IMG/VR virus record: IMGVR_UViG_3300028829_004116
Location: 1-64,000 of that record
DNA length: 64,000 nucleotides
Reading direction: 5' to 3' (one strand)
From: a virus
The translations under genes were made by a program, and so were the position numbers. Below, one piece after another: positions 1 to 64,000 of the stretch. The first letter of the stretch is position 1, and every line of letters begins with the position of its first letter. The notes under the pieces were generated by a model that worked only from the letters and a program-made list of their open reading frames with translations, had not been told where the DNA came from and did not search any database.

Positions 1-150
1 AAGGGACAAGTAGCGGGAGAAGTAGCGGATAAGGCTGATTATACTTCTAAGACAAGAATGCCCTCCCCACCTGATAAAAGATTTAGTGGACTTCCCGGTG
101 ATGCTGGAAATAAAAATGTTGACAAAAGAACAGAGAGGAGAGTAGGATGA
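1..150 (+). CDS. C-terminal end of a virion-module protein (partial)
   Basis: The first frame is open from base 1 to a TGA at 148-150, giving the last 49 residues of a protein that begins upstream of the window. The tail is charged and rich in Gly, Lys and Arg, with no recognisable domain. Its stop overlaps the next start as ATGA, so the two genes are translationally coupled. A portal protein or head-morphogenesis protein would be expected here by synteny, but nothing in 49 residues proves it. Confidence 0.7.
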   Translation, partial: KGQVAGEVADKADYTSKTRMPSPPDKRFSGLPGDAGNKNVDKRTERRVG

Positions 151-2963
151 TTTACAAAGGTATAATGGGGGAACAAGAAGTTACATTATTGTATAATTCA
201 TTTAAAAGAATATATAGATTTGTCTCAAGGGGTTCAAGAGTTATGTTATTAACTAGAGAAGAATTAGCAGAAGTAGATATAGAACCAGAAGTTTATAATA
301 ATATATTTTCTACTGACAGAGACTCTTCTCTAGTTAATAACCCTAATAGTATATTAATTCTAAATTCTAATTCGGACAAATCTATTGTAACAAAATTTGC
401 CATATATAATGCTATTCAAATTTCCAGTTGGTTGACGGAAAAATTAAAGCACCCCGATTTTACCGAATTAATTTCAGATAATTCTATTTTTGTAATGTCC
501 GACACACAAACACCTACATCAGATGTTAAAACAGTTGGAGGAAAAACGGGGAATAAAATCTTTTATATGTACGATAGGGCTCCAGTTGATGCTATTTCGG
601 AAATGGAACTAAATACCATAGAAAGTAGAATTCAAGATTCTACGACGAATAATTTTAATATTTCTACTTTTCAAGAATACAAAACTGTAATTTCTGCTAT
701 TAATAATTATAAAAGACATTTAACAACAAGTGGTGTTGATAAAAATGTAAAGCCTATTTTATTTATCGTTATAAGAAAACAAAGATTTGATTTCTTTTCA
801 CTAATTAATATAGGTATTTCTAAGAGTAAATTAGGAAAGAATAACGATATAGTGCCGGGTTATTTGAATAATTCTTTTAGATTAAAACAAAAATTTACAT
901 TAACTGAAAATTTTGAAGTTCCTAATTTTAATGATTTAGTAGATTCCGATGCCCAATCCCTTCTATTAAAGAAGGTCAAGAATTACATTAATCGTAGAGT
1001 CCAAAAAATACCGACAACTGAAACTGATTTGTTTGAATTATATGGTTATTTTCACAAAAGAACAAAATTTGATAAAAATTTCTTTAAACCAACAAATAAA
1101 ATACTTAACAGTGTTTATACAGGTGATATAATAGGAAAAGACACTGTTGTTATTAATGACGAAATTAAGGAATTAAAAATGCGTTCTTTAAATGTTGAAA
1201 ATGAAAGAATCGAAGGAAAATTGGAAGCAGCAATAACGGAGTCTATTAAATCATATCAAGAAATATGGGGAAGTTATAGACCCATACAAAAGGTTTTCTT
1301 TACAGGAAAACATAAAGACTATATGAGAGTAAGAGAATTATTCTATAATGTACTCTATGCTTATATTGATAGGGCATTGGGGGGCTATATATCCGGTTCT
1401 GGAAAGCGTAAATATACACCTAAACTTGTGGAAAAAATACTTAAAGCATTACCCGCCTTAGATGATAATGAAAAAGAAGTTTTGCGGTTTATGAATAGGG
1501 CAGATAAAATAGATAAAGAAACATATAAAAAATATTTTACAATAATTGAAAAATTTATGTCGGACAGAGCAGATGCTTTAATTTCTGAAAATATTGCTAT
1601 CAATATTATAAAGGGTCATAGTAGTAAGATGTCAATAAAAAGGTTGCTTCAAAGAAGTGGTTTTTCGCTTAAAGGTAGAGATAATGATGATTTATATTTA
1701 ATAACTATGGTAGGAATAGAAAGTTCTAGCGCAAAACATTTTGAATATTTTAAGGAAAATTTTAAATTAACGGATAGCCCGTTTCCAAACCGTATTAAAA
1801 GAAATTTCTACCAATATGTATTAGAAATAGATACAATTAATAAGGATTTAAATGTAATAAGACCGTCTTTGGTTGACAATGCTACGCAGTTTAAAATTAA
1901 TTTTCAAGATTGGGATATTAGAGTAGAATTAGTTAATCTAATTAATAATCTTATTTCCAAACCCAAACAATTAATAACCAATAAAAAAAGAGCGGGGCTG
2001 AGTGCAATTGCTAGTCCGAGAGAAAAGGCGTTAGAAGTCTTATCGGAAGAACGGATGATAAATCAAAATGTAGCGAACAATCCACTCACCTTGCATTACG
2101 ACCCCTTGAGATTTAATAAAGTAACAAGACAAATATCTGGACATTTATTTTTTGAAAATATGGATGGTAAATTAGTTATATTTCCATTTGACAACTTCTA
2201 CCATGATATAGAAGGTCAAAGTAATAAAACTGTTGATGTATGTTATACCTCAGTTGAATCTATAGATGATAGACAATTATTTAATGGAGTTGTGGAAAAT
2301 ATAGTAGAGGCATTTTATACTTGGATTACCGATAATGCCTATAAAATAACTGTGGAACCAAATGACGAAGATAGACCGTGGGAAGTGACGGGAAATTATC
2401 AACCTATAACACCGCAAGTTTATAAGGCTTTATTTATAAAAGCGTTACAGTCAAGATTAGATGGGCATATTTTTAATAATAATTGGGCGGCAAGAGCCGC
2501 TTGTGTTTTTGTGAACCCGTGGAAAGAAGGTTTTTATTCATCAGCAGATGAGGGAATGAGAATGGGTCAGGAGAATTTCCCTTTCGATTGGAAAGTATTT
2601 AATAGAATTACCGGTGAAAAGCGCACTACAAGTTTAGGTTCGAGAGATGGAGATGAATATAAAAAAGAAATATCAAGATTGTATGCGGGTATAATTAATT
2701 TAGAATTAAAGGAATATCTTTTAGTTGAAATACAAAAATACAATGTTTGGGATTTGGATTTGGGGGAGATTCGCAATAGAAGTAGTCGGGCTGCAAACGA
2801 AGTAATTTTTAGATTATTTAAAGAATTTATATCGGAATCTTACTCATTATCACCTGACGATTATCACGAACTTAGGAGAGAAGAAATAAAAAAATATCTT
2901 AAAAGGAATCCAGAAGCAATACAATTAAAGCAAATAGCAAGAAGAAATTTAAGTAGAGATTAA
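147..2963 (+). CDS. Large virion-module protein of unknown function (938 aa)
   Basis: Open frame of 938 codons starting at the ATG of an ATGA overlap with the upstream gene. The AT-rich codon use matches the neighbours. I recognise no catalytic motif and see no transmembrane segment. The protein is mixed alpha/beta with a Lys/Arg-rich C-terminus. Its place ahead of the ligase-protease-capsid block suggests a head or portal-vertex role, or an internal virion protein; that is inference from position only. The size alone would also fit an ejected or capsid-internal protein. Confidence 0.75.
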   Translation: MIYKGIMGEQEVTLLYNSFKRIYRFVSRGSRVMLLTREELAEVDIEPEVYNNIFSTDRDSSLVNNPNSILILNSNSDKSIVTKFAIYNAIQISSWLTEKLKHPDFTELISDNSIFVMSDTQTPTSDVKTVGGKTGNKIFYMYDRAPVDAISEMELNTIESRIQDSTTNNFNISTFQEYKTVISAINNYKRHLTTSGVDKNVKPILFIVIRKQRFDFFSLINIGISKSKLGKNNDIVPGYLNNSFRLKQKFTLTENFEVPNFNDLVDSDAQSLLLKKVKNYINRRVQKIPTTETDLFELYGYFHKRTKFDKNFFKPTNKILNSVYTGDIIGKDTVVINDEIKELKMRSLNVENERIEGKLEAAITESIKSYQEIWGSYRPIQKVFFTGKHKDYMRVRELFYNVLYAYIDRALGGYISGSGKRKYTPKLVEKILKALPALDDNEKEVLRFMNRADKIDKETYKKYFTIIEKFMSDRADALISENIAINIIKGHSSKMSIKRLLQRSGFSLKGRDNDDLYLITMVGIESSSAKHFEYFKENFKLTDSPFPNRIKRNFYQYVLEIDTINKDLNVIRPSLVDNATQFKINFQDWDIRVELVNLINNLISKPKQLITNKKRAGLSAIASPREKALEVLSEERMINQNVANNPLTLHYDPLRFNKVTRQISGHLFFENMDGKLVIFPFDNFYHDIEGQSNKTVDVCYTSVESIDDRQLFNGVVENIVEAFYTWITDNAYKITVEPNDEDRPWEVTGNYQPITPQVYKALFIKALQSRLDGHIFNNNWAARAACVFVNPWKEGFYSSADEGMRMGQENFPFDWKVFNRITGEKRTTSLGSRDGDEYKKEISRLYAGIINLELKEYLLVEIQKYNVWDLDLGEIRNRSSRAANEVIFRLFKEFISESYSLSPDDYHELRREEIKKYLKRNPEAIQLKQIARRNLSRD

Positions 2964-2975
2964 GGAGAAATAAAT

Positions 2976-3191
2976 ATGAGCAATATAATAAGAAGAAAAT
3001 TAGATGAAGCAAAGAAACAATTGGCAGACATTGAGCGAAAGGCTAATAAACCGGAACCTACGCCTAAGAAAACTGTGAACTTAACAATGAATGTACCGGA
3101 AGTTCCTCCGGATAACTTTGAGGCAGACCCTGTTATCCCCGGAATTATTCGGCCCGGCCCAAAAATGTCCAAGAAATTTAAACAGGTGTAA
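2976..3191 (+). CDS. Small hypothetical protein (71 aa)
   Basis: Preceded by a GGAGA ribosome-binding site at a good distance from the ATG. The N-terminal 25 residues form a charged helix (Arg, Lys, Glu); the rest is Pro-rich and ends in a basic tail. It sits between two very large virion-module genes and only 2 bases separate it from the next gene. It could be an assembly or linker protein; I do not recognise the family. Confidence 0.65.
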   Translation: MSNIIRRKLDEAKKQLADIERKANKPEPTPKKTVNLTMNVPEVPPDNFEADPVIPGIIRPGPKMSKKFKQV

Positions 3192-3193
3192 GT

Positions 3194-5617
3194 ATGTGGG
3201 AAACAATTCTAAAGAGGAATATTCCTGAAAAAGGAACAAGTGTAGATGATATTATTTATTTAATTACACAAGCAAGACAATTACCTGATTTAGAATTAAA
3301 ACTTATAGATACTAAAGGTAAGGCTGCTAATGAAATAAGACCCATTAGAAATAAAATGGAAGATATAAATAGTCAAATAAAAGGTATCAAAAAAGAGATT
3401 ACAGAAGCCAACAAAAATAAAGGTGGAGAGGGAGTAGAATCTTTAGAAAAAAAGATAAAGGCATTACAAAAATTAAATATACCTTTAAGGGAAGAAATTT
3501 TAAAAATTGAAAGACAACTAAAGAAAGATTTGGCTAAAATACAAAGTGCTTTAGATAGCCCTGTTATGAAAAAAAACCCCTTTACACCAATTATTACTAG
3601 AAGGGCAACATATTCAGGAAATGCTAAATTTTCTAAGAAAGAAATAAAGTTTGATGAATCAGGTAATATTTTAGACGATGGTTATGGTAATGAACAATTC
3701 TACGGAAAGGCCACACCACTTACTTTACAAGAAGCGGCTGAACATTATAAAGAAACAGTGGTAGATTATGATGAAGTAAATGTTAACAGGGTTATGCCTG
3801 AAGATAAGCCTTATGACGCACCTTACGCTCAATTAGTCGATAAACCGAAGCGTGAAATTTCTACAAATGAAGAACCTGTAAGTAATATGAAAGCGACTCT
3901 ACCACAGATAAGAACTATTCTACAACCTATCTCCAATGCTGATTTTAATGACTTTGTTATCTCATTAGATGAATTTATTGACACAGGTTCTGCACCAATT
4001 ATAGATGCTTACAAAGAAGAAAACCCTGAAAAGTTTGCAGAAATTATGGATTTAGTAGAAACATCTTCTTCCACTACATCGGTAGATGAAGATAGATATT
4101 TAGATAAATTACTTATGATGGTAAATAAGAAATCAATTGATTTTAATAGAAGTGCCGGTAATAATAGAGTTTCCTTACAGGTTACAGAAAAAGACGGATA
4201 TAGAAAAGAAACTAATAGATTAATTTTACCTGTCAATGAAGACCTATCCAATAGATTTGGTGAAATTTCACAATGGTTGGCTAAACATTATGAACCAGTT
4301 CCAGAAGTAAAAGACGAGAATTTATTTATTCAAAAACTCGTAAGAGGTATCAATGAAACAGTAGATGATAAGGGTGGTAATAATTCTATTGCCTACGCAA
4401 TCCAACACATGATAAATAATAACTTGGCTAATAGATTCTCGAATCAAATAGTAGTCACCGGAAGATATTTAGATGCTAATACAGAACAGCAAAAGTTTAG
4501 GGAATTCATCGGCACACAGGCAAGAAGAAATATGAAATTATTGGAAAATGTAGCCACCTTCCTACATAGAGGAAAGCAAATGTCAAGTTTTCTTACAGAA
4601 GACCAAATGAATCAAGCAAATGAAATGCTACAACAACAGGTAGGTAGTAAGGCGTTTGGTAGATATTTCCTCGCAGAAATACCTTCTGCTCAATTACAGA
4701 GAAAACCCAAGAGTGGTTTAGCAACAAGATTGGGTGCTACGGGTAAAAAGAAAACAGGTAAGGGTCAAACAGTAATTCCTAAAAAATTTCAAGGACCGTC
4801 AAGACAATCTAAGCAGGGTCCAGAAAATAGACCAAAACAAACTAAACCAACCCTTTACCCTAAAGAACCTAAGTTTAAAGTTCCAGTTGGGACTAAATTA
4901 GATTATCCTAAAGATTACGAACCCATGAGAGGAAATTATTCCGGGGAACTTACAGAAAATCAAAAAGAAGTATTAGCGGATATTAGACAATCGTATAAAA
5001 TTAACATACCTCCTTCTACTAAGACTATTGAAGAAAATAAAAAGAAACTTGAACAGACAAGAGCCGAAGTCGAAGAAATGTCACCCGAAGAAAAGGAGTC
5101 AAACCTCCAAGAATGGGTAGACCGACTTGTAGAAATTGCCTTGAAGAATAAAGGAAAAACTGATTACGAACCATATACGGCTAGAAAAAGAACCTTAATG
5201 CTGGGTCGTATGGTAGGTGAAGAAAATAATAAAAAGTTTGAACTATACACTCAAGCCGAACTAAGAGAAAAAATACTCGAAAATGTTAAGGATGGTGGAG
5301 AACCATTTTCAGGTTTGTATCTAAAATCGGGTTCAGTTTCAAAGGCAGACCTATCGGGACTTTCTACTAAAGAAAGGCGCAAGGTTAAAACCATGCTTCA
5401 AAACGCTCATCCAACGGAATACTTTGGTGAAGACTACCTTCGTTTGGGCAAAGTTATAAATATAATTGACGGTTTAGCGGAAGATGAAGAGGCCGAACTC
5501 TTGGAGAAGTTGGGAGTCAAAAACCTACAAATGGTAAAAACAGCCGCATCACTAAGAAAGAAATATGAGAATCTATACAAAAAACTATACGACATGGTAT
5601 ATGATGAGGAGGAATAA
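3194..5617 (+). CDS. Large virion-module protein starting with the W-x-x-I-L-K signature (807 aa)
   Basis: Starts MWETILK after an AGGTG ribosome-binding site. The first 130 residues hold a long charged coiled coil. A low-complexity Lys/Gln/Pro-rich linker lies around residues 495-580, followed by an acidic helical C-terminal part. No enzyme motif is visible. The N-terminal heptad matches those of several other proteins in this module (at 15829, 16701, 17904, 37379, 37633 and 37965), suggesting a common targeting or docking peptide. Function unknown; virion-associated by position. Confidence 0.75.
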   Translation: MWETILKRNIPEKGTSVDDIIYLITQARQLPDLELKLIDTKGKAANEIRPIRNKMEDINSQIKGIKKEITEANKNKGGEGVESLEKKIKALQKLNIPLREEILKIERQLKKDLAKIQSALDSPVMKKNPFTPIITRRATYSGNAKFSKKEIKFDESGNILDDGYGNEQFYGKATPLTLQEAAEHYKETVVDYDEVNVNRVMPEDKPYDAPYAQLVDKPKREISTNEEPVSNMKATLPQIRTILQPISNADFNDFVISLDEFIDTGSAPIIDAYKEENPEKFAEIMDLVETSSSTTSVDEDRYLDKLLMMVNKKSIDFNRSAGNNRVSLQVTEKDGYRKETNRLILPVNEDLSNRFGEISQWLAKHYEPVPEVKDENLFIQKLVRGINETVDDKGGNNSIAYAIQHMINNNLANRFSNQIVVTGRYLDANTEQQKFREFIGTQARRNMKLLENVATFLHRGKQMSSFLTEDQMNQANEMLQQQVGSKAFGRYFLAEIPSAQLQRKPKSGLATRLGATGKKKTGKGQTVIPKKFQGPSRQSKQGPENRPKQTKPTLYPKEPKFKVPVGTKLDYPKDYEPMRGNYSGELTENQKEVLADIRQSYKINIPPSTKTIEENKKKLEQTRAEVEEMSPEEKESNLQEWVDRLVEIALKNKGKTDYEPYTARKRTLMLGRMVGEENNKKFELYTQAELREKILENVKDGGEPFSGLYLKSGSVSKADLSGLSTKERRKVKTMLQNAHPTEYFGEDYLRLGKVINIIDGLAEDEEAELLEKLGVKNLQMVKTAASLRKKYENLYKKLYDMVYDEEE

Positions 5618-5620
5618 AAA

Positions 5621-5857
5621 ATGGAAGAAGAAACAACAATTGAAATTTTAGAAATATTAAAGGCCCTATCCGACAAGGTTAAGGATTTAGAGAGAAAATT
5701 AGCAGATTCGGACACAGCAATTATGAAGGCCGGATTTGTTCGAAGTCCAAGACCGAGTGCAAAAACCCAAGCAGGTATGCCAAACGGTGATGTGATTTCA
5801 AAAATGGATTGGAGTGATTTAGATTCACTTGTTAAAAATTTGGAGGGAACAATATGA
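5621..5857 (+). CDS. Small coiled-coil protein (78 aa)
   Basis: The ATG follows a strong GGAGG site. The N-terminal 30 residues form an acidic coiled coil. The last 17 residues contain a Trp followed by an acidic amphipathic helix (W-S-D-L-D-S-L-V-K), loosely similar to the N-terminal signature of other module proteins. The stop overlaps the next ATG as ATGA. It may be a scaffold or chaperone partner of the adjacent head proteins; the family is unrecognised. Confidence 0.65.
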   Translation: MEEETTIEILEILKALSDKVKDLERKLADSDTAIMKAGFVRSPRPSAKTQAGMPNGDVISKMDWSDLDSLVKNLEGTI

Positions 5858-6279
5858 GTAAGAAAGAAGATATGGTAGCCGACGAAGCCGATATACAGGG
5901 AGTAGATGTTTTAACTCAATTAACAGAACTTACAGTTTTACTTACAAACGCATTGGGTTATGAACCAGCAGACGCACAAAAGAATGAAAAGGCTGGTAAG
6001 CAAGTCAATGTTGAACGATTGGCGGCTAAACCAATTACAAAGGAACAGACAATGGTTAAGAGAAATTACGAATCTAAATTAATGCCTAAAAATATGACCT
6101 ATAAAGCAGAACCGGACCAAGAAGAAATACGCATTGAATCCGATGGTAATGCAGAAGATTCACAGGATAAAGATGTTGAAGCCGCATTGGAAACAGCACT
6201 TGGGAAACTTAAGCGTCTTCGCCACACATTAACAATTAATGAAGATGCGGCATTAACTCCAAGCGATGAAATGGTGTGA
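5854..6279 (+). CDS. Hypothetical acidic helical protein (141 aa)
   Basis: Start ATG lies in an ATGA overlap with the upstream gene and there is a GGAGGG site just upstream. The sequence is predicted helical and acidic, with no Cys-based or catalytic motif. It sits directly before the ligase gene. Position suggests a head-assembly accessory protein; no family is recognised. Confidence 0.65.
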   Translation: MSKKEDMVADEADIQGVDVLTQLTELTVLLTNALGYEPADAQKNEKAGKQVNVERLAAKPITKEQTMVKRNYESKLMPKNMTYKAEPDQEEIRIESDGNAEDSQDKDVEAALETALGKLKRLRHTLTINEDAALTPSDEMV

Positions 6280-6284
6280 GGGTA

Positions 6285-8381
6285 ATGGTATTTACTCAAT
6301 TTGATAGTGTAGTAAAAAATGTTTCTTCATTAAAAAATATGGTTCGTGCTACATTTTTAAGTGCGAGAGAAAATCCTAAAGCATATGAAAAGGATTGGCA
6401 GAAATTAGTAGTCGAACTTAGAGAATTGTTGAAGGACCCGAAACTTAAGCAACAATTTCCTAATATAGATGATAGCATTTTATTTTCAGATGAATCATTT
6501 TCGGTAGGGAATGAAAAGGCGAGTAGTTTGTATGGCTCTTTTAATAACCAATCTTCACCGGCTGTTTTAGTTAAACAGGATAGACCTGAAAAATTTATAG
6601 AACCCAATAAACCAATGTATCGTATATTTGAGATAGACGACATGAAAGAAATTAAGGGTCTTACAACTGAATATGTTGTTCAAGAAAAATACGATGGCCT
6701 ACGAATACAGATTCATAAATTTGATAACAATGTTAAAATTTACACATTTAATGCGAGGGACATTACAGAAAAAATGCCTCAATGTGTTAAGGTATTAGAA
6801 GACCGTGTTTTTCCCAATTGTATTTTAGATGCAGAAGCAGTAATGTATAAAGATGGAGAGGCATTAGTTCGTGCTGAAACTCTCGCACATATTAATAGAA
6901 AGGTGACAGATGAGGCAGATATAAAGGCCCATGTGTTTGATATTATGTACTTTGAGGATAAGTCTGTTGCTTCGGATAAATTAGAAGAACGACTAATGAT
7001 TCTTATGAAAAACTTTTCAGCAAATGCAGACGAATATGTATTGTTCCCTAATAAGAATAATACAAGAGAGGCTGATTCATTAGCAGAAATTGAAGAATAT
7101 GCTATGGAGATAATGAAAAATCCTGCCTCCGAAGGAGTAGTAATTAAGGATTCTAAATCCTCGTATGTTATCGGTAAAAAGAAAAACCCTAAGTGGATTA
7201 AGTGGAAAAAATTTGTTGACTTAGATGTTATGGTTTTAGATAAAAAGGAAAATAAGAATGGGACATTTGGTTATACTATGGGTATCGGCCCTGTTGAAGA
7301 AGATTCTATTAAGGCAGTAGAAATAGATGGTGATTTTTATATGAATGTAGGAAAGACTACCAACACTAAAAAAGATGTTGAGGTTGGAACTATTATTCGT
7401 GTTATGGCTGATGAAATTATGGGCAATACTAAGAAGGGTTTCTCATTATTTAATTCAAAGTTTCACGAAATCCCCGAAGTAAAGTTGCCCGATAAATTAA
7501 TTACTCTTGAATTTTTAACAACGGGTGGTAAGAAAAGTCTTGGCGACTACAAAATTGACGCTCTTACAAAGTCGTATGAAATTACAGACGGAATACATGG
7601 TGTTGCTAAATTAAACACAGAACTAGATTTAGAAGGATTTGTATTTCATGGATTCAAAGACGATAATCTAATGTCTAAAAATGCTTCTTTGGATATAGAT
7701 TTTTGGAAGCAGGAATTAAAGGAAGCCTATGGAAAAGACAATGGTAGATTTTTTGTCTTCGTAAAACAATTACTCATAGACTACGGGACTCTATCAGCAA
7801 ATGATATTTTTGGCAGGGCAGTTAAACATGATGCTAAAATGATGAACAGACTTTTTGGTAATGATGCAAAGGCAGAAGGAAAAATGAAAGAGCGTTTGAT
7901 GAAAGCCGGAGATACATACGGTATTTTATATTCTGCTGGTAAATTTTCTCACAATGATGATGTATTAAATAAGGCTGAAAGTAGAAATGCTGAATTTGAA
8001 CTTTGGATTACAGATAGTGGGTATTTACATTTTGTCATAATTTATAAGGGTAGAAAAATGGCTTGGGAAATACGAGTAAGTGGTGATGAACAGATTTACG
8101 ATTTCTTGGGTGAATCTGGAAAATACCCTTGTAAGCAAATAACAAAACCTGAAACGGACAACCTTCTTGAAAGGGGTCCGATGATTTTAGGCGCACAAAG
8201 AAAGGGCTACCATGAGTATATTCTTAACGGGAAAGAGGTAAAAACAAAATTACATTGTAGATATTTACCAGTTAAAGGTAAAGAAATGTGGCTTGCTTGG
8301 ACTGGTTATGAAACAAAACCTGCACCAAAATCAAGCGACTCCGGACTAATAAATATCTATGAAGACGATTCATCAGATTAA
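6285..8381 (+). CDS. ATP-dependent DNA ligase with extra N- and C-terminal domains
   Basis: The nucleotidyltransferase core is clear: motif I K-Y-D-G with the adenylated Lys at about residue 135, a D-A-E motif III near 183, motif IV E-G-V-V-I-K near 283-288 and motif V K-W-I-K-W-K near 303-308, followed by an OB-like domain. About 110 unassigned residues precede the core. Some 250 residues follow it; the last ~120 have a beta-rich pattern reminiscent of the LigD 3'-phosphoesterase domain, a weak match by eye. The ATG at 6285 is preferred to an in-frame GTG at 6276 because a GGTG/GAGGG site lies just upstream. Unusually, it sits in the head operon directly before the prohead protease, not in the replication module. 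Role: sealing nicks in viral DNA, perhaps at or after packaging (inference). Confidence 0.88.
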   Translation: MVFTQFDSVVKNVSSLKNMVRATFLSARENPKAYEKDWQKLVVELRELLKDPKLKQQFPNIDDSILFSDESFSVGNEKASSLYGSFNNQSSPAVLVKQDRPEKFIEPNKPMYRIFEIDDMKEIKGLTTEYVVQEKYDGLRIQIHKFDNNVKIYTFNARDITEKMPQCVKVLEDRVFPNCILDAEAVMYKDGEALVRAETLAHINRKVTDEADIKAHVFDIMYFEDKSVASDKLEERLMILMKNFSANADEYVLFPNKNNTREADSLAEIEEYAMEIMKNPASEGVVIKDSKSSYVIGKKKNPKWIKWKKFVDLDVMVLDKKENKNGTFGYTMGIGPVEEDSIKAVEIDGDFYMNVGKTTNTKKDVEVGTIIRVMADEIMGNTKKGFSLFNSKFHEIPEVKLPDKLITLEFLTTGGKKSLGDYKIDALTKSYEITDGIHGVAKLNTELDLEGFVFHGFKDDNLMSKNASLDIDFWKQELKEAYGKDNGRFFVFVKQLLIDYGTLSANDIFGRAVKHDAKMMNRLFGNDAKAEGKMKERLMKAGDTYGILYSAGKFSHNDDVLNKAESRNAEFELWITDSGYLHFVIIYKGRKMAWEIRVSGDEQIYDFLGESGKYPCKQITKPETDNLLERGPMILGAQRKGYHEYILNGKEVKTKLHCRYLPVKGKEMWLAWTGYETKPAPKSSDSGLINIYEDDSSD

Positions 8382-8385
8382 ATAC

Positions 8386-8394
8386 TTTTATATA
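8386..8394 (+). promoter_or_regulatory. TATA-box promoter of the protease/capsid operon
   Basis: TTTTATATA is preceded by an A-rich BRE-like stretch (ATTAAATAC). The box centre lies about 26-27 bases before the ATG at 8418, the usual archaeal TATA-to-start distance. Transcription would therefore start at or next to the initiation codon, giving a leaderless mRNA. This fits the poor Shine-Dalgarno before 8418 compared with the strong ones before most other genes. The gap after the ligase gene is one of the few real gaps in the module. Confidence 0.6.
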
Positions 8395-8417
8395 GTTCAT
8401 AGAATACAGGACCTATT

Positions 8418-9578
8418 ATGCAGTTGAGAACTCCTATGTTTGGTAATGAGCCAAATAGTGGCGGGGAACTTGTAATTCTTAAGTCAAATAACGAATGTGT
8501 TATTGCTGGCTACGCATCAGTTGATGTAGTGGATAAGCAGAATGATAAGATTACATTAGGTGCAATCCGTGAAGCGGCTGACAAGTTTATGAAACAAGAC
8601 CGATATAGAAATGTAATGATTACTCATTCTAATGTTCAAGTCGGTGAAGTAGTAGACCAATATACAGATTCCAATGGTAAAGTCCTAAAAACAGGCGTTG
8701 ATGATACAGGGTTTTTTGTAGTGATAAAATTAAGAAATGATATTGAAAAGGCTAAAGAGGTTGCACGAGATATAAGAAAAGGCAACCTTCGCTCTTTTTC
8801 GATAGGTGGACAGGCGATAAACAAGACAAATAGATATGATGCCGATACCGGTAGTTATAAGGAAATTGATAAACTTGAATTGCATGAAATCACCATATGT
8901 GAAGAGGGCATAAACCCTGAAGCAAAGTTTAATCTAATAAAGGAGGACAAAAAAATGAATACAGAAATAGAAAAGGCTCTTAACGAGTTTAATGAAGTAA
9001 TGGCTGAACTTAAGAACAGTTCAATCTTGAAAGACGACAATGAAGATGTTGACTTGATGGAAGAACTGCCAGAAGAAGAGTCCGTCGAAACCGAAAGTTA
9101 CGGCGAAAAAGAATTGAAAGCAGAAGAAGATGATGATGATGTTGAAGAAGAAAACTACGGTGAAAAGGGTGAAATGAATGCCGAGTTCAAGGAATTTGTT
9201 GAACATAAGGCTGAAGAAATTAACACACTTGACCTATCAACTGCAAACATCGAAAAGGCTTACGAACAATTTAAGGCTGAAAGAGAAGAGGCTCGTGCTT
9301 ACGAAGTTATTAAGGCTGAATTTGATGCACGATATGATAACGAACTTAAGGCTGAGGCTGATGCAATTGCTAAGTCTAAGTTTAATGCCGCAGACGCTGT
9401 TCTTTCTCTTAAGGAAGAATTTTCTCAATTGAAGAAGTCACTTGAGAACAACACTATCGCTAAGGCCGCAGAAACTCAATCTGTGTCCAATCAACTTAGT
9501 GAGGACTTCGGTAACATTTCAGAAATGTCATGGAATGAAGTTCACGAATTAATGGACAAATACAACAGAGGTGCTTAA
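8418..9578 (+). CDS. Prohead protease (XkdF-like) fused to a scaffold domain
   Basis: Residues 1-175 match the XkdF-like/prohead serine protease fold. His70 (in I-T-H-S-N), Ser126 or Ser128 (S-F-S-I-G-G) and Glu157 (L-H-E-I-T-I) are candidates for the His-Ser-Glu triad of that family. Residues 180-386 are a very acidic coiled coil (Asp/Glu runs near 205-250) typical of a scaffold or delta domain removed on maturation. The C-terminus ends with a Trp-containing amphipathic helix (S-W-N-E-V-H-E-L-M). It lies directly before the major capsid protein, as expected for HK97-type systems. Several internal ATGs could express a free scaffold. Confidence 0.85.
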   Translation: MQLRTPMFGNEPNSGGELVILKSNNECVIAGYASVDVVDKQNDKITLGAIREAADKFMKQDRYRNVMITHSNVQVGEVVDQYTDSNGKVLKTGVDDTGFFVVIKLRNDIEKAKEVARDIRKGNLRSFSIGGQAINKTNRYDADTGSYKEIDKLELHEITICEEGINPEAKFNLIKEDKKMNTEIEKALNEFNEVMAELKNSSILKDDNEDVDLMEELPEEESVETESYGEKELKAEEDDDDVEEENYGEKGEMNAEFKEFVEHKAEEINTLDLSTANIEKAYEQFKAEREEARAYEVIKAEFDARYDNELKAEADAIAKSKFNAADAVLSLKEEFSQLKKSLENNTIAKAAETQSVSNQLSEDFGNISEMSWNEVHELMDKYNRGA

Positions 9579-9579
9579 A

Positions 9580-10818
9580 ATGACAGGATATTTTAGAACA
9601 ATTGAAGACTTAGAGCGAGCGACCTACGGACTATCCGGAGGAAGTAATATTTTGAAAGCCGCACTTACGGGTATTCACCCTATTCACGATGGTTCGGATG
9701 CAGGATTAACGGGTGGAGATGCTACTTTGTATAACTTGGTTTATGGACAAAAAGTTTGGTCTATGATTAACCGAGAAATTAACGCACTTTCGATGCTTCC
9801 TAAGAAGCCGTGGAAGAGTAGTGGTTGGAGAGTTTTGAAGGGCCGTTCTATCGGTGGAAACGGTGATACTTTTGAACTTGCTGACTTAGACCTTTTGGGT
9901 GGACAAGCAGAAAACACACAGATTTCTGCTATTGATGAAATTGCACCTTCTTTCGCAAACCTAAGTATTTCACCTAAGACAATTGCACACACCTTCGAAC
10001 TTTCGGAGATTGCACAACTTCTTGGAGGAATGGATGATGGTATTGGAGATATTATGTCTACCTATCGAGAAGAAGTTGGTATTTCACACGCAGAAGCGAT
10101 GAACAAAATGGTTCTTACAGATTTAACTGCTAATGGTTTAAATGCACCTGCCGCAAGTGGAAAAGACTACGACAATCCAGAACGCTCTTTGCTTTCACTT
10201 TACAAGATTGTCACTACCTATGCAGAAATTAATGCCGCTTTGACAGAAACTCCAAGAGATGAAGACAGACATAACATTTTTGGTGTTTCTCGTGCTTCGA
10301 CAGGAACAGAATACCTTGAAGCATATGTTGATTCAAATTCGGGAACTGCTCGAAATTTGACTGTTAATATGCTTAATACTGCTCTACGAAACTTAATGGC
10401 TCGTGGCGGTTCACCAAAGGTTATTCTAACTGGATATGACACCATTCAAACATTAGGAGAACTTCTCCAAGCCCAAGAAAGATTCATGGGTCGAACAGAA
10501 GTTGTTCCTTCTCATGCTGGTATTAAGGGAGTTAAGGGAAGAGAAGTCGGATTTAAGGTTGCTACCTATCACGACATTCCTATTATTCCTACTAAGGATA
10601 TGCCAACAGGTGGTAGCGGAATTTCGGATATTCTTATTCTTGATACCGACCATTTGTTCTTGTGTACTCTTAAGCCTACTGAATACTTTGAAGGCGGTAT
10701 GAATACTAAGGAGATTTTCGGTCACGGATTCTTGGGACACCGTGGACTTTACCGAACAATCGCAGAAACAATGTGTACTTATGTGCGTGGACAAGGCAAG
10801 TTAATTGACCTTCAATGA
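9580..10818 (+). CDS. Major capsid protein, HK97 fold
   Basis: 412 residues from the ATG at 9580, preceded by AGAGGTG; an in-frame GTG at 9571 overlaps the protease and is less likely. It follows the protease/scaffold gene, has the usual size, lacks Cys-rich or coiled-coil parts, and shows a Gly-rich N-arm then mixed alpha/beta segments typical of HK97 capsids. Codon choice (AAG, CTT, GGA) is visibly less AT-biased than in neighbouring genes, consistent with very high expression. Identification rests on synteny and overall pattern, not on a catalytic motif. Confidence 0.85.
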   Translation: MTGYFRTIEDLERATYGLSGGSNILKAALTGIHPIHDGSDAGLTGGDATLYNLVYGQKVWSMINREINALSMLPKKPWKSSGWRVLKGRSIGGNGDTFELADLDLLGGQAENTQISAIDEIAPSFANLSISPKTIAHTFELSEIAQLLGGMDDGIGDIMSTYREEVGISHAEAMNKMVLTDLTANGLNAPAASGKDYDNPERSLLSLYKIVTTYAEINAALTETPRDEDRHNIFGVSRASTGTEYLEAYVDSNSGTARNLTVNMLNTALRNLMARGGSPKVILTGYDTIQTLGELLQAQERFMGRTEVVPSHAGIKGVKGREVGFKVATYHDIPIIPTKDMPTGGSGISDILILDTDHLFLCTLKPTEYFEGGMNTKEIFGHGFLGHRGLYRTIAETMCTYVRGQGKLIDLQ

Positions 10819-10829
10819 GGTGATTTAGT

Positions 10830-11189
10830 ATGGCAAGTACATTAGCACTATTAAATGACCACCACGGTCAAAGTTCACCTACTGTTATGGGACACCATTA
10901 CTGCGTTGATGCTACACTAAATATTACTGATTATGCAGTTGCTGGAGAAGTTATTACAGCCGCATCTTTGGGATTAAGTAGTATTACACAGGCTATGATT
11001 TGTGGCTATGAAAGTGTGGCTTATGTTCCTAAAATTAAGGTTGATACCGATGGAACATATACAAGTAGTAGTAGTATTACTGTTCTAGTAATAAATCCAA
11101 GTGGTTCCGATGCTGATGCTATGGCAACAGGTGCAGACGGACTTACTGATTTAGGAATGGTAAGACTACGAGTTTGGGGAACACTTTGA
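10830..11189 (+). CDS. Probable capsid decoration or minor head protein (119 aa)
   Basis: Starts after a perfect GAGGTGATT site, 11 bases beyond the capsid gene. The small beta-rich, Ser/Thr/Gly/Ala-rich sequence contains a H-H-G near the N-terminus. Size and position immediately after the major capsid protein are typical of head decoration proteins. No motif confirms this. Confidence 0.6.
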   Translation: MASTLALLNDHHGQSSPTVMGHHYCVDATLNITDYAVAGEVITAASLGLSSITQAMICGYESVAYVPKIKVDTDGTYTSSSSITVLVINPSGSDADAMATGADGLTDLGMVRLRVWGTL

Positions 11190-11198
11190 GGTGAACCC

Positions 11199-11519
11199 AT
11201 GTTAAGAGTAAAAAATATCACAGGCGGAACTAAGACAATTTTTGGGACTCAATACTTAGGTGGATTGACTTACGAAGTTGATGAGCGTTTGTTGGAATTT
11301 TTTATTAAGAATAAATTTGAAATCTTGGACTCCGTTGAGGCAGAATCAGCACCGGTTGAAGAAACCGTTGTTAAAGAAGTCGATGAAACGGAAGTCCTTG
11401 ATTTCTCTTCTATGACTAAGCGTGAATTACAGGCTTGGTTAAAAGAGCAAGGAATTTCTTATAAATTATCCGACAATAAGGCCGCTTTACTTGGTTTAAC
11501 TGTGACAGAAGAAGAGTAA
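11199..11519 (+). CDS. Head-associated protein with HeH/LEM-like C-terminal domain (106 aa)
   Basis: The first ~45 residues form a small beta domain, followed by an acidic linker rich in Val and Glu. Residues 68-98 read as a helix-extension-helix (T-K-R-E-L-Q-A-W-L-K ... D-N-K-A-A-L-L-G-L), the pattern of HeH/LEM/SAP-like domains often found in small phage head proteins. A GAGGTGAA site precedes the ATG. Probably a head-completion or decoration accessory protein that contacts DNA or capsid. Confidence 0.6.
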   Translation: MLRVKNITGGTKTIFGTQYLGGLTYEVDERLLEFFIKNKFEILDSVEAESAPVEETVVKEVDETEVLDFSSMTKRELQAWLKEQGISYKLSDNKAALLGLTVTEEE

Positions 11520-11564
11520 GGTTTAATACCTAACGCTTCTTAACGATAAATAAGAGGAGATACC

Positions 11565-12038
11565 ATGCCATTTAATTCAACCAAAGTAGACACGACAAGT
11601 AAAGTAATTGCCAACACAGGTGGTAATTTTGAAGGAGTAAATATTTTTAACGGGGCTACGGCATCCGTTGTTTATATTTGTGATAATATTTTTGACCAAG
11701 AAATTCAAGTAAGTACCTATAATAACGACCCAACAGTAACTGTTGAAGACAGTGCGTTATTAACCGTGGGTGATTTAGTGACGGGAACTGGGATTCCTGC
11801 TGATACAAAGGTTTTATCTATTACAGATGGGACTACCATTGAACTTACTGCATCTACAACAGGTGGAAGTTTAAACGGTCCTTTAACATTTGAACCATTA
11901 GATAATACTTTATGTAAATTTCACATAGCCGCAGACAGTACATATTTTTACCGAGGCTTTGACATCATATGTAGAAACGGTATTAGAGTTGTAGCAACCG
12001 ATTGGTCTAATTTAGAAGTTTTTACACTACACAATTGA
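11565..12038 (+). CDS. Beta-rich virion protein with a G-T-G-I-P domain (157 aa)
   Basis: Preceded by GAGGAGATACC. Residues about 45-105 form a beta-rich domain with the hallmark V-x-G-T-G-I-P ... S-I-T-D-G-T-T-I ... G-G-S-L-N-G-P-L-T-F. The same domain type recurs inside the giant tail protein at about 29035-29245. The C-terminus looks like another short beta domain. Probably a structural head or head-tail interface protein. Confidence 0.65.
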   Translation: MPFNSTKVDTTSKVIANTGGNFEGVNIFNGATASVVYICDNIFDQEIQVSTYNNDPTVTVEDSALLTVGDLVTGTGIPADTKVLSITDGTTIELTASTTGGSLNGPLTFEPLDNTLCKFHIAADSTYFYRGFDIICRNGIRVVATDWSNLEVFTLHN

Positions 12039-12048
12039 GGTGGTGTAA

Positions 12049-14739
12049 ATTCCTACTAATATTCCAACCTTTCGTGACCTAACACTTAATAGTCAATGGG
12101 ATATTCAAGTGGCTACGGAGTATATGGCTGACTATATTACTGGGGACAAAGCAGACCTCCCCGGTTTTATTTCGACAAACCATACAGATAGTAGAGGACT
12201 TAAGGGTTATGATGATGATACCTTTGATAGTATAAATCGTAAGGCTTTTGAGATAATTAAAAATAGTAAAATTATAGATTTTTATAATGAAACACAGGCT
12301 GACCAAATTGCGGAAGCACTTGCAAAAACAATAAGAGGACCCGAAGACGACCTTACTATCGGTGATGCTTTAGCGGGTAATGCTCGTAATTTTTTTACAA
12401 CATTAGATTTAGAGAACCCCAATGTAATGAGGTCGATAGGTCAATATGGCTTCGCCCAAGCAATTTCAGCGGGAGGAATGGTTGAACCCGTAAAGGCTTT
12501 ATTGTTTATGAAAAAGGATGAAGCGGGTAGGCCCGTTAGGGATGAAGAGGGAAATCTTGTGCAAAGTGAAGATGCAAAAAATTGGAAAATACGACAAATG
12601 CTTGAAGGTTTGAAGGATGCACAAAATACTTATTTTACAAATACGGCTGAAAGAATGATAAACGCAGAATATTATTCCGATATGAAAGGTTTAATTGGAG
12701 ATAAAATAGAATTGACTAATAATGAATACGATGCCTTTGGTAAAGAATTTGCTAATTGGTCTAATGTTAATATGCCTGAAATTGCAGTAGAAGAAAAAAG
12801 TGATTTAAAGGGTAATGTCTATTATCAACTTCCAAAGCCGGGAGATAAATATATTATAGGTATGGCTAATCTTGACAATGAAGATGTAGGATTTGTTTTA
12901 GATATTATCCGTGAACTAAATATAAACAAGTGGAAGCGTCTTATGAAAAAGGCAGTAAATAATTTAATTAAATTAGATGGAGCAAAACCTCAAGTAAGAG
13001 GTATTACAGAAAAAGAATTAGAAGAAATTCTTGGTGGGGCTAAAAATATTGAAGAAGAATTAACACAAGAATTGAATGATTTAGTTGATGAAGTTGATGA
13101 AAGTGGTATGCCTAAACAAATGGTTGCAGGTCGTAGAGGGTCAAGAGAAAGAGTTACGCCCGGAAATTTAAGTTCGGATAAGCCAAATTTTGAAAGAGAT
13201 TTTACAGAAGATAAACCTGATGAATTTGACGAAAAGGGAAGACTCATTAAACCTCCCGTGAAGGGTAGTGATTATGACCCAGAAAACCCAAGAGTTGACC
13301 GAGATATACAAAGAATTGAAACTGTTAATGTAGAAGATTTAACAAGAGAGTTAACACCTATTACTACATTAAAACAATTTATGGATAATTCTACAATTGA
13401 TGTAAAAATTAATAAAAAAAGTAAAGTCTATACAGTCACAACGAAAGAAGAGGATTGGAATTTATACGAAGAATTTTTGGGAGTTACAGAAGCAGATAGG
13501 GCAGTTATGAAAATTTCAAGCCCCGGAAAATTTGTTAATAAAATGGAAATAAAATCTTTGAAAGGTGAAGATATTGAAGAAGTAGAAGAAGGACTTTCAG
13601 TTGAAATAATTGAAGGAATGTTGGAAATTAAGGAAGATTCCAATAAATTATTTGTAAATATTAAAGATACTTTATCAAGTCTTCTTGAAGATAAGGATAT
13701 TATTTTAAAATATTATAAAATGGTTTCCGAAGATGAAATTAATGATGATGAAATTGAAGAAACAATTAAACCCTTAGAAGAGTACATAGGTGATTTAACT
13801 GAGGAAGAATTATTAGATAAATTAAGTAATTATAGTGATTCGGAAACTTTAAAAAGCGTGTTAATACCCTTTAACAGACTAATTGGAAAAATGAATAACG
13901 CCTTTATTAATTATACAGAAAGTGTAAGAGAATCAAAAGAAGAACAAATTAGGCAGGACAAAGAGGCTGATGAAAGGGGAGAGGAGATTCAAGTAGAAGG
14001 AGAAACTCAAGAAGATAGAATGGACATTAGAGATAATACCGCTATTCAAACATTTGATAATCTATTATCAGCCTATGAAAAAGATATTAAAAAGTTAAGA
14101 GATTACGAATCCTCCGATGATTCAATAGAAGACTTACAAGAAGCGATGGATGAATTTTTGGCTACACCGAAAGGGCTACCCTTTAAAGAAACATATGTAG
14201 ATATTTTAAATGGTGAGGACTTAAACGAAACAAATAGACCTGCTGTTTTACAGCGTTTTAGGGAGTATTATAATATCGAAGAAAGCCGTACAGATGAAGA
14301 TACTAAGAGTATTGTTGAATCTTTAATTAGAGATGATTTAATGGAAGACAAAACTTTGGTTGATATATTTACAGTTGTAATTACAAATGAAAACACTAAT
14401 CCTAAACGATGGGGACAAATGACAAAATATACTTCGGCTGGTAAAATACAATTTAGATTAATTTTTAGAGTATCGGACACGGGAAAAACAACAGCAGAAG
14501 CGCAAATTATATACAATCAAGAGTTTGAAATTAAACCTGTATTAAGTGAAAGTTCAAGAATAGACTTTACCGATAATAAACAACAAGCGGCGGCTTCGAT
14601 AGACAGAAGAGGTGGACAAAGAAGTGTAACCGCTCTCGGAAGAGAGATTAAAGAAAACGGTTTCGGTATAGATAAGAAAAGGAAAGCCTTTATAGACAAG
14701 ATAGTAGAAAGACTACAACAGTTGGAGATGGTGATTTAA
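12049..14739 (+). CDS. Large virion-module protein of unknown function, probable ATT start (896 aa)
   Basis: The frame is open from just after a TAA at 12046-12048. A strong GAGGTGGTG lies at 12037-12045, six bases from an ATT codon at 12049. The next standard candidate, GTG at 12109, has no ribosome-binding site. I therefore place the start at ATT 12049, with GTG 12109 (876 aa) as the alternative. The protein is strongly acidic and helical in the middle (about 280-700), with a more folded C-terminal domain. It is the third very large unidentified protein of the head region. Its stop overlaps the next start (TAATG). Confidence 0.75.
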   Translation: MPTNIPTFRDLTLNSQWDIQVATEYMADYITGDKADLPGFISTNHTDSRGLKGYDDDTFDSINRKAFEIIKNSKIIDFYNETQADQIAEALAKTIRGPEDDLTIGDALAGNARNFFTTLDLENPNVMRSIGQYGFAQAISAGGMVEPVKALLFMKKDEAGRPVRDEEGNLVQSEDAKNWKIRQMLEGLKDAQNTYFTNTAERMINAEYYSDMKGLIGDKIELTNNEYDAFGKEFANWSNVNMPEIAVEEKSDLKGNVYYQLPKPGDKYIIGMANLDNEDVGFVLDIIRELNINKWKRLMKKAVNNLIKLDGAKPQVRGITEKELEEILGGAKNIEEELTQELNDLVDEVDESGMPKQMVAGRRGSRERVTPGNLSSDKPNFERDFTEDKPDEFDEKGRLIKPPVKGSDYDPENPRVDRDIQRIETVNVEDLTRELTPITTLKQFMDNSTIDVKINKKSKVYTVTTKEEDWNLYEEFLGVTEADRAVMKISSPGKFVNKMEIKSLKGEDIEEVEEGLSVEIIEGMLEIKEDSNKLFVNIKDTLSSLLEDKDIILKYYKMVSEDEINDDEIEETIKPLEEYIGDLTEEELLDKLSNYSDSETLKSVLIPFNRLIGKMNNAFINYTESVRESKEEQIRQDKEADERGEEIQVEGETQEDRMDIRDNTAIQTFDNLLSAYEKDIKKLRDYESSDDSIEDLQEAMDEFLATPKGLPFKETYVDILNGEDLNETNRPAVLQRFREYYNIEESRTDEDTKSIVESLIRDDLMEDKTLVDIFTVVITNENTNPKRWGQMTKYTSAGKIQFRLIFRVSDTGKTTAEAQIIYNQEFEIKPVLSESSRIDFTDNKQQAAASIDRRGGQRSVTALGREIKENGFGIDKKRKAFIDKIVERLQQLEMVI

Positions 14740-15827
14740 TGGTTAAAATGATGACACCTTCGGATTCCGGTCTAAATGTAGTTAATTATACACTCGGCAA
14801 CGGGGCTTATACAACGGCTGTAAAGGTAGCCGCACTATTAGGTATTGCAGATTTTACTTCTTCCACTTCTCCTACATTGGCAGAAGTTGGAGATTTGATG
14901 AGAAGGTCCGAGGATTTTATTGACGAATTTACAAACGCTTCATGGAGAGATAATTTAGTAGAAAATGAATTTCACGATTTTACAAGAAGTAATAATTACA
15001 CTTATTTTTACGAAGACTACATTGGCAAAATTAGACTTCACCATGAGAATACTCGGAAAATTTTACGAATTGCTATTTGGGATGGCTCGACATATACAGA
15101 TATAGCATCCGTAGTAGCAACATTGACAGTAGATGATTATACCAATCTTACATCTATTGTTCTTACAGGTGGGGGATTAACTTGGACCCTATCGCCGGAC
15201 AGTTCCGGAATAACCGATAATGATAAGTTTAACAAGGCTTACGGACAAAGAACTACGGCACAGGAAATTTGCTACCTTATTAATGAACAAGTGCCTACAA
15301 TTACCGCCCCCTTTACAGGTGGAACTGGTAAAAAGGTTTTAACAGATGGAACAGACGCATATAATATATCCGACTTCTTTTATGCTAATTTAGAAGAAGA
15401 TGAAACAATTACAATTGTTTCTTTACTCCCCGGTTCGGATGGTTCTAATTGCACACTTGCAGTTAACGGGGGAACTAATTCTCGCACTCAATTTACAAAT
15501 AAAGAAGACTATGACCGTAATGCGGCATGGTGGGATATGAAAGATACGGGAGATATTTTCTTCCGTAGTGAATTTCCTACATATCATAAACATTCGGTAA
15601 AGGTCACATATACTTTTGGACAGACTCGCATTCCTGCCATTATCGAAGATGCGGCTACAAAACTTACCGCCTGTGAACTTATCACAAGTGATGATTCTTA
15701 TGTTTTATTAGGAAATGATTCTACTAATGGCATAGATTTAAAAAGTAAATACGATTCTTATAAAGCAGATGTGGATAAAATTCTACGCATGAAACGCCGA
15801 GTGGTGTATTATTTGGATAGTGATTGA
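14739..15827 (+). CDS. Probable head-tail connector (gp6-like adaptor, extended)
   Basis: The N-terminal ~70 residues carry a helical pattern typical of gp6-like head-tail connectors: a short helix, then S-P-T-L-A-E-V-G-D-L-M-R-R-S-E-D-F-I-D and an F/W-rich segment. A long beta-rich insertion follows, then a C-terminal helical domain (I-E-D-A-A-T-K-L-T-A-C-E-L-I). At 362 residues it is much longer than a classical adaptor. It occupies the expected place between head and tail genes. Confidence 0.6.
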   Translation: MVKMMTPSDSGLNVVNYTLGNGAYTTAVKVAALLGIADFTSSTSPTLAEVGDLMRRSEDFIDEFTNASWRDNLVENEFHDFTRSNNYTYFYEDYIGKIRLHHENTRKILRIAIWDGSTYTDIASVVATLTVDDYTNLTSIVLTGGGLTWTLSPDSSGITDNDKFNKAYGQRTTAQEICYLINEQVPTITAPFTGGTGKKVLTDGTDAYNISDFFYANLEEDETITIVSLLPGSDGSNCTLAVNGGTNSRTQFTNKEDYDRNAAWWDMKDTGDIFFRSEFPTYHKHSVKVTYTFGQTRIPAIIEDAATKLTACELITSDDSYVLLGNDSTNGIDLKSKYDSYKADVDKILRMKRRVVYYLDSD

Positions 15828-15828
15828 T

Positions 15829-16695
15829 ATGTGGGAAAGTCTACTAAAGCAAAACAAAATTCAAAAGGCTGGAAAGAGTACTAGTTATAAAATGTATAGA
15901 GATGCTTTACGAACAGCAGCATTTACGGTTATGGAAAATAAACCTGCTGGAACAGAATTTGACGCTAATGATTTAATTTTAATGAAAGAAGAGATAACAG
16001 AAATTGCTAAAACTTTGGTTCCTGCAAGATTTTTAGGTGGATTTGCTCAATTTAGAAAAAATAAATTTGACAATCAAATGCAAGTAGCGGCAAGAATGAT
16101 GGTCTCTAATGGTATGGCTGAAAAATTAAAAACAGGTAGGGTGGGATATAAACTTACAGGGCAGATGAGAAAGTCTAAAGATTACGGTAAGTCTCCAAAA
16201 AAAATTAGCCCTAAAATGGAAGAAGACATAGAAGAAGTTGTAGCCGATAACGAGTTTGAAAATAACCCCACTCTTTCGGACAAAATTAAACACATACTAA
16301 TGGAAGGTCGTAAAAGCAATAAACCTGCAAGAACTCAAGAAGAAATGGATGAGTTTAAAAGAAAATATCCTAATGTTGATAAGGCTGAAGGTGGTTGTGG
16401 CTGTGGCTGTGATGGTAAAGAAGTTACAAAGGCTTCATCAAAATGTACTAAAAGAACCAAGAAAACTAGTTCTAAAGTAAAGGGGAAAAAATGGACTCAA
16501 TGTGTTCCAACAGCAGAAAAAGGTAAATTTCGCAGGGCAAATTGGGGTCAAGCGGGTGTCAAAGTTACAGGAGATAGTGGAGATACTGAGCGTAAAAAAA
16601 CATTTAGAGCAAGACATAAATGTGAGACTTGTAAATTAAAAAATGGAAAGAAGCGTTATTATTCAAATCAATGTTTGGCTTGTAGGGATTGGTGA
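15829..16695 (+). CDS. W-x-x-L-L-K signature protein with Cys-rich zinc-binding C-terminus (288 aa)
   Basis: ATG 15829 (MWESLLK) is chosen over GTG 15820 because of the signature and the GTGATT-like site before it. An N-terminal helical domain covers residues 1-110. A basic middle holds the C-G-C-G-C cluster, and the last 25 residues contain two C-x-x-C pairs separated by about 15 residues, a classical zinc ribbon. The C-terminal half is very Lys-rich, suggesting nucleic acid binding. It may be a DNA-associated internal virion protein; the family is not recognised. Confidence 0.7.
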   Translation: MWESLLKQNKIQKAGKSTSYKMYRDALRTAAFTVMENKPAGTEFDANDLILMKEEITEIAKTLVPARFLGGFAQFRKNKFDNQMQVAARMMVSNGMAEKLKTGRVGYKLTGQMRKSKDYGKSPKKISPKMEEDIEEVVADNEFENNPTLSDKIKHILMEGRKSNKPARTQEEMDEFKRKYPNVDKAEGGCGCGCDGKEVTKASSKCTKRTKKTSSKVKGKKWTQCVPTAEKGKFRRANWGQAGVKVTGDSGDTERKKTFRARHKCETCKLKNGKKRYYSNQCLACRDW

Positions 16696-16700
16696 TTAAA

Positions 16701-17711
16701 ATGTGGGCGGATATTCTTAAGGCAAGAGCAACAATCAAAGTTAAAGGGGACATTTTTAGAAGATTGCTTCTTAGACATGTGGAAGAAACAGGTTATCAAA
16801 ATGAATATAGAATTAAAGATGTATTAGACAGTATATTCGAGGAATATAAAAGACTATACAGGGAAGATAATGAGGGTAAATCCCCCTCTAAATCGAAGGG
16901 GTCGGGGAGAATAGGAAGCGGACCCACATGGTCAATTCAAAGAGAAAAAATGGGTAGATATATAAATAAATATTTTCCTGAAGGATATAAAAGACAACAT
17001 AGAACAAATGAAATGATTAAACTAAATCAACAAGAAGACCTCGAAAAAATTCGCACAAGTAGAGGTGACAGATTAAGACTTAAAGATTGGGAAGCGTTTA
17101 AAAAGAGTTTAAGGGCCGGTCTTAATACAATAGTTCCAAGAGATATTTATGGTCGTAAATCATCGGTAAGAATAGTTGATGGTAAATTTATTGATAATAA
17201 GGCTACCATTAATATTTCTTTTAGGTCTTTACAAAAAGATAGAAGATATATTCATATTAATTTTATAGAAGAAGACGGTGATTATTATTTTACGACAATA
17301 GAGGGTAATATACAAGTTTTTGATAATGAAGTAATACAAACTGAAGCCCAATTAAGAGAAAAGGTTATAGATTTAGTTGAAGAAATTTACAAAGATGAAA
17401 GAGAGGAATACGATTTAAGGCAAAAGGAAGAAGATGAACTTACAGAAGAAGAAAATATTCGACAATTAGAGGCCGCTAATCCCGATTCTTACTGGGATAG
17501 AGAACGGGCAATGTTGGTTCCTAAAGAAAAACCTCCAGAAGAAGAGGAAACAAGAAGTTTAAATTTGGAAGAAGCGGCTAAATTAGGTGCTAAGGCTAAG
17601 GAAAAGGCAGATAAATTAAAAAATTTACTTGCGGAAAGAAAAAGAAAGAAGTCTTCTATGTCAAATATTAAGCCTACAAGAGGAAAGCGGGGTCGTAAAG
17701 ATGTTCCGTAA
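16701..17711 (+). CDS. W-x-x-I-L-K signature protein, paralogue of 37633 (336 aa)
   Basis: ATG 16701 follows GGTGATT directly, which favours it over the in-frame GTG 16689. After MWADILK comes a domain of about 110 residues with landmarks H-V-E-E-T-G and a F-P-E-G-Y near residue 95. These recur in the same order in the 111-residue protein at 37633. The remainder is charged, with a coiled coil and a basic tail. Function unknown. Confidence 0.7.
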   Translation: MWADILKARATIKVKGDIFRRLLLRHVEETGYQNEYRIKDVLDSIFEEYKRLYREDNEGKSPSKSKGSGRIGSGPTWSIQREKMGRYINKYFPEGYKRQHRTNEMIKLNQQEDLEKIRTSRGDRLRLKDWEAFKKSLRAGLNTIVPRDIYGRKSSVRIVDGKFIDNKATINISFRSLQKDRRYIHINFIEEDGDYYFTTIEGNIQVFDNEVIQTEAQLREKVIDLVEEIYKDEREEYDLRQKEEDELTEEENIRQLEAANPDSYWDRERAMLVPKEKPPEEEETRSLNLEEAAKLGAKAKEKADKLKNLLAERKRKKSSMSNIKPTRGKRGRKDVP

Positions 17712-17907
17712 AATTTTAGAAAAAATGCGTTTGGTTCAACTTGACATGGAAAGCATCTTAGAAACTGTGGTTCAGCAAAATGAAGACATACAGGATTACA
17801 CTGAGAGAACTCTTGGTGAAAAAATGAGCGACGAGATAATGGAACAAGTTATCGAGCAAGAGGTTGTTCAAGTTATTCAAAGAAGAATTGAGGAGGCATT
17901 TGAATGA
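17701..17907 (+). CDS. Small acidic coiled-coil protein (68 aa)
   Basis: The ATG at 17701 is preferred to an upstream in-frame ATG at 17629, which would lie fully inside the previous gene. The product is an almost continuous acidic amphipathic helix (Val/Ile/Glu/Gln heptads), likely oligomeric. The stop overlaps the next ATG as ATGA. Possibly a chaperone or small neck protein; unrecognised. Confidence 0.6.
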   Translation: MFRKILEKMRLVQLDMESILETVVQQNEDIQDYTERTLGEKMSDEIMEQVIEQEVVQVIQRRIEEAFE

Positions 17908-18941
17908 ATTGGTTTGATACTATCTCTAAGAAAAGAGAGAAAGGTATGCGTAAATTAGAAGAAGCCTTGCTTGCCGAGGGATATAAAATTGTTGAAATTG
18001 GTTCAGGTAAACATATAAAAATTAAAGTTAAGCGTTTATCGGAAGTAGACGACCCGAATGCACAAGAAGTACAAACAACTGTAAGTCATGCTGTTTCTCA
18101 GGGTAGAAAAAATGCCGCTATGGTTGTAAATGAAATTATTAATAAATTTACAGGAAGAAGGCGTAGAGGGCAAGGTTCATTTAAATTATCTAATGATAAA
18201 ATTAATACATGGCAAAGTATTCTTAAGATAGAACCGAAAGATAATCCACTGTCGGATGAGTTTGAAACACCGGAAATACCCCAATTAGATAGAGTAAAAT
18301 TAAACCCAAAGGGAAAACCGCACAGACTAATAAACAACTTTCCCATAGCCAAAAAATTTTTTGAAATAAGGAATAGTAGCGATTATAATAATATTTTAAG
18401 AGTAGAAGGTAATTATTGGATTTATGATAACTCCTATTTAGCCTTAGCGTTTAATACTCAATTTAATAAATCAATAATTAACGAACATGATTTAAAATCA
18501 GCCGTTAGAGAAATAGATTTATTTTTAGACGCTGTTCTTGAATTTTACTTGACTATTGATTCTAATTATGAAGAAAGAACTGAGGCAATAGAGGTATATG
18601 CAACTGCTATTTATGAATTTTTAGTTGGAGAATATGAAGGTTCTGCAAGAAGTAAAGCAGTTATTGAAGGCACTGTTGAAGAGGCTATGGAAATTTTAGA
18701 ATCGTTTAAGGGTAAAGTGAAACCTTTAGAAGTAGTTATACAACAAACCTTAGAAGATATAGAAGAAGGCGATACAGAAATAGATTGGGAAACTTTATCG
18801 CAGTTATATGATACGAACTTAGACTTTGACAATCCCCTTGAGGGGGTAGAAGAAGCAGAAAGTGAAGAAGGTATGTCGGCAGTAGACTACGAAGAATTAA
18901 CAACAGAAGAAGAATTAAGGAGGCGAAGAAACCGTGGATGA
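17904..18941 (+). CDS. W-x-x-x-I-S-K signature protein with an internal second copy (345 aa)
   Basis: Begins MNWFDTISK after a GAGG site in an ATGA overlap. A basic N-terminal domain covers about 1-95. At residues 103-108 (nt 18210-18227) a second W-Q-S-I-L-K follows a Lys/Gly-rich linker, so the signature occurs both at the start and between two domains. The C-terminal part is acidic and helical. It lies between head-tail connector genes and the tail terminator. Function unknown. Confidence 0.7.
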   Translation: MNWFDTISKKREKGMRKLEEALLAEGYKIVEIGSGKHIKIKVKRLSEVDDPNAQEVQTTVSHAVSQGRKNAAMVVNEIINKFTGRRRRGQGSFKLSNDKINTWQSILKIEPKDNPLSDEFETPEIPQLDRVKLNPKGKPHRLINNFPIAKKFFEIRNSSDYNNILRVEGNYWIYDNSYLALAFNTQFNKSIINEHDLKSAVREIDLFLDAVLEFYLTIDSNYEERTEAIEVYATAIYEFLVGEYEGSARSKAVIEGTVEEAMEILESFKGKVKPLEVVIQQTLEDIEEGDTEIDWETLSQLYDTNLDFDNPLEGVEEAESEEGMSAVDYEELTTEEELRRRRNRG

Positions 18942-19527
18942 AGTTACATATTTAGTCACATTACTTGACGAATATTGGAATACTGCTGTAACGGCTTTAG
19001 GTTCTACCATTCCCGCAATTCATAGAGTTAAACCGCAAATTATGGATATACGAAGTATGGATTCTACTCGTAATACTTCAAAGCCCGGAAGAGGTGGTAA
19101 TAGAGTAAGAATTAGTGCGGCTTCCGAAGTTACAGCAGATGGAGTTACACCTTCTTTAGATGTTATTGTAGTTATGCAAAACTCACAAACAATAGAATAC
19201 CCTACTACTACATTTGATGTAAGAAATGAAACTCACGAAATGTCTGTAAGTATTCGTACAAAGCAAGACGATAGACGAACTAACGATAATGCGAGAATAA
19301 CTCCTTCCGGTTCTACCTTTGGTAGGGACAGAATAGAAAACCTTTATAAGATAGTGCGATACATCATTGAAACAAACCGGAGGGGCTGGTTTCGTAATGC
19401 GGGGACTTTAGAAGAAAATATTAAAACTCTCATATTAGGAAGCAGAACTGACAGTAATGATAAAAAATCAAGAATATTTGGATATAGAATAAATGTAACT
19501 ATGAAAAGATACGCCGTTAGTTTGTAA
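18934..19527 (+). CDS. Probable tail terminator/completion protein (197 aa)
   Basis: GTG start at 18934 with AAGGAGG ten bases upstream, overlapping the previous gene by 8 bases. The alpha-beta pattern (N-terminal helix, then R-V-R-I-S, D-V-I-V-V-M and T-H-E-M-S-V-S-I strands, then a long helix and final strand) matches the compact fold of tail terminator proteins. It sits immediately before the tail tube gene, the conserved place for this function. No single motif confirms it. Confidence 0.6.
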   Translation: MDEVTYLVTLLDEYWNTAVTALGSTIPAIHRVKPQIMDIRSMDSTRNTSKPGRGGNRVRISAASEVTADGVTPSLDVIVVMQNSQTIEYPTTTFDVRNETHEMSVSIRTKQDDRRTNDNARITPSGSTFGRDRIENLYKIVRYIIETNRRGWFRNAGTLEENIKTLILGSRTDSNDKKSRIFGYRINVTMKRYAVSL

Positions 19528-19545
19528 GTAAAAGGGTGATTAAAA

Positions 19546-21825
19546 ATGGTAAATAACGAAATTTGGATGGACAGCGGGGCGATGGTATCTATGATACCTG
19601 AACAAGATATATACTTGGGAATTTTTAAAGACGGTGGAGAAACCGATAACGGTAGTTCTCTTACAGTGACATTAAATGATACTTTTACAGGTTCATTTGC
19701 ATTAGTTACAAATCTATATCGAGGTTGTGAATTAGAACTTTATTTACAAGCCGATGATACATTCCAAGACAAGACAATTATTATGTCCAATGATGCTACT
19801 ACCATTACCTTTAACGATAGTGTTATTGCAGGTATGACAGCAGATTCGCAAGATTATTATGGTATTATTAAAGGGCATGGTGCGCCAATTCCTGCACCAA
19901 AAGGCATAGGTTCTTCGGTTTTAGAAACTGCCACTATTACAACTGCTGGAGATGATTTGTTAGCAAGTCAAGCGATAGTAGGAAATGGAACAATTACTGG
20001 AGTTTCAGGTTTAACTACAACAGGTGCTGAACTTCAATTAACATTAAGTTCTGCTTCAACACCTGTCACCTTTGCTGCTGAAAGTGGCACTAATTATGAT
20101 ACAGGATATTTAGTGATTTATTTAGCAAATTCTGGTGGAGATAGAACTTTGGCTGTTGCATTTAATTGTACTGCTGGGACAACTCATCCTGCAACGGGTT
20201 TCGATGAATATGTTGAAGTAAATGTTGCTGATGGCACTACTGCTGTAAATATGGCTCGTGCTGTTCAAACCGCTTTGGCAAATGAAAGTGTTACTGTTAC
20301 AAGAGCAGGTGCTGTATTAACAATTACCAATGATACAGGTGGATATGTTAACAGTGGAGTTCACATGACAAAAAATACAACTGCTTCTGATGGAACTTTA
20401 GCAGGTGTAACTCTTGGAACTGATACTGATGGTGGAATTATTACAGCAGTTGAAATTACAAACTCAGGTTCTTCTGTTTCCGGTAGCGGAAATTTACCAA
20501 TTACAAGTGCCGCAGGTACTGATGCTGAATTGGCATTAGCCGCAGGTCCATCTTCGGGTAATCCTCGACTTCTTGCAGATTCATGGTTAGGACTTACAGA
20601 TACAGTAGGTATTCCTACAACAAGTATTGCAGTTACACCTATTAATATTTCTTCAGGTTCTCGAAATATTGCATACAATCTTAAAGGTGCAGAATCAACA
20701 GCAAGTGGTAATTTGAATGTTTCAGCAAATCACTTTACATGGCTTTACTACGCATTAGGGGATATGGATATTACATCATCCCTAAATGAAACAGCAGTAG
20801 TAGTTCCAAGTCTTGACACAGGCAAAGTAGGCAAGGATATAACTTCTATTGACGGAAGTTCATTATCCAGTGGAAGCGGAAATAACTTTATTTACGATTC
20901 CGCAAGTGCAAGTCCCGGTGGAAAGAGATTTTATCGTGTTGTTGGAAATACTATTTGCCCTCCTATTCATAGAATTGATGATGATTATGCTTCGGCTGAT
21001 TTAAAGGCAGTTAATCACACTTTGACAAATAAAATTACTTACGAATTTAGTGAATCAAATGAACAAACTTTACCAACATTCGCATTAGAATATTCTCTAA
21101 AGAAACCTTCGAGTATGTCCACAGTGGCAACAGATGTTTCGGGAACAGGTATTTCGGAAACTGTATTTACAAAGATTTTCCCCGGCTGTATGGTTGATAC
21201 ACTTAATTTAACAGCAACAGCAGGTGAACCAGTTAGTATGAATGTAGCATTTTCTCCTAAGAAAACATTTACAGCACCTAATAACTACGATACTGCAAAT
21301 GCAAAAACAGATGTTAAGGACTTCGTTAACTTTGGTTCTCCAAAGGGAGGGGCAGCAAATGTTACAGAATCACAACTACAACCGTTTTTCTTCTCCGATG
21401 GTTCTATTGAAATGTTTGGGCAGGATTATATTAGAATTGAAAGTATTGATTTGTCTATTAGTAATGCACTACAAGAGAAGAGATTTATTGGTCGAACAGA
21501 CAACACAAGCATGGCTCATATTCCTTCACAACGAATCTACGGACTTTCCTTCACGGGACTTGTAACTGATAACGCAATTTTTGAAGAACTAAGAAACACT
21601 TCTGCAACTTCTCTAAGTGGAACTGATGGAAACCAAATTAAGTTAAACTTCGTAAAGAACAGTGCTACCGATGAAACCTTGTCTATGGTATTCAAGGATT
21701 ACATGGTTGTTGAAGCAGATTTCCCTCTCACAAATGATAAAGGGCCGGTGTCCGTTACATGGAGAATACAACCTCTACAATTACACAGTTGCACACACGC
21801 AACAAATTGGGTTCTACAAGGATAA
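19546..21825 (+). CDS. Major tail tube protein with large Ig-like insertions (759 aa)
   Basis: GGGTGATT precedes the ATG. The N-terminal ~50 residues and the C-terminal ~300 read as a tail tube fold: alternating strands, an S-G-N-L-N-V-S-A strand and the final V-S-V-T-W-R-I-Q-P-L. About 300 residues of Thr/Ala/Gly-rich beta sequence are inserted between, and codon use there differs slightly. Position before the tail chaperones and tape measure supports the call. No sheath or contraction gene was recognised, so the tail is probably non-contractile. Confidence 0.7.
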   Translation: MVNNEIWMDSGAMVSMIPEQDIYLGIFKDGGETDNGSSLTVTLNDTFTGSFALVTNLYRGCELELYLQADDTFQDKTIIMSNDATTITFNDSVIAGMTADSQDYYGIIKGHGAPIPAPKGIGSSVLETATITTAGDDLLASQAIVGNGTITGVSGLTTTGAELQLTLSSASTPVTFAAESGTNYDTGYLVIYLANSGGDRTLAVAFNCTAGTTHPATGFDEYVEVNVADGTTAVNMARAVQTALANESVTVTRAGAVLTITNDTGGYVNSGVHMTKNTTASDGTLAGVTLGTDTDGGIITAVEITNSGSSVSGSGNLPITSAAGTDAELALAAGPSSGNPRLLADSWLGLTDTVGIPTTSIAVTPINISSGSRNIAYNLKGAESTASGNLNVSANHFTWLYYALGDMDITSSLNETAVVVPSLDTGKVGKDITSIDGSSLSSGSGNNFIYDSASASPGGKRFYRVVGNTICPPIHRIDDDYASADLKAVNHTLTNKITYEFSESNEQTLPTFALEYSLKKPSSMSTVATDVSGTGISETVFTKIFPGCMVDTLNLTATAGEPVSMNVAFSPKKTFTAPNNYDTANAKTDVKDFVNFGSPKGGAANVTESQLQPFFFSDGSIEMFGQDYIRIESIDLSISNALQEKRFIGRTDNTSMAHIPSQRIYGLSFTGLVTDNAIFEELRNTSATSLSGTDGNQIKLNFVKNSATDETLSMVFKDYMVVEADFPLTNDKGPVSVTWRIQPLQLHSCTHATNWVLQG

Positions 21826-21867
21826 GTTTAAAGACCTACCCTTAGTATTAACAAACGGTGAAAACCT

Positions 21868-22236
21868 ATGGATAAAAAGACAGTGAAAAATAAGAGTGCT
21901 TTATTTGCTACGGCAGACCCTAAACTACATTATGTTAAGGTATCGCCGGATAGTGATGAATACCTAAAGGTATGGATTAAGGAACCAACCTTTTTACAAT
22001 TAGAAAAGGCACAGGCAAAACTAATTAACCTGAATGCTAAAACAAAGGACATTTCGCTTGAAATGGACACACTGTTCCGTTATCTATGGGAAGCGTTTGT
22101 TGAAAAAACAGAACCCTCTCTATCATCAATTGAAATTCTAAGGTTAAGCCCCTATGTTGGAAATCAAATTAAAGATATTCTCCCCGACCCCTTCGATTTA
22201 GAGGGGGATGAAGATTTAAAAGAAAGTTCCGAATAG
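21868..22236 (+). CDS. Tail assembly chaperone, short form (gpG-like)
   Basis: 122 residues after an ACGGTGAAAACCT site. The protein lies between the tail tube and tape measure genes, ends acidic (D-L-E-G-D-E-D-L-K), and has the size of lambda gpG-type chaperones. A -1 slippery heptamer lies 13 bases before its stop, so a fraction of ribosomes should produce a longer gpGT-type fusion. It would coat the tape measure during tail-length control. Confidence 0.75.
   Translation: MDKKTVKNKSALFATADPKLHYVKVSPDSDEYLKVWIKEPTFLQLEKAQAKLINLNAKTKDISLEMDTLFRYLWEAFVEKTEPSLSSIEILRLSPYVGNQIKDILPDPFDLEGDEDLKESSE
22215..22221 (+). promoter_or_regulatory. -1 programmed ribosomal frameshift site
   Basis: The heptamer T-TTA-AAA is in the correct phase (codons TTA and AAA of the short chaperone) and is a perfect X-XXY-YYZ slippery sequence. 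The -1 frame is open from 22212 (just after a TGA at 22209-22211) to a TGA at 22422-22424, and the zero frame stops at 22234-22236. Slippage here is therefore the natural way to express the second frame. Tail-chaperone frameshifting at this locus is widely conserved in tailed viruses. Confidence 0.75.
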
Positions 22237-22424
22237 CGTTGAGGGGAGGAAAAATTGCTGACCCTACTATCGCTTCTCGTATAACTTTATATATCTTGAC
22301 AAAGGAACTACATATTAGTCCGGCTGAGGCATACCAAATGCCTTATTCTATGGTCCGTGATTTTATGGTTTTATTTACTATCACAAAGGAAGCCGAAGCC
22401 GAAGCACTTAAAAAGCAGGTGTGA
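22221..22424 (+). CDS. Tail assembly chaperone, -1 frame extension (gpT-like)
   Basis: This frame encodes about 67 residues that would be joined to the short chaperone after slippage at 22215-22221. Its helical pattern (I-T-L-Y-I-L-T-K-E-L ... M-P-Y-S-M-V-R-D-F) resembles the second domain of GT-type chaperones. Independent initiation from TTG 22239 or ATT 22254 next to GAGGGGAGG is possible but less conventional. The tape measure gene follows directly. Confidence 0.65.
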   Translation, partial: RKFRIALRGGKIADPTIASRITLYILTKELHISPAEAYQMPYSMVRDFMVLFTITKEAEAEALKKQV

Positions 22425-22426
22425 AT

Positions 22427-24904
22427 ATGGGATTAGAAGGTATTAGAAAATCATTAGCCGAAATGACGGCTGATATTTCTAATGTCCAAACGGCCATTAC
22501 AGAAACTTCGGAGGCTTCCGATTCTCTTACTCAAAAAATTGCAGGTTTAGCATCTGCAAATACAAAGGCAGGTTCGGTTTGGTCTGTAATTGGTAGAATG
22601 AGTTCGGGTTCAGGTCTGTATGATATACAGAATAAAACTCGTTCAATTGCTTTCTTATTTAAAGTGAAGCAAAATTTTGATAAGGATAGAATTAAGAATG
22701 AAAATAGAATTAATGAAATTTTATCCAACGGTATTAAAAGAAGAGAAAAACTTTTTGAAATTACTAAGTTAGCAAACATTAATGAAATAAAGGCTCTTAC
22801 TAAGGGTAAATTATTACATGATGATACTTTAAAATTACAAATGAAACAATATGGATTTGCTGAAGCAATATCTAAAGAGGCATTTAGAGCAAATAAAGCA
22901 CTTGAAGAAAGTGTGCTATCGGAAGCATCTACTTTAGATGCAAGAGATTATGGTCGCAGGGCGGATAAAGGTTCTCTTTTTAATAAATTAGGTGGACCTT
23001 TTGGCGGTAACTTAGCGGAAAGGCAAGATATGGCTGTCGGTATTGATAGTAAGACTGATGAACTCAATGAACAGATTAACAATTTAAGGGAACTAAGAAT
23101 ACTTAGGATGAAAGAGCAAGGAAAAAGAGAAAATATTGAAAATAAGTTACAAGAAAATTTCAATAAAAAGGAAAGGCTTAAGGAATTAAAAGCGTCTTTA
23201 GCAAAAGAAAAAAATGTAAAAATTGAATCAACAAGTAATAAAATGTTATTAGACCTCAAAGAATTACACATTGAGGAAGAAAAAAACAGAATTTCTAAGT
23301 TAGATATAGAAAATAGAGTCTCGGCAGAGAGATTAAAGGGATATAAAAAGGCTCTCTATGAGGCTAAAATGAAGGCCAAACCTGACCCAGTTACACATTA
23401 TGTGAGTATGGATGCCGAAAAGGCAGTATCAAAGGCAGAAGAAAATCTTGCTAAGGCTCGAACAGATATAATCGCCCATACTGAGTTAAGGAAGACAATT
23501 GCTAAACAACTAGCAAAACTTGAGGCAGAAAAAGCAGATATAGAAGAAGAACGATTTAGAGATAATGAAGAATTAGAAACAAGAAAGGCCCTCCATGCAC
23601 AAAAAATTGCGGAGATAGAAACCAAAATTTTAGACAATAAAGAATTATCACTTGCTGAAGAACAAGAATTAAAAGATATACTTTCATTACACAAAGAAAA
23701 ACAACAGGTTATAATTGCCGAACTGGAACAGTCAGAAGACTTGATTAAAGCGTATAATGGTGAACTTAATATATTAATTGATGCGGCAGAAAAAACTGGA
23801 AAGGTCTTAGTTACAAGAAAAGATGATGGGTTTAAGATTAAAAAAAGTGGAAAAATAAGAATAGGTAGAGGAATTGAAACAGAAACTCGTAAAGGTGACA
23901 AACTTTCTTTTTCGGAAAGATTTAACCCCATAAAAGCGTTTAAAAGAGCCGATGAAAGATATAAAGAAAATACCGGAAAGGAAGGTGAAACCAGCCTTAA
24001 AACTTTTGTAATGGATAAGTTAGGAATAGATAAGAGAAAAATATCCAACATATTTAAATTCGCAAAGTTAGGTTTTGCACTATTTGGTAAGGTATTACTT
24101 ATAATTACTGGCATTGGGGTTCTCGTATATATGGCAAAGCGTTTAGGTATTTTTGATAAAATTTCAGAAGCATATGATTTCCTTGTTACATCGGGAATAA
24201 TAGACGATATAAAACAAACATTTAGTGAATACATAGGTGGTGTCTCAAGTGTTTTGGGTGGTTTGTTTGATTTAGCAACCGCTTTATTCTCAGGTGGAGA
24301 AAACGGAAGTGTTATGGAGGCTCTTACTAAAATTTTAGTAGGGCTGTGGACAGTGGTTTCAAAATCAGTAGAACTTACTCTTAAACTCTTAGTTGCTTTA
24401 TTGGGTAGTATTGCCCTTTCTATTGTAAATACAGCGGTTTCAAATATTAAATCTTTTCTTAAGACATGGAACGCTGATGGTCCAATGGCGGCATTAGAAA
24501 AGTTGATTGAATATTTAGCAAAAAGAGTTTTATTTACAATAATTGCTGCGGCTGTTGGTGCTGGTATTGGATTCTTTTTCGGTGGACCTCCGGGTGCTAT
24601 TCTTGGTGTAAAGGCTGGTTCAGCAGTTGGAGGATTAGCGGCGGCTATGGAAACAGGGGGAACTACATTTAAAGCCGGTAATTATTTAGTTGGTGAAAAC
24701 GGACCTGAGATTATTTCTCTCCCCGGAAATGCAACTGTTCATAATAATAACAACACACAAAGAATGTTAGGTAATAGTATTAATGTGACAGTACAGGGAA
24801 GAGTAGGTGCATCGGACCAAGAACTTAACGATATAGCAAGAAAGATAGGACAAAAGGTTAGCCTTGAAATGAACCGATACAGCAACAGTGGATATAGAGG
24901 ATGA
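22427..24904 (+). CDS. Tape measure protein (825 aa)
   Basis: ATG 22427 is preferred over GTG 22421, with GGTG upstream. Residues 1-500 are mostly long charged coiled coil. Hydrophobic segments follow near 545-570 and 700-745 (Gly/Ala-rich, G-A-G-I-G-F-F-F). The C-terminus holds the hallmark G-E-N-G-P-E-I-I-S-L-P ... V-H-N-N-N of tape measure proteins. It follows the frameshifted chaperones, as expected. It sets tail length and probably crosses the host membrane at ejection. Confidence 0.85.
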   Translation: MGLEGIRKSLAEMTADISNVQTAITETSEASDSLTQKIAGLASANTKAGSVWSVIGRMSSGSGLYDIQNKTRSIAFLFKVKQNFDKDRIKNENRINEILSNGIKRREKLFEITKLANINEIKALTKGKLLHDDTLKLQMKQYGFAEAISKEAFRANKALEESVLSEASTLDARDYGRRADKGSLFNKLGGPFGGNLAERQDMAVGIDSKTDELNEQINNLRELRILRMKEQGKRENIENKLQENFNKKERLKELKASLAKEKNVKIESTSNKMLLDLKELHIEEEKNRISKLDIENRVSAERLKGYKKALYEAKMKAKPDPVTHYVSMDAEKAVSKAEENLAKARTDIIAHTELRKTIAKQLAKLEAEKADIEEERFRDNEELETRKALHAQKIAEIETKILDNKELSLAEEQELKDILSLHKEKQQVIIAELEQSEDLIKAYNGELNILIDAAEKTGKVLVTRKDDGFKIKKSGKIRIGRGIETETRKGDKLSFSERFNPIKAFKRADERYKENTGKEGETSLKTFVMDKLGIDKRKISNIFKFAKLGFALFGKVLLIITGIGVLVYMAKRLGIFDKISEAYDFLVTSGIIDDIKQTFSEYIGGVSSVLGGLFDLATALFSGGENGSVMEALTKILVGLWTVVSKSVELTLKLLVALLGSIALSIVNTAVSNIKSFLKTWNADGPMAALEKLIEYLAKRVLFTIIAAAVGAGIGFFFGGPPGAILGVKAGSAVGGLAAAMETGGTTFKAGNYLVGENGPEIISLPGNATVHNNNNTQRMLGNSINVTVQGRVGASDQELNDIARKIGQKVSLEMNRYSNSGYRG

Positions 24905-24908
24905 TATA

Positions 24909-25628
24909 ATGGCAATTAGTACAAATCAAGTTTTAGGAAATATGGGTGGAGATTCTTATTCGGTGGACCATGCGGTATTTTTAAACTTTGCCTCAAGAGA
25001 AGAAGGTACTTCTTCAAGCATTACAAACCGTATTATGTTAAAATGTGACACTATCGGTATTTCTACTAATAGAAATGTTCCTTCTTTCCCCGTTCCTTTT
25101 TCAGGATTAGTAAGAGGGGAGTCAACTACTATTGCCATAGATTTAGGTATTGCTTCAAAGTCTGTTCAATTAGGTGGAGTAATTACAGACCAAATTATTA
25201 GCAAACAAAAAGGAAGTGAACCTCCTATTAATGTTTCTATGACAGCACAGGAAGTAGCACAATTAATAGCCTCGTCAGTAGACTCTTCCTTTCTTCAAAA
25301 TATGCAAAATTTAAATGAATTAATTATTCTCTATCCTTCTCGTGTGGGAAATAATTACGATTATCATACCGGCGTTGATGCAAATACAAAACACGCAGAT
25401 TTACCTTTAGTGCCTTTTACTTGGAAATCACGCACACTTGATGAAGCAGGGTCGGTGGCAACAGGAGATTTTCCAAATCCATCCGCAAATGAATATAAAG
25501 GAATTACAGGTTTTATATCTCAATTTGGGTTCGAGTTTGTAGGTGGACAGTTAATTTCATTTACTCTCTCATTTACCGAATCAATTGTAGCAAGTGGTTC
25601 AGCAATTAAAGATGCAATTACTGGGTGA
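24909..25628 (+). CDS. Tail protein downstream of tape measure, distal tail-like (239 aa)
   Basis: ATG 24909 after GAGGATGAT is preferred to GTG 24888, which lies inside the tape measure gene. The sequence is beta-rich with a central helix (T-A-Q-E-V-A-Q-L-I-A-S-S-V) and ends in strands plus a short helix. Position right after the tape measure is that of distal tail or baseplate entry proteins. No diagnostic motif. Confidence 0.6.
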   Translation: MAISTNQVLGNMGGDSYSVDHAVFLNFASREEGTSSSITNRIMLKCDTIGISTNRNVPSFPVPFSGLVRGESTTIAIDLGIASKSVQLGGVITDQIISKQKGSEPPINVSMTAQEVAQLIASSVDSSFLQNMQNLNELIILYPSRVGNNYDYHTGVDANTKHADLPLVPFTWKSRTLDEAGSVATGDFPNPSANEYKGITGFISQFGFEFVGGQLISFTLSFTESIVASGSAIKDAITG

Positions 25629-25633
25629 TTAAA

Positions 25634-26665
25634 ATGTATAATATTAATTCTACAGAAAAAAAATCATTACAATTTCCTGCTATGTCCGATGGATATGTTC
25701 AAATTCCGTGGGGTGACGGCTCTAATACTCCTGCACAAAATGTGGGGCTTTGGGGATACACAGGAGGTATAACTTTAGAATTTTTAATTACACCTTATGA
25801 TATTTACAATAATTCCGTCACACCTTATTCAGGAAGTCAAAAATCTTTATCTCAATCTACCAAAGGTTTAGCGTATCTACCAGCATCGTCAAGAAGAAGC
25901 ACTCTTATGAATGTACTTTATAATACCAATCTAAAGGTTACATTACAATCATTAGAAGGTTCTTCCACACCAAACACCCCAGCCTCATATTCTATATCAT
26001 TTACAGTAGTTATTGGAACTACCTCTACAACTATTACTACTGAAAATATTATTACTCCTGAAGTAATTGATAATACTTCTTCCGCACCTACCGATTATCT
26101 TTATTCATCTCACACTCCCTTTGCCCTCAAATCTGCAAGAACTGTAAGTTCTGTAAGTAGTAATACTATTAATCTATCAGGTTCATCTGTTTCCTTTATA
26201 GTCGGTGAAAGGATTTATACTAACGCAGGGGCTTTAATAGGAACAATATCATCACTTGGTTCAAACTCAGTGACCGTAAGTTCTATAACAAATACACCGA
26301 GTAATTCTACATATGTTTATACAGAACTACCCAAAGAACCTACCTATGTTGATGTCCCTCATCATATAGCCGTAAGTTATTCCCCTGCTGGAACTATGAT
26401 AATATATTACGATGGGCAGGAAGTAAAAAGGGGAATTCATTCATTAGGTGGGGATTTTTCATTTCACCCTTCCGATATTTATTTGGCTCAAAATCCTACC
26501 GGAAATTATGCGGCAAATCGTAGAACACAATTTATAGGAGAGTATCACGAGATAGCGATTACCGGAGGTGTTAATAAAAGTTTTAGAAGCACTAATAGCC
26601 TATTACCAAATTTTAAGAACACTTTATTATATATGGATTTTGAGGAGGCTAACTTAGATGGCTGA
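25634..26665 (+). CDS. Tail protein with LamG/concanavalin A-like lectin fold (343 aa)
   Basis: GGTGATTAAA directly precedes ATG 25634. The C-terminal ~100 residues show the LamG-type jelly-roll signature: H-H-I-A-V-S-Y-S followed by M-I-I-Y-Y-D-G-Q-E-V and a late G-E-Y-H-E-I-A-I-T. The N-terminal G-G-I-T-L-E-F-L-I strand belongs to the same fold. A Ser/Thr-rich insertion separates the halves. A glycan-binding role in host adsorption is likely by family; the ligand is unknown. Confidence 0.7.
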   Translation: MYNINSTEKKSLQFPAMSDGYVQIPWGDGSNTPAQNVGLWGYTGGITLEFLITPYDIYNNSVTPYSGSQKSLSQSTKGLAYLPASSRRSTLMNVLYNTNLKVTLQSLEGSSTPNTPASYSISFTVVIGTTSTTITTENIITPEVIDNTSSAPTDYLYSSHTPFALKSARTVSSVSSNTINLSGSSVSFIVGERIYTNAGALIGTISSLGSNSVTVSSITNTPSNSTYVYTELPKEPTYVDVPHHIAVSYSPAGTMIIYYDGQEVKRGIHSLGGDFSFHPSDIYLAQNPTGNYAANRRTQFIGEYHEIAITGGVNKSFRSTNSLLPNFKNTLLYMDFEEANLDG

Positions 26666-29600
26666 AAATGTATATGTTCTTAACACTGGTGTAGATATTC
26701 CTGATAATTTTGCGCTGCGTTCAGGCTCTTTCAATGTTAAGACTTCTACTAATCCAAGAATAGTAACTCAAGAAGCAAATGATAGTGATGTGCTTGGTAT
26801 TTATTCATATGAAATTCACACTGACGATGCTTCTGCTATGGGAAGTGGGATAGTTTCGGGTAGTCTACTTAATAGATTATTTCCACTTGGTTCACAACCC
26901 GCAGATGTTACAAAGTATGCGACTAATTTATTTGAAAACCCCGGATATAGAATTACAATAGACACTGGAACTGCTGGTGTAACTCTCGCTACTGATAGAG
27001 ATTACTTTGTATTAATATACGCTGATAATTTACTTAAGCATCACATAGCAAAAATTACTGAAAAGCAGGAATACGAGGGTGATATTTTTAACTTTGATTT
27101 TGAACCTGCCTTACCAGAAAATATATCTGCCGGAACTAAAGTCGCAATATATCAAGGTCCTTTTAATATAAATAAAGTAGGTGCTGGTGCTGATAATGTT
27201 GTAGCAGTAGCGTATGGATTGCTAAATGATACTGCTACCAGTGAAGAGAGACATGATAAATATGTTGAAGCGAGTCGCCCCACTTTTTATTTTTACAATG
27301 GTAAAACTGCTCTCGACCATGACAGAAAATATACTGTTCTTAAAACAAGTACAAATACAGCAGGTGGTCCTTTAAAAAGTGTTTTTGTTACTGACAGTCC
27401 TACATCGGGATATATTTTAGATAAAAGTATATTTACACAAAATGCTAATTTGGTAGATAATAATAAATTAAACGACAGACTTCTAAATGGTTCTAATGAG
27501 GCTACCCCAAGAGGGATAAATAGTGGCACAGCACAAGGTTCTTTATATGATTTCGACCATACAACTTGGGCTACTTCCTCTAAAAATTACGATGATTCCG
27601 ATGGAGGTTTAAAAACTTATATTTCCTATATAGATTCTCCATTAAGAACTCAGAGTCTTTCTACACCTTACCAACTTACTACTAAAAAAACAATTACTAA
27701 AAAGGGTAATATATTTGAGGCAAAGTATTACGATACAGAAAGAATGCTTGAGAAAAAAATAAATGAAAATGAGAGTATTCAAATTAAAGAACTAATTGGT
27801 AGTAAAGAGATTAAAGATGAACCCACAGCACAACTTCCGGGGACTTATGATAGAGTTGATACAAACGCTTTTAGAGCAGAAGGTTTAGATTCGGGTGTTG
27901 ACTTGAGAAGATTGTTAGGGTCAAGCGCACCCTATGAACCTATTCTAATAGACGGAGTGTATTATATTATTTCATCAATAGGCGTACCTTTAGATGGCGA
28001 CCAAACAATTTCTGTTACACATAAAAGAGCAATTGCTTCTACTGCCTATGAATCAGTAGGAACATTGAGTACAGACCTTCTTGGTAAGAAAGCATTTAGA
28101 AAGGTATGGTCCCCTTTAACATTAAATTATTTAATTGGACATGATATTGATACAACAATACTTAATGACGGTAGCGGCGACATTACTAGAAATGGGAAGA
28201 ATTTAGTTGTCACACCGGCTACTGTTTTTCAATCTACAAGACACGCCCTTGATTCGGACATACATGGATTAGAATATGTATATGAAGGAAGGTATTACGG
28301 CTATAATGCTAAGGTTATTACTGGCGATAAACCTAACGGATTTACAACTTTAGACTTTGAACCCGAATCTTCCTACTATTCAAACTCTCATATTTTAAAT
28401 TCACTTAAAGGAAATTTATTAGTATATAGGACTATCTTTGAAGGTAAGATAGAATCAACAGAAACTAAGGTTGAACAGGGTCAATTTAAATATGAGATAA
28501 CTGGTAGAGATGTAATAGGCGACCTTTTAAATACTGCTGTAAATACCAATTATACTTATTCCGATGAATTCGTTTATAGTACAATGAACCCCTTTAATGA
28601 AAATTATACAGACATAGGAAGAAATGTTAGTAGTATTTCAGGTGCAGTAGTAACAGCCGATGGTGCGCCTAATGTAAATTTTGGAGATGTTCTTTATCTT
28701 AAGGGAACTCATGGTAGTTTAGACCCTTCTTATTATTTACTTGGTGTTGTAAAAAGTGTAAGTGGGAATGATATTACCTTAGTTAAGGATTGCTATATAC
28801 GCAAACACACTACCTTCGTTGGAGATACAACATTAGCCACTGATATATACAAGGCGAGAAGGAGTGTATTGGCAGGTAAGACATTAGAAACTTCTCTTAG
28901 AAATACCGACAGGGCCACGACTTTAATAGGTAGTGCTGATAAAGGGGCGGTATTTACAACTGGAAAATATTTTGATTACGGAACTGCGTATGCCGATAAT
29001 GGTAAATTAAATACAATTACAAGTAGGACAATAGAAGGCTGTACTTTTAGTAATACTTCAACAACCATAACAACACCTGCGGATGGAACTGCTGATTTAA
29101 TAGCAGGAATGTTAGTAAGGGGAACGGGCATTCCTGATAAAGCAACCATTGTTAGTATAACAAATACAACTACTTTCACCTTATCGGCTAATACAACTTC
29201 TGCTTCTGCAACAGGGGGCAACTCTTTAATTTTTGGAGACTTAAATGGTTTTGAAATTAATAATTTAATTACAACAATTAGTGATGATACCGATTATACC
29301 GACTCACCAATTGCTTTTGATTTTCACTATAATACTATTTCTTCTATGGTTGACTTTCCGGTATTAAGTGAAGTAGACACAAAGGATGGATTAACACAGT
29401 TTGAGATAGGTTATGTTTCCCCTATTGTTGTAGGTAGAATAGAAACAGATAATTTATTAGATACCTTTATTGAAAGTAGCGATACCGCACAAGCGAGTAG
29501 AAAGAATAATAGTATTTATTTAATTAACGGACAGGGTATGCCTCTCGGTGGTTTCTTACATTTACTTGGTGGTGAAGTTAATACTGATAAATCGCCCAAG

Positions 29601-32600
29601 ACATTTAATAATGACTTTGAAGAGGACCCTACATTAAATGGAACAGTTAATAGTCAATATGCTTTAAGATTTAATTCACCTATTTGGAGATATGTAAATA
29701 AGTGTTTTGGTAGATTAACCAGAAATCTTGCTACTAAAATAACAAGTGCTAACACTACTTATCCATTTCACTACAATGACTACTATGAAAAGGTAAGTAA
29801 TTATCATTTTTATGCTTCCGGCTACAAAGCAAGTGTTGGTAGAATACCTACGGCTGATGAACATAAGGATGATACAGATGCCGATAAACCTTACAGGATA
29901 GAACTACCGACAGAAAGAACCGGTCTTTTACCAGCAGTAGGTTCGAGGTCATACGATATTACCCGCTATCCTGATAATTTTAATACTTCTGAAAATCACT
30001 ACGGAAGAAGGTTAGAAATTGACGACACCGGAATTAGTATGGTTGATAGATATAAGGCTACATATGAATTATATGATAACGATAGTGGCCCTTTACATAT
30101 TTTTTCCATAGGTGACATTTACCCTGAAAGTAAAAAGAACCCTAATAATATAGGATTTACCGAAGGAACTTACAGTAGAAGTATTGCTGACTACGGAGTT
30201 GTTTTTAAAGGGCAACCCAAAGGTGCTGAAGTGGTTCTTAGCCATACTAATTGGTCTGGAGTTTCTACTATTAAAAATAGATTAAACGATGATTATTTTT
30301 ATCAACCTATTGAATCTTCTAAAGGTGATTTAAAAAGAATGAACCTTGTAAGATTAACTGATGTTACTTATGACATGATGATGAATGAAGTAGACTATGA
30401 AAATTACAAATTTGATAATTTTGGTGGACCTAAAACACATCAAATTATTAGTGAACAAATTACCAAAAATAGTCACATAATTAAAAGTTTTACTGAATCA
30501 GGATTTAGTCCGATTGACATTACACTTACTTCTAATATTTCAGCAGGAACTACTATTGCAGTAAATGATGATGGCTGGTTTGACACTGGAGGTAATTATA
30601 TATATACTCTCTATACTGACCCTTTTGATTCATATTCAGCAAATAGCGCACACAATGATTTTGATTACGGAGTCCCATTATTAATAGGGCAGGTTGCGAG
30701 TGTAAGTAATAATACTATTACTATTCCTGCTATAAGTGTTTCTCACCCAGCAGTAGGTTATACTTCCGGTTCAAAACTTTATGTTACAGTTAAGTTAGCC
30801 GCAGAAAGCGCAACTACAAATACTTTAAGTATTTCTGGAAATAATAGACAGCAATTTCCTATAATAAAGGTAACAGAAGTAGATAATGGTGATGGTGTAA
30901 TGGACCATAATTACAATACAACTATGGCTTTAGTTAATGTTGGTGACGGAAATACTACCGGTCCGGACCTCGATGCCGGTGATGGTGATATTGCTGAAGA
31001 AAATAGATTCCCACTTAATGTTGATAATGGTACTATTGCTGCAACACTTCACGATATTAACGGCATTGTTAAACTTCCTTATATTCCTGATTCCATAACA
31101 GATGGAAGTCATTTTAACGGTAATAATGGACTCGAAACAACTACTGGAACTAATACCCATATGTTTAGATGGAATTTTGATGCTAACTTTAATGGTGCTG
31201 TAATGACTATTACAAATGGAAAGGCTTTAGATTTTTTCCAATCAAACGGGCAGGGTAAAATGTGGTTTAACGGTACTACAATGGATATAGGTGCTGTTAC
31301 AACTTCACAAGTATTTAGCCTTACGGTTGGTTCGGACAGCAGTTATAATCAAGTAACATTGAGATTAACAAATGTAACTAATACGGCATTAACCTTTGCT
31401 ACTGACACGGGGAGTACAAGTCCCGGTTGGTCTAATTCGGATGAAACAAATTGTGTATTAACAATAAAAGGTCACTCTACAACAGTGAGTAAATCTGCAC
31501 AGAGATTATTCCCAATAAGAGCAATACAGGACAGCAAACATGGAGGTGCATTTACATTTAAAAATATGCACCCAGTTATTTTAGACATACCTACCTATTC
31601 TGGAAATACAGGGTCCGACGCATTAGGAACAAGTATTGAATGTAAGGCTACTGGTGCTATTATTACAGAAGAACCTGAAAGTATTTCACATTTTTCTATA
31701 CAAGTAGGTGGGTTTAAACATGATGAAAGCGTATATGATGTAGACGGATTAGAAATTTTAGTTCATAACGATTCAACAAGTAGTTCTGCTACCCCCGGAA
31801 TATATGAAAATAATATTGGTGGAACAAATTTTGCTGGAGTAAGACCGATAGAAGTTTTATTCAAACCATTTATAGATGTATCAGATTTCACAGTAACAAC
31901 ACATGCCGATGATGCTAGTTTAAAAACTACTGAAAAGATTTTATCTACTAATATGAAGGTAGATGTTTTAGATTATAACGCCGGTAGCGGCACTAATGAA
32001 TGGTTATGTTATTCTAATAATTTGACAGGTTACTATTTATATGGAAATAATAAATTATATAAAATTATTTCTCACACTGTTGCTAAAGACTCTACAACAT
32101 TTAAACATTATTTAAAAATAGATAATACCAATATTGCCAGCACAGGTCCTACGGTAGCCGCTACCCCAAGTGGTAATTTAACTCTTATGAAAATTAATCA
32201 AACCTGTACTTACGATTATTCACCTAAAGAAATACAATTAAATAAGCCTTCTTATCTTTACACTAAAAAACCCGGACATGATAAAATGACAGATAAAGTA
32301 CCTTCAGCACTTGATATAAGAGGTGGAAAGGAAATTCTTAATGGTGGATATTATTTAAGTGGTATCGCAAGGGGAGGTATTGAATCTTTATATACTGTAA
32401 TTGAACCTGATGGCACTGGAGGTAGTTATTTAATACCTCGGACAAATTCTGATATTTCATTTACAAATAGTTTTTCAATTAATAGCGAACATTCAGTGTA
32501 TATAACTGACGGTATTAATTCACTAAGAACTTCTATGTTTGTAAGTAATAATAAGTCGTTGTCATTTACAGATATGAAAGAGATGAAAGGCACACCTTCT

Positions 32601-33548
32601 ATCGGAAGTATTTTTACTATTACTACTAACCAAAATCCAGACTTTAAACCTGAATCAATTAGTATCTGCGCCCCGTTTAAAGTCGTGAGAGAAGCAGAAG
32701 AAATTGCCGATGATATTTTATCTAAGGTTGGATTACCGTATAATAAATCAGATAATACCGACAGATATTATTTAGCGGCAAATTACACAGGAGAGAATGC
32801 TCTTACTGCCACTAATAATGCCTTATCATTTAAAGGTTTAAAATTAAAAACAGCAGGGCAGGATATAATTATTACCAGTGATGAAGATGAAAAGGATTAT
32901 AGAGATATTGTTTTTGATGAAGATGATGATAAATATTCTATCATTAGTATTAAAAAGGACAAAACTCTCTATGATAGATTTAACAAAGTAATTTTATACG
33001 GAGATGGAGTTAGAGGGTTTGCTTCTAATTACAGAGATATTAAAAAACGCAATAGAGAATATGTTAAAGAAGTCTACGACTTTTCAATTGTAGATTCAAA
33101 ACAAGTACAAGAAAAGGCAATTAAATTATTAAAATTATTTACAAATTTACAGGAAGCCGTTGAGATTGAAGTTGGCAATAGAATACCTTTCTTAGAATCA
33201 GGACATATAGTTACAGTTAGTTTCCCAACTGAGGGTATTGATAGAGGGGAATATGTGGTAATAGAAGTTAATAGAGAAATGGCCTACCCCGTTAAAATAC
33301 TGCTTGGACAATATAATAGAGATTTAGCAAATACATTTTCCATGTTACTTTCGGAAACACGCAATTTACAAGGGAGGTCTAAGCAAAAAGTTTATACGAG
33401 TGTGACCTCTCCTAATGTTGATATACAAGCGATGAAGGTGAAATTAGTTAGGGCGAGCATAACTAAAACAACACAAGCAACTGCCAGTAGTGGTTCAACA
33501 TTAGGATTAACAAAGGGATTAGGTTTAGATTCGGGGATGGGACTATGA
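26658..33548 (+). CDS. Giant tail hub/baseplate protein (2296 aa)
   Basis: ATG after GAGGAGG. The whole length is beta-rich and multidomain. A G-T-G-I-P domain lies at about residues 790-855, several Ser/Thr-rich beta modules follow, and residues about 2010-2250 look like a baseplate hub fold (gp27/gpD type): an A-E-E-I-A-D-D-I-L-S-K-V-G-L helix, V-I-L-Y-G-D-G-V-R-G and a long helix before I-V-T-V-S-F-P. It links tube and fibres. The middle may carry receptor-binding modules. The size explains why hub and central fibre seem to be one gene. Confidence 0.7.
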   Translation: MAENVYVLNTGVDIPDNFALRSGSFNVKTSTNPRIVTQEANDSDVLGIYSYEIHTDDASAMGSGIVSGSLLNRLFPLGSQPADVTKYATNLFENPGYRITIDTGTAGVTLATDRDYFVLIYADNLLKHHIAKITEKQEYEGDIFNFDFEPALPENISAGTKVAIYQGPFNINKVGAGADNVVAVAYGLLNDTATSEERHDKYVEASRPTFYFYNGKTALDHDRKYTVLKTSTNTAGGPLKSVFVTDSPTSGYILDKSIFTQNANLVDNNKLNDRLLNGSNEATPRGINSGTAQGSLYDFDHTTWATSSKNYDDSDGGLKTYISYIDSPLRTQSLSTPYQLTTKKTITKKGNIFEAKYYDTERMLEKKINENESIQIKELIGSKEIKDEPTAQLPGTYDRVDTNAFRAEGLDSGVDLRRLLGSSAPYEPILIDGVYYIISSIGVPLDGDQTISVTHKRAIASTAYESVGTLSTDLLGKKAFRKVWSPLTLNYLIGHDIDTTILNDGSGDITRNGKNLVVTPATVFQSTRHALDSDIHGLEYVYEGRYYGYNAKVITGDKPNGFTTLDFEPESSYYSNSHILNSLKGNLLVYRTIFEGKIESTETKVEQGQFKYEITGRDVIGDLLNTAVNTNYTYSDEFVYSTMNPFNENYTDIGRNVSSISGAVVTADGAPNVNFGDVLYLKGTHGSLDPSYYLLGVVKSVSGNDITLVKDCYIRKHTTFVGDTTLATDIYKARRSVLAGKTLETSLRNTDRATTLIGSADKGAVFTTGKYFDYGTAYADNGKLNTITSRTIEGCTFSNTSTTITTPADGTADLIAGMLVRGTGIPDKATIVSITNTTTFTLSANTTSASATGGNSLIFGDLNGFEINNLITTISDDTDYTDSPIAFDFHYNTISSMVDFPVLSEVDTKDGLTQFEIGYVSPIVVGRIETDNLLDTFIESSDTAQASRKNNSIYLINGQGMPLGGFLHLLGGEVNTDKSPKTFNNDFEEDPTLNGTVNSQYALRFNSPIWRYVNKCFGRLTRNLATKITSANTTYPFHYNDYYEKVSNYHFYASGYKASVGRIPTADEHKDDTDADKPYRIELPTERTGLLPAVGSRSYDITRYPDNFNTSENHYGRRLEIDDTGISMVDRYKATYELYDNDSGPLHIFSIGDIYPESKKNPNNIGFTEGTYSRSIADYGVVFKGQPKGAEVVLSHTNWSGVSTIKNRLNDDYFYQPIESSKGDLKRMNLVRLTDVTYDMMMNEVDYENYKFDNFGGPKTHQIISEQITKNSHIIKSFTESGFSPIDITLTSNISAGTTIAVNDDGWFDTGGNYIYTLYTDPFDSYSANSAHNDFDYGVPLLIGQVASVSNNTITIPAISVSHPAVGYTSGSKLYVTVKLAAESATTNTLSISGNNRQQFPIIKVTEVDNGDGVMDHNYNTTMALVNVGDGNTTGPDLDAGDGDIAEENRFPLNVDNGTIAATLHDINGIVKLPYIPDSITDGSHFNGNNGLETTTGTNTHMFRWNFDANFNGAVMTITNGKALDFFQSNGQGKMWFNGTTMDIGAVTTSQVFSLTVGSDSSYNQVTLRLTNVTNTALTFATDTGSTSPGWSNSDETNCVLTIKGHSTTVSKSAQRLFPIRAIQDSKHGGAFTFKNMHPVILDIPTYSGNTGSDALGTSIECKATGAIITEEPESISHFSIQVGGFKHDESVYDVDGLEILVHNDSTSSSATPGIYENNIGGTNFAGVRPIEVLFKPFIDVSDFTVTTHADDASLKTTEKILSTNMKVDVLDYNAGSGTNEWLCYSNNLTGYYLYGNNKLYKIISHTVAKDSTTFKHYLKIDNTNIASTGPTVAATPSGNLTLMKINQTCTYDYSPKEIQLNKPSYLYTKKPGHDKMTDKVPSALDIRGGKEILNGGYYLSGIARGGIESLYTVIEPDGTGGSYLIPRTNSDISFTNSFSINSEHSVYITDGINSLRTSMFVSNNKSLSFTDMKEMKGTPSIGSIFTITTNQNPDFKPESISICAPFKVVREAEEIADDILSKVGLPYNKSDNTDRYYLAANYTGENALTATNNALSFKGLKLKTAGQDIIITSDEDEKDYRDIVFDEDDDKYSIISIKKDKTLYDRFNKVILYGDGVRGFASNYRDIKKRNREYVKEVYDFSIVDSKQVQEKAIKLLKLFTNLQEAVEIEVGNRIPFLESGHIVTVSFPTEGIDRGEYVVIEVNREMAYPVKILLGQYNRDLANTFSMLLSETRNLQGRSKQKVYTSVTSPNVDIQAMKVKLVRASITKTTQATASSGSTLGLTKGLGLDSGMGL

Positions 33549-33889
33549 TTACAAAACAAGCAAGGGCTACAATAAAAGCAGATGTAATTTCTACATACAC
33601 TCATTTTGAAGTAGGAACAGGTGGAGATTCTACAAACCCTAATGCTAATTCCTTAGACGCACCTTTAGCAAACAGGGCTACTGTAACTTCTGTTTCAAGT
33701 GGCGAATCCTCAGTAGATTTTTCTTTTACAGTTCAAGGTTCTACATTTGTAGGACACACGATTAAAGAAGTAGGAATCTTTTCAGCATCAACGGGTGGTA
33801 ATATGTTGTTAAGAGTTAATTACGATGGCATTGGGCCATTAACATCACTCGATGAAATAGAATTTATTATAACAGTGGAAGTGGACTAA
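33545..33889 (+). CDS. Small tail/baseplate protein (114 aa)
   Basis: Starts in an ATGA overlap with the giant hub gene and ends in a TAATG overlap with the fibre gene. The beta-rich sequence has a T-I-K-E-V-G-I-F-S strand and a final I-E-F-I-I-T-V-E-V strand, a pattern seen in small proteins that adapt fibres to baseplates. Function inferred from position. Confidence 0.65.
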   Translation: MITKQARATIKADVISTYTHFEVGTGGDSTNPNANSLDAPLANRATVTSVSSGESSVDFSFTVQGSTFVGHTIKEVGIFSASTGGNMLLRVNYDGIGPLTSLDEIEFIITVEVD

Positions 33890-36207
33890 TGACAATAACG
33901 ACAGCAAATCAAAAAGGAATAACAACTTTGGGTGGAACCAGCGGTTTAGTAGACCAAACAGATAAAATGCACAGTGGACTTATAAAGGCTTTAGAGGTAT
34001 TTGGACAGGGTAGAAAAATTATGGGACACGCTGGATTTGAAATATATGATTCGGGTTCCTATGTGGGTTATAGACTTAAACAACCTATACACTTTTTAGA
34101 TTTAGGTCGCCATGTTACATATGAAACAAATTTAGAAGTTTCATATACTTCTCAACAAAGAGATGCTAATTATGATAAATATGATTGGGTTGTATTAGTT
34201 CCTAATCATGGTGGTAATCCTGCACTTCTTATTGTTCCGGGGACTCTCGACGGTGCTAACGCTTTAGTTTCGGATATAACAGAAGGTTGTATTCCCGTTG
34301 CTTTGATTAAGGTTCCTGCTGGAACAGATACCGACGATACCACCGGTTATCAAGCACAGTTATATACATTTAATAATCGTCGCCAAGATTTATCACTTGG
34401 ATATGATGACGGGGCAACGCCACCTTATTATAAAAATACATTAACTGCTATTTCATCCGCAGGAGGAACTACTTTTACTAATACTATTGGAGATTTAATT
34501 TTTGACAATACAGATGTTAACGACCAAATTGTTATGAGATTAGGAACTGATACTACTGCTACCGCTTTTGAAGTTAGAAACGATTCCGACACAGCCGCTT
34601 TTAAAGTTAATGGTTTATCCGCTACTGATGTTGTAGGTAATTTAGTTGTCACACAGGGTTCAGCAGGTGGACAAATAGCACTTAAGATTGATAATGATGA
34701 TGTTGATAAAGTTGCTTTAGGTATTGAAGCCGCAAATACAACTGCTAATGTTTTAGATATTACTGCTAATGCTTTGACTACCGGTGCGGTTATTAAAAGT
34801 TCTTCGACGGCATTAACTACTGGGGCGGCTATTGATTTAATTTCTACTTCTACACCTGCTGATGGTAGTGGTTCTACACCCCACACTTTTAAAACTACTC
34901 AAGCGGGAACTGGAACTCATACAGTAAAGGGGCTACTTGTAGATGTAAATAAAACCGGAGTTACGGATAATGGGAAAACAACTACTCTTACTGGAATACA
35001 TTTAGATGTTGATGATACGGCTACAAATAATTCAGTAGGAACAGTAACTATGACAGGTTTAGATATAGATGTGAACTCGGCTAGTGATACTGGAACCATA
35101 AAAAACATTGGATTAGATGTAGAGGTTGCAGGGGCAGATACTAATTATGCCGCTTTATTTAATGGTGGTAATGTTGGTATTGGGACAACAGCACCAGAAA
35201 GAGCATTAGAAATAGAAGCCGCTTCAAACCCCGGAATTAGATTACAAGAAACGGGTCAATCGGGATATTTAGAGATGTTTGGTTTAGCAGATAGCCAAGC
35301 ACAGATTAAAGCCACTAACGCAACTTCGGGAGAAACATGTAGTCTTGATATAGATGTATCAACTGTATCGGGTAATAATCAAGTAATAAGATTTTTCCGT
35401 AATGCTAATACATCTTCTGCTGGTATTATCCAAGTTCACGACCCCGGAGAAGTAACAACAACTTTAGCAGTTGTAGCCGCTAATGGAAAGACCTCGATAG
35501 GAAGTGGAACAGTTGATGCTAATTCAATGCTAACAGTCGAAGGGGCAATTTCTTTAGATGAAATAGGAGTTGCACCTACTAATACTGCTGATAGAGCGCA
35601 ACTATATGCAATACAGGGAGATAGACATTTGCGTTATGTAGATGGTGCTGGTGTTGATTTACCTATATTATTAGGAGGAAAACATTCTATTTGGATTCCC
35701 GCAGAAGCAATTAGTCCGAGAAGTAATGCTGGTTGTGGTGCTTTGGCTACAACAGCCGCCGCTACAAATGGAAGACCTGATATTAGAGCATTACCTTTTG
35801 ATAAAGATTCAGATGAACATGGACAATTTACAATAGCGATGCCCGCTACTTGGAATGGAGGAACTGTGACAGCACAATTTTATTGGACTTCAACTTCTTC
35901 AACAACTTCCCATGATGTAACTTGGGCTATTCAAGGTGTTTCTTTAGCAAATGATAATCCAATTGACACCGCTTTTGGAACTGCCGTGGTTAAACACGAT
36001 ACAGTAATAGCGGCTAAAGACCTTCATATTAGTGGTGAAACAGGTGCAATAACTGTTGCAGGTGCAGGTGCAGGAGAATTAGTTTGTTTTCAAGTTTATC
36101 GAGATGTTGATGGAAACGGAACTGCCGCTAATGATGATTTAAATGTTGATGCTTTATTAATGGGAGTTAAAATATTTTATACTATTTCAAGAGGAAATGA
36201 GTCGTGA
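33889..36207 (+). CDS. Tail fibre protein (772 aa)
   Basis: The N-terminal ~150 residues form an anchoring domain. A repetitive fibre shaft follows, with recurring T-G-x-x-x-D-V-D and L-D-V-D-type strands and the common fibre element N-V-G-I-G-T-T-A-P-E near residue 430. The C-terminal ~180 residues form a compact beta domain (F-T-I-A-M-P-A-T-W-N-G ... Q-F-Y-W-T-S-T) that is the likely receptor-binding tip. No chaperone-peptidase domain is visible. Confidence 0.75.
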   Translation: MTITTANQKGITTLGGTSGLVDQTDKMHSGLIKALEVFGQGRKIMGHAGFEIYDSGSYVGYRLKQPIHFLDLGRHVTYETNLEVSYTSQQRDANYDKYDWVVLVPNHGGNPALLIVPGTLDGANALVSDITEGCIPVALIKVPAGTDTDDTTGYQAQLYTFNNRRQDLSLGYDDGATPPYYKNTLTAISSAGGTTFTNTIGDLIFDNTDVNDQIVMRLGTDTTATAFEVRNDSDTAAFKVNGLSATDVVGNLVVTQGSAGGQIALKIDNDDVDKVALGIEAANTTANVLDITANALTTGAVIKSSSTALTTGAAIDLISTSTPADGSGSTPHTFKTTQAGTGTHTVKGLLVDVNKTGVTDNGKTTTLTGIHLDVDDTATNNSVGTVTMTGLDIDVNSASDTGTIKNIGLDVEVAGADTNYAALFNGGNVGIGTTAPERALEIEAASNPGIRLQETGQSGYLEMFGLADSQAQIKATNATSGETCSLDIDVSTVSGNNQVIRFFRNANTSSAGIIQVHDPGEVTTTLAVVAANGKTSIGSGTVDANSMLTVEGAISLDEIGVAPTNTADRAQLYAIQGDRHLRYVDGAGVDLPILLGGKHSIWIPAEAISPRSNAGCGALATTAAATNGRPDIRALPFDKDSDEHGQFTIAMPATWNGGTVTAQFYWTSTSSTTSHDVTWAIQGVSLANDNPIDTAFGTAVVKHDTVIAAKDLHISGETGAITVAGAGAGELVCFQVYRDVDGNGTAANDDLNVDALLMGVKIFYTISRGNES

Positions 36208-36211
36208 TACT

Positions 36212-36673
36212 ATGTTTGGTAGAACAGTAAATGGGTTTGGTTCTTATGCAAATAGAACAGTAGCGGTTTCAGCAGTATCGGATATTTACAGTGAAGATGA
36301 TATTGGAACAGGTGCAACAGGTGATGGTAATAGTAAGTTCACTAAAACCGTAGGAGGTTCTGCAACACATAATCAAAGGGTATTAGAACCATTAGAGGTT
36401 TCAGGAGGACAAGCAGTTACAGTTGGATTAAATGGTGAATGGACTGGAACGGAAACTTCTATAAGTTGGTCTATATTAGAACTGGATAATGGTGCGGGTT
36501 TAGTTACTGGTATTTCTCCATCAAGCGGAACATCGGCAGGTTTTGACCCAGTATTTACAATAGCAGGTGGTAATCAACAAGGTAATCAGGCACTTTATCA
36601 ACTTACATTACAGGTAGTAAATAGCGGTGGAACTACAACTAAAAATTGGGATTTTATAATACTCGTTCCGTGA
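36212..36673 (+). CDS. Fibre-associated Ig-like protein (153 aa)
   Basis: ATG 36212 is chosen because GTGAT precedes it; ATG 36197 would add five residues but has a poor site. The product is Gly/Ser/Thr-rich with an Ig-like beta pattern (V-T-V-G-L-N-G-E-W-T-G-T-E-T-S-I-S-W-S) and a Trp-containing last strand. It lies directly behind the fibre gene, so it may be a fibre tip or an adhesin subunit. Confidence 0.6.
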   Translation: MFGRTVNGFGSYANRTVAVSAVSDIYSEDDIGTGATGDGNSKFTKTVGGSATHNQRVLEPLEVSGGQAVTVGLNGEWTGTETSISWSILELDNGAGLVTGISPSSGTSAGFDPVFTIAGGNQQGNQALYQLTLQVVNSGGTTTKNWDFIILVP

Positions 36674-36726
36674 TAATAGACAAATATTAAATAGTCGTTA
36701 TTAGTTCGTTTATAATAGTGGTAGGC

Positions 36727-36936
36727 ATGTCTGATTTAGATGAAGTCCTTGAAAGAGATTCGGATGGTAAGATTAATTGGCTTGTCTCGAAAGTGAATGA
36801 CATTGACACACGAGTTCACACTATTGAAACAAACCATTTATTTCACATGGAAAAAGACATGGCTATGTTACGAAAGGGAGTTTATCTTCTTGCCGCAATC
36901 GGTATTACATATTTAACGGGAGTACAATTACTATGA
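36727..36936 (+). CDS. XhlA-like membrane-anchored coiled-coil protein, lysis candidate (69 aa)
   Basis: An N-terminal acidic coiled coil of about 45 residues is followed by one hydrophobic segment (V-Y-L-L-A-A-I-G-I-T-Y-L-T-G-V). This layout matches haemolysin XhlA-type lysis accessory proteins. A GTG at 36718 is an alternative start. An AT-rich gap upstream holds a weak TATA-like element (36684-36693). The stop overlaps the next gene as ATGA, pairing it with the holin-like protein. Confidence 0.6.
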   Translation: MSDLDEVLERDSDGKINWLVSKVNDIDTRVHTIETNHLFHMEKDMAMLRKGVYLLAAIGITYLTGVQLL

Positions 36937-37373
36937 AACAAACAAAAGATACATTTAATGACAGAATGGTTAAGCGAACAGTATTACCAGCAATTTATCT
37001 ATGGCTTTTAGCCGCAGGTTCAGTAGTGGCTATGGGTATTTTAAAACCCGATGTAGTCTTGAATAACCTTGATGGGTTTATTGCTCTTATAGCAATTATT
37101 GGTGGAACTGCCGCCCCTGCTCTTTCAACAGTTTTGCGTATGTGGGAATCCGAACAGACCATTGAGATTGATAATATGGGCGTTGAAATGGAACATGAGC
37201 GTGACCGTGATGCACTAAAGAAGCAACACTTAATTGACTTAGAAAAGGTTCAACAGAAGCATGAACACGCCCTACTTACTGCGGCTCAAGAGCATAAACA
37301 TATTGTTGAGAAGCATAAAGAAACCATTGTTAAACTTACACCTATCCATAAGATGGGTGAAAATACGGAGTAA
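36933..37373 (+). CDS. Holin-like protein with two membrane segments and a coiled-coil tail (146 aa)
   Basis: Two hydrophobic segments at about residues 16-36 and 46-68 are followed by a charged His/Lys/Glu coiled coil of about 65 residues. The pattern fits a small holin or other membrane protein of the lysis stage, coupled to the XhlA-like gene. No endolysin was recognised nearby, so the lysis role is inference. Confidence 0.55.
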   Translation: MKQTKDTFNDRMVKRTVLPAIYLWLLAAGSVVAMGILKPDVVLNNLDGFIALIAIIGGTAAPALSTVLRMWESEQTIEIDNMGVEMEHERDRDALKKQHLIDLEKVQQKHEHALLTAAQEHKHIVEKHKETIVKLTPIHKMGENTE

Positions 37374-37378
37374 TAAAT

Positions 37379-37522
37379 ATGTGGCGAGATACTTTAAAAA
37401 AGGATGCTGAAACTTATTTTAGAGAAAAAATTGCGGAGTATGAGCGCAGATTAAAAAGGGACCCGAAAGATGTTAAGGCTAAAAATGCCTTGAAATATTA
37501 TAGAGAACAATTAGGTGAGTAA
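37379..37522 (+). CDS. Small W-x-x-x-L-K signature protein (47 aa)
   Basis: Reading from ATG 37379 gives MWRDTLKKDAE and then one charged helix ending L-G-E. It is one of three tiny to small proteins at the end of the module that begin with the shared Trp signature. The next ATG at 37523 follows its stop directly. Too short for a domain call. Confidence 0.6.
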   Translation: MWRDTLKKDAETYFREKIAEYERRLKRDPKDVKAKNALKYYREQLGE

Positions 37523-37636
37523 ATGACACGATGTAATTTTTTAGATACTTGGTTTGATGAACAGTCAAAGATAATAGATAAAAAAGAAGAGAAAACTAAG
37601 AAAGATTTTGTAACTGGAAAGGAGGTAAAAAAATGA
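37523..37636 (+). CDS. Very small charged protein (37 aa)
   Basis: Starts directly after the previous stop, with a GGTGAG site inside the previous gene, and ends in an ATGA overlap with the next gene. It has an N-terminal hydrophobic/aromatic stretch with a Trp at residue 10, then a Lys/Glu-rich tail. Tight coupling on both sides is the main argument that it is real. Confidence 0.5.
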   Translation: MTRCNFLDTWFDEQSKIIDKKEEKTKKDFVTGKEVKK

Positions 37637-37968
37637 GTTGGCAAGATATATTAAAAGTTCATCCCATGTCACTAAAAGTTATAGGTTCTGCTATAAGACA
37701 GGCAATTAGTAATCATTTAGAAGAAACGGGTAGAAAAGATGTGTATGAGTTTGAAGAAATTATAAAACTGTTTCCTAAATATTTAGAAATAACGGGACAA
37801 AAATCTAAAGCAAGGTTAAAAAATAAATTTGAAAAGATGGTGATGAGATATATTCCCGAAGGATATGGAAAATTAAAAGAATTATTAACCGATAAAAAAG
37901 GTTATGCTATACCGAGTTCTATTGAATCCGCAATTACCGGATGGAAAAAAATAGGTGAAAACGAATGA
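37633..37968 (+). CDS. W-x-x-I-L-K signature protein, short paralogue of 16701 (111 aa)
   Basis: MSWQDILK follows a strong GGAGG. The rest matches the first domain of the 336-residue protein at 16701: H-L-E-E-T-G near residue 30 and I-P-E-G-Y-G near residue 78, with similar helix lengths between. It therefore appears to be the free form of that domain. The stop overlaps the next start as ATGA. Confidence 0.65.
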   Translation: MSWQDILKVHPMSLKVIGSAIRQAISNHLEETGRKDVYEFEEIIKLFPKYLEITGQKSKARLKNKFEKMVMRYIPEGYGKLKELLTDKKGYAIPSSIESAITGWKKIGENE

Positions 37969-38141
37969 GTTGGCAGGACATTCTAAAATACAATCGAAAA
38001 CATTATGTTCGTGCAGGTCGTAAGCATAATGACCCTAAAACAATTAGTGTTCATCAAAAAATTTTAGAAATAGTTAATGACCCTAATATTCCAAGAAGAG
38101 AATTAGGTGCAAGAATAAAACAAATTTTAGAAGAGGAATAA
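37965..38141 (+). CDS. Small W-x-x-I-L-K signature protein (58 aa)
   Basis: MSWQDILK is identical in its first eight residues to the upstream neighbour, but the following basic sequence (H-Y-V-R-A-G-R-K-H) and C-terminal helix differ. This is the last gene of the rightward module. The signature on an otherwise unrelated short protein supports a portable targeting peptide. Confidence 0.65.
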   Translation: MSWQDILKYNRKHYVRAGRKHNDPKTISVHQKILEIVNDPNIPRRELGARIKQILEEE

Positions 38142-38176
38142 CTTTAGGCTAAAAAATCAAATCGAAAAATTTGCAT

Positions 38177-38210
38177 AAAAAAAGCCCCGACCCCCTATGG
38201 GGCCGAGGCC
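38177..38210 (-). terminator. Terminator for the leftward replication operon
   Basis: An imperfect GC-rich hairpin (GCCCCGACCCC / GGGGCCGAGGC, loop CTAT) is followed on the minus strand by seven T. It lies about 90 bases beyond the last leftward gene, in the convergent gap. Archaeal termination needs mainly the T run; the hairpin may add efficiency or protect the transcript end. Confidence 0.6.
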
Positions 38211-38279
38211 AAAAAAAGTATCTTTCTAACTGTTATCTTTCTTCATAGGGTATATGACCCCCCGAAATTGAACAGAACA

Positions 38280-38286
38280 TTTTTTT
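38280..38286 (+). terminator. Poly-T terminator for the rightward virion operon
   Basis: A run of seven T on the plus strand, in the 159-base gap between the convergent modules and preceded by a T-rich stretch at 38221-38248. It is opposite in polarity to the T run at 38177-38183. Archaeal RNA polymerase stops at such tracts. Confidence 0.45.
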
Positions 38287-38300
38287 AGGTTGAAACTCAA

Positions 38301-38894
38301 TTACCACTCCAAATCAATCTTCACCAACTCTCCTAAGTCTTCATCAAAAAAACTTAGATTGCCATTTTCCACACCCATTTTCCACACATCTAAAGTAAGT
38401 TGAGAATCCTTTAGGCAATACTTTGCCACATCTTCATACTTACCTTCACTCCACCACCGGACAGCCATAAGTCCATCACCAGACTTTTGCGAATTAAGAT
38501 TACACTTAGCGAGATTATCTAATTGAACTCGCTTACCTGCCGCCTTTGTCACCATTCTTGATGTATCAATACAACGGGTTTCTTTCTCTTCGAGATACTT
38601 ACGGACAATGTAAATGTCCATTGAATCTCGCAACGCAGGTAAATCAAATGCTACAATATTGTGTCCAAGTAATTTACCTCCTTTTTGAAAGTGGTCGTCT
38701 AAGTCATACTTTAATTGCTTTAACTCCTTAACAACCGCACCTTCTATTTCCATAGGCTTATCAATATAAACCGTATTATTCTCTCCATCCGTAGTAGTAA
38801 CACAAGTTACTTGCCACATATGGGTATTCTGCCAACCGCCTATATCAGCGGCTGTATTTCCTGTTTCTATATCAAACGACAATATATTATTCAT
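38301..38894 (-). CDS. DEDDy 3'-5' exonuclease
   Basis: All family motifs are present: Exo I D8-I-E10, Exo II N79-x(4)-D84, and Exo III Y159-x(3)-D163, which defines the DEDDy subclass related to the exonuclease domain of family B polymerases. At 197 residues it is a free-standing domain without polymerase. It is the last gene of the leftward operon and overlaps its upstream neighbour by 8 bases. Likely role: proofreading, end trimming or nucleotide recycling. Confidence 0.85.
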   Translation of the reverse strand: MNNILSFDIETGNTAADIGGWQNTHMWQVTCVTTTDGENNTVYIDKPMEIEGAVVKELKQLKYDLDDHFQKGGKLLGHNIVAFDLPALRDSMDIYIVRKYLEEKETRCIDTSRMVTKAAGKRVQLDNLAKCNLNSQKSGDGLMAVRWWSEGKYEDVAKYCLKDSQLTLDVWKMGVENGNLSFFDEDLGELVKIDLEW

Positions 38895-39075
38895 TTTTTT
38901 TCACTTCCATATTTTTAATTACATCAACGGGATAATTCATGTCCATCATTTCTATGATTTTCAATAACATTTCTTCATCTATGTAATTAATAAATAAATC
39001 AATTATATCTTCCCTTGAAACTTCTTCTTCATCTAACACTTGTCTAAAGCGTAGTATTCTATTTTTCATATACAT
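38887..39075 (-). CDS. Small helical protein (62 aa)
   Basis: GGAGG precedes the ATG, which forms a TAATG overlap with the helicase-like gene. It is an acidic, helix-rich protein (D-I-I-D-L-F-I-N-Y-I, L-L-K-I-I-E-M-M-D) with no motif. It is coupled to replication genes on both sides. Confidence 0.6.
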   Translation of the reverse strand: MYMKNRILRFRQVLDEEEVSREDIIDLFINYIDEEMLLKIIEMMDMNYPVDVIKNMEVKKNE

Positions 39076-40577
39076 TACTGCTTCCTCCTAATATACACTC
39101 GGTTGTTCATCTTTTTATTCTCGAACAAATGTTCTACATTATTCCATTCCCTATAAAAGGTTGGGCGACTTTTCTTAGTCATCTTCATATAGTTATTCAC
39201 CAATTCGGTTTTTGAAACCCAGCCGTCTTTCTTTGAAGCAGATTGATAAACCTTAGCAATCATCTGCTCACGACCCTTTTCTGCTATACGCTTAGGACTC
39301 TTTTTCAATTTATCACTGAACCAAGTAGTAATTGAATCAAAACTTTGGTCTGTAAGAATCCTTGCTTGGTCAATGTGTCTTGCTGTGACAACCGGACTTT
39401 TTTCAGCACAAGCACAAAGAGCCGCCGCATTACACATATTATTAATTGTATTCATCAAGAAAGTATTCAGTGCGGCATAAATATGGTCGGGAAAACCTTC
39501 CATGTATTTACGCATACCACGCCAAACAGTCTTTAATCTTTTTTGAGCATCCGGTGTAAAGGTTACAACTTTTCTTTTATCTCCAGTTTGTTTGTAACGC
39601 TCATCAGCCCAACAATAAATATCGTAAAGCATTTCCGAAAACTCTACTGTAAAGGCATCGGAACCATTTTCGTCTTCAACGATATTACCTACCATGTCTA
39701 AATATTCTTCTTCCATTTGCATCTTTAATGATTCGGGAACTTCACGGACATATAACCACATACGCTGAAAGACACCCTTTGTAAGAATAACCTTTTCTAA
39801 TCCCTGTGGAGGTAATGTCGTGGCCCACAAACTTCGCTGACAATCTACAACTAAATCTTTACCCCATTCAGTCAAACGCTTTTTAATTAAATGGGTATCG
39901 GAATCCAACCGATTCATAAACTTTTGAAACATCATCACCGTGTCTTGCTTATGTTGTGTTTCCTTAAAGATACCTGAATGTTCAAACTCATCAAATGCAA
40001 TAATACCTGAACCGAATAAAGCCCCGTTAATATTTATATCTATTTCTTCAGGCATTGGGTTTCCATCAATATCTAAATTTTCTTCACCTCGCACCCAATC
40101 AGGATTAGGTTGACCCATTTTAATAGTTCCTAATAATGCTTGGTCTGTAAATGCGTCGGGATTTTGAAGGTTAAATTCATTTACACCATTTAGTGGACCT
40201 CTTGGGTTTTCTCCCTTTAGTGGGTGTTCATTTACTAATGTAAATGTTCTATTCCATACGGGAGAAAGAAAGTCAAACATTGTTGTCTTTCCACTACGGG
40301 CTGTTTGAATCCAACAGTAATGTATTCTTGGGTCAAGTGAAAGACGACCTACGGGAACCCGTAATTTATCTTTTAATAATTGCCCAAGTGTAACAAAAAA
40401 GGCCATCTGTGCTGGATAGTCATTATACAGTGAAAACTGAGTTACAACTTCTGTCCACCTTTCTACAACTTTAGGCATCGTAACTGCACTTCTTCTTTCT
40501 GTTTCTATATCACCAACTTGCATTTTTTCCAATGCTTCATATAATTCCCATTCATCTACTTCTAAATCTTCTGCCAT
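39075..40577 (-). CDS. P-loop ATPase, putative replicative helicase (DUF3987/MCM-like)
   Basis: A degenerate Walker A (A-R-S-G-K-T-T near residue 95) and a Walker B I-A-F-D-E-F-E near 195 are visible. They are followed by F-Q-R-M-W-L-Y-V-R, reminiscent of DUF3987-type primase-helicase ATPases. The last 70 residues look like a winged helix, as in MCM and primase-helicases. The first glycine of Walker A is replaced. Adjacent genes are the XPF-like nuclease and primase, so a replicative helicase role is the best inference. It is the only helicase candidate in the window. Confidence 0.65.
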   Translation of the reverse strand: MAEDLEVDEWELYEALEKMQVGDIETERRSAVTMPKVVERWTEVVTQFSLYNDYPAQMAFFVTLGQLLKDKLRVPVGRLSLDPRIHYCWIQTARSGKTTMFDFLSPVWNRTFTLVNEHPLKGENPRGPLNGVNEFNLQNPDAFTDQALLGTIKMGQPNPDWVRGEENLDIDGNPMPEEIDININGALFGSGIIAFDEFEHSGIFKETQHKQDTVMMFQKFMNRLDSDTHLIKKRLTEWGKDLVVDCQRSLWATTLPPQGLEKVILTKGVFQRMWLYVREVPESLKMQMEEEYLDMVGNIVEDENGSDAFTVEFSEMLYDIYCWADERYKQTGDKRKVVTFTPDAQKRLKTVWRGMRKYMEGFPDHIYAALNTFLMNTINNMCNAAALCACAEKSPVVTARHIDQARILTDQSFDSITTWFSDKLKKSPKRIAEKGREQMIAKVYQSASKKDGWVSKTELVNNYMKMTKKSRPTFYREWNNVEHLFENKKMNNRVYIRRKQ

Positions 40578-41257
40578 TAGTATTTCACCTCTTGTTCTTC
40601 ATTTAACGCTTTTGATATATTGGTGGCCGTCACTTTACCAATACCTTTTACTTTCATAATATCCTTAATTTCGCATGTAGCGATTTCTAATAATGACCCG
40701 AACTCTTCTAAAAGAATACGAGCCTTTTCTACTGTTACACCTTGAATCGTGCAAAGTATATCCAACCTCACATCATCCGTTCTTGTTTTCTTTGGTAACA
40801 TTTTCTGTAAATCAATTTCTTTATCACAGTGATGTTCACAAGCAACAATAAAGTGTGCGGCTGATTCTACATCTGCTACCCATATAGGTGTTGTTTTTGT
40901 ATTCAATGCTATGCTGGATAATGCACCTATAAACATTTTTTGCAGTTTAATCCGCCACCCTCTATTATTATACGAGTTTTTTACATGGTTAAGATACGAA
41001 CCCGCATCCGATAGATTACCATAAATAATAATATAATTTCTCGCATACGAGTCTTCCATGTTGCTAATTTGATTAAACATTCTTTTATTACGCACTGATT
41101 GTAAAAAGTCTTCAACACTTTTTGCTTCAATACACACATCACCTATAATGTAATCCCCCACTTCTAAGAATACTTTTTCTGCACTGATATTAGATAGCAT
41201 AGAATACTGTATTACCAACTCGCTTAACACTGAATCTTCTCTACTGTCTATCATCAT
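40577..41257 (-). CDS. XPF/ERCC4-family nuclease with HhH domain
   Basis: The ERCC4 signature runs from G34-D35 through E44-A-K46 and D50-F to the R-M-F-N-Q; the usual E-R-K triplet reads E-A-K here, so the central Arg is lost while the catalytic Asp, Glu and Lys remain. The last 60 residues form a helix-hairpin-helix domain (K-G-I-G-K-V-T-A). ATG 41257 overlaps the primase stop as ATGA and is preferred to ATG 41299. Likely a flap or fork structure-specific endonuclease. Confidence 0.85.
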   Translation of the reverse strand: MMIDSREDSVLSELVIQYSMLSNISAEKVFLEVGDYIIGDVCIEAKSVEDFLQSVRNKRMFNQISNMEDSYARNYIIIYGNLSDAGSYLNHVKNSYNNRGWRIKLQKMFIGALSSIALNTKTTPIWVADVESAAHFIVACEHHCDKEIDLQKMLPKKTRTDDVRLDILCTIQGVTVEKARILLEEFGSLLEIATCEIKDIMKVKGIGKVTATNISKALNEEQEVKY

Positions 41258-42297
41258 TCTAAAGCCCCCTGTGGGTATCTCCAGCACTTTCCTATGCAAT
41301 ACCCCTTACTGATTAAAGTTTGACAAGACGGGGCCATATAACGCTTATTTACTACATAAGAAACAGCCTGTCTCGTTATTCTTTCATCATAGTCAATCCA
41401 TACATCTTCATCCGATGCAATCTTTTTAATCTCACCTGATATAATACCGGTAATATCTACAAGTGCATCCCCACCTACTTCTCTTGGTGAACAATCTAAA
41501 CCCTTCTCAACAACTGCTAAGTCGGATAAGAACTCATTATACCATTGAACTAAGTAATGTCGAGATTCATGTAATGGGTTATGAGTCATTACTGCCGCAT
41601 TAAGACATGGAAGGATAGGTAAATCTCCCGGACTATCTACATTATCTATTTCTATTTCTGCCGCTTCCATTTCTTTTACCTGCGGCCATTGAACTAAATT
41701 ATTACCGTAAAATTGCGTAGGTTGCTTTCGTGGTTTCCTTGCTAATTCTGTAATTTCCTTTAGCGATTTTTTCAAATCAGCACGAATTAGATTTATTGAA
41801 AACAACTTAGCCCCCATATGATATGTGTTCTGTGTTCTTCTCAACCTTGCTGTGTTAATAACTCGATTGTCTAAACGAGGTGATTTATTACAAACATCGT
41901 GACAAATATTAAAAAAAGCCTTTACTCTTCTAAGGTCCCATGTTCTTTTACCATAAACAAATATGTAGAAACCCCGACCACTGAAAGCCATACTGTGTTT
42001 GTAGTTGTTTTCTGTAAGCCATTTATGTAAAACTCTCATATCTTCTAATGCCTCGTCTAAGGATTCATCTCCATGTGCGTCGATGTCTAAAAACAATCTG
42101 TCGATATTTACTGTATGTTCAAGTCCCCGGTCTTTTGAAAACTCATCGTAATCATAGACTGAGGTATAAACATTCATGCGCCCGTTGTGCGCTTTTACGA
42201 AGTTTGTATATTGTTCTTTATTTTGCACTACAACTCTTCTTGGTTGTATTGCATTTTCTAATGGGCTACCTGCCCACATTTCTCTCGGATAATTCAT
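41254..42297 (-). CDS. DNA primase, fused PriS-like catalytic and PriL-like iron-sulfur domains
   Basis: The archaeo-eukaryotic primase motifs are in order: D71-I-D73 for metal binding, S106-G-R-G, and R-L-R-R near 151-154 with H160. From residue 225 on, the sequence changes to a helical domain with four Cys: C231, C325, C334 and C338. Their number and order match the 4Fe-4S ligands of the large-subunit C-terminal domain. The two primase subunits thus seem merged in 347 residues. ATG 42297 follows AGGTGATG and is preferred to an upstream ATG at 42351. Confidence 0.8.
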   Translation of the reverse strand: MNYPREMWAGSPLENAIQPRRVVVQNKEQYTNFVKAHNGRMNVYTSVYDYDEFSKDRGLEHTVNIDRLFLDIDAHGDESLDEALEDMRVLHKWLTENNYKHSMAFSGRGFYIFVYGKRTWDLRRVKAFFNICHDVCNKSPRLDNRVINTARLRRTQNTYHMGAKLFSINLIRADLKKSLKEITELARKPRKQPTQFYGNNLVQWPQVKEMEAAEIEIDNVDSPGDLPILPCLNAAVMTHNPLHESRHYLVQWYNEFLSDLAVVEKGLDCSPREVGGDALVDITGIISGEIKKIASDEDVWIDYDERITRQAVSYVVNKRYMAPSCQTLISKGYCIGKCWRYPQGALE

Positions 42298-42305
42298 CTC
42301 ATCAC

Positions 42306-42407
42306 CTAATCTATCATATCTAAAAAGTCCCTTGAGTCGCATAGCGAACAAAGTTCTTTATCTTTGTCTGTAAGTTCTGCCTTACAGTATTTGCATTTCT
42401 TTTTCAA
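42306..42407 (-). CDS. Tiny zinc-ribbon protein (33 aa)
   Basis: TTG at 42407 follows the upstream stop without a gap and has AGGTGTTA just before it. The product carries C-x-x-C at residues 5-8 and 20-23, with acidic spacer and tail. Its stop lies 8 bases before the primase start, inside the same ribosome-binding region. Two Cys pairs in 33 residues make chance unlikely. Probably a zinc-stabilised adaptor. Confidence 0.55.
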   Translation of the reverse strand: MKKKCKYCKAELTDKDKELCSLCDSRDFLDMID

Positions 42408-42758
42408 CTATAACACCTTCGTATCTTTTTTAATCTGTTTTTTCAACTCTTCCTTTGTAAGAGTAATCTTATCTTTCTGTTCTTCTATGGTAGGGGGGAC
42501 TTGTGGAACTTGTGAAAGCATTACAGGTGCTTCGTCGATAAGTTCAAGCATCTGCGTCTTAGCATAAAAGGTAGCCTTTTCCTTCCACCAACCTTTTACT
42601 AAGTCTTTCTGTTCTTGGCCTAAGAAATCAAGCATCTCTCCCCAAGAAGGTTCTTCCATATTATTTATAATTTGAGATATAACATCTTCCATTTTCATTA
42701 ACTCCTTGAATGTCCACTTGTATTCTGTAATTTCTTTGAGAATTTTAGAACCAATCAT
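42408..42758 (-). CDS. Hypothetical helical protein (116 aa)
   Basis: ATG 42758, within the 3' end of the nuclease gene, is preferred to ATG 42803 because it gives a smaller overlap. The protein has Trp-containing helices, a Pro/Val/Gln-rich linker near residue 80 and a Lys-rich C-terminus. It sits between the Cas4/RecB-like nuclease and the zinc-ribbon/primase pair. Function unknown. Confidence 0.6.
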   Translation of the reverse strand: MIGSKILKEITEYKWTFKELMKMEDVISQIINNMEEPSWGEMLDFLGQEQKDLVKGWWKEKATFYAKTQMLELIDEAPVMLSQVPQVPPTIEEQKDKITLTKEELKKQIKKDTKVL

Positions 42759-43644
42759 AATTTGTCCCACCACCGGTTGCTTCACAATGTTCAAAATGTC
42801 CACAGTGAATACACTTTTTATGGAAATACGAGAAAGGAAACTCCTTTAGCATATATCCGTCTACTAACTTTTGTATAGAATTTTCAACAGAAGTCATTGA
42901 CCTCTTCTTTGTTTCCTCTACAAATATGTAATTACTCTTAGGAAAAATCCAACCCCAATGTGTAATTGCGTATTGAGGGTCTAACCCTGCGGCTATTAAA
43001 TCATCTTCATCTGCGTTTTCATAAAGCATTTGATAGAAGGCCATTTCTTTTCTCATATTAGTTTTCTTACTATCTTTCCATGCACCCGTCTTTAACTCAA
43101 ATGGGATATAACCATTGTCGTCAAAAAACATTCTATCAATAATACCCTGCAAATGGATATTAATTCCATTAACTCTAATACTAGCGTTTAGTAGTATTTC
43201 ATTACCAACGGGTATAAAGTGTTCTACTGTTCCTTCGTGGACACACTCGATAAATCTTTCTGCTTGCCATGCTGACAAAGCCCTATACAAATCCTTAGTA
43301 TCTTCATCTTTACCTTCTGGGTAGTAATCTCTAAAGTGTTTAACAAGTTTATTGGAATCATCAATAAAAGGCATAGCCTTTTCTGTATCAACCATTTTCC
43401 AAAAATCTTCTTGAGCGTTGTGAACTATTGTTCCCCTTAACATAGCCTCCGATGTTTTTTGTTTCTTTTTACCTTCGGCAAATGGGTCATAACTATAACG
43501 ATAAGAACCGTTGCAGAAGTTAAATGTTCCAAGAGAAGACTTTGTAATCTTCAAAGTTGGTCCATCTACATCATCGGGGTTCCATTGATAGGTAAATCCA
43601 TTGTCTAAATCTTTTTTTGTCCATTCTGTTGCGTATTCAATCAT
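42745..43644 (-). CDS. PD-(D/E)xK exonuclease with iron-sulfur Cys (Cas4/RecB-like)
   Basis: Nuclease residues are H75 (G-T-I-V-H), D170, E183-L-K185 and Q205. One N-terminal Cys (C44) and three C-terminal Cys (C278, C281, C287) match the Fe-S ligand arrangement of Cas4 and AddB-like nucleases. No CRISPR array or cas1/cas2 is nearby, so a replication or recombination end-resection role is expected. Confidence 0.85.
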   Translation of the reverse strand: MIEYATEWTKKDLDNGFTYQWNPDDVDGPTLKITKSSLGTFNFCNGSYRYSYDPFAEGKKKQKTSEAMLRGTIVHNAQEDFWKMVDTEKAMPFIDDSNKLVKHFRDYYPEGKDEDTKDLYRALSAWQAERFIECVHEGTVEHFIPVGNEILLNASIRVNGINIHLQGIIDRMFFDDNGYIPFELKTGAWKDSKKTNMRKEMAFYQMLYENADEDDLIAAGLDPQYAITHWGWIFPKSNYIFVEETKKRSMTSVENSIQKLVDGYMLKEFPFSYFHKKCIHCGHFEHCEATGGGTNYDWF

Positions 43645-44126
43645 TGTTTCACTTCCTTTAATTCATCAATTAAGGCTGATGCTTCACCTCTTGTCATATC
43701 CTCTCGGATAGATTCTTCACCACCTAATTTAATTATGTAATTTCTTTGGGCTTCGGTCACAGGACCGTTATGGTTCTTTACAGTCTTTGTTTGAGTAATG
43801 CCCTTTTCTTCAAAAGCGGCTCTACGCAAACTTGCTGTTGTATTGTCATGGCATTCTTTACAAACTTCAACAACATTACTGCGGGAGTGGATAAGATATT
43901 CCTTACCTATCTCTCTACATCTATGCTGTGAAATAATATGATGCCATTCGGTCTTTCCTTCTGCAAAACAAATATTACAATGCCCTTGTTTTTTCCAAAA
44001 CTGTCTTTCTTCTTTAACAACTTTTAAAAACTCCTGTTCAATAGTTTCTATTTCTTCTTGCTTCTTTTTCTTGCGTTGCTGTAATGCCCTTAATGTCTTA
44101 TAATATGTTCCTTCTTTTTTTCCCAT
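43641..44126 (-). CDS. HNH endonuclease
   Basis: The HNH core holds C50-x-x-C53, H62-H63, N84, C89-x-x-C92-H93, so both the zinc site and the catalytic His/Asn are intact. A basic coiled N-terminus precedes it, and a small helical module with M-T-R-G-E-A-S follows at 122-160. ATG 44126 forms a TAATG overlap with the polymerase stop. It may be a replication-linked nicking enzyme or a domesticated homing-type nuclease. Confidence 0.8.
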   Translation of the reverse strand: MGKKEGTYYKTLRALQQRKKKKQEEIETIEQEFLKVVKEERQFWKKQGHCNICFAEGKTEWHHIISQHRCREIGKEYLIHSRSNVVEVCKECHDNTTASLRRAAFEEKGITQTKTVKNHNGPVTEAQRNYIIKLGGEESIREDMTRGEASALIDELKEVKQ

Positions 44127-46585
44127 TACCACCACTCCTCTAAAGTTGTTTGGTTTATGTCTTTCTTTATGAGTTTAATAGGCCACTCCATGCTTTCAAA
44201 TACAAGCAAAGCCTTCTTAATAATTTCTCCATTAGCGATAAACTCCCAATCAGGTGTGAACATATCTTTAATATCCTTAAATTTTAAGAACGAAATATAT
44301 TCACACGATTTAGATACACCGTTTAAGATGTAACATTTTTCTTCTAAGTCTGTATTATTAATTTTAAAATAATAATACGCATCACCTTTCTTAATTTTAC
44401 CTAAACCCTGTTGGTTATGGTAAATAATTCCTGCTGAACCTCCAGCAATCATATCGTAGTCCTCAATATTTCTTCGAAGTCTACTACGCTTACTAATTTC
44501 TCTCAAAGATACCTCACCTTTGACTACTTTTGCATACTCTTTATTACAATAATCTATGACTTCCTTTTCCTCTTTGAAAGAAGCAACCATTCTTAGTAGG
44601 TTTTCTTGAAATTTCTTAGCAACTTTTGTCTCATTTGACTTTTTCATTTCGAACCCCATTACGAAGAACTTATCTTCCGGTAAATACTCCCCATCCTTCC
44701 AAGAAAGATAGCCGCAATAGCGATTTTTCTTCTTAGAAAGGAAAAACTTACTGGCAAACTTTTCAAACTCTAATTCTACTGGTTCTCGGAAGATTTCTCG
44801 TGAAATATAGTCATTTAACAGGACTCTTAGTTGTTTTGCATCGTCAACATCACGAACTTTAACAAAAACTGAATCCGTATGTCCATAAATAACTTCGTAG
44901 CCCAACTCTTGCGCTTTAAAAGCAGTTTCACGCATAGCATGACGAGCAGAAGCAGTAATTGATTGAACCATTTCCATATCAGCCCAACCAAAACCTTCTT
45001 TTGCGAGAATACCGTAGAAAGCATTTACGGCTCTCTTCGTAGCCATCTGTGCTGAGTCCCACTTAATATATTCTTCGTCTGTTTTAGCCTCTTTACGCAG
45101 AGTTTTGTATTCATCCCGTAAAGCCATCATGTCGATAACTGCTTGTGGTAAAAGACCAAGTGTATCTTTTTCGTAGTAATATGTTGGCTTTTCATCAAAG
45201 CCCCCTAAATTTTTAGGTGTATTTACCCACACTGGATAACCATGACCACGCTTAGTTTCCCATGAGATATTTACTGCGGCCATCATAGAAGGGTAAAGTG
45301 ATTTGAAATCAAACACGGCTACATTTTCATGTAGTCCGTAAGTCCCTTCTAATGTTGGGTCCATAACGAAAGCACCGTCATATCTTTCCTTTTCGGTTTT
45401 AACTCCCGTTGGGGGAATCCATCCAGACTTACGCATAAAATATACTCCACCCATTTGAGAATTATGATATGTATTCTCGAAAGGACATACGATAAGTCTT
45501 TGTAGGGCAAGACTGTTTTCACTTACATTCAATTTATTATCAATGTTCACACACAAATCTACATCTACCTTAGCATATTCAAGGTAAGTCTTAGTGTCTT
45601 CTAACCATGCCCGTTCATAGAACTCTAAGTCTTCAAATTTAGAACTCTCAACCTTACGCTCACTGAGAACAAGATTAGCACAATCATCCAACTTTAGAGA
45701 GGGCAATGTACCGTTTTGAGAATCAGTCCAAAGGCGTTCAAATCTATCCATTAGACAGAAAGTTAATCTGCCACGAATAGGCTGTGCGCTATTAAAGTAT
45801 TTTTCATCTCCTGTACCTTTTCCTAATTGCCAACCTGTGGTTTCTCCATTACTAAACTTTCTACGAACATCTTTAATTTCCCCACAAGGAGACATGCGAT
45901 TAGGGTCAATACCTAATTTACACATACGCTTGATAATTTGAGGAATATCGTAGCCGAGAACATACCAACCAATAATCATATCAGGGTCTTGTTCCTCCAT
46001 CATTTCAATAAATGCGTAAAACATTTCTGTTTCACTTTGATAAACCTGCACATAATCAAGGCTGGAAAACTTTACATTTTTGTAATCCACACGGGCCTCT
46101 TTAGGAAACCAAGTCATCACCGTATTCTTTTTAGTAAATGAATCGTAGATACTTAGCACTGTTGTTTTACCATCATGCACTCCACCTACTTGAGACTCAA
46201 TATCAAAATACCATTTACGGTGTTCGTATTCTTTAATCTCAGTCATTCGGTCAACAGCATAAAGACGCTTAATATCAACATCTGCTTGATAGGTAGCGAT
46301 TCCCTGATTATGAAATTCATTCATAAGAGTCCAACGGTCTTTAGGGTTATGATAAGTAATCTTTTTTAGTCCTTTACCGTGTAGGCTTTCCCAATCCCCC
46401 CATTCAATATCTACGGGTATTGCTCTTTTCTTCCCATAGTTTTTAACAACCATTTGAGACTGATGCCAATGAGATGCGCCGGAGATAAAGAAATAAGGTT
46501 TGTAGTCCTTTATTGTTTCTTCCTTTCTTTTCCCACCTTCTCTCCATCGTAGATGTATATTACTGCCCTTCGTGTCTATTATCAT
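44126..46585 (-). CDS. polB: Family B DNA polymerase with proofreading domain
   Basis: 819 residues. The exonuclease motifs are D128-I-E130, a Y-x-x-x-Y-D near 210 and Y-A-K-V-D-V-D near 335. The palm motif A is D-F-K-S-L-Y-P-S near 425, motif B is K-R-A-V-N-A-F-Y-G, and motif C is Y-G-H-T-D-S, with His in place of the more usual Asp between G and T. ATG 46585 after GTGATT is preferred to TTG 46591. This is the replicative polymerase, working with the PCNA, RFC and primase encoded nearby. Confidence 0.95.
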   Translation of the reverse strand: MIIDTKGSNIHLRWREGGKRKEETIKDYKPYFFISGASHWHQSQMVVKNYGKKRAIPVDIEWGDWESLHGKGLKKITYHNPKDRWTLMNEFHNQGIATYQADVDIKRLYAVDRMTEIKEYEHRKWYFDIESQVGGVHDGKTTVLSIYDSFTKKNTVMTWFPKEARVDYKNVKFSSLDYVQVYQSETEMFYAFIEMMEEQDPDMIIGWYVLGYDIPQIIKRMCKLGIDPNRMSPCGEIKDVRRKFSNGETTGWQLGKGTGDEKYFNSAQPIRGRLTFCLMDRFERLWTDSQNGTLPSLKLDDCANLVLSERKVESSKFEDLEFYERAWLEDTKTYLEYAKVDVDLCVNIDNKLNVSENSLALQRLIVCPFENTYHNSQMGGVYFMRKSGWIPPTGVKTEKERYDGAFVMDPTLEGTYGLHENVAVFDFKSLYPSMMAAVNISWETKRGHGYPVWVNTPKNLGGFDEKPTYYYEKDTLGLLPQAVIDMMALRDEYKTLRKEAKTDEEYIKWDSAQMATKRAVNAFYGILAKEGFGWADMEMVQSITASARHAMRETAFKAQELGYEVIYGHTDSVFVKVRDVDDAKQLRVLLNDYISREIFREPVELEFEKFASKFFLSKKKNRYCGYLSWKDGEYLPEDKFFVMGFEMKKSNETKVAKKFQENLLRMVASFKEEKEVIDYCNKEYAKVVKGEVSLREISKRSRLRRNIEDYDMIAGGSAGIIYHNQQGLGKIKKGDAYYYFKINNTDLEEKCYILNGVSKSCEYISFLKFKDIKDMFTPDWEFIANGEIIKKALLVFESMEWPIKLIKKDINQTTLEEWW

Positions 46586-46733
46586 TTTCAATCACTATCC
46601 ATTCATTAATCTTGAAACTTATTCCTTCACCTTGAAGGTATTCCATAAACAAATACTCTAAATGCTCTCGCAAATAATTAGTATCTTCCCATTCCTCACC
46701 GACTTCAATGTGTCCGTTAATATTAATTTTCAT
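46560..46733 (-). CDS. Small hypothetical protein (57 aa)
   Basis: Open from ATG 46733, which forms a TAATG overlap with the MazG-like gene, to TAA at 46560. It overlaps the start of polB by 26 bases, as is common in this operon. A beta strand (K-I-N-I-N-G-H-I-E-V) is followed by an acidic helix with Leu/Tyr heptads. Unrecognised. Confidence 0.6.
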   Translation of the reverse strand: MKININGHIEVGEEWEDTNYLREHLEYLFMEYLQGEGISFKINEWIVIENDNRHEGQ

Positions 46734-46972
46734 TAAACTTCCTCCATTAAGTCTGCAAATTCTTCACCATATTTAGCGGCTAACTTCAATCTCTCAAAGT
46801 CTCTCATTAGTCTTTCAACATATACAGCCGCATCCATTAGTTCTTCTTGTAAGTGAACAAGCCATTCAAGTGTGTTTAAATCAGTGCGTTCCATTGTAAC
46901 GCCGTATTTATTCTTACCCACTTCGGCTCTTTCACGAATTTTTTTAATTACCTGTTCTTCGTATTTACTCAT
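46733..46972 (-). CDS. MazG-like nucleotide pyrophosphohydrolase-type protein (79 aa)
   Basis: The pattern R-x-x-x-G-K-x-K-Y-G, then W-L-V-H-L-Q-E-E-L-M-D-A-A-V-Y-x-x-R-L, matches short all-alpha NTP pyrophosphohydrolase-like proteins common in viruses. The E-E-L-x-D-A motif would hold the metal. It may clean up non-canonical nucleotides or alter (p)ppGpp-like signals; the substrate cannot be told from sequence. Confidence 0.7.
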   Translation of the reverse strand: MSKYEEQVIKKIRERAEVGKNKYGVTMERTDLNTLEWLVHLQEELMDAAVYVERLMRDFERLKLAAKYGEEFADLMEEV

Positions 46973-46978
46973 TCTTTT

Positions 46979-47242
46979 TCACCAACTTAAACCACTTGGG
47001 TATTGAGAAGGATTGTAGCCCCCTCCAAAATTCCATACTATCGTGTAACCTAAACCCTTCCAGTGTCTAATAATAGAATCCCAATGATGTTGATTCTTAA
47101 AGTGAAGTCCTGAACTACATTTCATTCTTCCATCTTTTATGGCTCTTTTTATACAGCGTTCACCTTCTTCGATAATTAATCTTTCTTCTATTTGGTATAG
47201 TTCTGTTTGTTCAACTATTTTTCTTGCTTCATCTGCTCTCAT
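46979..47242 (-). CDS. Hypothetical protein (87 aa)
   Basis: An N-terminal acidic helix (residues 1-35) is followed by a small domain rich in His, Trp and Gly (H-H-W-D-S-I-I-R-H-W and G-G-G-Y). Its first base lies in a short overlap with the upstream gene. Function unknown; the aromatic Gly-rich C-terminus is unusual among neighbours. Confidence 0.6.
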   Translation of the reverse strand: MRADEARKIVEQTELYQIEERLIIEEGERCIKRAIKDGRMKCSSGLHFKNQHHWDSIIRHWKGLGYTIVWNFGGGYNPSQYPSGLSW

Positions 47243-47439
47243 TCTTCTTCACCCATTTGTTTTAATACGCTATCAGCCATCATTATAGCCATACTTCGAC
47301 TACCCATAGCAAATGCGATTTGAACAGACTTACTCTTAGCATACATTCTTAGAAACTGCGCTTCATCTATGTTCTTACTTTGTAGTAATTGTTGTATTCT
47401 TGCATCTAATTGTCTTACTGTTTCTACTAATTCATCCAT
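47239..47439 (-). CDS. Small helical protein (66 aa)
   Basis: ATG 47439, one base beyond the PCNA stop codon with GGGTG upstream, is preferred to an ATG at 47463 inside the PCNA gene. It is a three-helix-like sequence (Q-L-D-A-R-I-Q-Q-L-L-Q-S, A-K-S-K-S-V-Q-I-A-F) without motifs. Confidence 0.55.
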   Translation of the reverse strand: MDELVETVRQLDARIQQLLQSKNIDEAQFLRMYAKSKSVQIAFAMGSRSMAIMMADSVLKQMGEEE

Positions 47440-47440
47440 A

Positions 47441-48214
47441 TTAAACACCCAACCTCGGCGCACGAAGCACAGTTACTTGCTCATTAGCAAAGATAACGGG
47501 TTTTTCATCGTCGTAAAGAATGATAACTTCTCGTTCTCTACTTACTAATTTGCTAATAGGTAAAGAGATTTCAACAGTAGCCTTTCTGTCTGTACCAACG
47601 GCAGCAATTTCTGTAAATACACTTTCGTTATTCTTGGTAGAACTGACGAGAAGTTTATCTCCATCCCATTCAATTCTATAAATTGAATTACCTACCTTCT
47701 CGGCAAGCATCATCGCTTCTGTAAGTTCGTCGGATTCAACATCAAGCATTGTTTTTAGTGCAAGTTTTTCAGTAACAAAAATGTCCTGTTCCTCTCTTAC
47801 CATTTTTCTAATTGACCTACGGGTTAAGTTTCGCAACTTGTCTTTTAATCTGTATATAACATGAAGTTCTTCATGTCTACCCAATACCGGCAGGGTTACA
47901 ATACTATTACCTGAAGCCAATTCTATTTTTCCATCATCACTTCTAAACACTAAGTCGGTATCTGTTAAATACTTTTCAAGTGTAGAGCCGGACAAATTAA
48001 CCATTCCGTTAACCGCCTCTTCATCGTTGTGTCTATAAACCACATAAGTAAAATTATTTGCATTTTGAATATACACCATTCCGTCTTCCACTTCGATAAA
48101 TAAATCGTCGCATAAGACACTGGTTTTATTACTCATACCTTCATTGTATTTTCCCCGTAGTCTGCAAATATTAATTGCTTCTTTTAATTCTTTTCCATTC
48201 ATTCTAAATTCCAT
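47441..48214 (-). CDS. pcn: PCNA-like sliding clamp
   Basis: 257 residues, the usual clamp length, with the two-fold repeated beta-alpha-beta pattern, a linking segment in the middle and C-terminal strands ending in V-T-V-L-R-A-P. GGAGG lies eight bases before the ATG. The 60-base gap upstream carries short ATAAC tandem repeats (48231-48250) and AT-rich, TATA-like sequence, so a promoter may lie there. It tethers the polymerase and is loaded by the RFC encoded upstream. Confidence 0.85.
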   Translation of the reverse strand: MEFRMNGKELKEAINICRLRGKYNEGMSNKTSVLCDDLFIEVEDGMVYIQNANNFTYVVYRHNDEEAVNGMVNLSGSTLEKYLTDTDLVFRSDDGKIELASGNSIVTLPVLGRHEELHVIYRLKDKLRNLTRRSIRKMVREEQDIFVTEKLALKTMLDVESDELTEAMMLAEKVGNSIYRIEWDGDKLLVSSTKNNESVFTEIAAVGTDRKATVEISLPISKLVSREREVIILYDDEKPVIFANEQVTVLRAPRLGV

Positions 48215-48274
48215 TTAAATTCCTCCATAATATAACATAACATAACAGCACCCCTATATCAAAAACCATTACAC

Positions 48275-49183
48275 TCAAAGGTTGTTTTCTTTGATTGGCA
48301 CTAAGCCATTCCAAGTAACCTTACCTTTGTTGTTTTCAAACAACATGAAGGATTGTCCCTCATTGTCTGCGTTGGTCTTTGACTTGAGAACCTTAGCGTG
48401 TAATTTTGTCGTGTTGTTTCTTTCTTCACGATATGTGTGGATATGTTGAAACAACTTTGCAGTAGTAGACTTTTCCCAATCGGGCTTTTGTCCAACAACT
48501 TCAAATCCATCATGCACTTCTTTCATATGTGTGATGAAAAACTTATGACATTGGAGTTGACAAGCGGCCTTAAACAATCGCTTGTATTCTTCTGTTCGTG
48601 CATACCATTGTGTCGGAACCATTTTGACTTTATCAGCCGCTCTTGGGTCCTTACCTTTAATGTGGTTTAGTCTGGCAATCATATTTGTAGTATCAAGCCA
48701 AGTATCAAGACCATCAAAAACGATAGCCTTTACACCTTCAACTTCAATTGTTTCTTCACCGTATTCAATTTTCTTTGTTTCAATTGCTTCCTTAACCATT
48801 CCCATAAAGAAACGGGCCATATCAGCAGTAGCCAAGTAATCCACTGTCATGTCTTCTTTGTAGACATGAGGATTATAGATAAACACTTTATCATCACTCG
48901 ACCAATGTTGCCTCCATGTAGGTTCTGCACCTTCATCAAAGTCAAGAATAAAAACCCAATGGGTTTCTTTTTCTTCATCAGTTCTGCAATCAATTGCTAA
49001 TCCGGTTTTTCCAGTACCGGGGTCTCCGCTAATTCCACACAACATATATGCTGATTCATTTTCCATCAAACGCTTTCGCTGATTAAAAGCCTTAGCCTTT
49101 GCACTTGCGAAAGCACTTTTCACATCTTCTTCTTTTGCACTCTTTACGAGATTACTCGCCTTTCCTTTTCCTTTCAAACTCAT
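48275..49183 (-). CDS. RecA/RadB-like ATPase (Sak4-type recombinase)
   Basis: Walker A G-D-P-G-T-G-K-T lies near residue 55 and Walker B A-I-V-F-D-G-L-D near 150, with a single RecA-like core and no N-terminal DNA-binding domain. This is the layout of viral Sak4 single-strand annealing ATPases and archaeal RadB. It neighbours the single-strand binding protein and PCNA. Probably promotes recombination-dependent replication. Confidence 0.75.
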   Translation of the reverse strand: MSLKGKGKASNLVKSAKEEDVKSAFASAKAKAFNQRKRLMENESAYMLCGISGDPGTGKTGLAIDCRTDEEKETHWVFILDFDEGAEPTWRQHWSSDDKVFIYNPHVYKEDMTVDYLATADMARFFMGMVKEAIETKKIEYGEETIEVEGVKAIVFDGLDTWLDTTNMIARLNHIKGKDPRAADKVKMVPTQWYARTEEYKRLFKAACQLQCHKFFITHMKEVHDGFEVVGQKPDWEKSTTAKLFQHIHTYREERNNTTKLHAKVLKSKTNADNEGQSFMLFENNKGKVTWNGLVPIKENNL

Positions 49184-49371
49184 TATTCTTCCTCCTTAAA
49201 TTGTTCACTTAATATTTTTAGTTGTTTTTCATGCACTAAGCGTGTGAACATTTTACCGCTTTTCATGTGAAAACGAACACTGTATCTGTCGTATTCGTTA
49301 TCATCTTCTTTCCATTCTATTGTTTCTACCTCTTCGAGGTCTAGTAGTATTTCATTCATTTTAATTATCAT
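49183..49371 (-). CDS. Small hypothetical protein (62 aa)
   Basis: ATG 49371 has GGTGAAAAG upstream; ATG 49359 is a possible alternative start. The sequence alternates short strands with acidic segments and ends in a Glu-rich helix. The stop forms a TAATG overlap with the Sak4-like gene, so it is co-translated. The 76-base gap before it holds a TATA-like CCTATATTTAAA. Unrecognised. Confidence 0.55.
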   Translation of the reverse strand: MIIKMNEILLDLEEVETIEWKEDDNEYDRYSVRFHMKSGKMFTRLVHEKQLKILSEQFKEEE

Positions 49372-49447
49372 CTTTTCACCTTTTTAAATATAGGCTTCGC
49401 ACCTATCCGAATGTCATTCAGCCGCCAACATTTACACGGAAGTTAAA

Positions 49448-49603
49448 TCAAAGCATATCTTCAATCTTGTCCGAGAGCAACAATAAGGTTGAAGCCCACA
49501 GACCAACAAAAATACCCAAGTTTTCATCGTAAGCGGCATAAACACCGATACTAAGCAAAATCGAGGCAACGCTTGTAATCAAACCAATTTTCTTGTAATT
49601 CAT
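49448..49603 (-). CDS. Small two-helix membrane protein (51 aa)
   Basis: ATG 49603 follows a perfect GGTGATTTAA. Two hydrophobic segments (residues about 6-24 and 30-43) are separated by a short acidic loop, with a basic N-terminus, so both ends probably face the cytoplasm. It lies in the middle of replication genes, where membrane proteins are unusual; it might anchor replication complexes or act on the envelope. Confidence 0.6.
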   Translation of the reverse strand: MNYKKIGLITSVASILLSIGVYAAYDENLGIFVGLWASTLLLLSDKIEDML

Positions 49604-49608
49604 TTAAA

Positions 49609-50847
49609 TCACCAAAACTCCATTGATTCGCCTTCTGCTTCTTCTTCAACGACTACACCGGTTGCACTTCGAGCATAAACACCATACAAGTTAATTGTCA
49701 CAGGGTTATATTCACCGTCAATAGGCATTCCGTCTTCATCCTTCTTTTGGGTTTGATTTGTTCGCCCAACAATAATAACATCGGAACCAACTCCGAAGTT
49801 AATATCAATATGAGAAGGAACCCAAATAGGTGTTGATTCAGGAATATCGTCTTCATCGAAACCGTAATTAGCATCGACAGGTTCAACCCAAATAACTCGG
49901 TTTCCACTTCGCTCATTAGGAGTAAGATTCATACTCGTAACAATTCCATCAGTAACTACAAGGCGCAAACCTTGTTGTTGAGAAATTAGGTCATGGTAAG
50001 AATCCAACTCAATCATATCTGCAAGGTATTCTGCTGTATGCTCAACGAGAATGTCTTCCATAGATTCACCGGAAACATCAATCCATCGAGGGTCTTCTTC
50101 ATCAAGAACATCGAGATAATTCATACTCGATAGAGTCTTGTTGCGAATACCGTAAATTGCATTTCTTTCTTCATTAAACAAACCATAAATGGTAGTCCAA
50201 CGGAATGTTTCAACATTGAAATTCTTTGCTTGGTCGTTCTTCAATTGAAGGGACCAAAGTTGCATATCGCCATCTTCTTTCATTCCAATGAAATGCGCTC
50301 GAAGTTTAAACTCTTCTTTAGGCAAAGGCTTTCCGTAATTCTTATTTGTATCGCCAGATGCCCAAGACTTAACAGGGTCAACAGGAACAATCCAATGGTC
50401 TTCACCAACTTCCATAGCCGAAGCCGGAAGTTGAGGAATAACTCTTGTGTCCCATTCACCATTCTTAACTTGAGTCTTTTCGTAAGACCCACCTTCTGTA
50501 AGTGTCACTTCTGCAATCAATTCATCTTTCAATGCTTGTGAAGAATCACTGTTAAACTTACTCAACACATTCTTTCGCTTCCATTCCATTACATCACGGG
50601 CCGGTTCAATACCGATAAAGAAACCTGTTCCCGCATTACCGAAACCTGTTGAGGCTGTTCGATTAGATGCAAGACGGCCACGAACATAATTACGAGTCAA
50701 AGTCAAAGCAACAAGTTGTTGTCGCTCATCTTCCAAGTCGAGATTATTGCTACTGCCAATCTCCGTGTATTTTTCATTCATTTCTCCGACTTCAATACTT
50801 AGTCGGGTCGCCAAACTGTTCAGTTCTTTTTCTACTCTTTCAATCAT
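49609..50847 (-). CDS. Probable single-stranded DNA-binding protein (412 aa)
   Basis: ATG 50847 is chosen because the upstream ATG at 50943 lies inside the RFC gene. The sequence is beta-rich with OB-like stretches after an N-terminal coiled coil. It ends in a strongly acidic tail with terminal aromatic residues (E-E-E-A-E-G-E-S-M-E-F-W), the kind of C-terminal tip used by SSB proteins to recruit partners. It sits between RFC and the Sak4-like ATPase. Visible mixed codon use (GAA/GAC, AAC, TTC) suggests high expression. Family not proven. Confidence 0.55.
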   Translation of the reverse strand: MIERVEKELNSLATRLSIEVGEMNEKYTEIGSSNNLDLEDERQQLVALTLTRNYVRGRLASNRTASTGFGNAGTGFFIGIEPARDVMEWKRKNVLSKFNSDSSQALKDELIAEVTLTEGGSYEKTQVKNGEWDTRVIPQLPASAMEVGEDHWIVPVDPVKSWASGDTNKNYGKPLPKEEFKLRAHFIGMKEDGDMQLWSLQLKNDQAKNFNVETFRWTTIYGLFNEERNAIYGIRNKTLSSMNYLDVLDEEDPRWIDVSGESMEDILVEHTAEYLADMIELDSYHDLISQQQGLRLVVTDGIVTSMNLTPNERSGNRVIWVEPVDANYGFDEDDIPESTPIWVPSHIDINFGVGSDVIIVGRTNQTQKKDEDGMPIDGEYNPVTINLYGVYARSATGVVVEEEAEGESMEFW

Positions 50848-50876
50848 ATTTTTCACTTTCCTTTTTTTTATTTTTT

Positions 50877-51782
50877 TTATTTCATAAACTGTGCTGTGAA
50901 CCAAGCCACAAGCACCTTTGGAGTCACACTTCTGCTTCTCCACTCCATTTCTCCTACTGCACCTACTACCTTAAACTTCTCGGTAGCAGATAATTCCATA
51001 TCCAAAACACATTGTAAGAGTTTCCCACATATATCTTTTACAGTATGACCTGCAAAAACAAGCCTATGTAAAAAGTCTAATGCTTCGGGGTTCTTATCAA
51101 GAAGTTGCTTCAAACAATTCTTGTAAGGTCCCATGTGTTCATTAAGTAGATTATCCGGTGTTTTTCCGGAATAAATACACGCCTGTAATTCATTGATTGC
51201 TCGGCGCATATCCCCCCCACAAATATCTACAATTTTGCGAGCGTTTTCTTCAGTAAAATCTGCATTATTCTCGGTAATAATTTCCATTAAACGATTTACC
51301 TGAACATCTTCAGGGATTGGTGTAAAGAAATAGTTCGCACAACGAGAACGAATTGCGTCATCAACAGCATATGGGTCGTTGCAAGCAATAATAAAACGAA
51401 CATTGGTCGCCCGTTCCATTACTCTTTTCAAGGCCCGTTGCGAATCACGAGTCATTCCTTCTAATTCATCAAGAAAACAAATTTTAAACTTGTTCCCAGT
51501 TACTGAACGAGTGTTGACAAAGTTGGTAATAGTCTGTCGAACTGTTTCTAATTTACGGTCTTGACTCGCATTAATTTCTAAGAAGTCTGTGTCTTTATCA
51601 TCACCAAGAAAGTGATTAGCCAATACATGGGCCGCAGTTGTTTTACCAATCCCCGGAACTCCATACATAAGAACCGGAGGTAAATTACCTTTACTTATCC
51701 ATGTTTCTGCATCGGCAACAAACTTATGTTGTCCAATCAAATCTCCTATTACATTCGGTCTATATTTTTCTGTCCAATTCAT
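50877..51782 (-). CDS. rfcS: Clamp loader, replication factor C small subunit
   Basis: The N-terminal W-T-E-K-Y-R-P box, Walker A G41-V-P-G-I-G-K-T48, Walker B F-L-D-E-L-E-G-M near 100, and S-R-C with the arginine finger near 147 are all present, followed by the collar domain. At 301 residues it is close to family length. It loads the PCNA encoded at 47441. The N-terminal M-N-W here is part of the RFC box and unrelated to the virion-module signature. Confidence 0.92.
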   Translation of the reverse strand: MNWTEKYRPNVIGDLIGQHKFVADAETWISKGNLPPVLMYGVPGIGKTTAAHVLANHFLGDDKDTDFLEINASQDRKLETVRQTITNFVNTRSVTGNKFKICFLDELEGMTRDSQRALKRVMERATNVRFIIACNDPYAVDDAIRSRCANYFFTPIPEDVQVNRLMEIITENNADFTEENARKIVDICGGDMRRAINELQACIYSGKTPDNLLNEHMGPYKNCLKQLLDKNPEALDFLHRLVFAGHTVKDICGKLLQCVLDMELSATEKFKVVGAVGEMEWRSRSVTPKVLVAWFTAQFMK

Positions 51783-51969
51783 TCAAATCTCTCCTTACTA
51801 TATTTATCGCATTTGATGGGTCAGTTGCCATCACTTCGACTATTTTTTCTTCTCCATTTATTTTAAATTTTACAACATGTAATACTGTTTCCATCATATC
51901 CGTTTCTGGAGTATTTGGATATTTGGTATATGAAATAAAGTTTGTAAAGTAGTATGGTTCACCCTCCAT
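51760..51969 (-). CDS. Small hypothetical protein (69 aa)
   Basis: GGTGAG precedes the ATG, which sits two bases after the chaperonin stop. It contains beta strands (V-L-H-V-V-K-F-K-I, K-I-V-E-V-M-A) and a C-terminal helix (S-N-A-I-N-I-V-R-R-D-L), a small alpha/beta layout. It overlaps the RFC start by 23 bases. Unrecognised. Confidence 0.6.
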   Translation of the reverse strand: MEGEPYYFTNFISYTKYPNTPETDMMETVLHVVKFKINGEEKIVEVMATDPSNAINIVRRDLNELDRKI

Positions 51970-51971
51970 TA

Positions 51972-53513
51972 CTACTCACCTATCAAACAATTTGCTGTTA
52001 AGACATAACCTGCCACACTAACAGCCGAGCGTAGTGAAGACTTTACAACTCGAACAGGGTCAAAAATTTCACCATTTTCTATGAAAGTGTTGGTAATACC
52101 GTCGTAAAAGTGTCCCTTCATAATGTCTTTATTAAATGATGAATCCATTCTTTTTCCATTAATATTATAATATATCTTTTTCAAAGGAGACTTTAATGCT
52201 TCATAGAAAACTTTTTGAACACCTAAAGATTGTATATTATTATTACTAATCGAAGGGGTCAAGTTATAAAGTTCAACACCTGCACCTCGGATAACTCCTT
52301 CTGCAATAGCCGCCCTTGTAGCATTCAAGGCATCGTCTACCCTTTCTAATTTATTTTGAATCTCTTGTTCGGACATTCCACTAATACCAATAACTGCGGC
52401 ACTACCTTGAAGTTTTCCATAACGAACTGAGTGTTTCTTTTGGTAAAACTCATTCTCGGCCATAGATTCTTCAACTGCAATTTCATCAAGGCGTTCTAAA
52501 AGTAAATCATCATTACCCATGAATCCCAAGAATGCGGCCTTCTTGGATGAAATAATTGCCTTATTACATTGTCCGTAGTATGAGGCGTTAATATCAAGTA
52601 GCGACATATCTAATTCTTTGTTAATCATTTTACCACCCGTAAAGATAGCCAAGTCGTTTAACTTCTCAGTCTGCCAAAATGAAATATCTTCTGCTTGCAC
52701 AATACAAGCGTTGATATTTCCGTTCACTTGATTCATTACAAATGTATTTAGTGCAACTGCCCCAATAGAAGTGCATAGAACAATCAAAGGTCGGTTCTTT
52801 TTCTTAGCGAATTCAAGTGCAGGAATAAGTTGAGCAAAGTCATTAATATCTGCATTTGAAATTAGTATCCACGGTTTTTCAAATGTATTGCTTTCACCAA
52901 ATATTTTTGTCAAAACAGGGTTAATATATCCCTTGTCGCATTCAAAGCCCTCGATAAAAGAAACAGTGTCCTCACCCGTAGGTGAAGGTTCAACTGAGAT
53001 AACTCCATCGTATCCTATTTTTTCTACGGCTGAGTAAATTAGTTCAGCCATATTTTCATCATTGTTTGCACTGATTTTTGCTACATGGTAAATATCTCTA
53101 CCCTCAATCTTCGAGGATAAATTATCCAATTCTTTACATGTTATTTCACACAGTCTTTCGAGTTCACTACGAATAGCAACACCTGTATATTGACTTAGTA
53201 GATTTTTACCATTTTCAATTAGAGATTGAGCCATGATTGTCGAACTCGTAGTTCCATCACCAGCATTTTCTTGCGCTCTTGATGCAACTTCGATGACAAG
53301 TTTAGCACCTGCATTAGCCATTTTATCTTCAAGAACAATATTTTTTGCAACAGTCACACCATCATTAACAACCAAAGGAGGCAAGCCATCTCTTCTATCA
53401 ATAATAACACTACGAGTTGCAGGGCCTAAAGTCACACCAACTGCATTAGCAACTGCGTTAACCCCTTCGATTAATTTTTCTCTCGCTTCATTTCCATACA
53501 AAATAGACTTCAT
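51972..53513 (-). CDS. groEL: Group I chaperonin (GroEL/Hsp60)
   Basis: 513 residues. Group I landmarks are T-L-G-P-A-T-R-S-V near 28, N-D-G-V-T-V-A-K near 49, and the ATPase loop G-D-G-T-T-S-S-T near 85, followed by intermediate and apical domains. It is shorter than bacterial GroEL and lacks the Gly-Gly-Met tail. It overlaps groES as ATGA. A bacterial-type chaperonin pair is unexpected on an archaeal virus; it probably folds viral proteins such as the capsid or tail chaperone clients. Confidence 0.95.
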   Translation of the reverse strand: MKSILYGNEAREKLIEGVNAVANAVGVTLGPATRSVIIDRRDGLPPLVVNDGVTVAKNIVLEDKMANAGAKLVIEVASRAQENAGDGTTSSTIMAQSLIENGKNLLSQYTGVAIRSELERLCEITCKELDNLSSKIEGRDIYHVAKISANNDENMAELIYSAVEKIGYDGVISVEPSPTGEDTVSFIEGFECDKGYINPVLTKIFGESNTFEKPWILISNADINDFAQLIPALEFAKKKNRPLIVLCTSIGAVALNTFVMNQVNGNINACIVQAEDISFWQTEKLNDLAIFTGGKMINKELDMSLLDINASYYGQCNKAIISSKKAAFLGFMGNDDLLLERLDEIAVEESMAENEFYQKKHSVRYGKLQGSAAVIGISGMSEQEIQNKLERVDDALNATRAAIAEGVIRGAGVELYNLTPSISNNNIQSLGVQKVFYEALKSPLKKIYYNINGKRMDSSFNKDIMKGHFYDGITNTFIENGEIFDPVRVVKSSLRSAVSVAGYVLTANCLIGE

Positions 53514-53734
53514 CCTTTCACCGCCACTACATCTTCTAATTTAATAGCAACATATTCTATTCCTTCATCGTGAAATGTATATCCATTTTTGTAATAGACA
53601 TACCTTCCAACCATATCACCAACAGGAGAATCATATACAATTCCTCCATTTTGGTTCGCATTCAATATAATACCACTGTCAGTGGTAGTTCTTCTTTCAT
53701 TTTTTATTAACACATAGTCATTCATTTGTTTCAT
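53510..53734 (-). CDS. groES: Co-chaperonin GroES, short form (74 aa)
   Basis: ATG 53734 after GGTGAAAAAA is preferred to ATG 53758. The N-terminal strand (M-N-D-Y-V-L-I-K), mobile loop S-G-I-I-L near residue 20, V-G-D-M-V, and the final E-D-V-V-A-V fit Cpn10. It is about 20 residues shorter than bacterial GroES, with shortened loops. It precedes and overlaps groEL, the classical order. Confidence 0.88.
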   Translation of the reverse strand: MKQMNDYVLIKNERRTTTDSGIILNANQNGGIVYDSPVGDMVGRYVYYKNGYTFHDEGIEYVAIKLEDVVAVKG

Positions 53735-53739
53735 TTTTT

Positions 53740-53880
53740 TCACCTCATTAGTCCCCACGCAATTACTACGAGGGTGATTACATTAACAATAGAAACGCTT
53801 ATTGCGATTTTATTGGTAATGTGTAATTCGCTTGCCATTTTCTTAGTCAGTTCAATTAGAGTCTTCATGTCTTCTTTCAT
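53740..53880 (-). CDS. Small membrane-anchored protein (46 aa)
   Basis: ATG 53880 follows GGTGAAAG. A charged amphipathic N-terminus is followed by a single hydrophobic helix (residues about 24-43: I-A-I-S-V-S-I-V-N-V-I-T-L-V-V-I-A). Its start lies inside the upstream small gene and it ends 5 bases before groES. Function unknown. Confidence 0.5.
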   Translation of the reverse strand: MKEDMKTLIELTKKMASELHITNKIAISVSIVNVITLVVIAWGLMR

Positions 53881-54004
53881 ACTCTTTCACCGCCTCGTCT
53901 AATGTCATCTCGTTTTCATAACACTCACGCATGAACTTATAGGGTAGCCTATTAAGCATTTCCCCAGCCCATTTTGTAAATGCTTCTCCATTTCCTTTTC
54001 TCAT
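53852..54004 (-). CDS. Small hypothetical protein (50 aa)
   Basis: ATG 54004 forms a TAATG overlap with the ATPase gene, with GAGGAATTTT upstream. The helical sequence is basic first, then acidic (T-L-D-E-A-V-K-E-Y-E-R-R). Unrecognised; included for its coupling and open frame. Confidence 0.5.
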   Translation of the reverse strand: MRKGNGEAFTKWAGEMLNRLPYKFMRECYENEMTLDEAVKEYERRHEDSN

Positions 54005-54843
54005 TAAAATTCCTCTAATCCTTTCATTTTTCTTGTTGTTATTCTCTTTCTTCTTTCCTTACTAATACCCAAAACTTTACATTCTTCGGGTAATAATTTC
54101 TTAGCGGCCCACTTAGCATACTCAACATCTTTTACAAGGTTGCGAACTAAGTAGCCATCTGTTTCCTTTAGTCCTAATTTAAGACATATAGCCGGAAACA
54201 GACTCGAAGACTTTCTCTTAGGTGGAGTCATTGTGACATAACCACCCTCCCAAGAATAAGCCAATAGCGCATAGAAATAGTCCTTCGGCCATCTATGTAG
54301 CGTTGATGCTACAAATGCTAATTTATTGTTATTAGGCATTGAGGCTGAAGCCCATGAAAGTATCTGCATAGGTGGGGGTTCATGCAAACGCACACCTTTG
54401 TAAAAGTCATCACGGTCTTTCATTTTAATGTAGTTGCCCGTAAGCGACCACATATTTGCCTCAAAGGTTTTAACCTCATCACAGTTTTTAGCATATAGTG
54501 TTTTAATCACCATTTGATTTCTGTTGGTTCTGCCGCACAGTTTAACTTGACACGCATTGATAATTGCTTTAGGAACATCTTTCTTATTAATAGATGTAAG
54601 CACTACCTTTCTACCGGAATAGATTAAATCCATAATCTTTTCCTTGTCGGCTTTGTAATGCACATCTTCAATAATAATGCTCACATCAATAGGCCAAGAA
54701 TATACATCGTCGATTGGTATATCATTGGCTTGATAACGCACATATTCTTTTGTTTCTAATGCGGCTGTCGCACTGTAAGTTTTACCTGTACCGGCTTTAC
54801 CTACAAAAATTTTAGGTTTCTTCTTCTCTTCTGTTATCTTCAT
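54004..54843 (-). CDS. AAA+ ATPase, possible second clamp-loader subunit (279 aa)
   Basis: Walker A G-K-A-G-T-G-K-T lies near residue 15, Walker B I-I-I-E-D-V near 57 and a sensor 1-like V-L-T-S-I-N near 82. This is followed by a clamp-loader-like stretch (D-V-P-K-A-I-I-N-A-C) and a C-terminal helical domain with a basic end. It is clearly AAA+ but divergent. Close to rfcS, it may be an RFC partner or a DNA-processing ATPase. The upstream gene overlaps its start by 32 bases. Confidence 0.55.
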   Translation of the reverse strand: MKITEEKKKPKIFVGKAGTGKTYSATAALETKEYVRYQANDIPIDDVYSWPIDVSIIIEDVHYKADKEKIMDLIYSGRKVVLTSINKKDVPKAIINACQVKLCGRTNRNQMVIKTLYAKNCDEVKTFEANMWSLTGNYIKMKDRDDFYKGVRLHEPPPMQILSWASASMPNNNKLAFVASTLHRWPKDYFYALLAYSWEGGYVTMTPPKRKSSSLFPAICLKLGLKETDGYLVRNLVKDVEYAKWAAKKLLPEECKVLGISKERRKRITTRKMKGLEEF

Positions 54844-55222
54844 TTAAAATCATCTCGAACTCATATCTACTATCGTTGTTCATATGTTCACCGTTGCGAA
54901 CCATTTCCATTAACCGGATAAATTTACCCCACACTTTGCTCTTTGACGGAACATTTCGGGGAAAAATATCACATATTCGTAAAACATCAAGTCTTCTACG
55001 AATAACTATTGTATCTACTCTACGACCACGCTCTCTTTTTAACTGACAATTAACTTGTAGTCTTTCAAGTGCTTGGGTCATTGGTATTAACATCTGTTCG
55101 GGTAATCGCAACTTAATGTCATACCTCGGTTCCCAACCTCGCTTACTAATAATTCCTACCACTTTGAACTGTGGTATTCCTGCGAGTAAAAGTATTCCTT
55201 GAATCTGTCCTTCTGTATAAAT
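54812..55222 (-). CDS. LAGLIDADG-like fold protein, probable ATT start (136 aa)
   Basis: The frame is open from directly after the stop codon of the previous gene at 55223. GGTGGG lies just before an ATT at 55222; the only conventional candidate, GTG 55162, has no ribosome-binding site. The beta pattern (V-V-G-I-I-S-K-R-G-W-E-P-R-Y-D-I-K-L-R-L, then helix, then R-R-V-D-T-I-V-I) resembles a LAGLIDADG homing-endonuclease domain. The helix motif, however, reads G-I-L-L-L-A-G-I-P-Q without the catalytic acid. Probably a domesticated DNA-binding protein. Confidence 0.5.
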   Translation of the reverse strand: MYTEGQIQGILLLAGIPQFKVVGIISKRGWEPRYDIKLRLPEQMLIPMTQALERLQVNCQLKRERGRRVDTIVIRRRLDVLRICDIFPRNVPSKSKVWGKFIRLMEMVRNGEHMNNDSRYEFEMILNEDNRREEET

Positions 55223-55447
55223 TTAAAGCCCACCGAAGGTATCATACAATGTGATTTCCCATGTGTGAAACTCTTTGTGTCCTTTAATAAACATTCCGGC
55301 TTTGTCTTTTGGTCCTATGAATTTTTCTCCACAGACAAAACAATGAACGGCAACTATTTCACTACCACGCTTTACTCCGTCGTGGCTGATAATGTCTACA
55401 ATGTTGCCTTCTTCGATAGGTTGTTGGTCTAATTCTTCATCCCACAT
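55223..55447 (-). CDS. Small protein with C2H2-like zinc site and terminal Gly-Gly-Leu (74 aa)
   Basis: A beta-rich N-terminus (E-E-G-N-I-V-D-I-I-S) is followed by C-F-V-C and, after 15 residues, H-x-x-x-H, which would bind zinc. The last residues are F-G-G-L. It overlaps the upstream gene by 11 bases. The Gly-Gly near the end is notable given the E1-like and JAMM genes in the same operon, but no beta-grasp fold can be shown. Confidence 0.6.
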   Translation of the reverse strand: MWDEELDQQPIEEGNIVDIISHDGVKRGSEIVAVHCFVCGEKFIGPKDKAGMFIKGHKEFHTWEITLYDTFGGL

Positions 55448-55751
55448 ACTCTCTCATATAATCCCTGAGAGTTTTATTCTTATTATACTTTGCATCAGGA
55501 GAGGAGACAATTTTCGTTTTCACGATTTTAGTTTCCGTTTTATTATCCATCATATTTTTTAATCTTTTATACAAAACTTTTGCTGCTCTATCGTATCTTT
55601 TTTTATCTGCATCTTTCCATGAAGGATAGTTACTAAATGGGGACTTCTTATAAAGTCCCATTTCTTCTTCTAATACCTCCCACAAAATGCTTTCTAAAAG
55701 TCTACTAACTCCTTCTTCTACATTTTTAGGTGCATCTTCGTCGCCATACAT
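55437..55751 (-). CDS. Hypothetical protein (104 aa)
   Basis: ATG 55751 is preferred to TTG 55760; GAGTTGAT lies just upstream. The N-terminus is acidic and helical (R-L-L-E-S-I-L-W-E-V-L-E-E-E), the C-terminal half basic and Lys-rich. It may be a nucleic-acid-associated adaptor. Unrecognised. Confidence 0.6.
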   Translation of the reverse strand: MYGDEDAPKNVEEGVSRLLESILWEVLEEEMGLYKKSPFSNYPSWKDADKKRYDRAAKVLYKRLKNMMDNKTETKIVKTKIVSSPDAKYNKNKTLRDYMREYVG

Positions 55752-55756
55752 AAATA

Positions 55757-55954
55757 TCAACTCAATGGTGAAGAAGTAACTTCTTCTAATGTCCAGCGTA
55801 GGGTTTTCAAAACTCCACGCAACGCTGTGTAGTTACGCAGACATTCTGCATTTTCTTTTGTGTCCATTGTTCGTGAATGAAAACGGTCACGCCAATATTT
55901 TGCTTCACCTTCTGCTTGTAACAACATTGCCCTAATTTCTTCTTCGCTTTTCAT
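55757..55954 (-). CDS. Small helical protein (65 aa)
   Basis: GGAGAAATAAAT precedes the ATG. It is almost entirely one charged helical hairpin (residues 1-22 and 30-58), with a short Ser/Pro tail. Likely a small dimer; function unknown. Confidence 0.6.
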   Translation of the reverse strand: MKSEEEIRAMLLQAEGEAKYWRDRFHSRTMDTKENAECLRNYTALRGVLKTLRWTLEEVTSSPLS

Positions 55955-55956
55955 AT

Positions 55957-56199
55957 TTATTTCTCCTTATAATTCGGATGATTTTTTGGCAATCTATGTA
56001 GTCTGCGGTCACACATATTTTGCATATATTGTGCCACACTTGCTACTGATTGTCCAAACCTTTTTTCCGCTACATCATCATTAGCGGGAACCATGTCATA
56101 CTTTACACGCTCAATTGCTTCAGCAATTACTGAAGAATCGAGAAGTGCTTGTAAGATTTCATATTCACCGTGGGTCACTGTCTTGATTCTCGACAACAT
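55957..56199 (-). CDS. Hypothetical helical protein (80 aa)
   Basis: ATG 56199 after GGGGTGAAA is preferred to GTG 56205. Helices around residues 12-32 and 44-60 are followed by a basic C-terminus with R-R-L-H-R. It overlaps the end of the upstream 56-residue gene by 35 bases. Unrecognised. Confidence 0.55.
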   Translation of the reverse strand: MLSRIKTVTHGEYEILQALLDSSVIAEAIERVKYDMVPANDDVAEKRFGQSVASVAQYMQNMCDRRLHRLPKNHPNYKEK

Positions 56200-56335
56200 T
56201 TTCACCCCATAGTGCGTGTGTAAATCCTAAAGTATAGTTGCGAATCAATGTAAGTTTTGCAACCAAAGCCTTTTGACTTGATTTGTTTGCCATGTCGATT
56301 GCTTCATCAATTTGTTTAATTAAATTATTCAGCAT
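56165..56335 (-). CDS. Small helical protein (56 aa)
   Basis: ATG 56335 follows a perfect GGTGATTGGA, which is also the end of the histone-fold gene. The first 40 residues are an amphipathic helix pair, followed by an acidic tail. It overlaps genes on both sides, the usual style in this operon. Confidence 0.55.
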   Translation of the reverse strand: MLNNLIKQIDEAIDMANKSSQKALVAKLTLIRNYTLGFTHALWGENVVENQDSDPR

Positions 56336-56627
56336 TCCAATCACCGAACTCTTCTTCAGTCATTTCTGTTTCTCTTGAAATTACTTCACCTGTATAGGCT
56401 TCTTCATCTATTTCATCCACACGATTATCCAACATTGTAAGGTATGCCAATCGAACATCTGTTGCTCGTAAGCGTGAATTATTACCACGCTTTTGTGCTT
56501 CATAGTTCGACAAGTTAACCAATGCTTCAATCAGTTGTTTCGCTCTTTCTTGAAATTCAATTGCCGCATCTTGTGTAACGCCACGCTTTCCTTTCCACAT
56601 TCTCATTATTTCTCTAATACTAACCAT
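56325..56627 (-). CDS. Histone-fold protein with acidic tail (100 aa)
   Basis: Residues 3-67 follow the archaeal histone pattern almost position for position. A first helix (S-I-R-E-I-M-R-M-W) leads into G-V-T-Q-D-A-A and a long central helix (residues about 20-47, ending Y-E-A-Q-K-R-G). Then comes R-L-R-A-T-D-V-R-L-A-Y, which corresponds to the T-I-K-A-E-D-I-E-L-A-V of HMfB. The last 33 residues are an acidic tail absent from ordinary archaeal histones. It may compact viral DNA, mimic host histone or serve as a DNA-like decoy. The match is by eye but strong. Confidence 0.7.
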   Translation of the reverse strand: MVSIREIMRMWKGKRGVTQDAAIEFQERAKQLIEALVNLSNYEAQKRGNNSRLRATDVRLAYLTMLDNRVDEIDEEAYTGEVISRETEMTEEEFGDWNAE

Positions 56628-57031
56628 TTTTTCAGTCCTCCTTCTTTATAAAAGTGTTTTGTTTCAGCAGTTTGGATATTAATACATATCCACATTGAAC
56701 CTATTAGACTACTGACCTCTAATACTTCCCAATTCTTTTTGAGAATGCCCAATGTTTTCATAATCATTCCGGAACCATAAATTGTATTATATTCCTTAGA
56801 AAGGATGGGCAAGTTATCATGCACATACTGTATAATATGCGGTTGTTGAATACTTGCCCAAACCTCTCCACTTATTTCAAAAAATCCTGTTCCATTACAT
56901 ACGATACATTTATTTCCCTCGCATACGGGACACTCAATTTCTCTATCACCAAATGTAGGAAACCTTACAACTCGAAGGCTTCTCGGTCTACTATCTTCGT
57001 CATTCTTTCCCCTTCTGTTGTTTTCTCCCAT
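56606..57031 (-). CDS. Zinc-binding protein with a C-x-x-C pair (141 aa)
   Basis: Residues 34-48 read C-P-V-C ... C-I-V-C-N-G-T-G, similar to one half of a DnaJ-type zinc centre. The N-terminus is basic; a beta/alpha domain fills the rest, with no other motif. It overlaps the JAMM gene by 67 bases and the histone-fold gene by 22, so it is translated with both. Could be an adaptor of the E1/JAMM pair; function unknown. Confidence 0.6.
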   Translation of the reverse strand: MGENNRRGKNDEDSRPRSLRVVRFPTFGDREIECPVCEGNKCIVCNGTGFFEISGEVWASIQQPHIIQYVHDNLPILSKEYNTIYGSGMIMKTLGILKKNWEVLEVSSLIGSMWICINIQTAETKHFYKEGGLKKWLVLEK

Positions 57032-57702
57032 ATCATGTGTTCTCCTTTTCCAATAACAATTGCTTCTTGATTAATAGGTCGCCAATTACGCAGGGTTCTA
57101 TTATCTGTTCCAGACCAAAAGGCATAACCAAAGGGATGAGTATGAATCCAACAACGGATAGGAATACTCATTCCTGTAACATTTACCCCGCCATAATCTA
57201 CATAACCCGGACTTCCACTATTCATAAATAGTTTTCCTTTACGGTCTACAATAACTGATACTTCAAGGCCCGGTAGAATACTGGTAGAAGCATTCCAAAT
57301 TGCATCTAAAAATCTACGGTCACGAGGAATATCTTCTCCTTTTCGCAATAAATGTCCCCAAACTTCATTAATTTCTTTTTGCCAGACTTCAGCAGGAATA
57401 TCTGTATGTTGAACATTTAGTGGGCCTTTTGGTTCTGTTCCACGGAAAAAGGAACTCATAGCCCCTCCTTCGTATTTAGGTTCAACTTTAGCACCGTAAG
57501 TTTGTAGGGTTTCTTGAACCCATTCGGTGTTATCTTCTTCACGAATTATTGCTACAACTTCATACCTTGAGTTGATAACTAATTCATCAATGTATTCCGC
57601 ATCGTTCTCAGGTTCCCAAGTTTCATAGAACAAGTCTATCATATCCTCGGTCACTTCTTCTTCATGTCCAATTATTTCTTCTCTTACTATTTTATCACTC
57701 AT
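56965..57702 (-). CDS. JAMM/MPN+ metalloprotease (245 aa)
   Basis: The catalytic signature H187-T-H189-P-F-G with S197 and D200 is exactly H-x-H-x(7)-S-x(2)-D, with E147 the likely upstream acid. The N-terminal ~95 residues are an extra alpha/beta domain ending near G79-G80. ATG 57702 overlaps the E1-like stop as ATGA. JAMM enzymes cut isopeptide or peptide bonds after ubiquitin-like Gly-Gly ends. The pairing with an E1-like gene points to a small-modifier or sulfur-carrier system; the substrate is not identified. Confidence 0.85.
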   Translation of the reverse strand: MSDKIVREEIIGHEEEVTEDMIDLFYETWEPENDAEYIDELVINSRYEVVAIIREEDNTEWVQETLQTYGAKVEPKYEGGAMSSFFRGTEPKGPLNVQHTDIPAEVWQKEINEVWGHLLRKGEDIPRDRRFLDAIWNASTSILPGLEVSVIVDRKGKLFMNSGSPGYVDYGGVNVTGMSIPIRCWIHTHPFGYAFWSGTDNRTLRNWRPINQEAIVIGKGEHMIWEKTTEGERMTKIVDREAFEL

Positions 57703-58277
57703 GCGCTCACCACAATATGTTTTGGAGTATAATCTCCAGCAAAGAATCTTTGAACCCATTGTGCGCCATAACCTGCAACCGCTACATGAGTAAAGTGGAC
57801 TCCTTGATTACTTTTATCCCAATTATCACCTTGACATGAAAAAGAACCTTCCGGTCCTGCTGTTAATGTCGAGTAAAGTTTCGGGTCTTCATCCGAACTT
57901 ACAAGCAAACCGGCTCGACCCTGCGCTCTCAAATCAAGCCATCTAATGCCTGATTTATAAAGCATCTTTCGCACATCTAAGTTATCAGCACAACATATAA
58001 CTAAGTCATACCCTTCAATTTGAGAAGGTGTAAGAACCTTATATGGTTGAGATTTAAAGACAAATCTTTGTGATAGTGCTTCTGCTTTATTCAAGCCAAC
58101 ATCATCAGCATCAAAGTTTTGATAACTTAGGTTTTTCATTTCAACAACATCAGGGTCATACACTGTAATGTCGTATAACCTCGTAGTTGTAATCATTCTA
58201 TTTGGTCTATCTAATAGTGAAATCAAGTAAGACCCAATTCCACCGCATCCAATAATCATTATTTTATTTTTCTTCAT
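57699..58277 (-). CDS. E1/ThiF/MoeB-like adenylating enzyme (192 aa)
   Basis: The nucleotide-binding loop is G10-C-G-G-I-G15. D41-P-D43 follows with N49 and Q53 (E-M-K-N-L-S-Y-Q), K64, and D98. These match the ThiF/E1 adenylation fold. C148 in F-S-C-Q-G-D is a candidate catalytic Cys. It lacks E2-like and UFD domains. Downstream is the JAMM protease, upstream is TFB, all with ATGA overlaps. Such E1-JAMM pairs occur in tailed viruses and in CBASS-type defence; here it may act on a host or viral modifier. Confidence 0.85.
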   Translation of the reverse strand: MKKNKIMIIGCGGIGSYLISLLDRPNRMITTTRLYDITVYDPDVVEMKNLSYQNFDADDVGLNKAEALSQRFVFKSQPYKVLTPSQIEGYDLVICCADNLDVRKMLYKSGIRWLDLRAQGRAGLLVSSDEDPKLYSTLTAGPEGSFSCQGDNWDKSNQGVHFTHVAVAGYGAQWVQRFFAGDYTPKHIVVSA

Positions 58278-58876
58278 ACATATTTCCCCATTTTTTTTAC
58301 ATGTCGCCATACGGTATTTTCACTTACATGAAACATTCTTGCTACCTTACCGTATGACAAGTCGGTAGCCAAATATATACAGGACATGAGAACTTCTTTC
58401 GTTATTTTCATGTCATCAGATACATAGGTAATTAATTTCTTCGCATTCAAATTATGTGTATCACAGAACTCATGCGCCTCTTCAACTGAATAAACTAAGT
58501 CTATGTTGAAAATGTTCTGTAATCTTTTAACAACGGTTTTAGCCCTGCGTGTTTTAACCCCCATGAAGCCGCCCAACTTTGCTAAATTGAGCGACTTGTT
58601 GTTAAGGAACACTACTGCTACTGATAGTTCCGACATAGTATAATTACCCTTGAGTAAGGCAACATAAGATGAGCGAAACATTTTTTTAATTTCTTCTGTT
58701 TTTTCTATTCCAAATTCACTACAAATTAGAGATAATTCTACTAAGTTTCTATCCACTTTAACGGAATTATTTATCTCCATAATTCTCGAAACATTAATAA
58801 AATTACAAGCCTCGCATACATAGAGGTTTATCTCCTTGTCGAATTTATTTCTACCGGAACAATATAGACAAGGCAT
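58274..58876 (-). CDS. Transcription factor B (TFIIB-like)
   Basis: A zinc ribbon with C3-x-x-C6 and C21-x-x-C24 at the N-terminus is followed by two helical repeats. The second ends in a helix-turn-helix (S-Y-G-K-V-A-R-M-F-H-V-S-E-N-T-V-W-R-H) like the BRE-reading helix of TFB. At 200 residues it is shorter than host TFBs (about 300), so one cyclin fold is reduced. It could redirect host RNA polymerase to viral promoters such as the one at 8386. Confidence 0.75.
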   Translation of the reverse strand: MPCLYCSGRNKFDKEINLYVCEACNFINVSRIMEINNSVKVDRNLVELSLICSEFGIEKTEEIKKMFRSSYVALLKGNYTMSELSVAVVFLNNKSLNLAKLGGFMGVKTRRAKTVVKRLQNIFNIDLVYSVEEAHEFCDTHNLNAKKLITYVSDDMKITKEVLMSCIYLATDLSYGKVARMFHVSENTVWRHVKKMGKYV

Positions 58877-60137
58877 CCCAATCGACTCTATTTTTTATTT
58901 TGTATCTTTCATATCCTCTTAGGGTTGAAACTTGGGAAAAGGTATGAACATCGTTTAACAATGCCATAGACCTTGCCGCAAATTGGTCTCCAATTGAAAT
59001 ACCTGTATGTGCTTGGTCGATACATATTGGTCCGAAAAGATAGTATTTTTTACCGGATTTTTTATCTGACCACAGTTGGTCTGCCCTAACATTAGGTAGT
59101 CCAGTATCACTATTCGCCTCATACACAGGTGTACCGTTTTGTTTTGTTATTTTAAAATTACTTATACAAAACACAGCGTATGTAGAAACATCTTGTCTTC
59201 CTGCCTTATAGCCTCTATCGACTACCAACCAATCTAAGTTCTTTCCCCTAACTGCCATGCTTTGTTTTTCAACTTTATCAATAATCATAGCCTTTTCGAA
59301 GATTTTACCCTTGAACCTTTCTGTGAGGTCTTTGAATAATTCCATGCTTCTTTTTTCGACAAGTGAAGACTTGCGATTTTGTTCCAAGAACGCATATACT
59401 ACTTGTATTTCGCTTTTGGATAAGAACTCTTCACGGGATAAGTAATATAGTTCTTCGGGACTTACACCTAAGAATTTGTTTTTATTCCCTCTACATGAAT
59501 TAATAAAAGACTTGATTTGAGTGTCTTTAAATTCCACCCACACGCCTTCATAAAGTTCAATTGCAGAATGTTCCTTTCCAGTTTTTTCTAAATTGAGAAG
59601 GGTGGTAATTTTATTATTATTATTATCAAAAAATGTGTATTCAATTTTGTTAACAATTGCTGAAGAGATTTTCGGGTCTGTTTCAATAATCATATCTACG
59701 AATTTACTAAACTTTTTCTCATCTTTACTGATAGCAAGTTTCATTAAAATACCGGGAACACAAGAATTAAGGCGGGTTTTAGTTAATTTATTACCGTTCA
59801 AATAGTATTTACCTTCATAGTGTTGAAAGATAACCTTGCCATATGCACTAAAAAATGCAAAGGTTTCTTGTCTTTTAAAGCAATTATTTAACAGTTTAAC
59901 GACGGTTCTGGCAAAATAATTTATAGTTTGGTCGTTTCCTTCCCTAACCGAATGGTCGTTAACACCCCGGTTTCTATAATATCTATATCCCCGATATTCC
60001 GTATGGGTAGAAACCGTAGAAATAAAGGTCGTCAGTTGTCTTTGTCTTGCAGTAATTGTAACACTGAAAGTTTGACCGCCCCCAGCCTTTACCCTTTTAA
60101 TTAATTTTGTTACGCTTTTAATTCCTTCTTCATTCAT
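58851..60137 (-). CDS. Unknown early protein (428 aa)
   Basis: ATG 60137 after GAGGAAT is preferred to an ATG at 60188 inside the upstream gene. The N-terminal half is basic (K-R-V-K-A-G-G-G-Q, many Tyr/Arg). The C-terminal 150 residues contain a compact beta-rich part (L-D-W-L-V-V-D-R-G-Y-K, Y-L-F-G-P-I-C-I-D-Q-A-H). I recognise no family. It overlaps TFB by 26 bases, so it may share a regulatory role. Confidence 0.7.
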   Translation of the reverse strand: MNEEGIKSVTKLIKRVKAGGGQTFSVTITARQRQLTTFISTVSTHTEYRGYRYYRNRGVNDHSVREGNDQTINYFARTVVKLLNNCFKRQETFAFFSAYGKVIFQHYEGKYYLNGNKLTKTRLNSCVPGILMKLAISKDEKKFSKFVDMIIETDPKISSAIVNKIEYTFFDNNNNKITTLLNLEKTGKEHSAIELYEGVWVEFKDTQIKSFINSCRGNKNKFLGVSPEELYYLSREEFLSKSEIQVVYAFLEQNRKSSLVEKRSMELFKDLTERFKGKIFEKAMIIDKVEKQSMAVRGKNLDWLVVDRGYKAGRQDVSTYAVFCISNFKITKQNGTPVYEANSDTGLPNVRADQLWSDKKSGKKYYLFGPICIDQAHTGISIGDQFAARSMALLNDVHTFSQVSTLRGYERYKIKNRVDWDALSILFR

Positions 60138-60369
60138 ATTCCTCATCCGCCTGTGCAAATCTAATTTGTTCTCGCAAGTAGCCATCACATAATTCTGTTA
60201 ACTTATCCTGCATTTGTTGTGCCATCCCCGGAATTGCATTTCTCATCAACCCCAACCAAACTCGGTGATGTTGGTTAATATATAATATTGGGTGTAGGCC
60301 ACCTTCATCCATAGTAATAGTCAAGGGTGGTAGTTCCATATCATCAACAATGTGAAATTCGATTCTCAT
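60130..60369 (-). CDS. Small hypothetical protein (79 aa)
   Basis: Starts in an ATGA overlap with its upstream neighbour and overlaps the next gene by 8 bases. N-terminal strands (I-E-F-H-I-V-D-D, L-T-I-T-M-D) are followed by a long helix and an acidic end. Unrecognised. Confidence 0.6.
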   Translation of the reverse strand: MRIEFHIVDDMELPPLTITMDEGGLHPILYINQHHRVWLGLMRNAIPGMAQQMQDKLTELCDGYLREQIRFAQADEEYE

Positions 60370-60566
60370 TGTTTATCCCCCAAGTCTTTTAGATATTCCA
60401 AGTGTGGCTTTTTCAGCGTTTGTCTACTTACCATCACATGAGGAAATTGCGTGTAAAGAACAGGCAATACCTCAAGTAATTTCTTTTCTTCTTCATATGT
60501 CTTAGTCCAAACCGAACCATTCGATTTGAAACTCGTCACTCTAAAAATTATATTTTCTTTCTCCAT
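60366..60566 (-). CDS. Small hypothetical protein (66 aa)
   Basis: GGAGATGAAAAAAT precedes the ATG. The alpha/beta sequence has strands (I-I-F-R-V-T-S-F) then a helix and a Lys-rich C-terminus. Coupled to both neighbours by overlap. Unrecognised. Confidence 0.6.
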   Translation of the reverse strand: MEKENIIFRVTSFKSNGSVWTKTYEEEKKLLEVLPVLYTQFPHVMVSRQTLKKPHLEYLKDLGDKQ

Positions 60567-60778
60567 ATTTTTTCATCTCCTTTACTTATACATTCATAAA
60601 TTGGGTTATTTTTTAGATACATGGCTACCTCCTGTGTTGTAGGTATTATTCTTCTTATTCGCCCGCCATGTGTGGGCAAATCAATTACTGCTGATATAAT
60701 TTGTTTATTGCTACGAGGTTCCCCATCCTCCATAACAGTATCAATTGGTATCAGTGCGTGTTTCTTTTTAAATTTCAC
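60548..60778 (-). CDS. Small hypothetical protein, GTG start (76 aa)
   Basis: GTG 60778 has GGTGGAGTC directly upstream and overlaps the end of the reductase gene by 11 bases; the ATG at 60829 would lie deep in that gene without a site. Beta-rich N-terminal half, helix, then a basic C-terminus with two Trp/Lys clusters. Unrecognised. Confidence 0.55.
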   Translation of the reverse strand: MKFKKKHALIPIDTVMEDGEPRSNKQIISAVIDLPTHGGRIRRIIPTTQEVAMYLKNNPIYECISKGDEKIWRKKI

Positions 60779-62645
60779 AGACTCCACCTGCACAAGCAAT
60801 TTCTCCCTTGAGGTCTGTATTGTCCTCAAGTTCAGTTATTTGTGTGAGGTCTACCTTATTCAAGGTTCCTACGAGTTCGTTGTATTGTTCTTCTGTGATT
60901 GTTTCAAATGGTGCTTGTTTGTATGAACCACCGTCATAAGGTAGTACGGAAAGACCGTTATAGTATTCACGGTTATTCCACATCCATTCTCCAACAAAAT
61001 CCCATTCTACATCCTTTAATGAAACGGTTGCAGAAACATTGTGGGTGTTAATGCCATCAACATGACCATTACGAACCCAAGTCTTTGAAAACAAACGGAT
61101 TCTTTCAAGGAGTGAAAGTGCTGACTCTTTACGAGTTGTAGAACCTTCGGGTGCTTTTTGAGGAATACTAATTACTGCCGTATCATGTGGCGAGAAGTAT
61201 TCATCTTCAACAAGTTGAGGGTGTTCATTAACAAGGTATGAGTAAATTGCCTCATTCTTTCCAACACGAATGCGTCTAATGTAGAAGTCATCGTGCCATG
61301 CGTGGATTCCGGAAGAAGTTCCTAAAACCAAACTGGTAGTTCCAGCAGGTTTGATACAGGTCAACCTACTCGCAGGTTTTATTCCAATTTTTTCTGCATA
61401 TATTCTATTAGTTTGCTTGATAACTTCTGTCCCATAATTCAATAAAGTTTCAGGATTTACCCCAAGTTTTTCATAAGTATTTGAGGCAATTCCCGTCATA
61501 CTTACACCTAAAAGTGCATCTTTTTCTGTTGCCTTTTTCCAACAATCTCGCAAATAATGGAAGTCAGAATAACCAGCCTGAAGAGTTCCTAATAATGCCG
61601 CTGCTTCGCATCGCCCATAGAAATCTAATTCCGAATCTACCGATGAAGCGTTAATTTCTGTAAGATTACAGAACTGATATGGTCTCAAAGCAATCTCGCA
61701 ACACGGGTTTGTTCCCCAATCTTTGTCATTACTAAAGTAAATACCCGGTTCTCCTGCTCCAGATTCCTGAATTCGTTTCCACAGTCCCAAAAAGAACGGT
61801 TTTGTTACACGATTTCTAATTAAAACTGCTGAATTATTTGCTCTCCCACGCTGAGGATTTTGTTCCCACCATGTTCCACTTTTACATGAAATCATATCTT
61901 TATCGTCAGCACTAAATAATGAAATTAATGCGGCTCTACGAATACCACCTGCAAGAACTGAGTCTGCAATATGACACATCATGTCGTGAACTTCGATAGG
62001 TTTTAGTGAATAACCATCAGGTTTTCCTAATAAAAGATTCTCAATCTTAACTAAACATTCCCGCAAAGGTGCAGGGCCGGGAGCCTTTCCACCACTTGTG
62101 ACTAATAGAGAACCCTTGACTCTAATATCCGAGTAATCAAATACGGGTGTGCTTAGATTTTGTCCCATGTAAGCCTTTAGTAGAATCTTAACTGCGTCTG
62201 CCCACCCTTCGATAGAGTCGCTAACTAAATATCGTCGCTTCTTATCAGGACTTGGTTTACGGATTAAAGGCAATCTTTCAACATGGTGTCTTTGGACAGA
62301 ATATCCAACTCCAGTTCCACCAAGAAGTAGAAACATTGCTTCGGAAAAACATTCCAAAGAATCAACAGGCATATATGCACAATTATAGATTCGATTCGGT
62401 GAAATTTCAATTGACTTTCCACCAAATTGTAGGCTACGCATTGAAGGCAAAACTTTCTTCTTCAACACATAATTTTCATACAACTTTCGTATATCTCCCT
62501 CAAGTTGAGGGTAATGTTGAATGTGCATATTCATGTTTCGTTCACACAGTTCATCCCATGTTTCTCTTCGTAATTTGTCCTTTTGATACTTGGCATACTT
62601 CATATGTACGGTAATATCGCTCAAAATGTCTGTTTCTTTGTTCAT
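60768..62645 (-). CDS. nrdJ: Adenosylcobalamin-dependent (class II) ribonucleotide reductase
   Basis: Catalytic residues line up with the monomeric class II enzymes: C89 in N-C-A-Y (first redox Cys), N313, C315 (thiyl Cys) and E317 in N-P-C-C-E-I, C326 eleven residues after the thiyl Cys (second redox Cys), and the C-terminal pair C618/C623. No class I small subunit or class III activase is present. It makes dNTPs without oxygen dependence but needs host B12. It starts in an ATGA overlap with the upstream gene. Confidence 0.93.
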   Translation of the reverse strand: MNKETDILSDITVHMKYAKYQKDKLRRETWDELCERNMNMHIQHYPQLEGDIRKLYENYVLKKKVLPSMRSLQFGGKSIEISPNRIYNCAYMPVDSLECFSEAMFLLLGGTGVGYSVQRHHVERLPLIRKPSPDKKRRYLVSDSIEGWADAVKILLKAYMGQNLSTPVFDYSDIRVKGSLLVTSGGKAPGPAPLRECLVKIENLLLGKPDGYSLKPIEVHDMMCHIADSVLAGGIRRAALISLFSADDKDMISCKSGTWWEQNPQRGRANNSAVLIRNRVTKPFFLGLWKRIQESGAGEPGIYFSNDKDWGTNPCCEIALRPYQFCNLTEINASSVDSELDFYGRCEAAALLGTLQAGYSDFHYLRDCWKKATEKDALLGVSMTGIASNTYEKLGVNPETLLNYGTEVIKQTNRIYAEKIGIKPASRLTCIKPAGTTSLVLGTSSGIHAWHDDFYIRRIRVGKNEAIYSYLVNEHPQLVEDEYFSPHDTAVISIPQKAPEGSTTRKESALSLLERIRLFSKTWVRNGHVDGINTHNVSATVSLKDVEWDFVGEWMWNNREYYNGLSVLPYDGGSYKQAPFETITEEQYNELVGTLNKVDLTQITELEDNTDLKGEIACAGGVCEI

Positions 62646-62959
62646 GCTTTTTCACTCCTTTCTTCTACTTTATCAACCTTTACTTGCCAGATTTTGACAA
62701 CTCTTTTTACCCCCAAACCACTGTTCGTTGATTCTTCTCCAACGGCTTCAAAGGGACCCTTAGATAATACATTTACGAGTGCGTTAATCTGCAATCCGTG
62801 TTTAGTATTATCGTTTAACCAGTAGTAAATATCGAGAGTATTTGCTTGACCTCCGGCCATAGATAAATACTCAGTAATCCACTGAATAAACTTTTTATGT
62901 TTGTTATTACCAACAGCGGGTGCTGGTCTTTCATGTAATTTTATTCTTCTATTATTCAT
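62642..62959 (-). CDS. Small winged-helix-like protein (105 aa)
   Basis: ATG 62959 follows a perfect GAGGTGATTAAA; the longer frame to 63019 would run into the tRNA-Leu gene and is rejected. The sequence has a helix-helix-strand pattern (F-I-Q-W-I-T-E-Y-L, D-I-Y-Y-W-L-N-D, N-A-L-V-N-V-L-S) with a C-terminal beta hairpin, consistent with a winged helix. It may regulate the reductase operon; inference. Confidence 0.6.
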   Translation of the reverse strand: MNNRRIKLHERPAPAVGNNKHKKFIQWITEYLSMAGGQANTLDIYYWLNDNTKHGLQINALVNVLSKGPFEAVGEESTNSGLGVKRVVKIWQVKVDKVEERSEKA

Positions 62960-62980
62960 TTTAATCACCTCAATAATAAG

Positions 62981-63064
62981 TGGCGGGGGTGGGATTCGAA
63001 CCCACGAAGCAATACGCACCGGAATTTAAGCCCGGCCCCTTTGACCGTACTTGGGAACCCCGCC
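62981..63064 (-). tRNA. tRNA-Leu (anticodon UAA)
   Basis: The 7-bp acceptor stem is GGCGGGG/CCCCGCC, the T arm GTGGG-TTCGAAT-CCCAC. The anticodon stem CCGGG/TCCGG holds loop CTTAAAT, and a long variable arm (GCG/TGC) is typical of class II leucine tRNA. The discriminator is A and CCA is not encoded. It reads TTA, a leucine codon that is visibly abundant in this genome. Confidence 0.9.
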
Positions 63065-63076
63065 CTTATTATTTAT

Positions 63077-63370
63077 TTATTCTTCACCCTCTTCAACTTT
63101 AGGGTGACAGTTACATTCGCAAGAATCTTCACAAACTCTTACAGGTGCTTTACCAACAGCAAGGCGGTAGCATCCAAAATCCATTCGTTGAAACTTTTTA
63201 CAGCCTCCACCATTTTCACATTGATAACGGAAAACAGGGGCATCTGGCTTTGAGCAAGCACAAAGTTGTCGCTCGCAATCTGCCCACGGTTTTTTTAATT
63301 CTAATCTCGTACCATTAACTGTCAGCACATTCTTCTTGTCTTTACTTACAAATCTTTCATAATTCATCAT
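63077..63370 (-). CDS. Cys-rich zinc-binding protein (97 aa)
   Basis: ATG 63370 after GGAGG is preferred to ATG 63385. About a dozen Cys occur between residues 31 and 88, including C-A-C, G-G-G-C and C-x-C-N-C-H, enough for several zinc or Fe-S sites. An acidic tail follows. No family is recognised. It lies between two tRNA genes in the leftward operon. Confidence 0.6.
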   Translation of the reverse strand: MMNYERFVSKDKKNVLTVNGTRLELKKPWADCERQLCACSKPDAPVFRYQCENGGGCKKFQRMDFGCYRLAVGKAPVRVCEDSCECNCHPKVEEGEE

Positions 63371-63549
63371 ATTATATTCCTCCATATTATTTGGTTATCC
63401 TTTTTAATGGCGATAACTTTCCATTCTGTTGCATAAATTTGGTTGGTATTATTATCAACCTGCAAGTTACAACACTTACATATTCTATATCCCCGTAGGG
63501 TTTCTTTCAGTATTAATACTGTATCGCAGTTAAAACATTTTATCATCAT
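63367..63549 (-). CDS. Small zinc-ribbon protein (60 aa)
   Basis: GAGGTAATTAAA precedes the ATG. C5-x-x-C8 and C24-x-x-C27 form a zinc ribbon in the N-terminal half. The C-terminal half is beta-rich (W-K-V-I-A-I, I-I-W). It overlaps the next gene by 4 bases. Possibly a transcription-associated ribbon; the function is not determined. Confidence 0.6.
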   Translation of the reverse strand: MMIKCFNCDTVLILKETLRGYRICKCCNLQVDNNTNQIYATEWKVIAIKKDNQIIWRNII

Positions 63550-63568
63550 TTTAATTACCTCGAATAGG

Positions 63569-63643
63569 TGGACAATACCGGATTTGAACCGGTGGTCGCT
63601 CGGTTATGAGCCGAGTGCATTAACCATACTATGCTAATTGTCC
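63569..63643 (-). tRNA. tRNA-Met (anticodon CAU)
   Basis: Acceptor GGACAAT/ATTGTCC, anticodon stem CTCGG/CCGAG with loop CTCATAA, and T arm ACCGG-TTCAAAT-CCGGT all pair. The anticodon is CAU; it may be elongator methionine or, if the C is modified, an isoleucine tRNA for ATA. ATA is a frequent codon here, so the second reading deserves a check. CCA is not encoded. Confidence 0.88.
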
Positions 63644-63645
63644 AT

Positions 63646-63720
63646 TGGCGGGCATATCAGGAATCGAACCCGAATCTTCGGCTTAGAAGGCCAAAATGCT
63701 ATCCATTACACCATATGCCC
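63646..63720 (-). tRNA. tRNA-Arg (anticodon UCU) with encoded CCA
   Basis: Acceptor GGGCATA/TATGCCC, anticodon stem TTGGC/GCCGA with loop CTTCTAA, T arm TCGGG-TTCGATT-CCTGA (one G-T pair). The discriminator G is followed by CCA in the DNA (63646-63648), unlike the other two tRNAs. It reads AGA, the commonest-looking arginine codon in this genome. Confidence 0.88.
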
Positions 63721-63727
63721 AATTGAT

Positions 63728-63988
63728 TCATTCTTCTTCCCATTTCCTCCAACTATCATCGGGTTCAACAGGGGTATCTACTCTTTTTAGAATACCATAT
63801 TCCTCACCTTTTGCAAGAAACCATTTTATTTCTTTAGGAGAATATTTTTCTTTATTATCCATAACTTCAGGTAGCATATCCATATATATTTCTACTTCAG
63901 CACTTTCAAAGGATGGGTAGGTTAACATGGTCTTGAAACCAGCAATTGAACCTTCCCTCTTCTCTACCTTCTGTATTTTGCTCATCAT
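63728..63988 (-). CDS. Hypothetical acidic protein (86 aa)
   Basis: Two adjacent ATGs (63988 and 63985) are possible starts; no ribosome-binding site is visible before the window edge. Alpha/beta sequence with acidic character and a Trp-rich C-terminus (D-D-S-W-R-K-W-E-E-E). It precedes the tRNA cluster in transcription order. Unrecognised. Confidence 0.6.
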   Translation of the reverse strand: MMSKIQKVEKREGSIAGFKTMLTYPSFESAEVEIYMDMLPEVMDNKEKYSPKEIKWFLAKGEEYGILKRVDTPVEPDDSWRKWEEE

Positions 63989-64000
63989 AATGTGTGATTT

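Follow-up and report, generated by a model that had tools for sequence, protein, structure and literature searches.

The window analysed here, a stretch of 64,000 nucleotides, is a portion of a 92,255-base virus record. On its plus strand, two overlapping open reading frames lie directly upstream of a putative tape measure gene, as in lambda-type phages. The first of these, G (21868–22236), which we recognised from its open frame and from family matches in its relatives, begins with an ATG at 21868 and ends with a TAG stop at 22234–22236. It encodes 122 amino acids, the N-terminal part of a predicted GT fusion. The second, T (22212–22424), lies in the −1 frame between TGA codons at 22209–22211 and 22422–22424 and would supply the C-terminal part of GT. 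A TTTAAAA heptamer at 22215–22221 is read in the G frame as GAT TTA AAA, which is the canonical X XXY YYZ phase for a −1 shift, and slippage on T_TTA_AAA is predicted to fuse G residues 1–118, which end in DLK, with 67 T residues. The first-pass annotation had described this phase, a stop-free overlap at 22212–22236 and 67 helical residues beyond the slip. The codons agree with the first of these, and the flanking stops delimit an overlap of exactly 25 nt. Helicity is borne out by prediction, with an AlphaFold2 model of T consisting of four helices at a mean pLDDT of 93. With per-site rates taken from the window's own genes, the chance of an in-phase TTTAAAA in such an overlap was about 0.9%, and that of any X_XXY_YYZ with Y = A or T about 4%. 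Against chance, the phase of the heptamer alone is suggestive, not decisive; it becomes decisive because the heptamer is conserved in relatives.

T had also been said to end just before the tape measure gene. The position holds, since the next gene (22421–24904, plus strand, 825–827 amino acids) starts at GTG 22421 or ATG 22427. Its name is more tentative: family searches gave no convincing match for this protein, and we therefore infer a tape measure only from its position and make-up, namely a coiled and hydrophobic composition, a C-terminal GENGPEI motif and a variable length (691 amino acids in locus L009). A BLASTP comparison of the candidate with HVTV-1 gp131 gave no match.

Comparison of the window with its relatives gave dN/dS values of 0.14–0.39 for T, and the T alignment was conserved right back to the slip site. 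This pattern of substitution indicates that T is protein-coding and under purifying selection. The window's T matched phrog_9001, annotated as a tail assembly chaperone, at E = 9e-4; 24 of 37 T members, the window among them, matched this family. For G, 23 of 40 family members matched phrog_25860, also a tail assembly chaperone family, while the window's own G gave no match there at a threshold of 0.01 and no other significant family match. The T model superposed on a 197-amino-acid tail assembly chaperone from Bacillus phage 019DV002 (TMq 0.75, probability 0.99), with an E-value of only 0.073. The AlphaFold2 model of G reached a pLDDT of 81.5, confidence being low at the C-terminus, where the slip site lies; Foldseek found no match for it in the PDB and, among viral models, a single strong relative, an unnamed protein. 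Searches of annotated phages by tblastn with G and T returned nothing useful. Family matches, for G those of its relatives, and the fold match of T support the placement of both proteins with the tail assembly chaperones.

Four scans of viral contigs yielded 255 loci with both domains, the window and some repeat contigs among them, which we pooled into 134 distinct G/T junctions. An in-phase slippery heptamer lay within the overlap in all 134, so that loss of the site in relatives retaining separate start codons, which the first-pass annotation had named as grounds for abandoning its proposal, was not encountered. T was in the −1 frame in 124 of the junctions. Their heptamers were AAAAAAC (72), TTTAAAA (23), AAAAAAG (12), AAAAAAA (5) and GGGAAAN (11), and one further junction had TTTGGGA overlapping a GGGAAAA. 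Such spelling differences between groups point to selection for slipperiness, not for one peptide. Within the window's clade, the codons were GAT TTA AAA in 22 of 23 junctions and AAT TTA AAA in the remaining one, as compared with a same-codon rate of 0.51 elsewhere in G, where TTA accounts for 20% of leucine codons. Synonymous-codon resampling, which approximately treats representatives less than 80% identical as independent, gave a log10 product of probabilities for retention of the pattern of −7.8 for nine divergent representatives of this clade and −12.5 for 30 divergent representatives of the larger, A-rich sister group. In the latter, the A preceding AAAAAA sits in varied codons (GAA, GCA, TCA, GTA, GGA and CAA).

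Upstream of the heptamer lies a purine-rich, Shine-Dalgarno-like GAGGGGG (22201–22207, plus strand), a putative 5′ stimulator marked by the freezing of rare codons and by column conservation. Over the five codons that precede the heptamer, all 20 of 20 glycines in the window's clade were encoded by GGG, used for 8% of glycines elsewhere in G, and 24 of 39 glutamates by GAG, as against 20% elsewhere. In 18 of the clade's 23 members a GGGGG begins 12 nt upstream of the heptamer, and AGGAGG begins 13 nt before it in 46 of 89 members of the A-rich −1 group. Pairing with the anti-Shine-Dalgarno sequence, calculated with a general archaeal 16S tail that may not be that of the host, was −9.3 kcal/mol in the −1 junctions other than TTTAAAA, compared with −5.0 in synonymous shuffles; for the window's clade the difference was weak (−9.4 versus −7.7 kcal/mol, median p 0.375). 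Several genes of the window carry similar Shine-Dalgarno sequences, and the virus thus appears to use such pairing. We also considered an upstream hairpin formed by GGGGG or AGGAGG in place of a Shine-Dalgarno-like role. The 50 nt upstream of the heptamer folded with z of about −0.5 to −0.8, near the controls, and a hairpin is not favoured; z was −0.8 to −1.5 with the heptamer included, so that a hairpin keeps a small probability. The codon bias, which is strong, and the pairing energy, weak in the window's clade, support an upstream element of the kind present in E. coli dnaX.

Downstream of the heptamer, a 3′ stem-loop was defined at 22223–22288 (plus strand; core 22230–22279, CGA..AGCG..GGGG / CCCU..CGCU..UCG) from its folding energy and covariation. 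In the window it folds with a ΔG of −20.5 kcal/mol and a z of −3.0. Across the 134 sequences, the 62 nt after the heptamer had a mean z of −3.64, and z in five control windows lay between −0.1 and −0.5. No consensus structure emerged from RNAalifold in either alignment, and the stem was defined from single folds and pair counting instead. In the A-rich sister group it occupies a fixed register with 77.5% of cells paired, and 120 cells had changed on both sides, versus 49.6 in shuffled alignments (0 of 500 shuffles). Because the register was picked from folds of the same sequences, and these are related, the shuffle counts overstate certainty; a better guide is a slide control, in which shifting the partner by one to three columns abolished the covariation signal. 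In the window's clade, 58.9% of cells were paired and double changes numbered 20 versus 13.3 (5 of 500 shuffles), a moderate signal; the 3′ stem there had a mean z of −1.7, and its register sum was off by three from that of the A-rich group. Hence the 3′ stimulatory structure that had been recommended for inspection was found, with covariation in the A-rich group and a weaker signal among the window's closest relatives, and a dnaX-like downstream stem-loop is supported, though only moderately by the window's clade taken by itself.

The Shine-Dalgarno-like element, heptamer and downstream stem-loop together reproduce the three-part layout of E. coli dnaX. dnaX is a cellular gene read by the bacterial ribosome, with about 50% shifting and with the shorter product being that of the frameshift, whereas the gene described here belongs to a virus of a probable archaeal host.

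We consider that a programmed −1 ribosomal frameshift lets a single start codon give rise to two tail assembly chaperones, GT being the predicted longer product, and we put the probability of this reading at about 0.93. The majority of ribosomes would finish G and terminate at 22234. A minority would slip back by one base with tRNA-Leu (UUA) and tRNA-Lys (AAA) on T_TTA_AAA and add 67 codons to give GT, the slip probably being stimulated by the upstream element and the stem-loop as in dnaX. By analogy with lambda, abundant G and scarce GT would coat the tape measure, with the T domain recruiting the tail tube protein. The anatomy of the junction, its conservation, the selection on the T frame, the covariation of the stem in the sister group and the chaperone matches were obtained here directly; from them we infer the occurrence and efficiency of slippage, the action of the stimulators on an archaeal ribosome and a part for the products in assembling the tail.

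Alternatively, T could be a separate protein whose translation re-initiates or starts internally close to the G stop. Candidate starts do exist: the window has a TTG at 22239, some relatives show ATGA overlaps, and 35 of 89 members of the A-rich −1 group carry an ATG in the T frame near that stop. However, no T-frame ATG occurred between the slip site and 20 nt beyond the G stop in any of the 23 members of the window's clade, nor near the stop in the 12 of the GGG group, and the TTG has no Shine-Dalgarno sequence within the preceding 14 bases. At the T position of the relatives' ATG, other members have Ile, Val or Leu, and T homology reaches the residues directly after the slip site, upstream of every start. 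As separate initiation would also leave the frozen slippery codons unexplained, we regard it as very unlikely.

Still less probable is slippage of RNA polymerase on a homopolymer, giving mRNAs of altered length from which T would be translated in the standard way. Runs of six to eight A in the sister group would suit this mechanism, but the longest run at the window's site is four bases, the GGGAAAN sites also lack long runs, and the covarying 3′ stem and Shine-Dalgarno-like element indicate ribosomes, not polymerase. The window is a single metagenomic assembly, and one reading frame might likewise have been split by an error of sequencing or assembly or through gene decay. An identical division seen in 134 distinct junctions, which were drawn from many metagenomes, together with a T dN/dS far below 1, which speaks against decay, makes this the least credible of the three.

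In the ten other junctions (L083, L084, L126, L136, L184, L185, L191, L195, L202 and L209), which come from different metagenomes, T lies in the +1/−2 frame. Their slip site is identical in all ten, GAAAAAAAGG (A7GG), and the stem lies one nucleotide closer to it, consistent with the loss of one base. After a two-base slip, both tRNA-Lys are able to re-pair. Phage Mu has a −2 frameshift, as cited in PMC5009743, and the ten relatives resemble it in needing −2 or +1 to connect G and T; this likeness concerns the relatives, not the window. A Mu-like −2 shift is likely in these junctions, and a +1 slip at the same site is possible. A T-frame ATG lies near the G stop in nine of the ten, so that internal initiation is a possibility for this set. 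A single clade of the ten was rejected (AU p 3.7e-8, for a group defined post hoc and a tree test on a short alignment), which indicates recurrent frame switching or recombination of the site. We give even odds to the joint proposition that the tailed viruses of marine archaea have a three-part signal, like that of dnaX, which functions on archaeal ribosomes, and that their T frame has switched repeatedly between −1 and −2 (or +1) through single-base indels at an unchanged A7G site.

Phage lambda and further phages with long tails are established cases of the G/GT −1 frameshift (Xu, Hendrix and Duda 2004, cited through PMC5009743), and shifts of −1, −2 or +1 occur across tailed phages (PMC5009743). 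The present junction resembles lambda in its overlapping reading frames before the tape measure gene, in a −1 heptamer near the end of G and in a T without a start of its own. It differs in sequence family and in its probable archaeal host, and this virus set adds the Shine-Dalgarno-like element and the covarying stem-loop. Among archaeal tailed viruses, the same source gives −1 shifts as predicted in HVTV-1 and HCTV-1/2/5 and a +1 shift in HSTV-2. Hardycor1 is a further predicted archaeal example (PMC7911831), and according to PMC8211752 experiments have demonstrated a single programmed −1 frameshift in Archaea, that of a Saccharolobus fucosidase. That archaeal examples exist had been implied in the first-pass annotation. 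Since −1 G/GT shifts were already predicted in HVTV-1 and HCTV-1/2/5, this kind of frameshift was already known. These viruses share the same gene order and a −1 shift (HVTV1_129/130 in HVTV-1), and the HVTV-1 record annotates the joined product, with GGGAAAG as the site and GGAGG 10 nt upstream. Here, by comparison, the heptamer is TTTAAAA in an AT-rich genome, and G and T are too diverged for tblastn; profile comparison gave a weak match to HVTV-1 for both proteins. A possible GACGAAAC/GTTTCGTC stem was seen by eye downstream of GGGAAAG in HVTV-1 (L081:7950–8080), whose arrangement thereby resembles that of the present site.

The major capsid protein (MCP) of the virus is of the SU10 type, and its nearest counterparts, at about 26–27% identity, are Haloarcula tailed viruses such as HVTV-1. 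The virus also encodes PolB, a Cpn60 chaperonin, an ERCC4 nuclease, RNR and DNA ligase. This gene content and the MCP are consistent with a magrovirus infecting archaea of Marine Group II, a tentative assignment drawn from the window's own gene set and MCP similarity, and the hosts are probably marine archaea. If the host is archaeal, the conservation of the site, the stem and the chaperone families support the proposal that a lambda-type G/GT frameshift, with a predicted fusion, occurs in an archaeal virus. They also support the view that a G/GT switch is common to tailed viruses of bacteria and archaea. Our literature search found no description of a G/GT frameshift for magroviruses, and the gene pair named here is likely overlooked by standard annotation of such marine viruses. 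The natural variants, together with the conserved upstream element and the covarying stem, offer ready-made constructs for the study of frameshifting on archaeal ribosomes.

Elsewhere in the window, the virus-encoded chaperonin, of the Cpn60/TCP-1 family, spans 51972–53513 on the minus strand (513 amino acids). Near position 38000, gene direction and GC skew change together, with virion genes on the plus strand and replication genes on the minus strand. Two contigs from bacterial genome assemblies (L257 and L258, genome_contigs; MAGs Altibacter and Maricaulis) encode a capsid protein 67–69% identical to that of the window and are most likely virus contigs misbinned into bacterial genomes.
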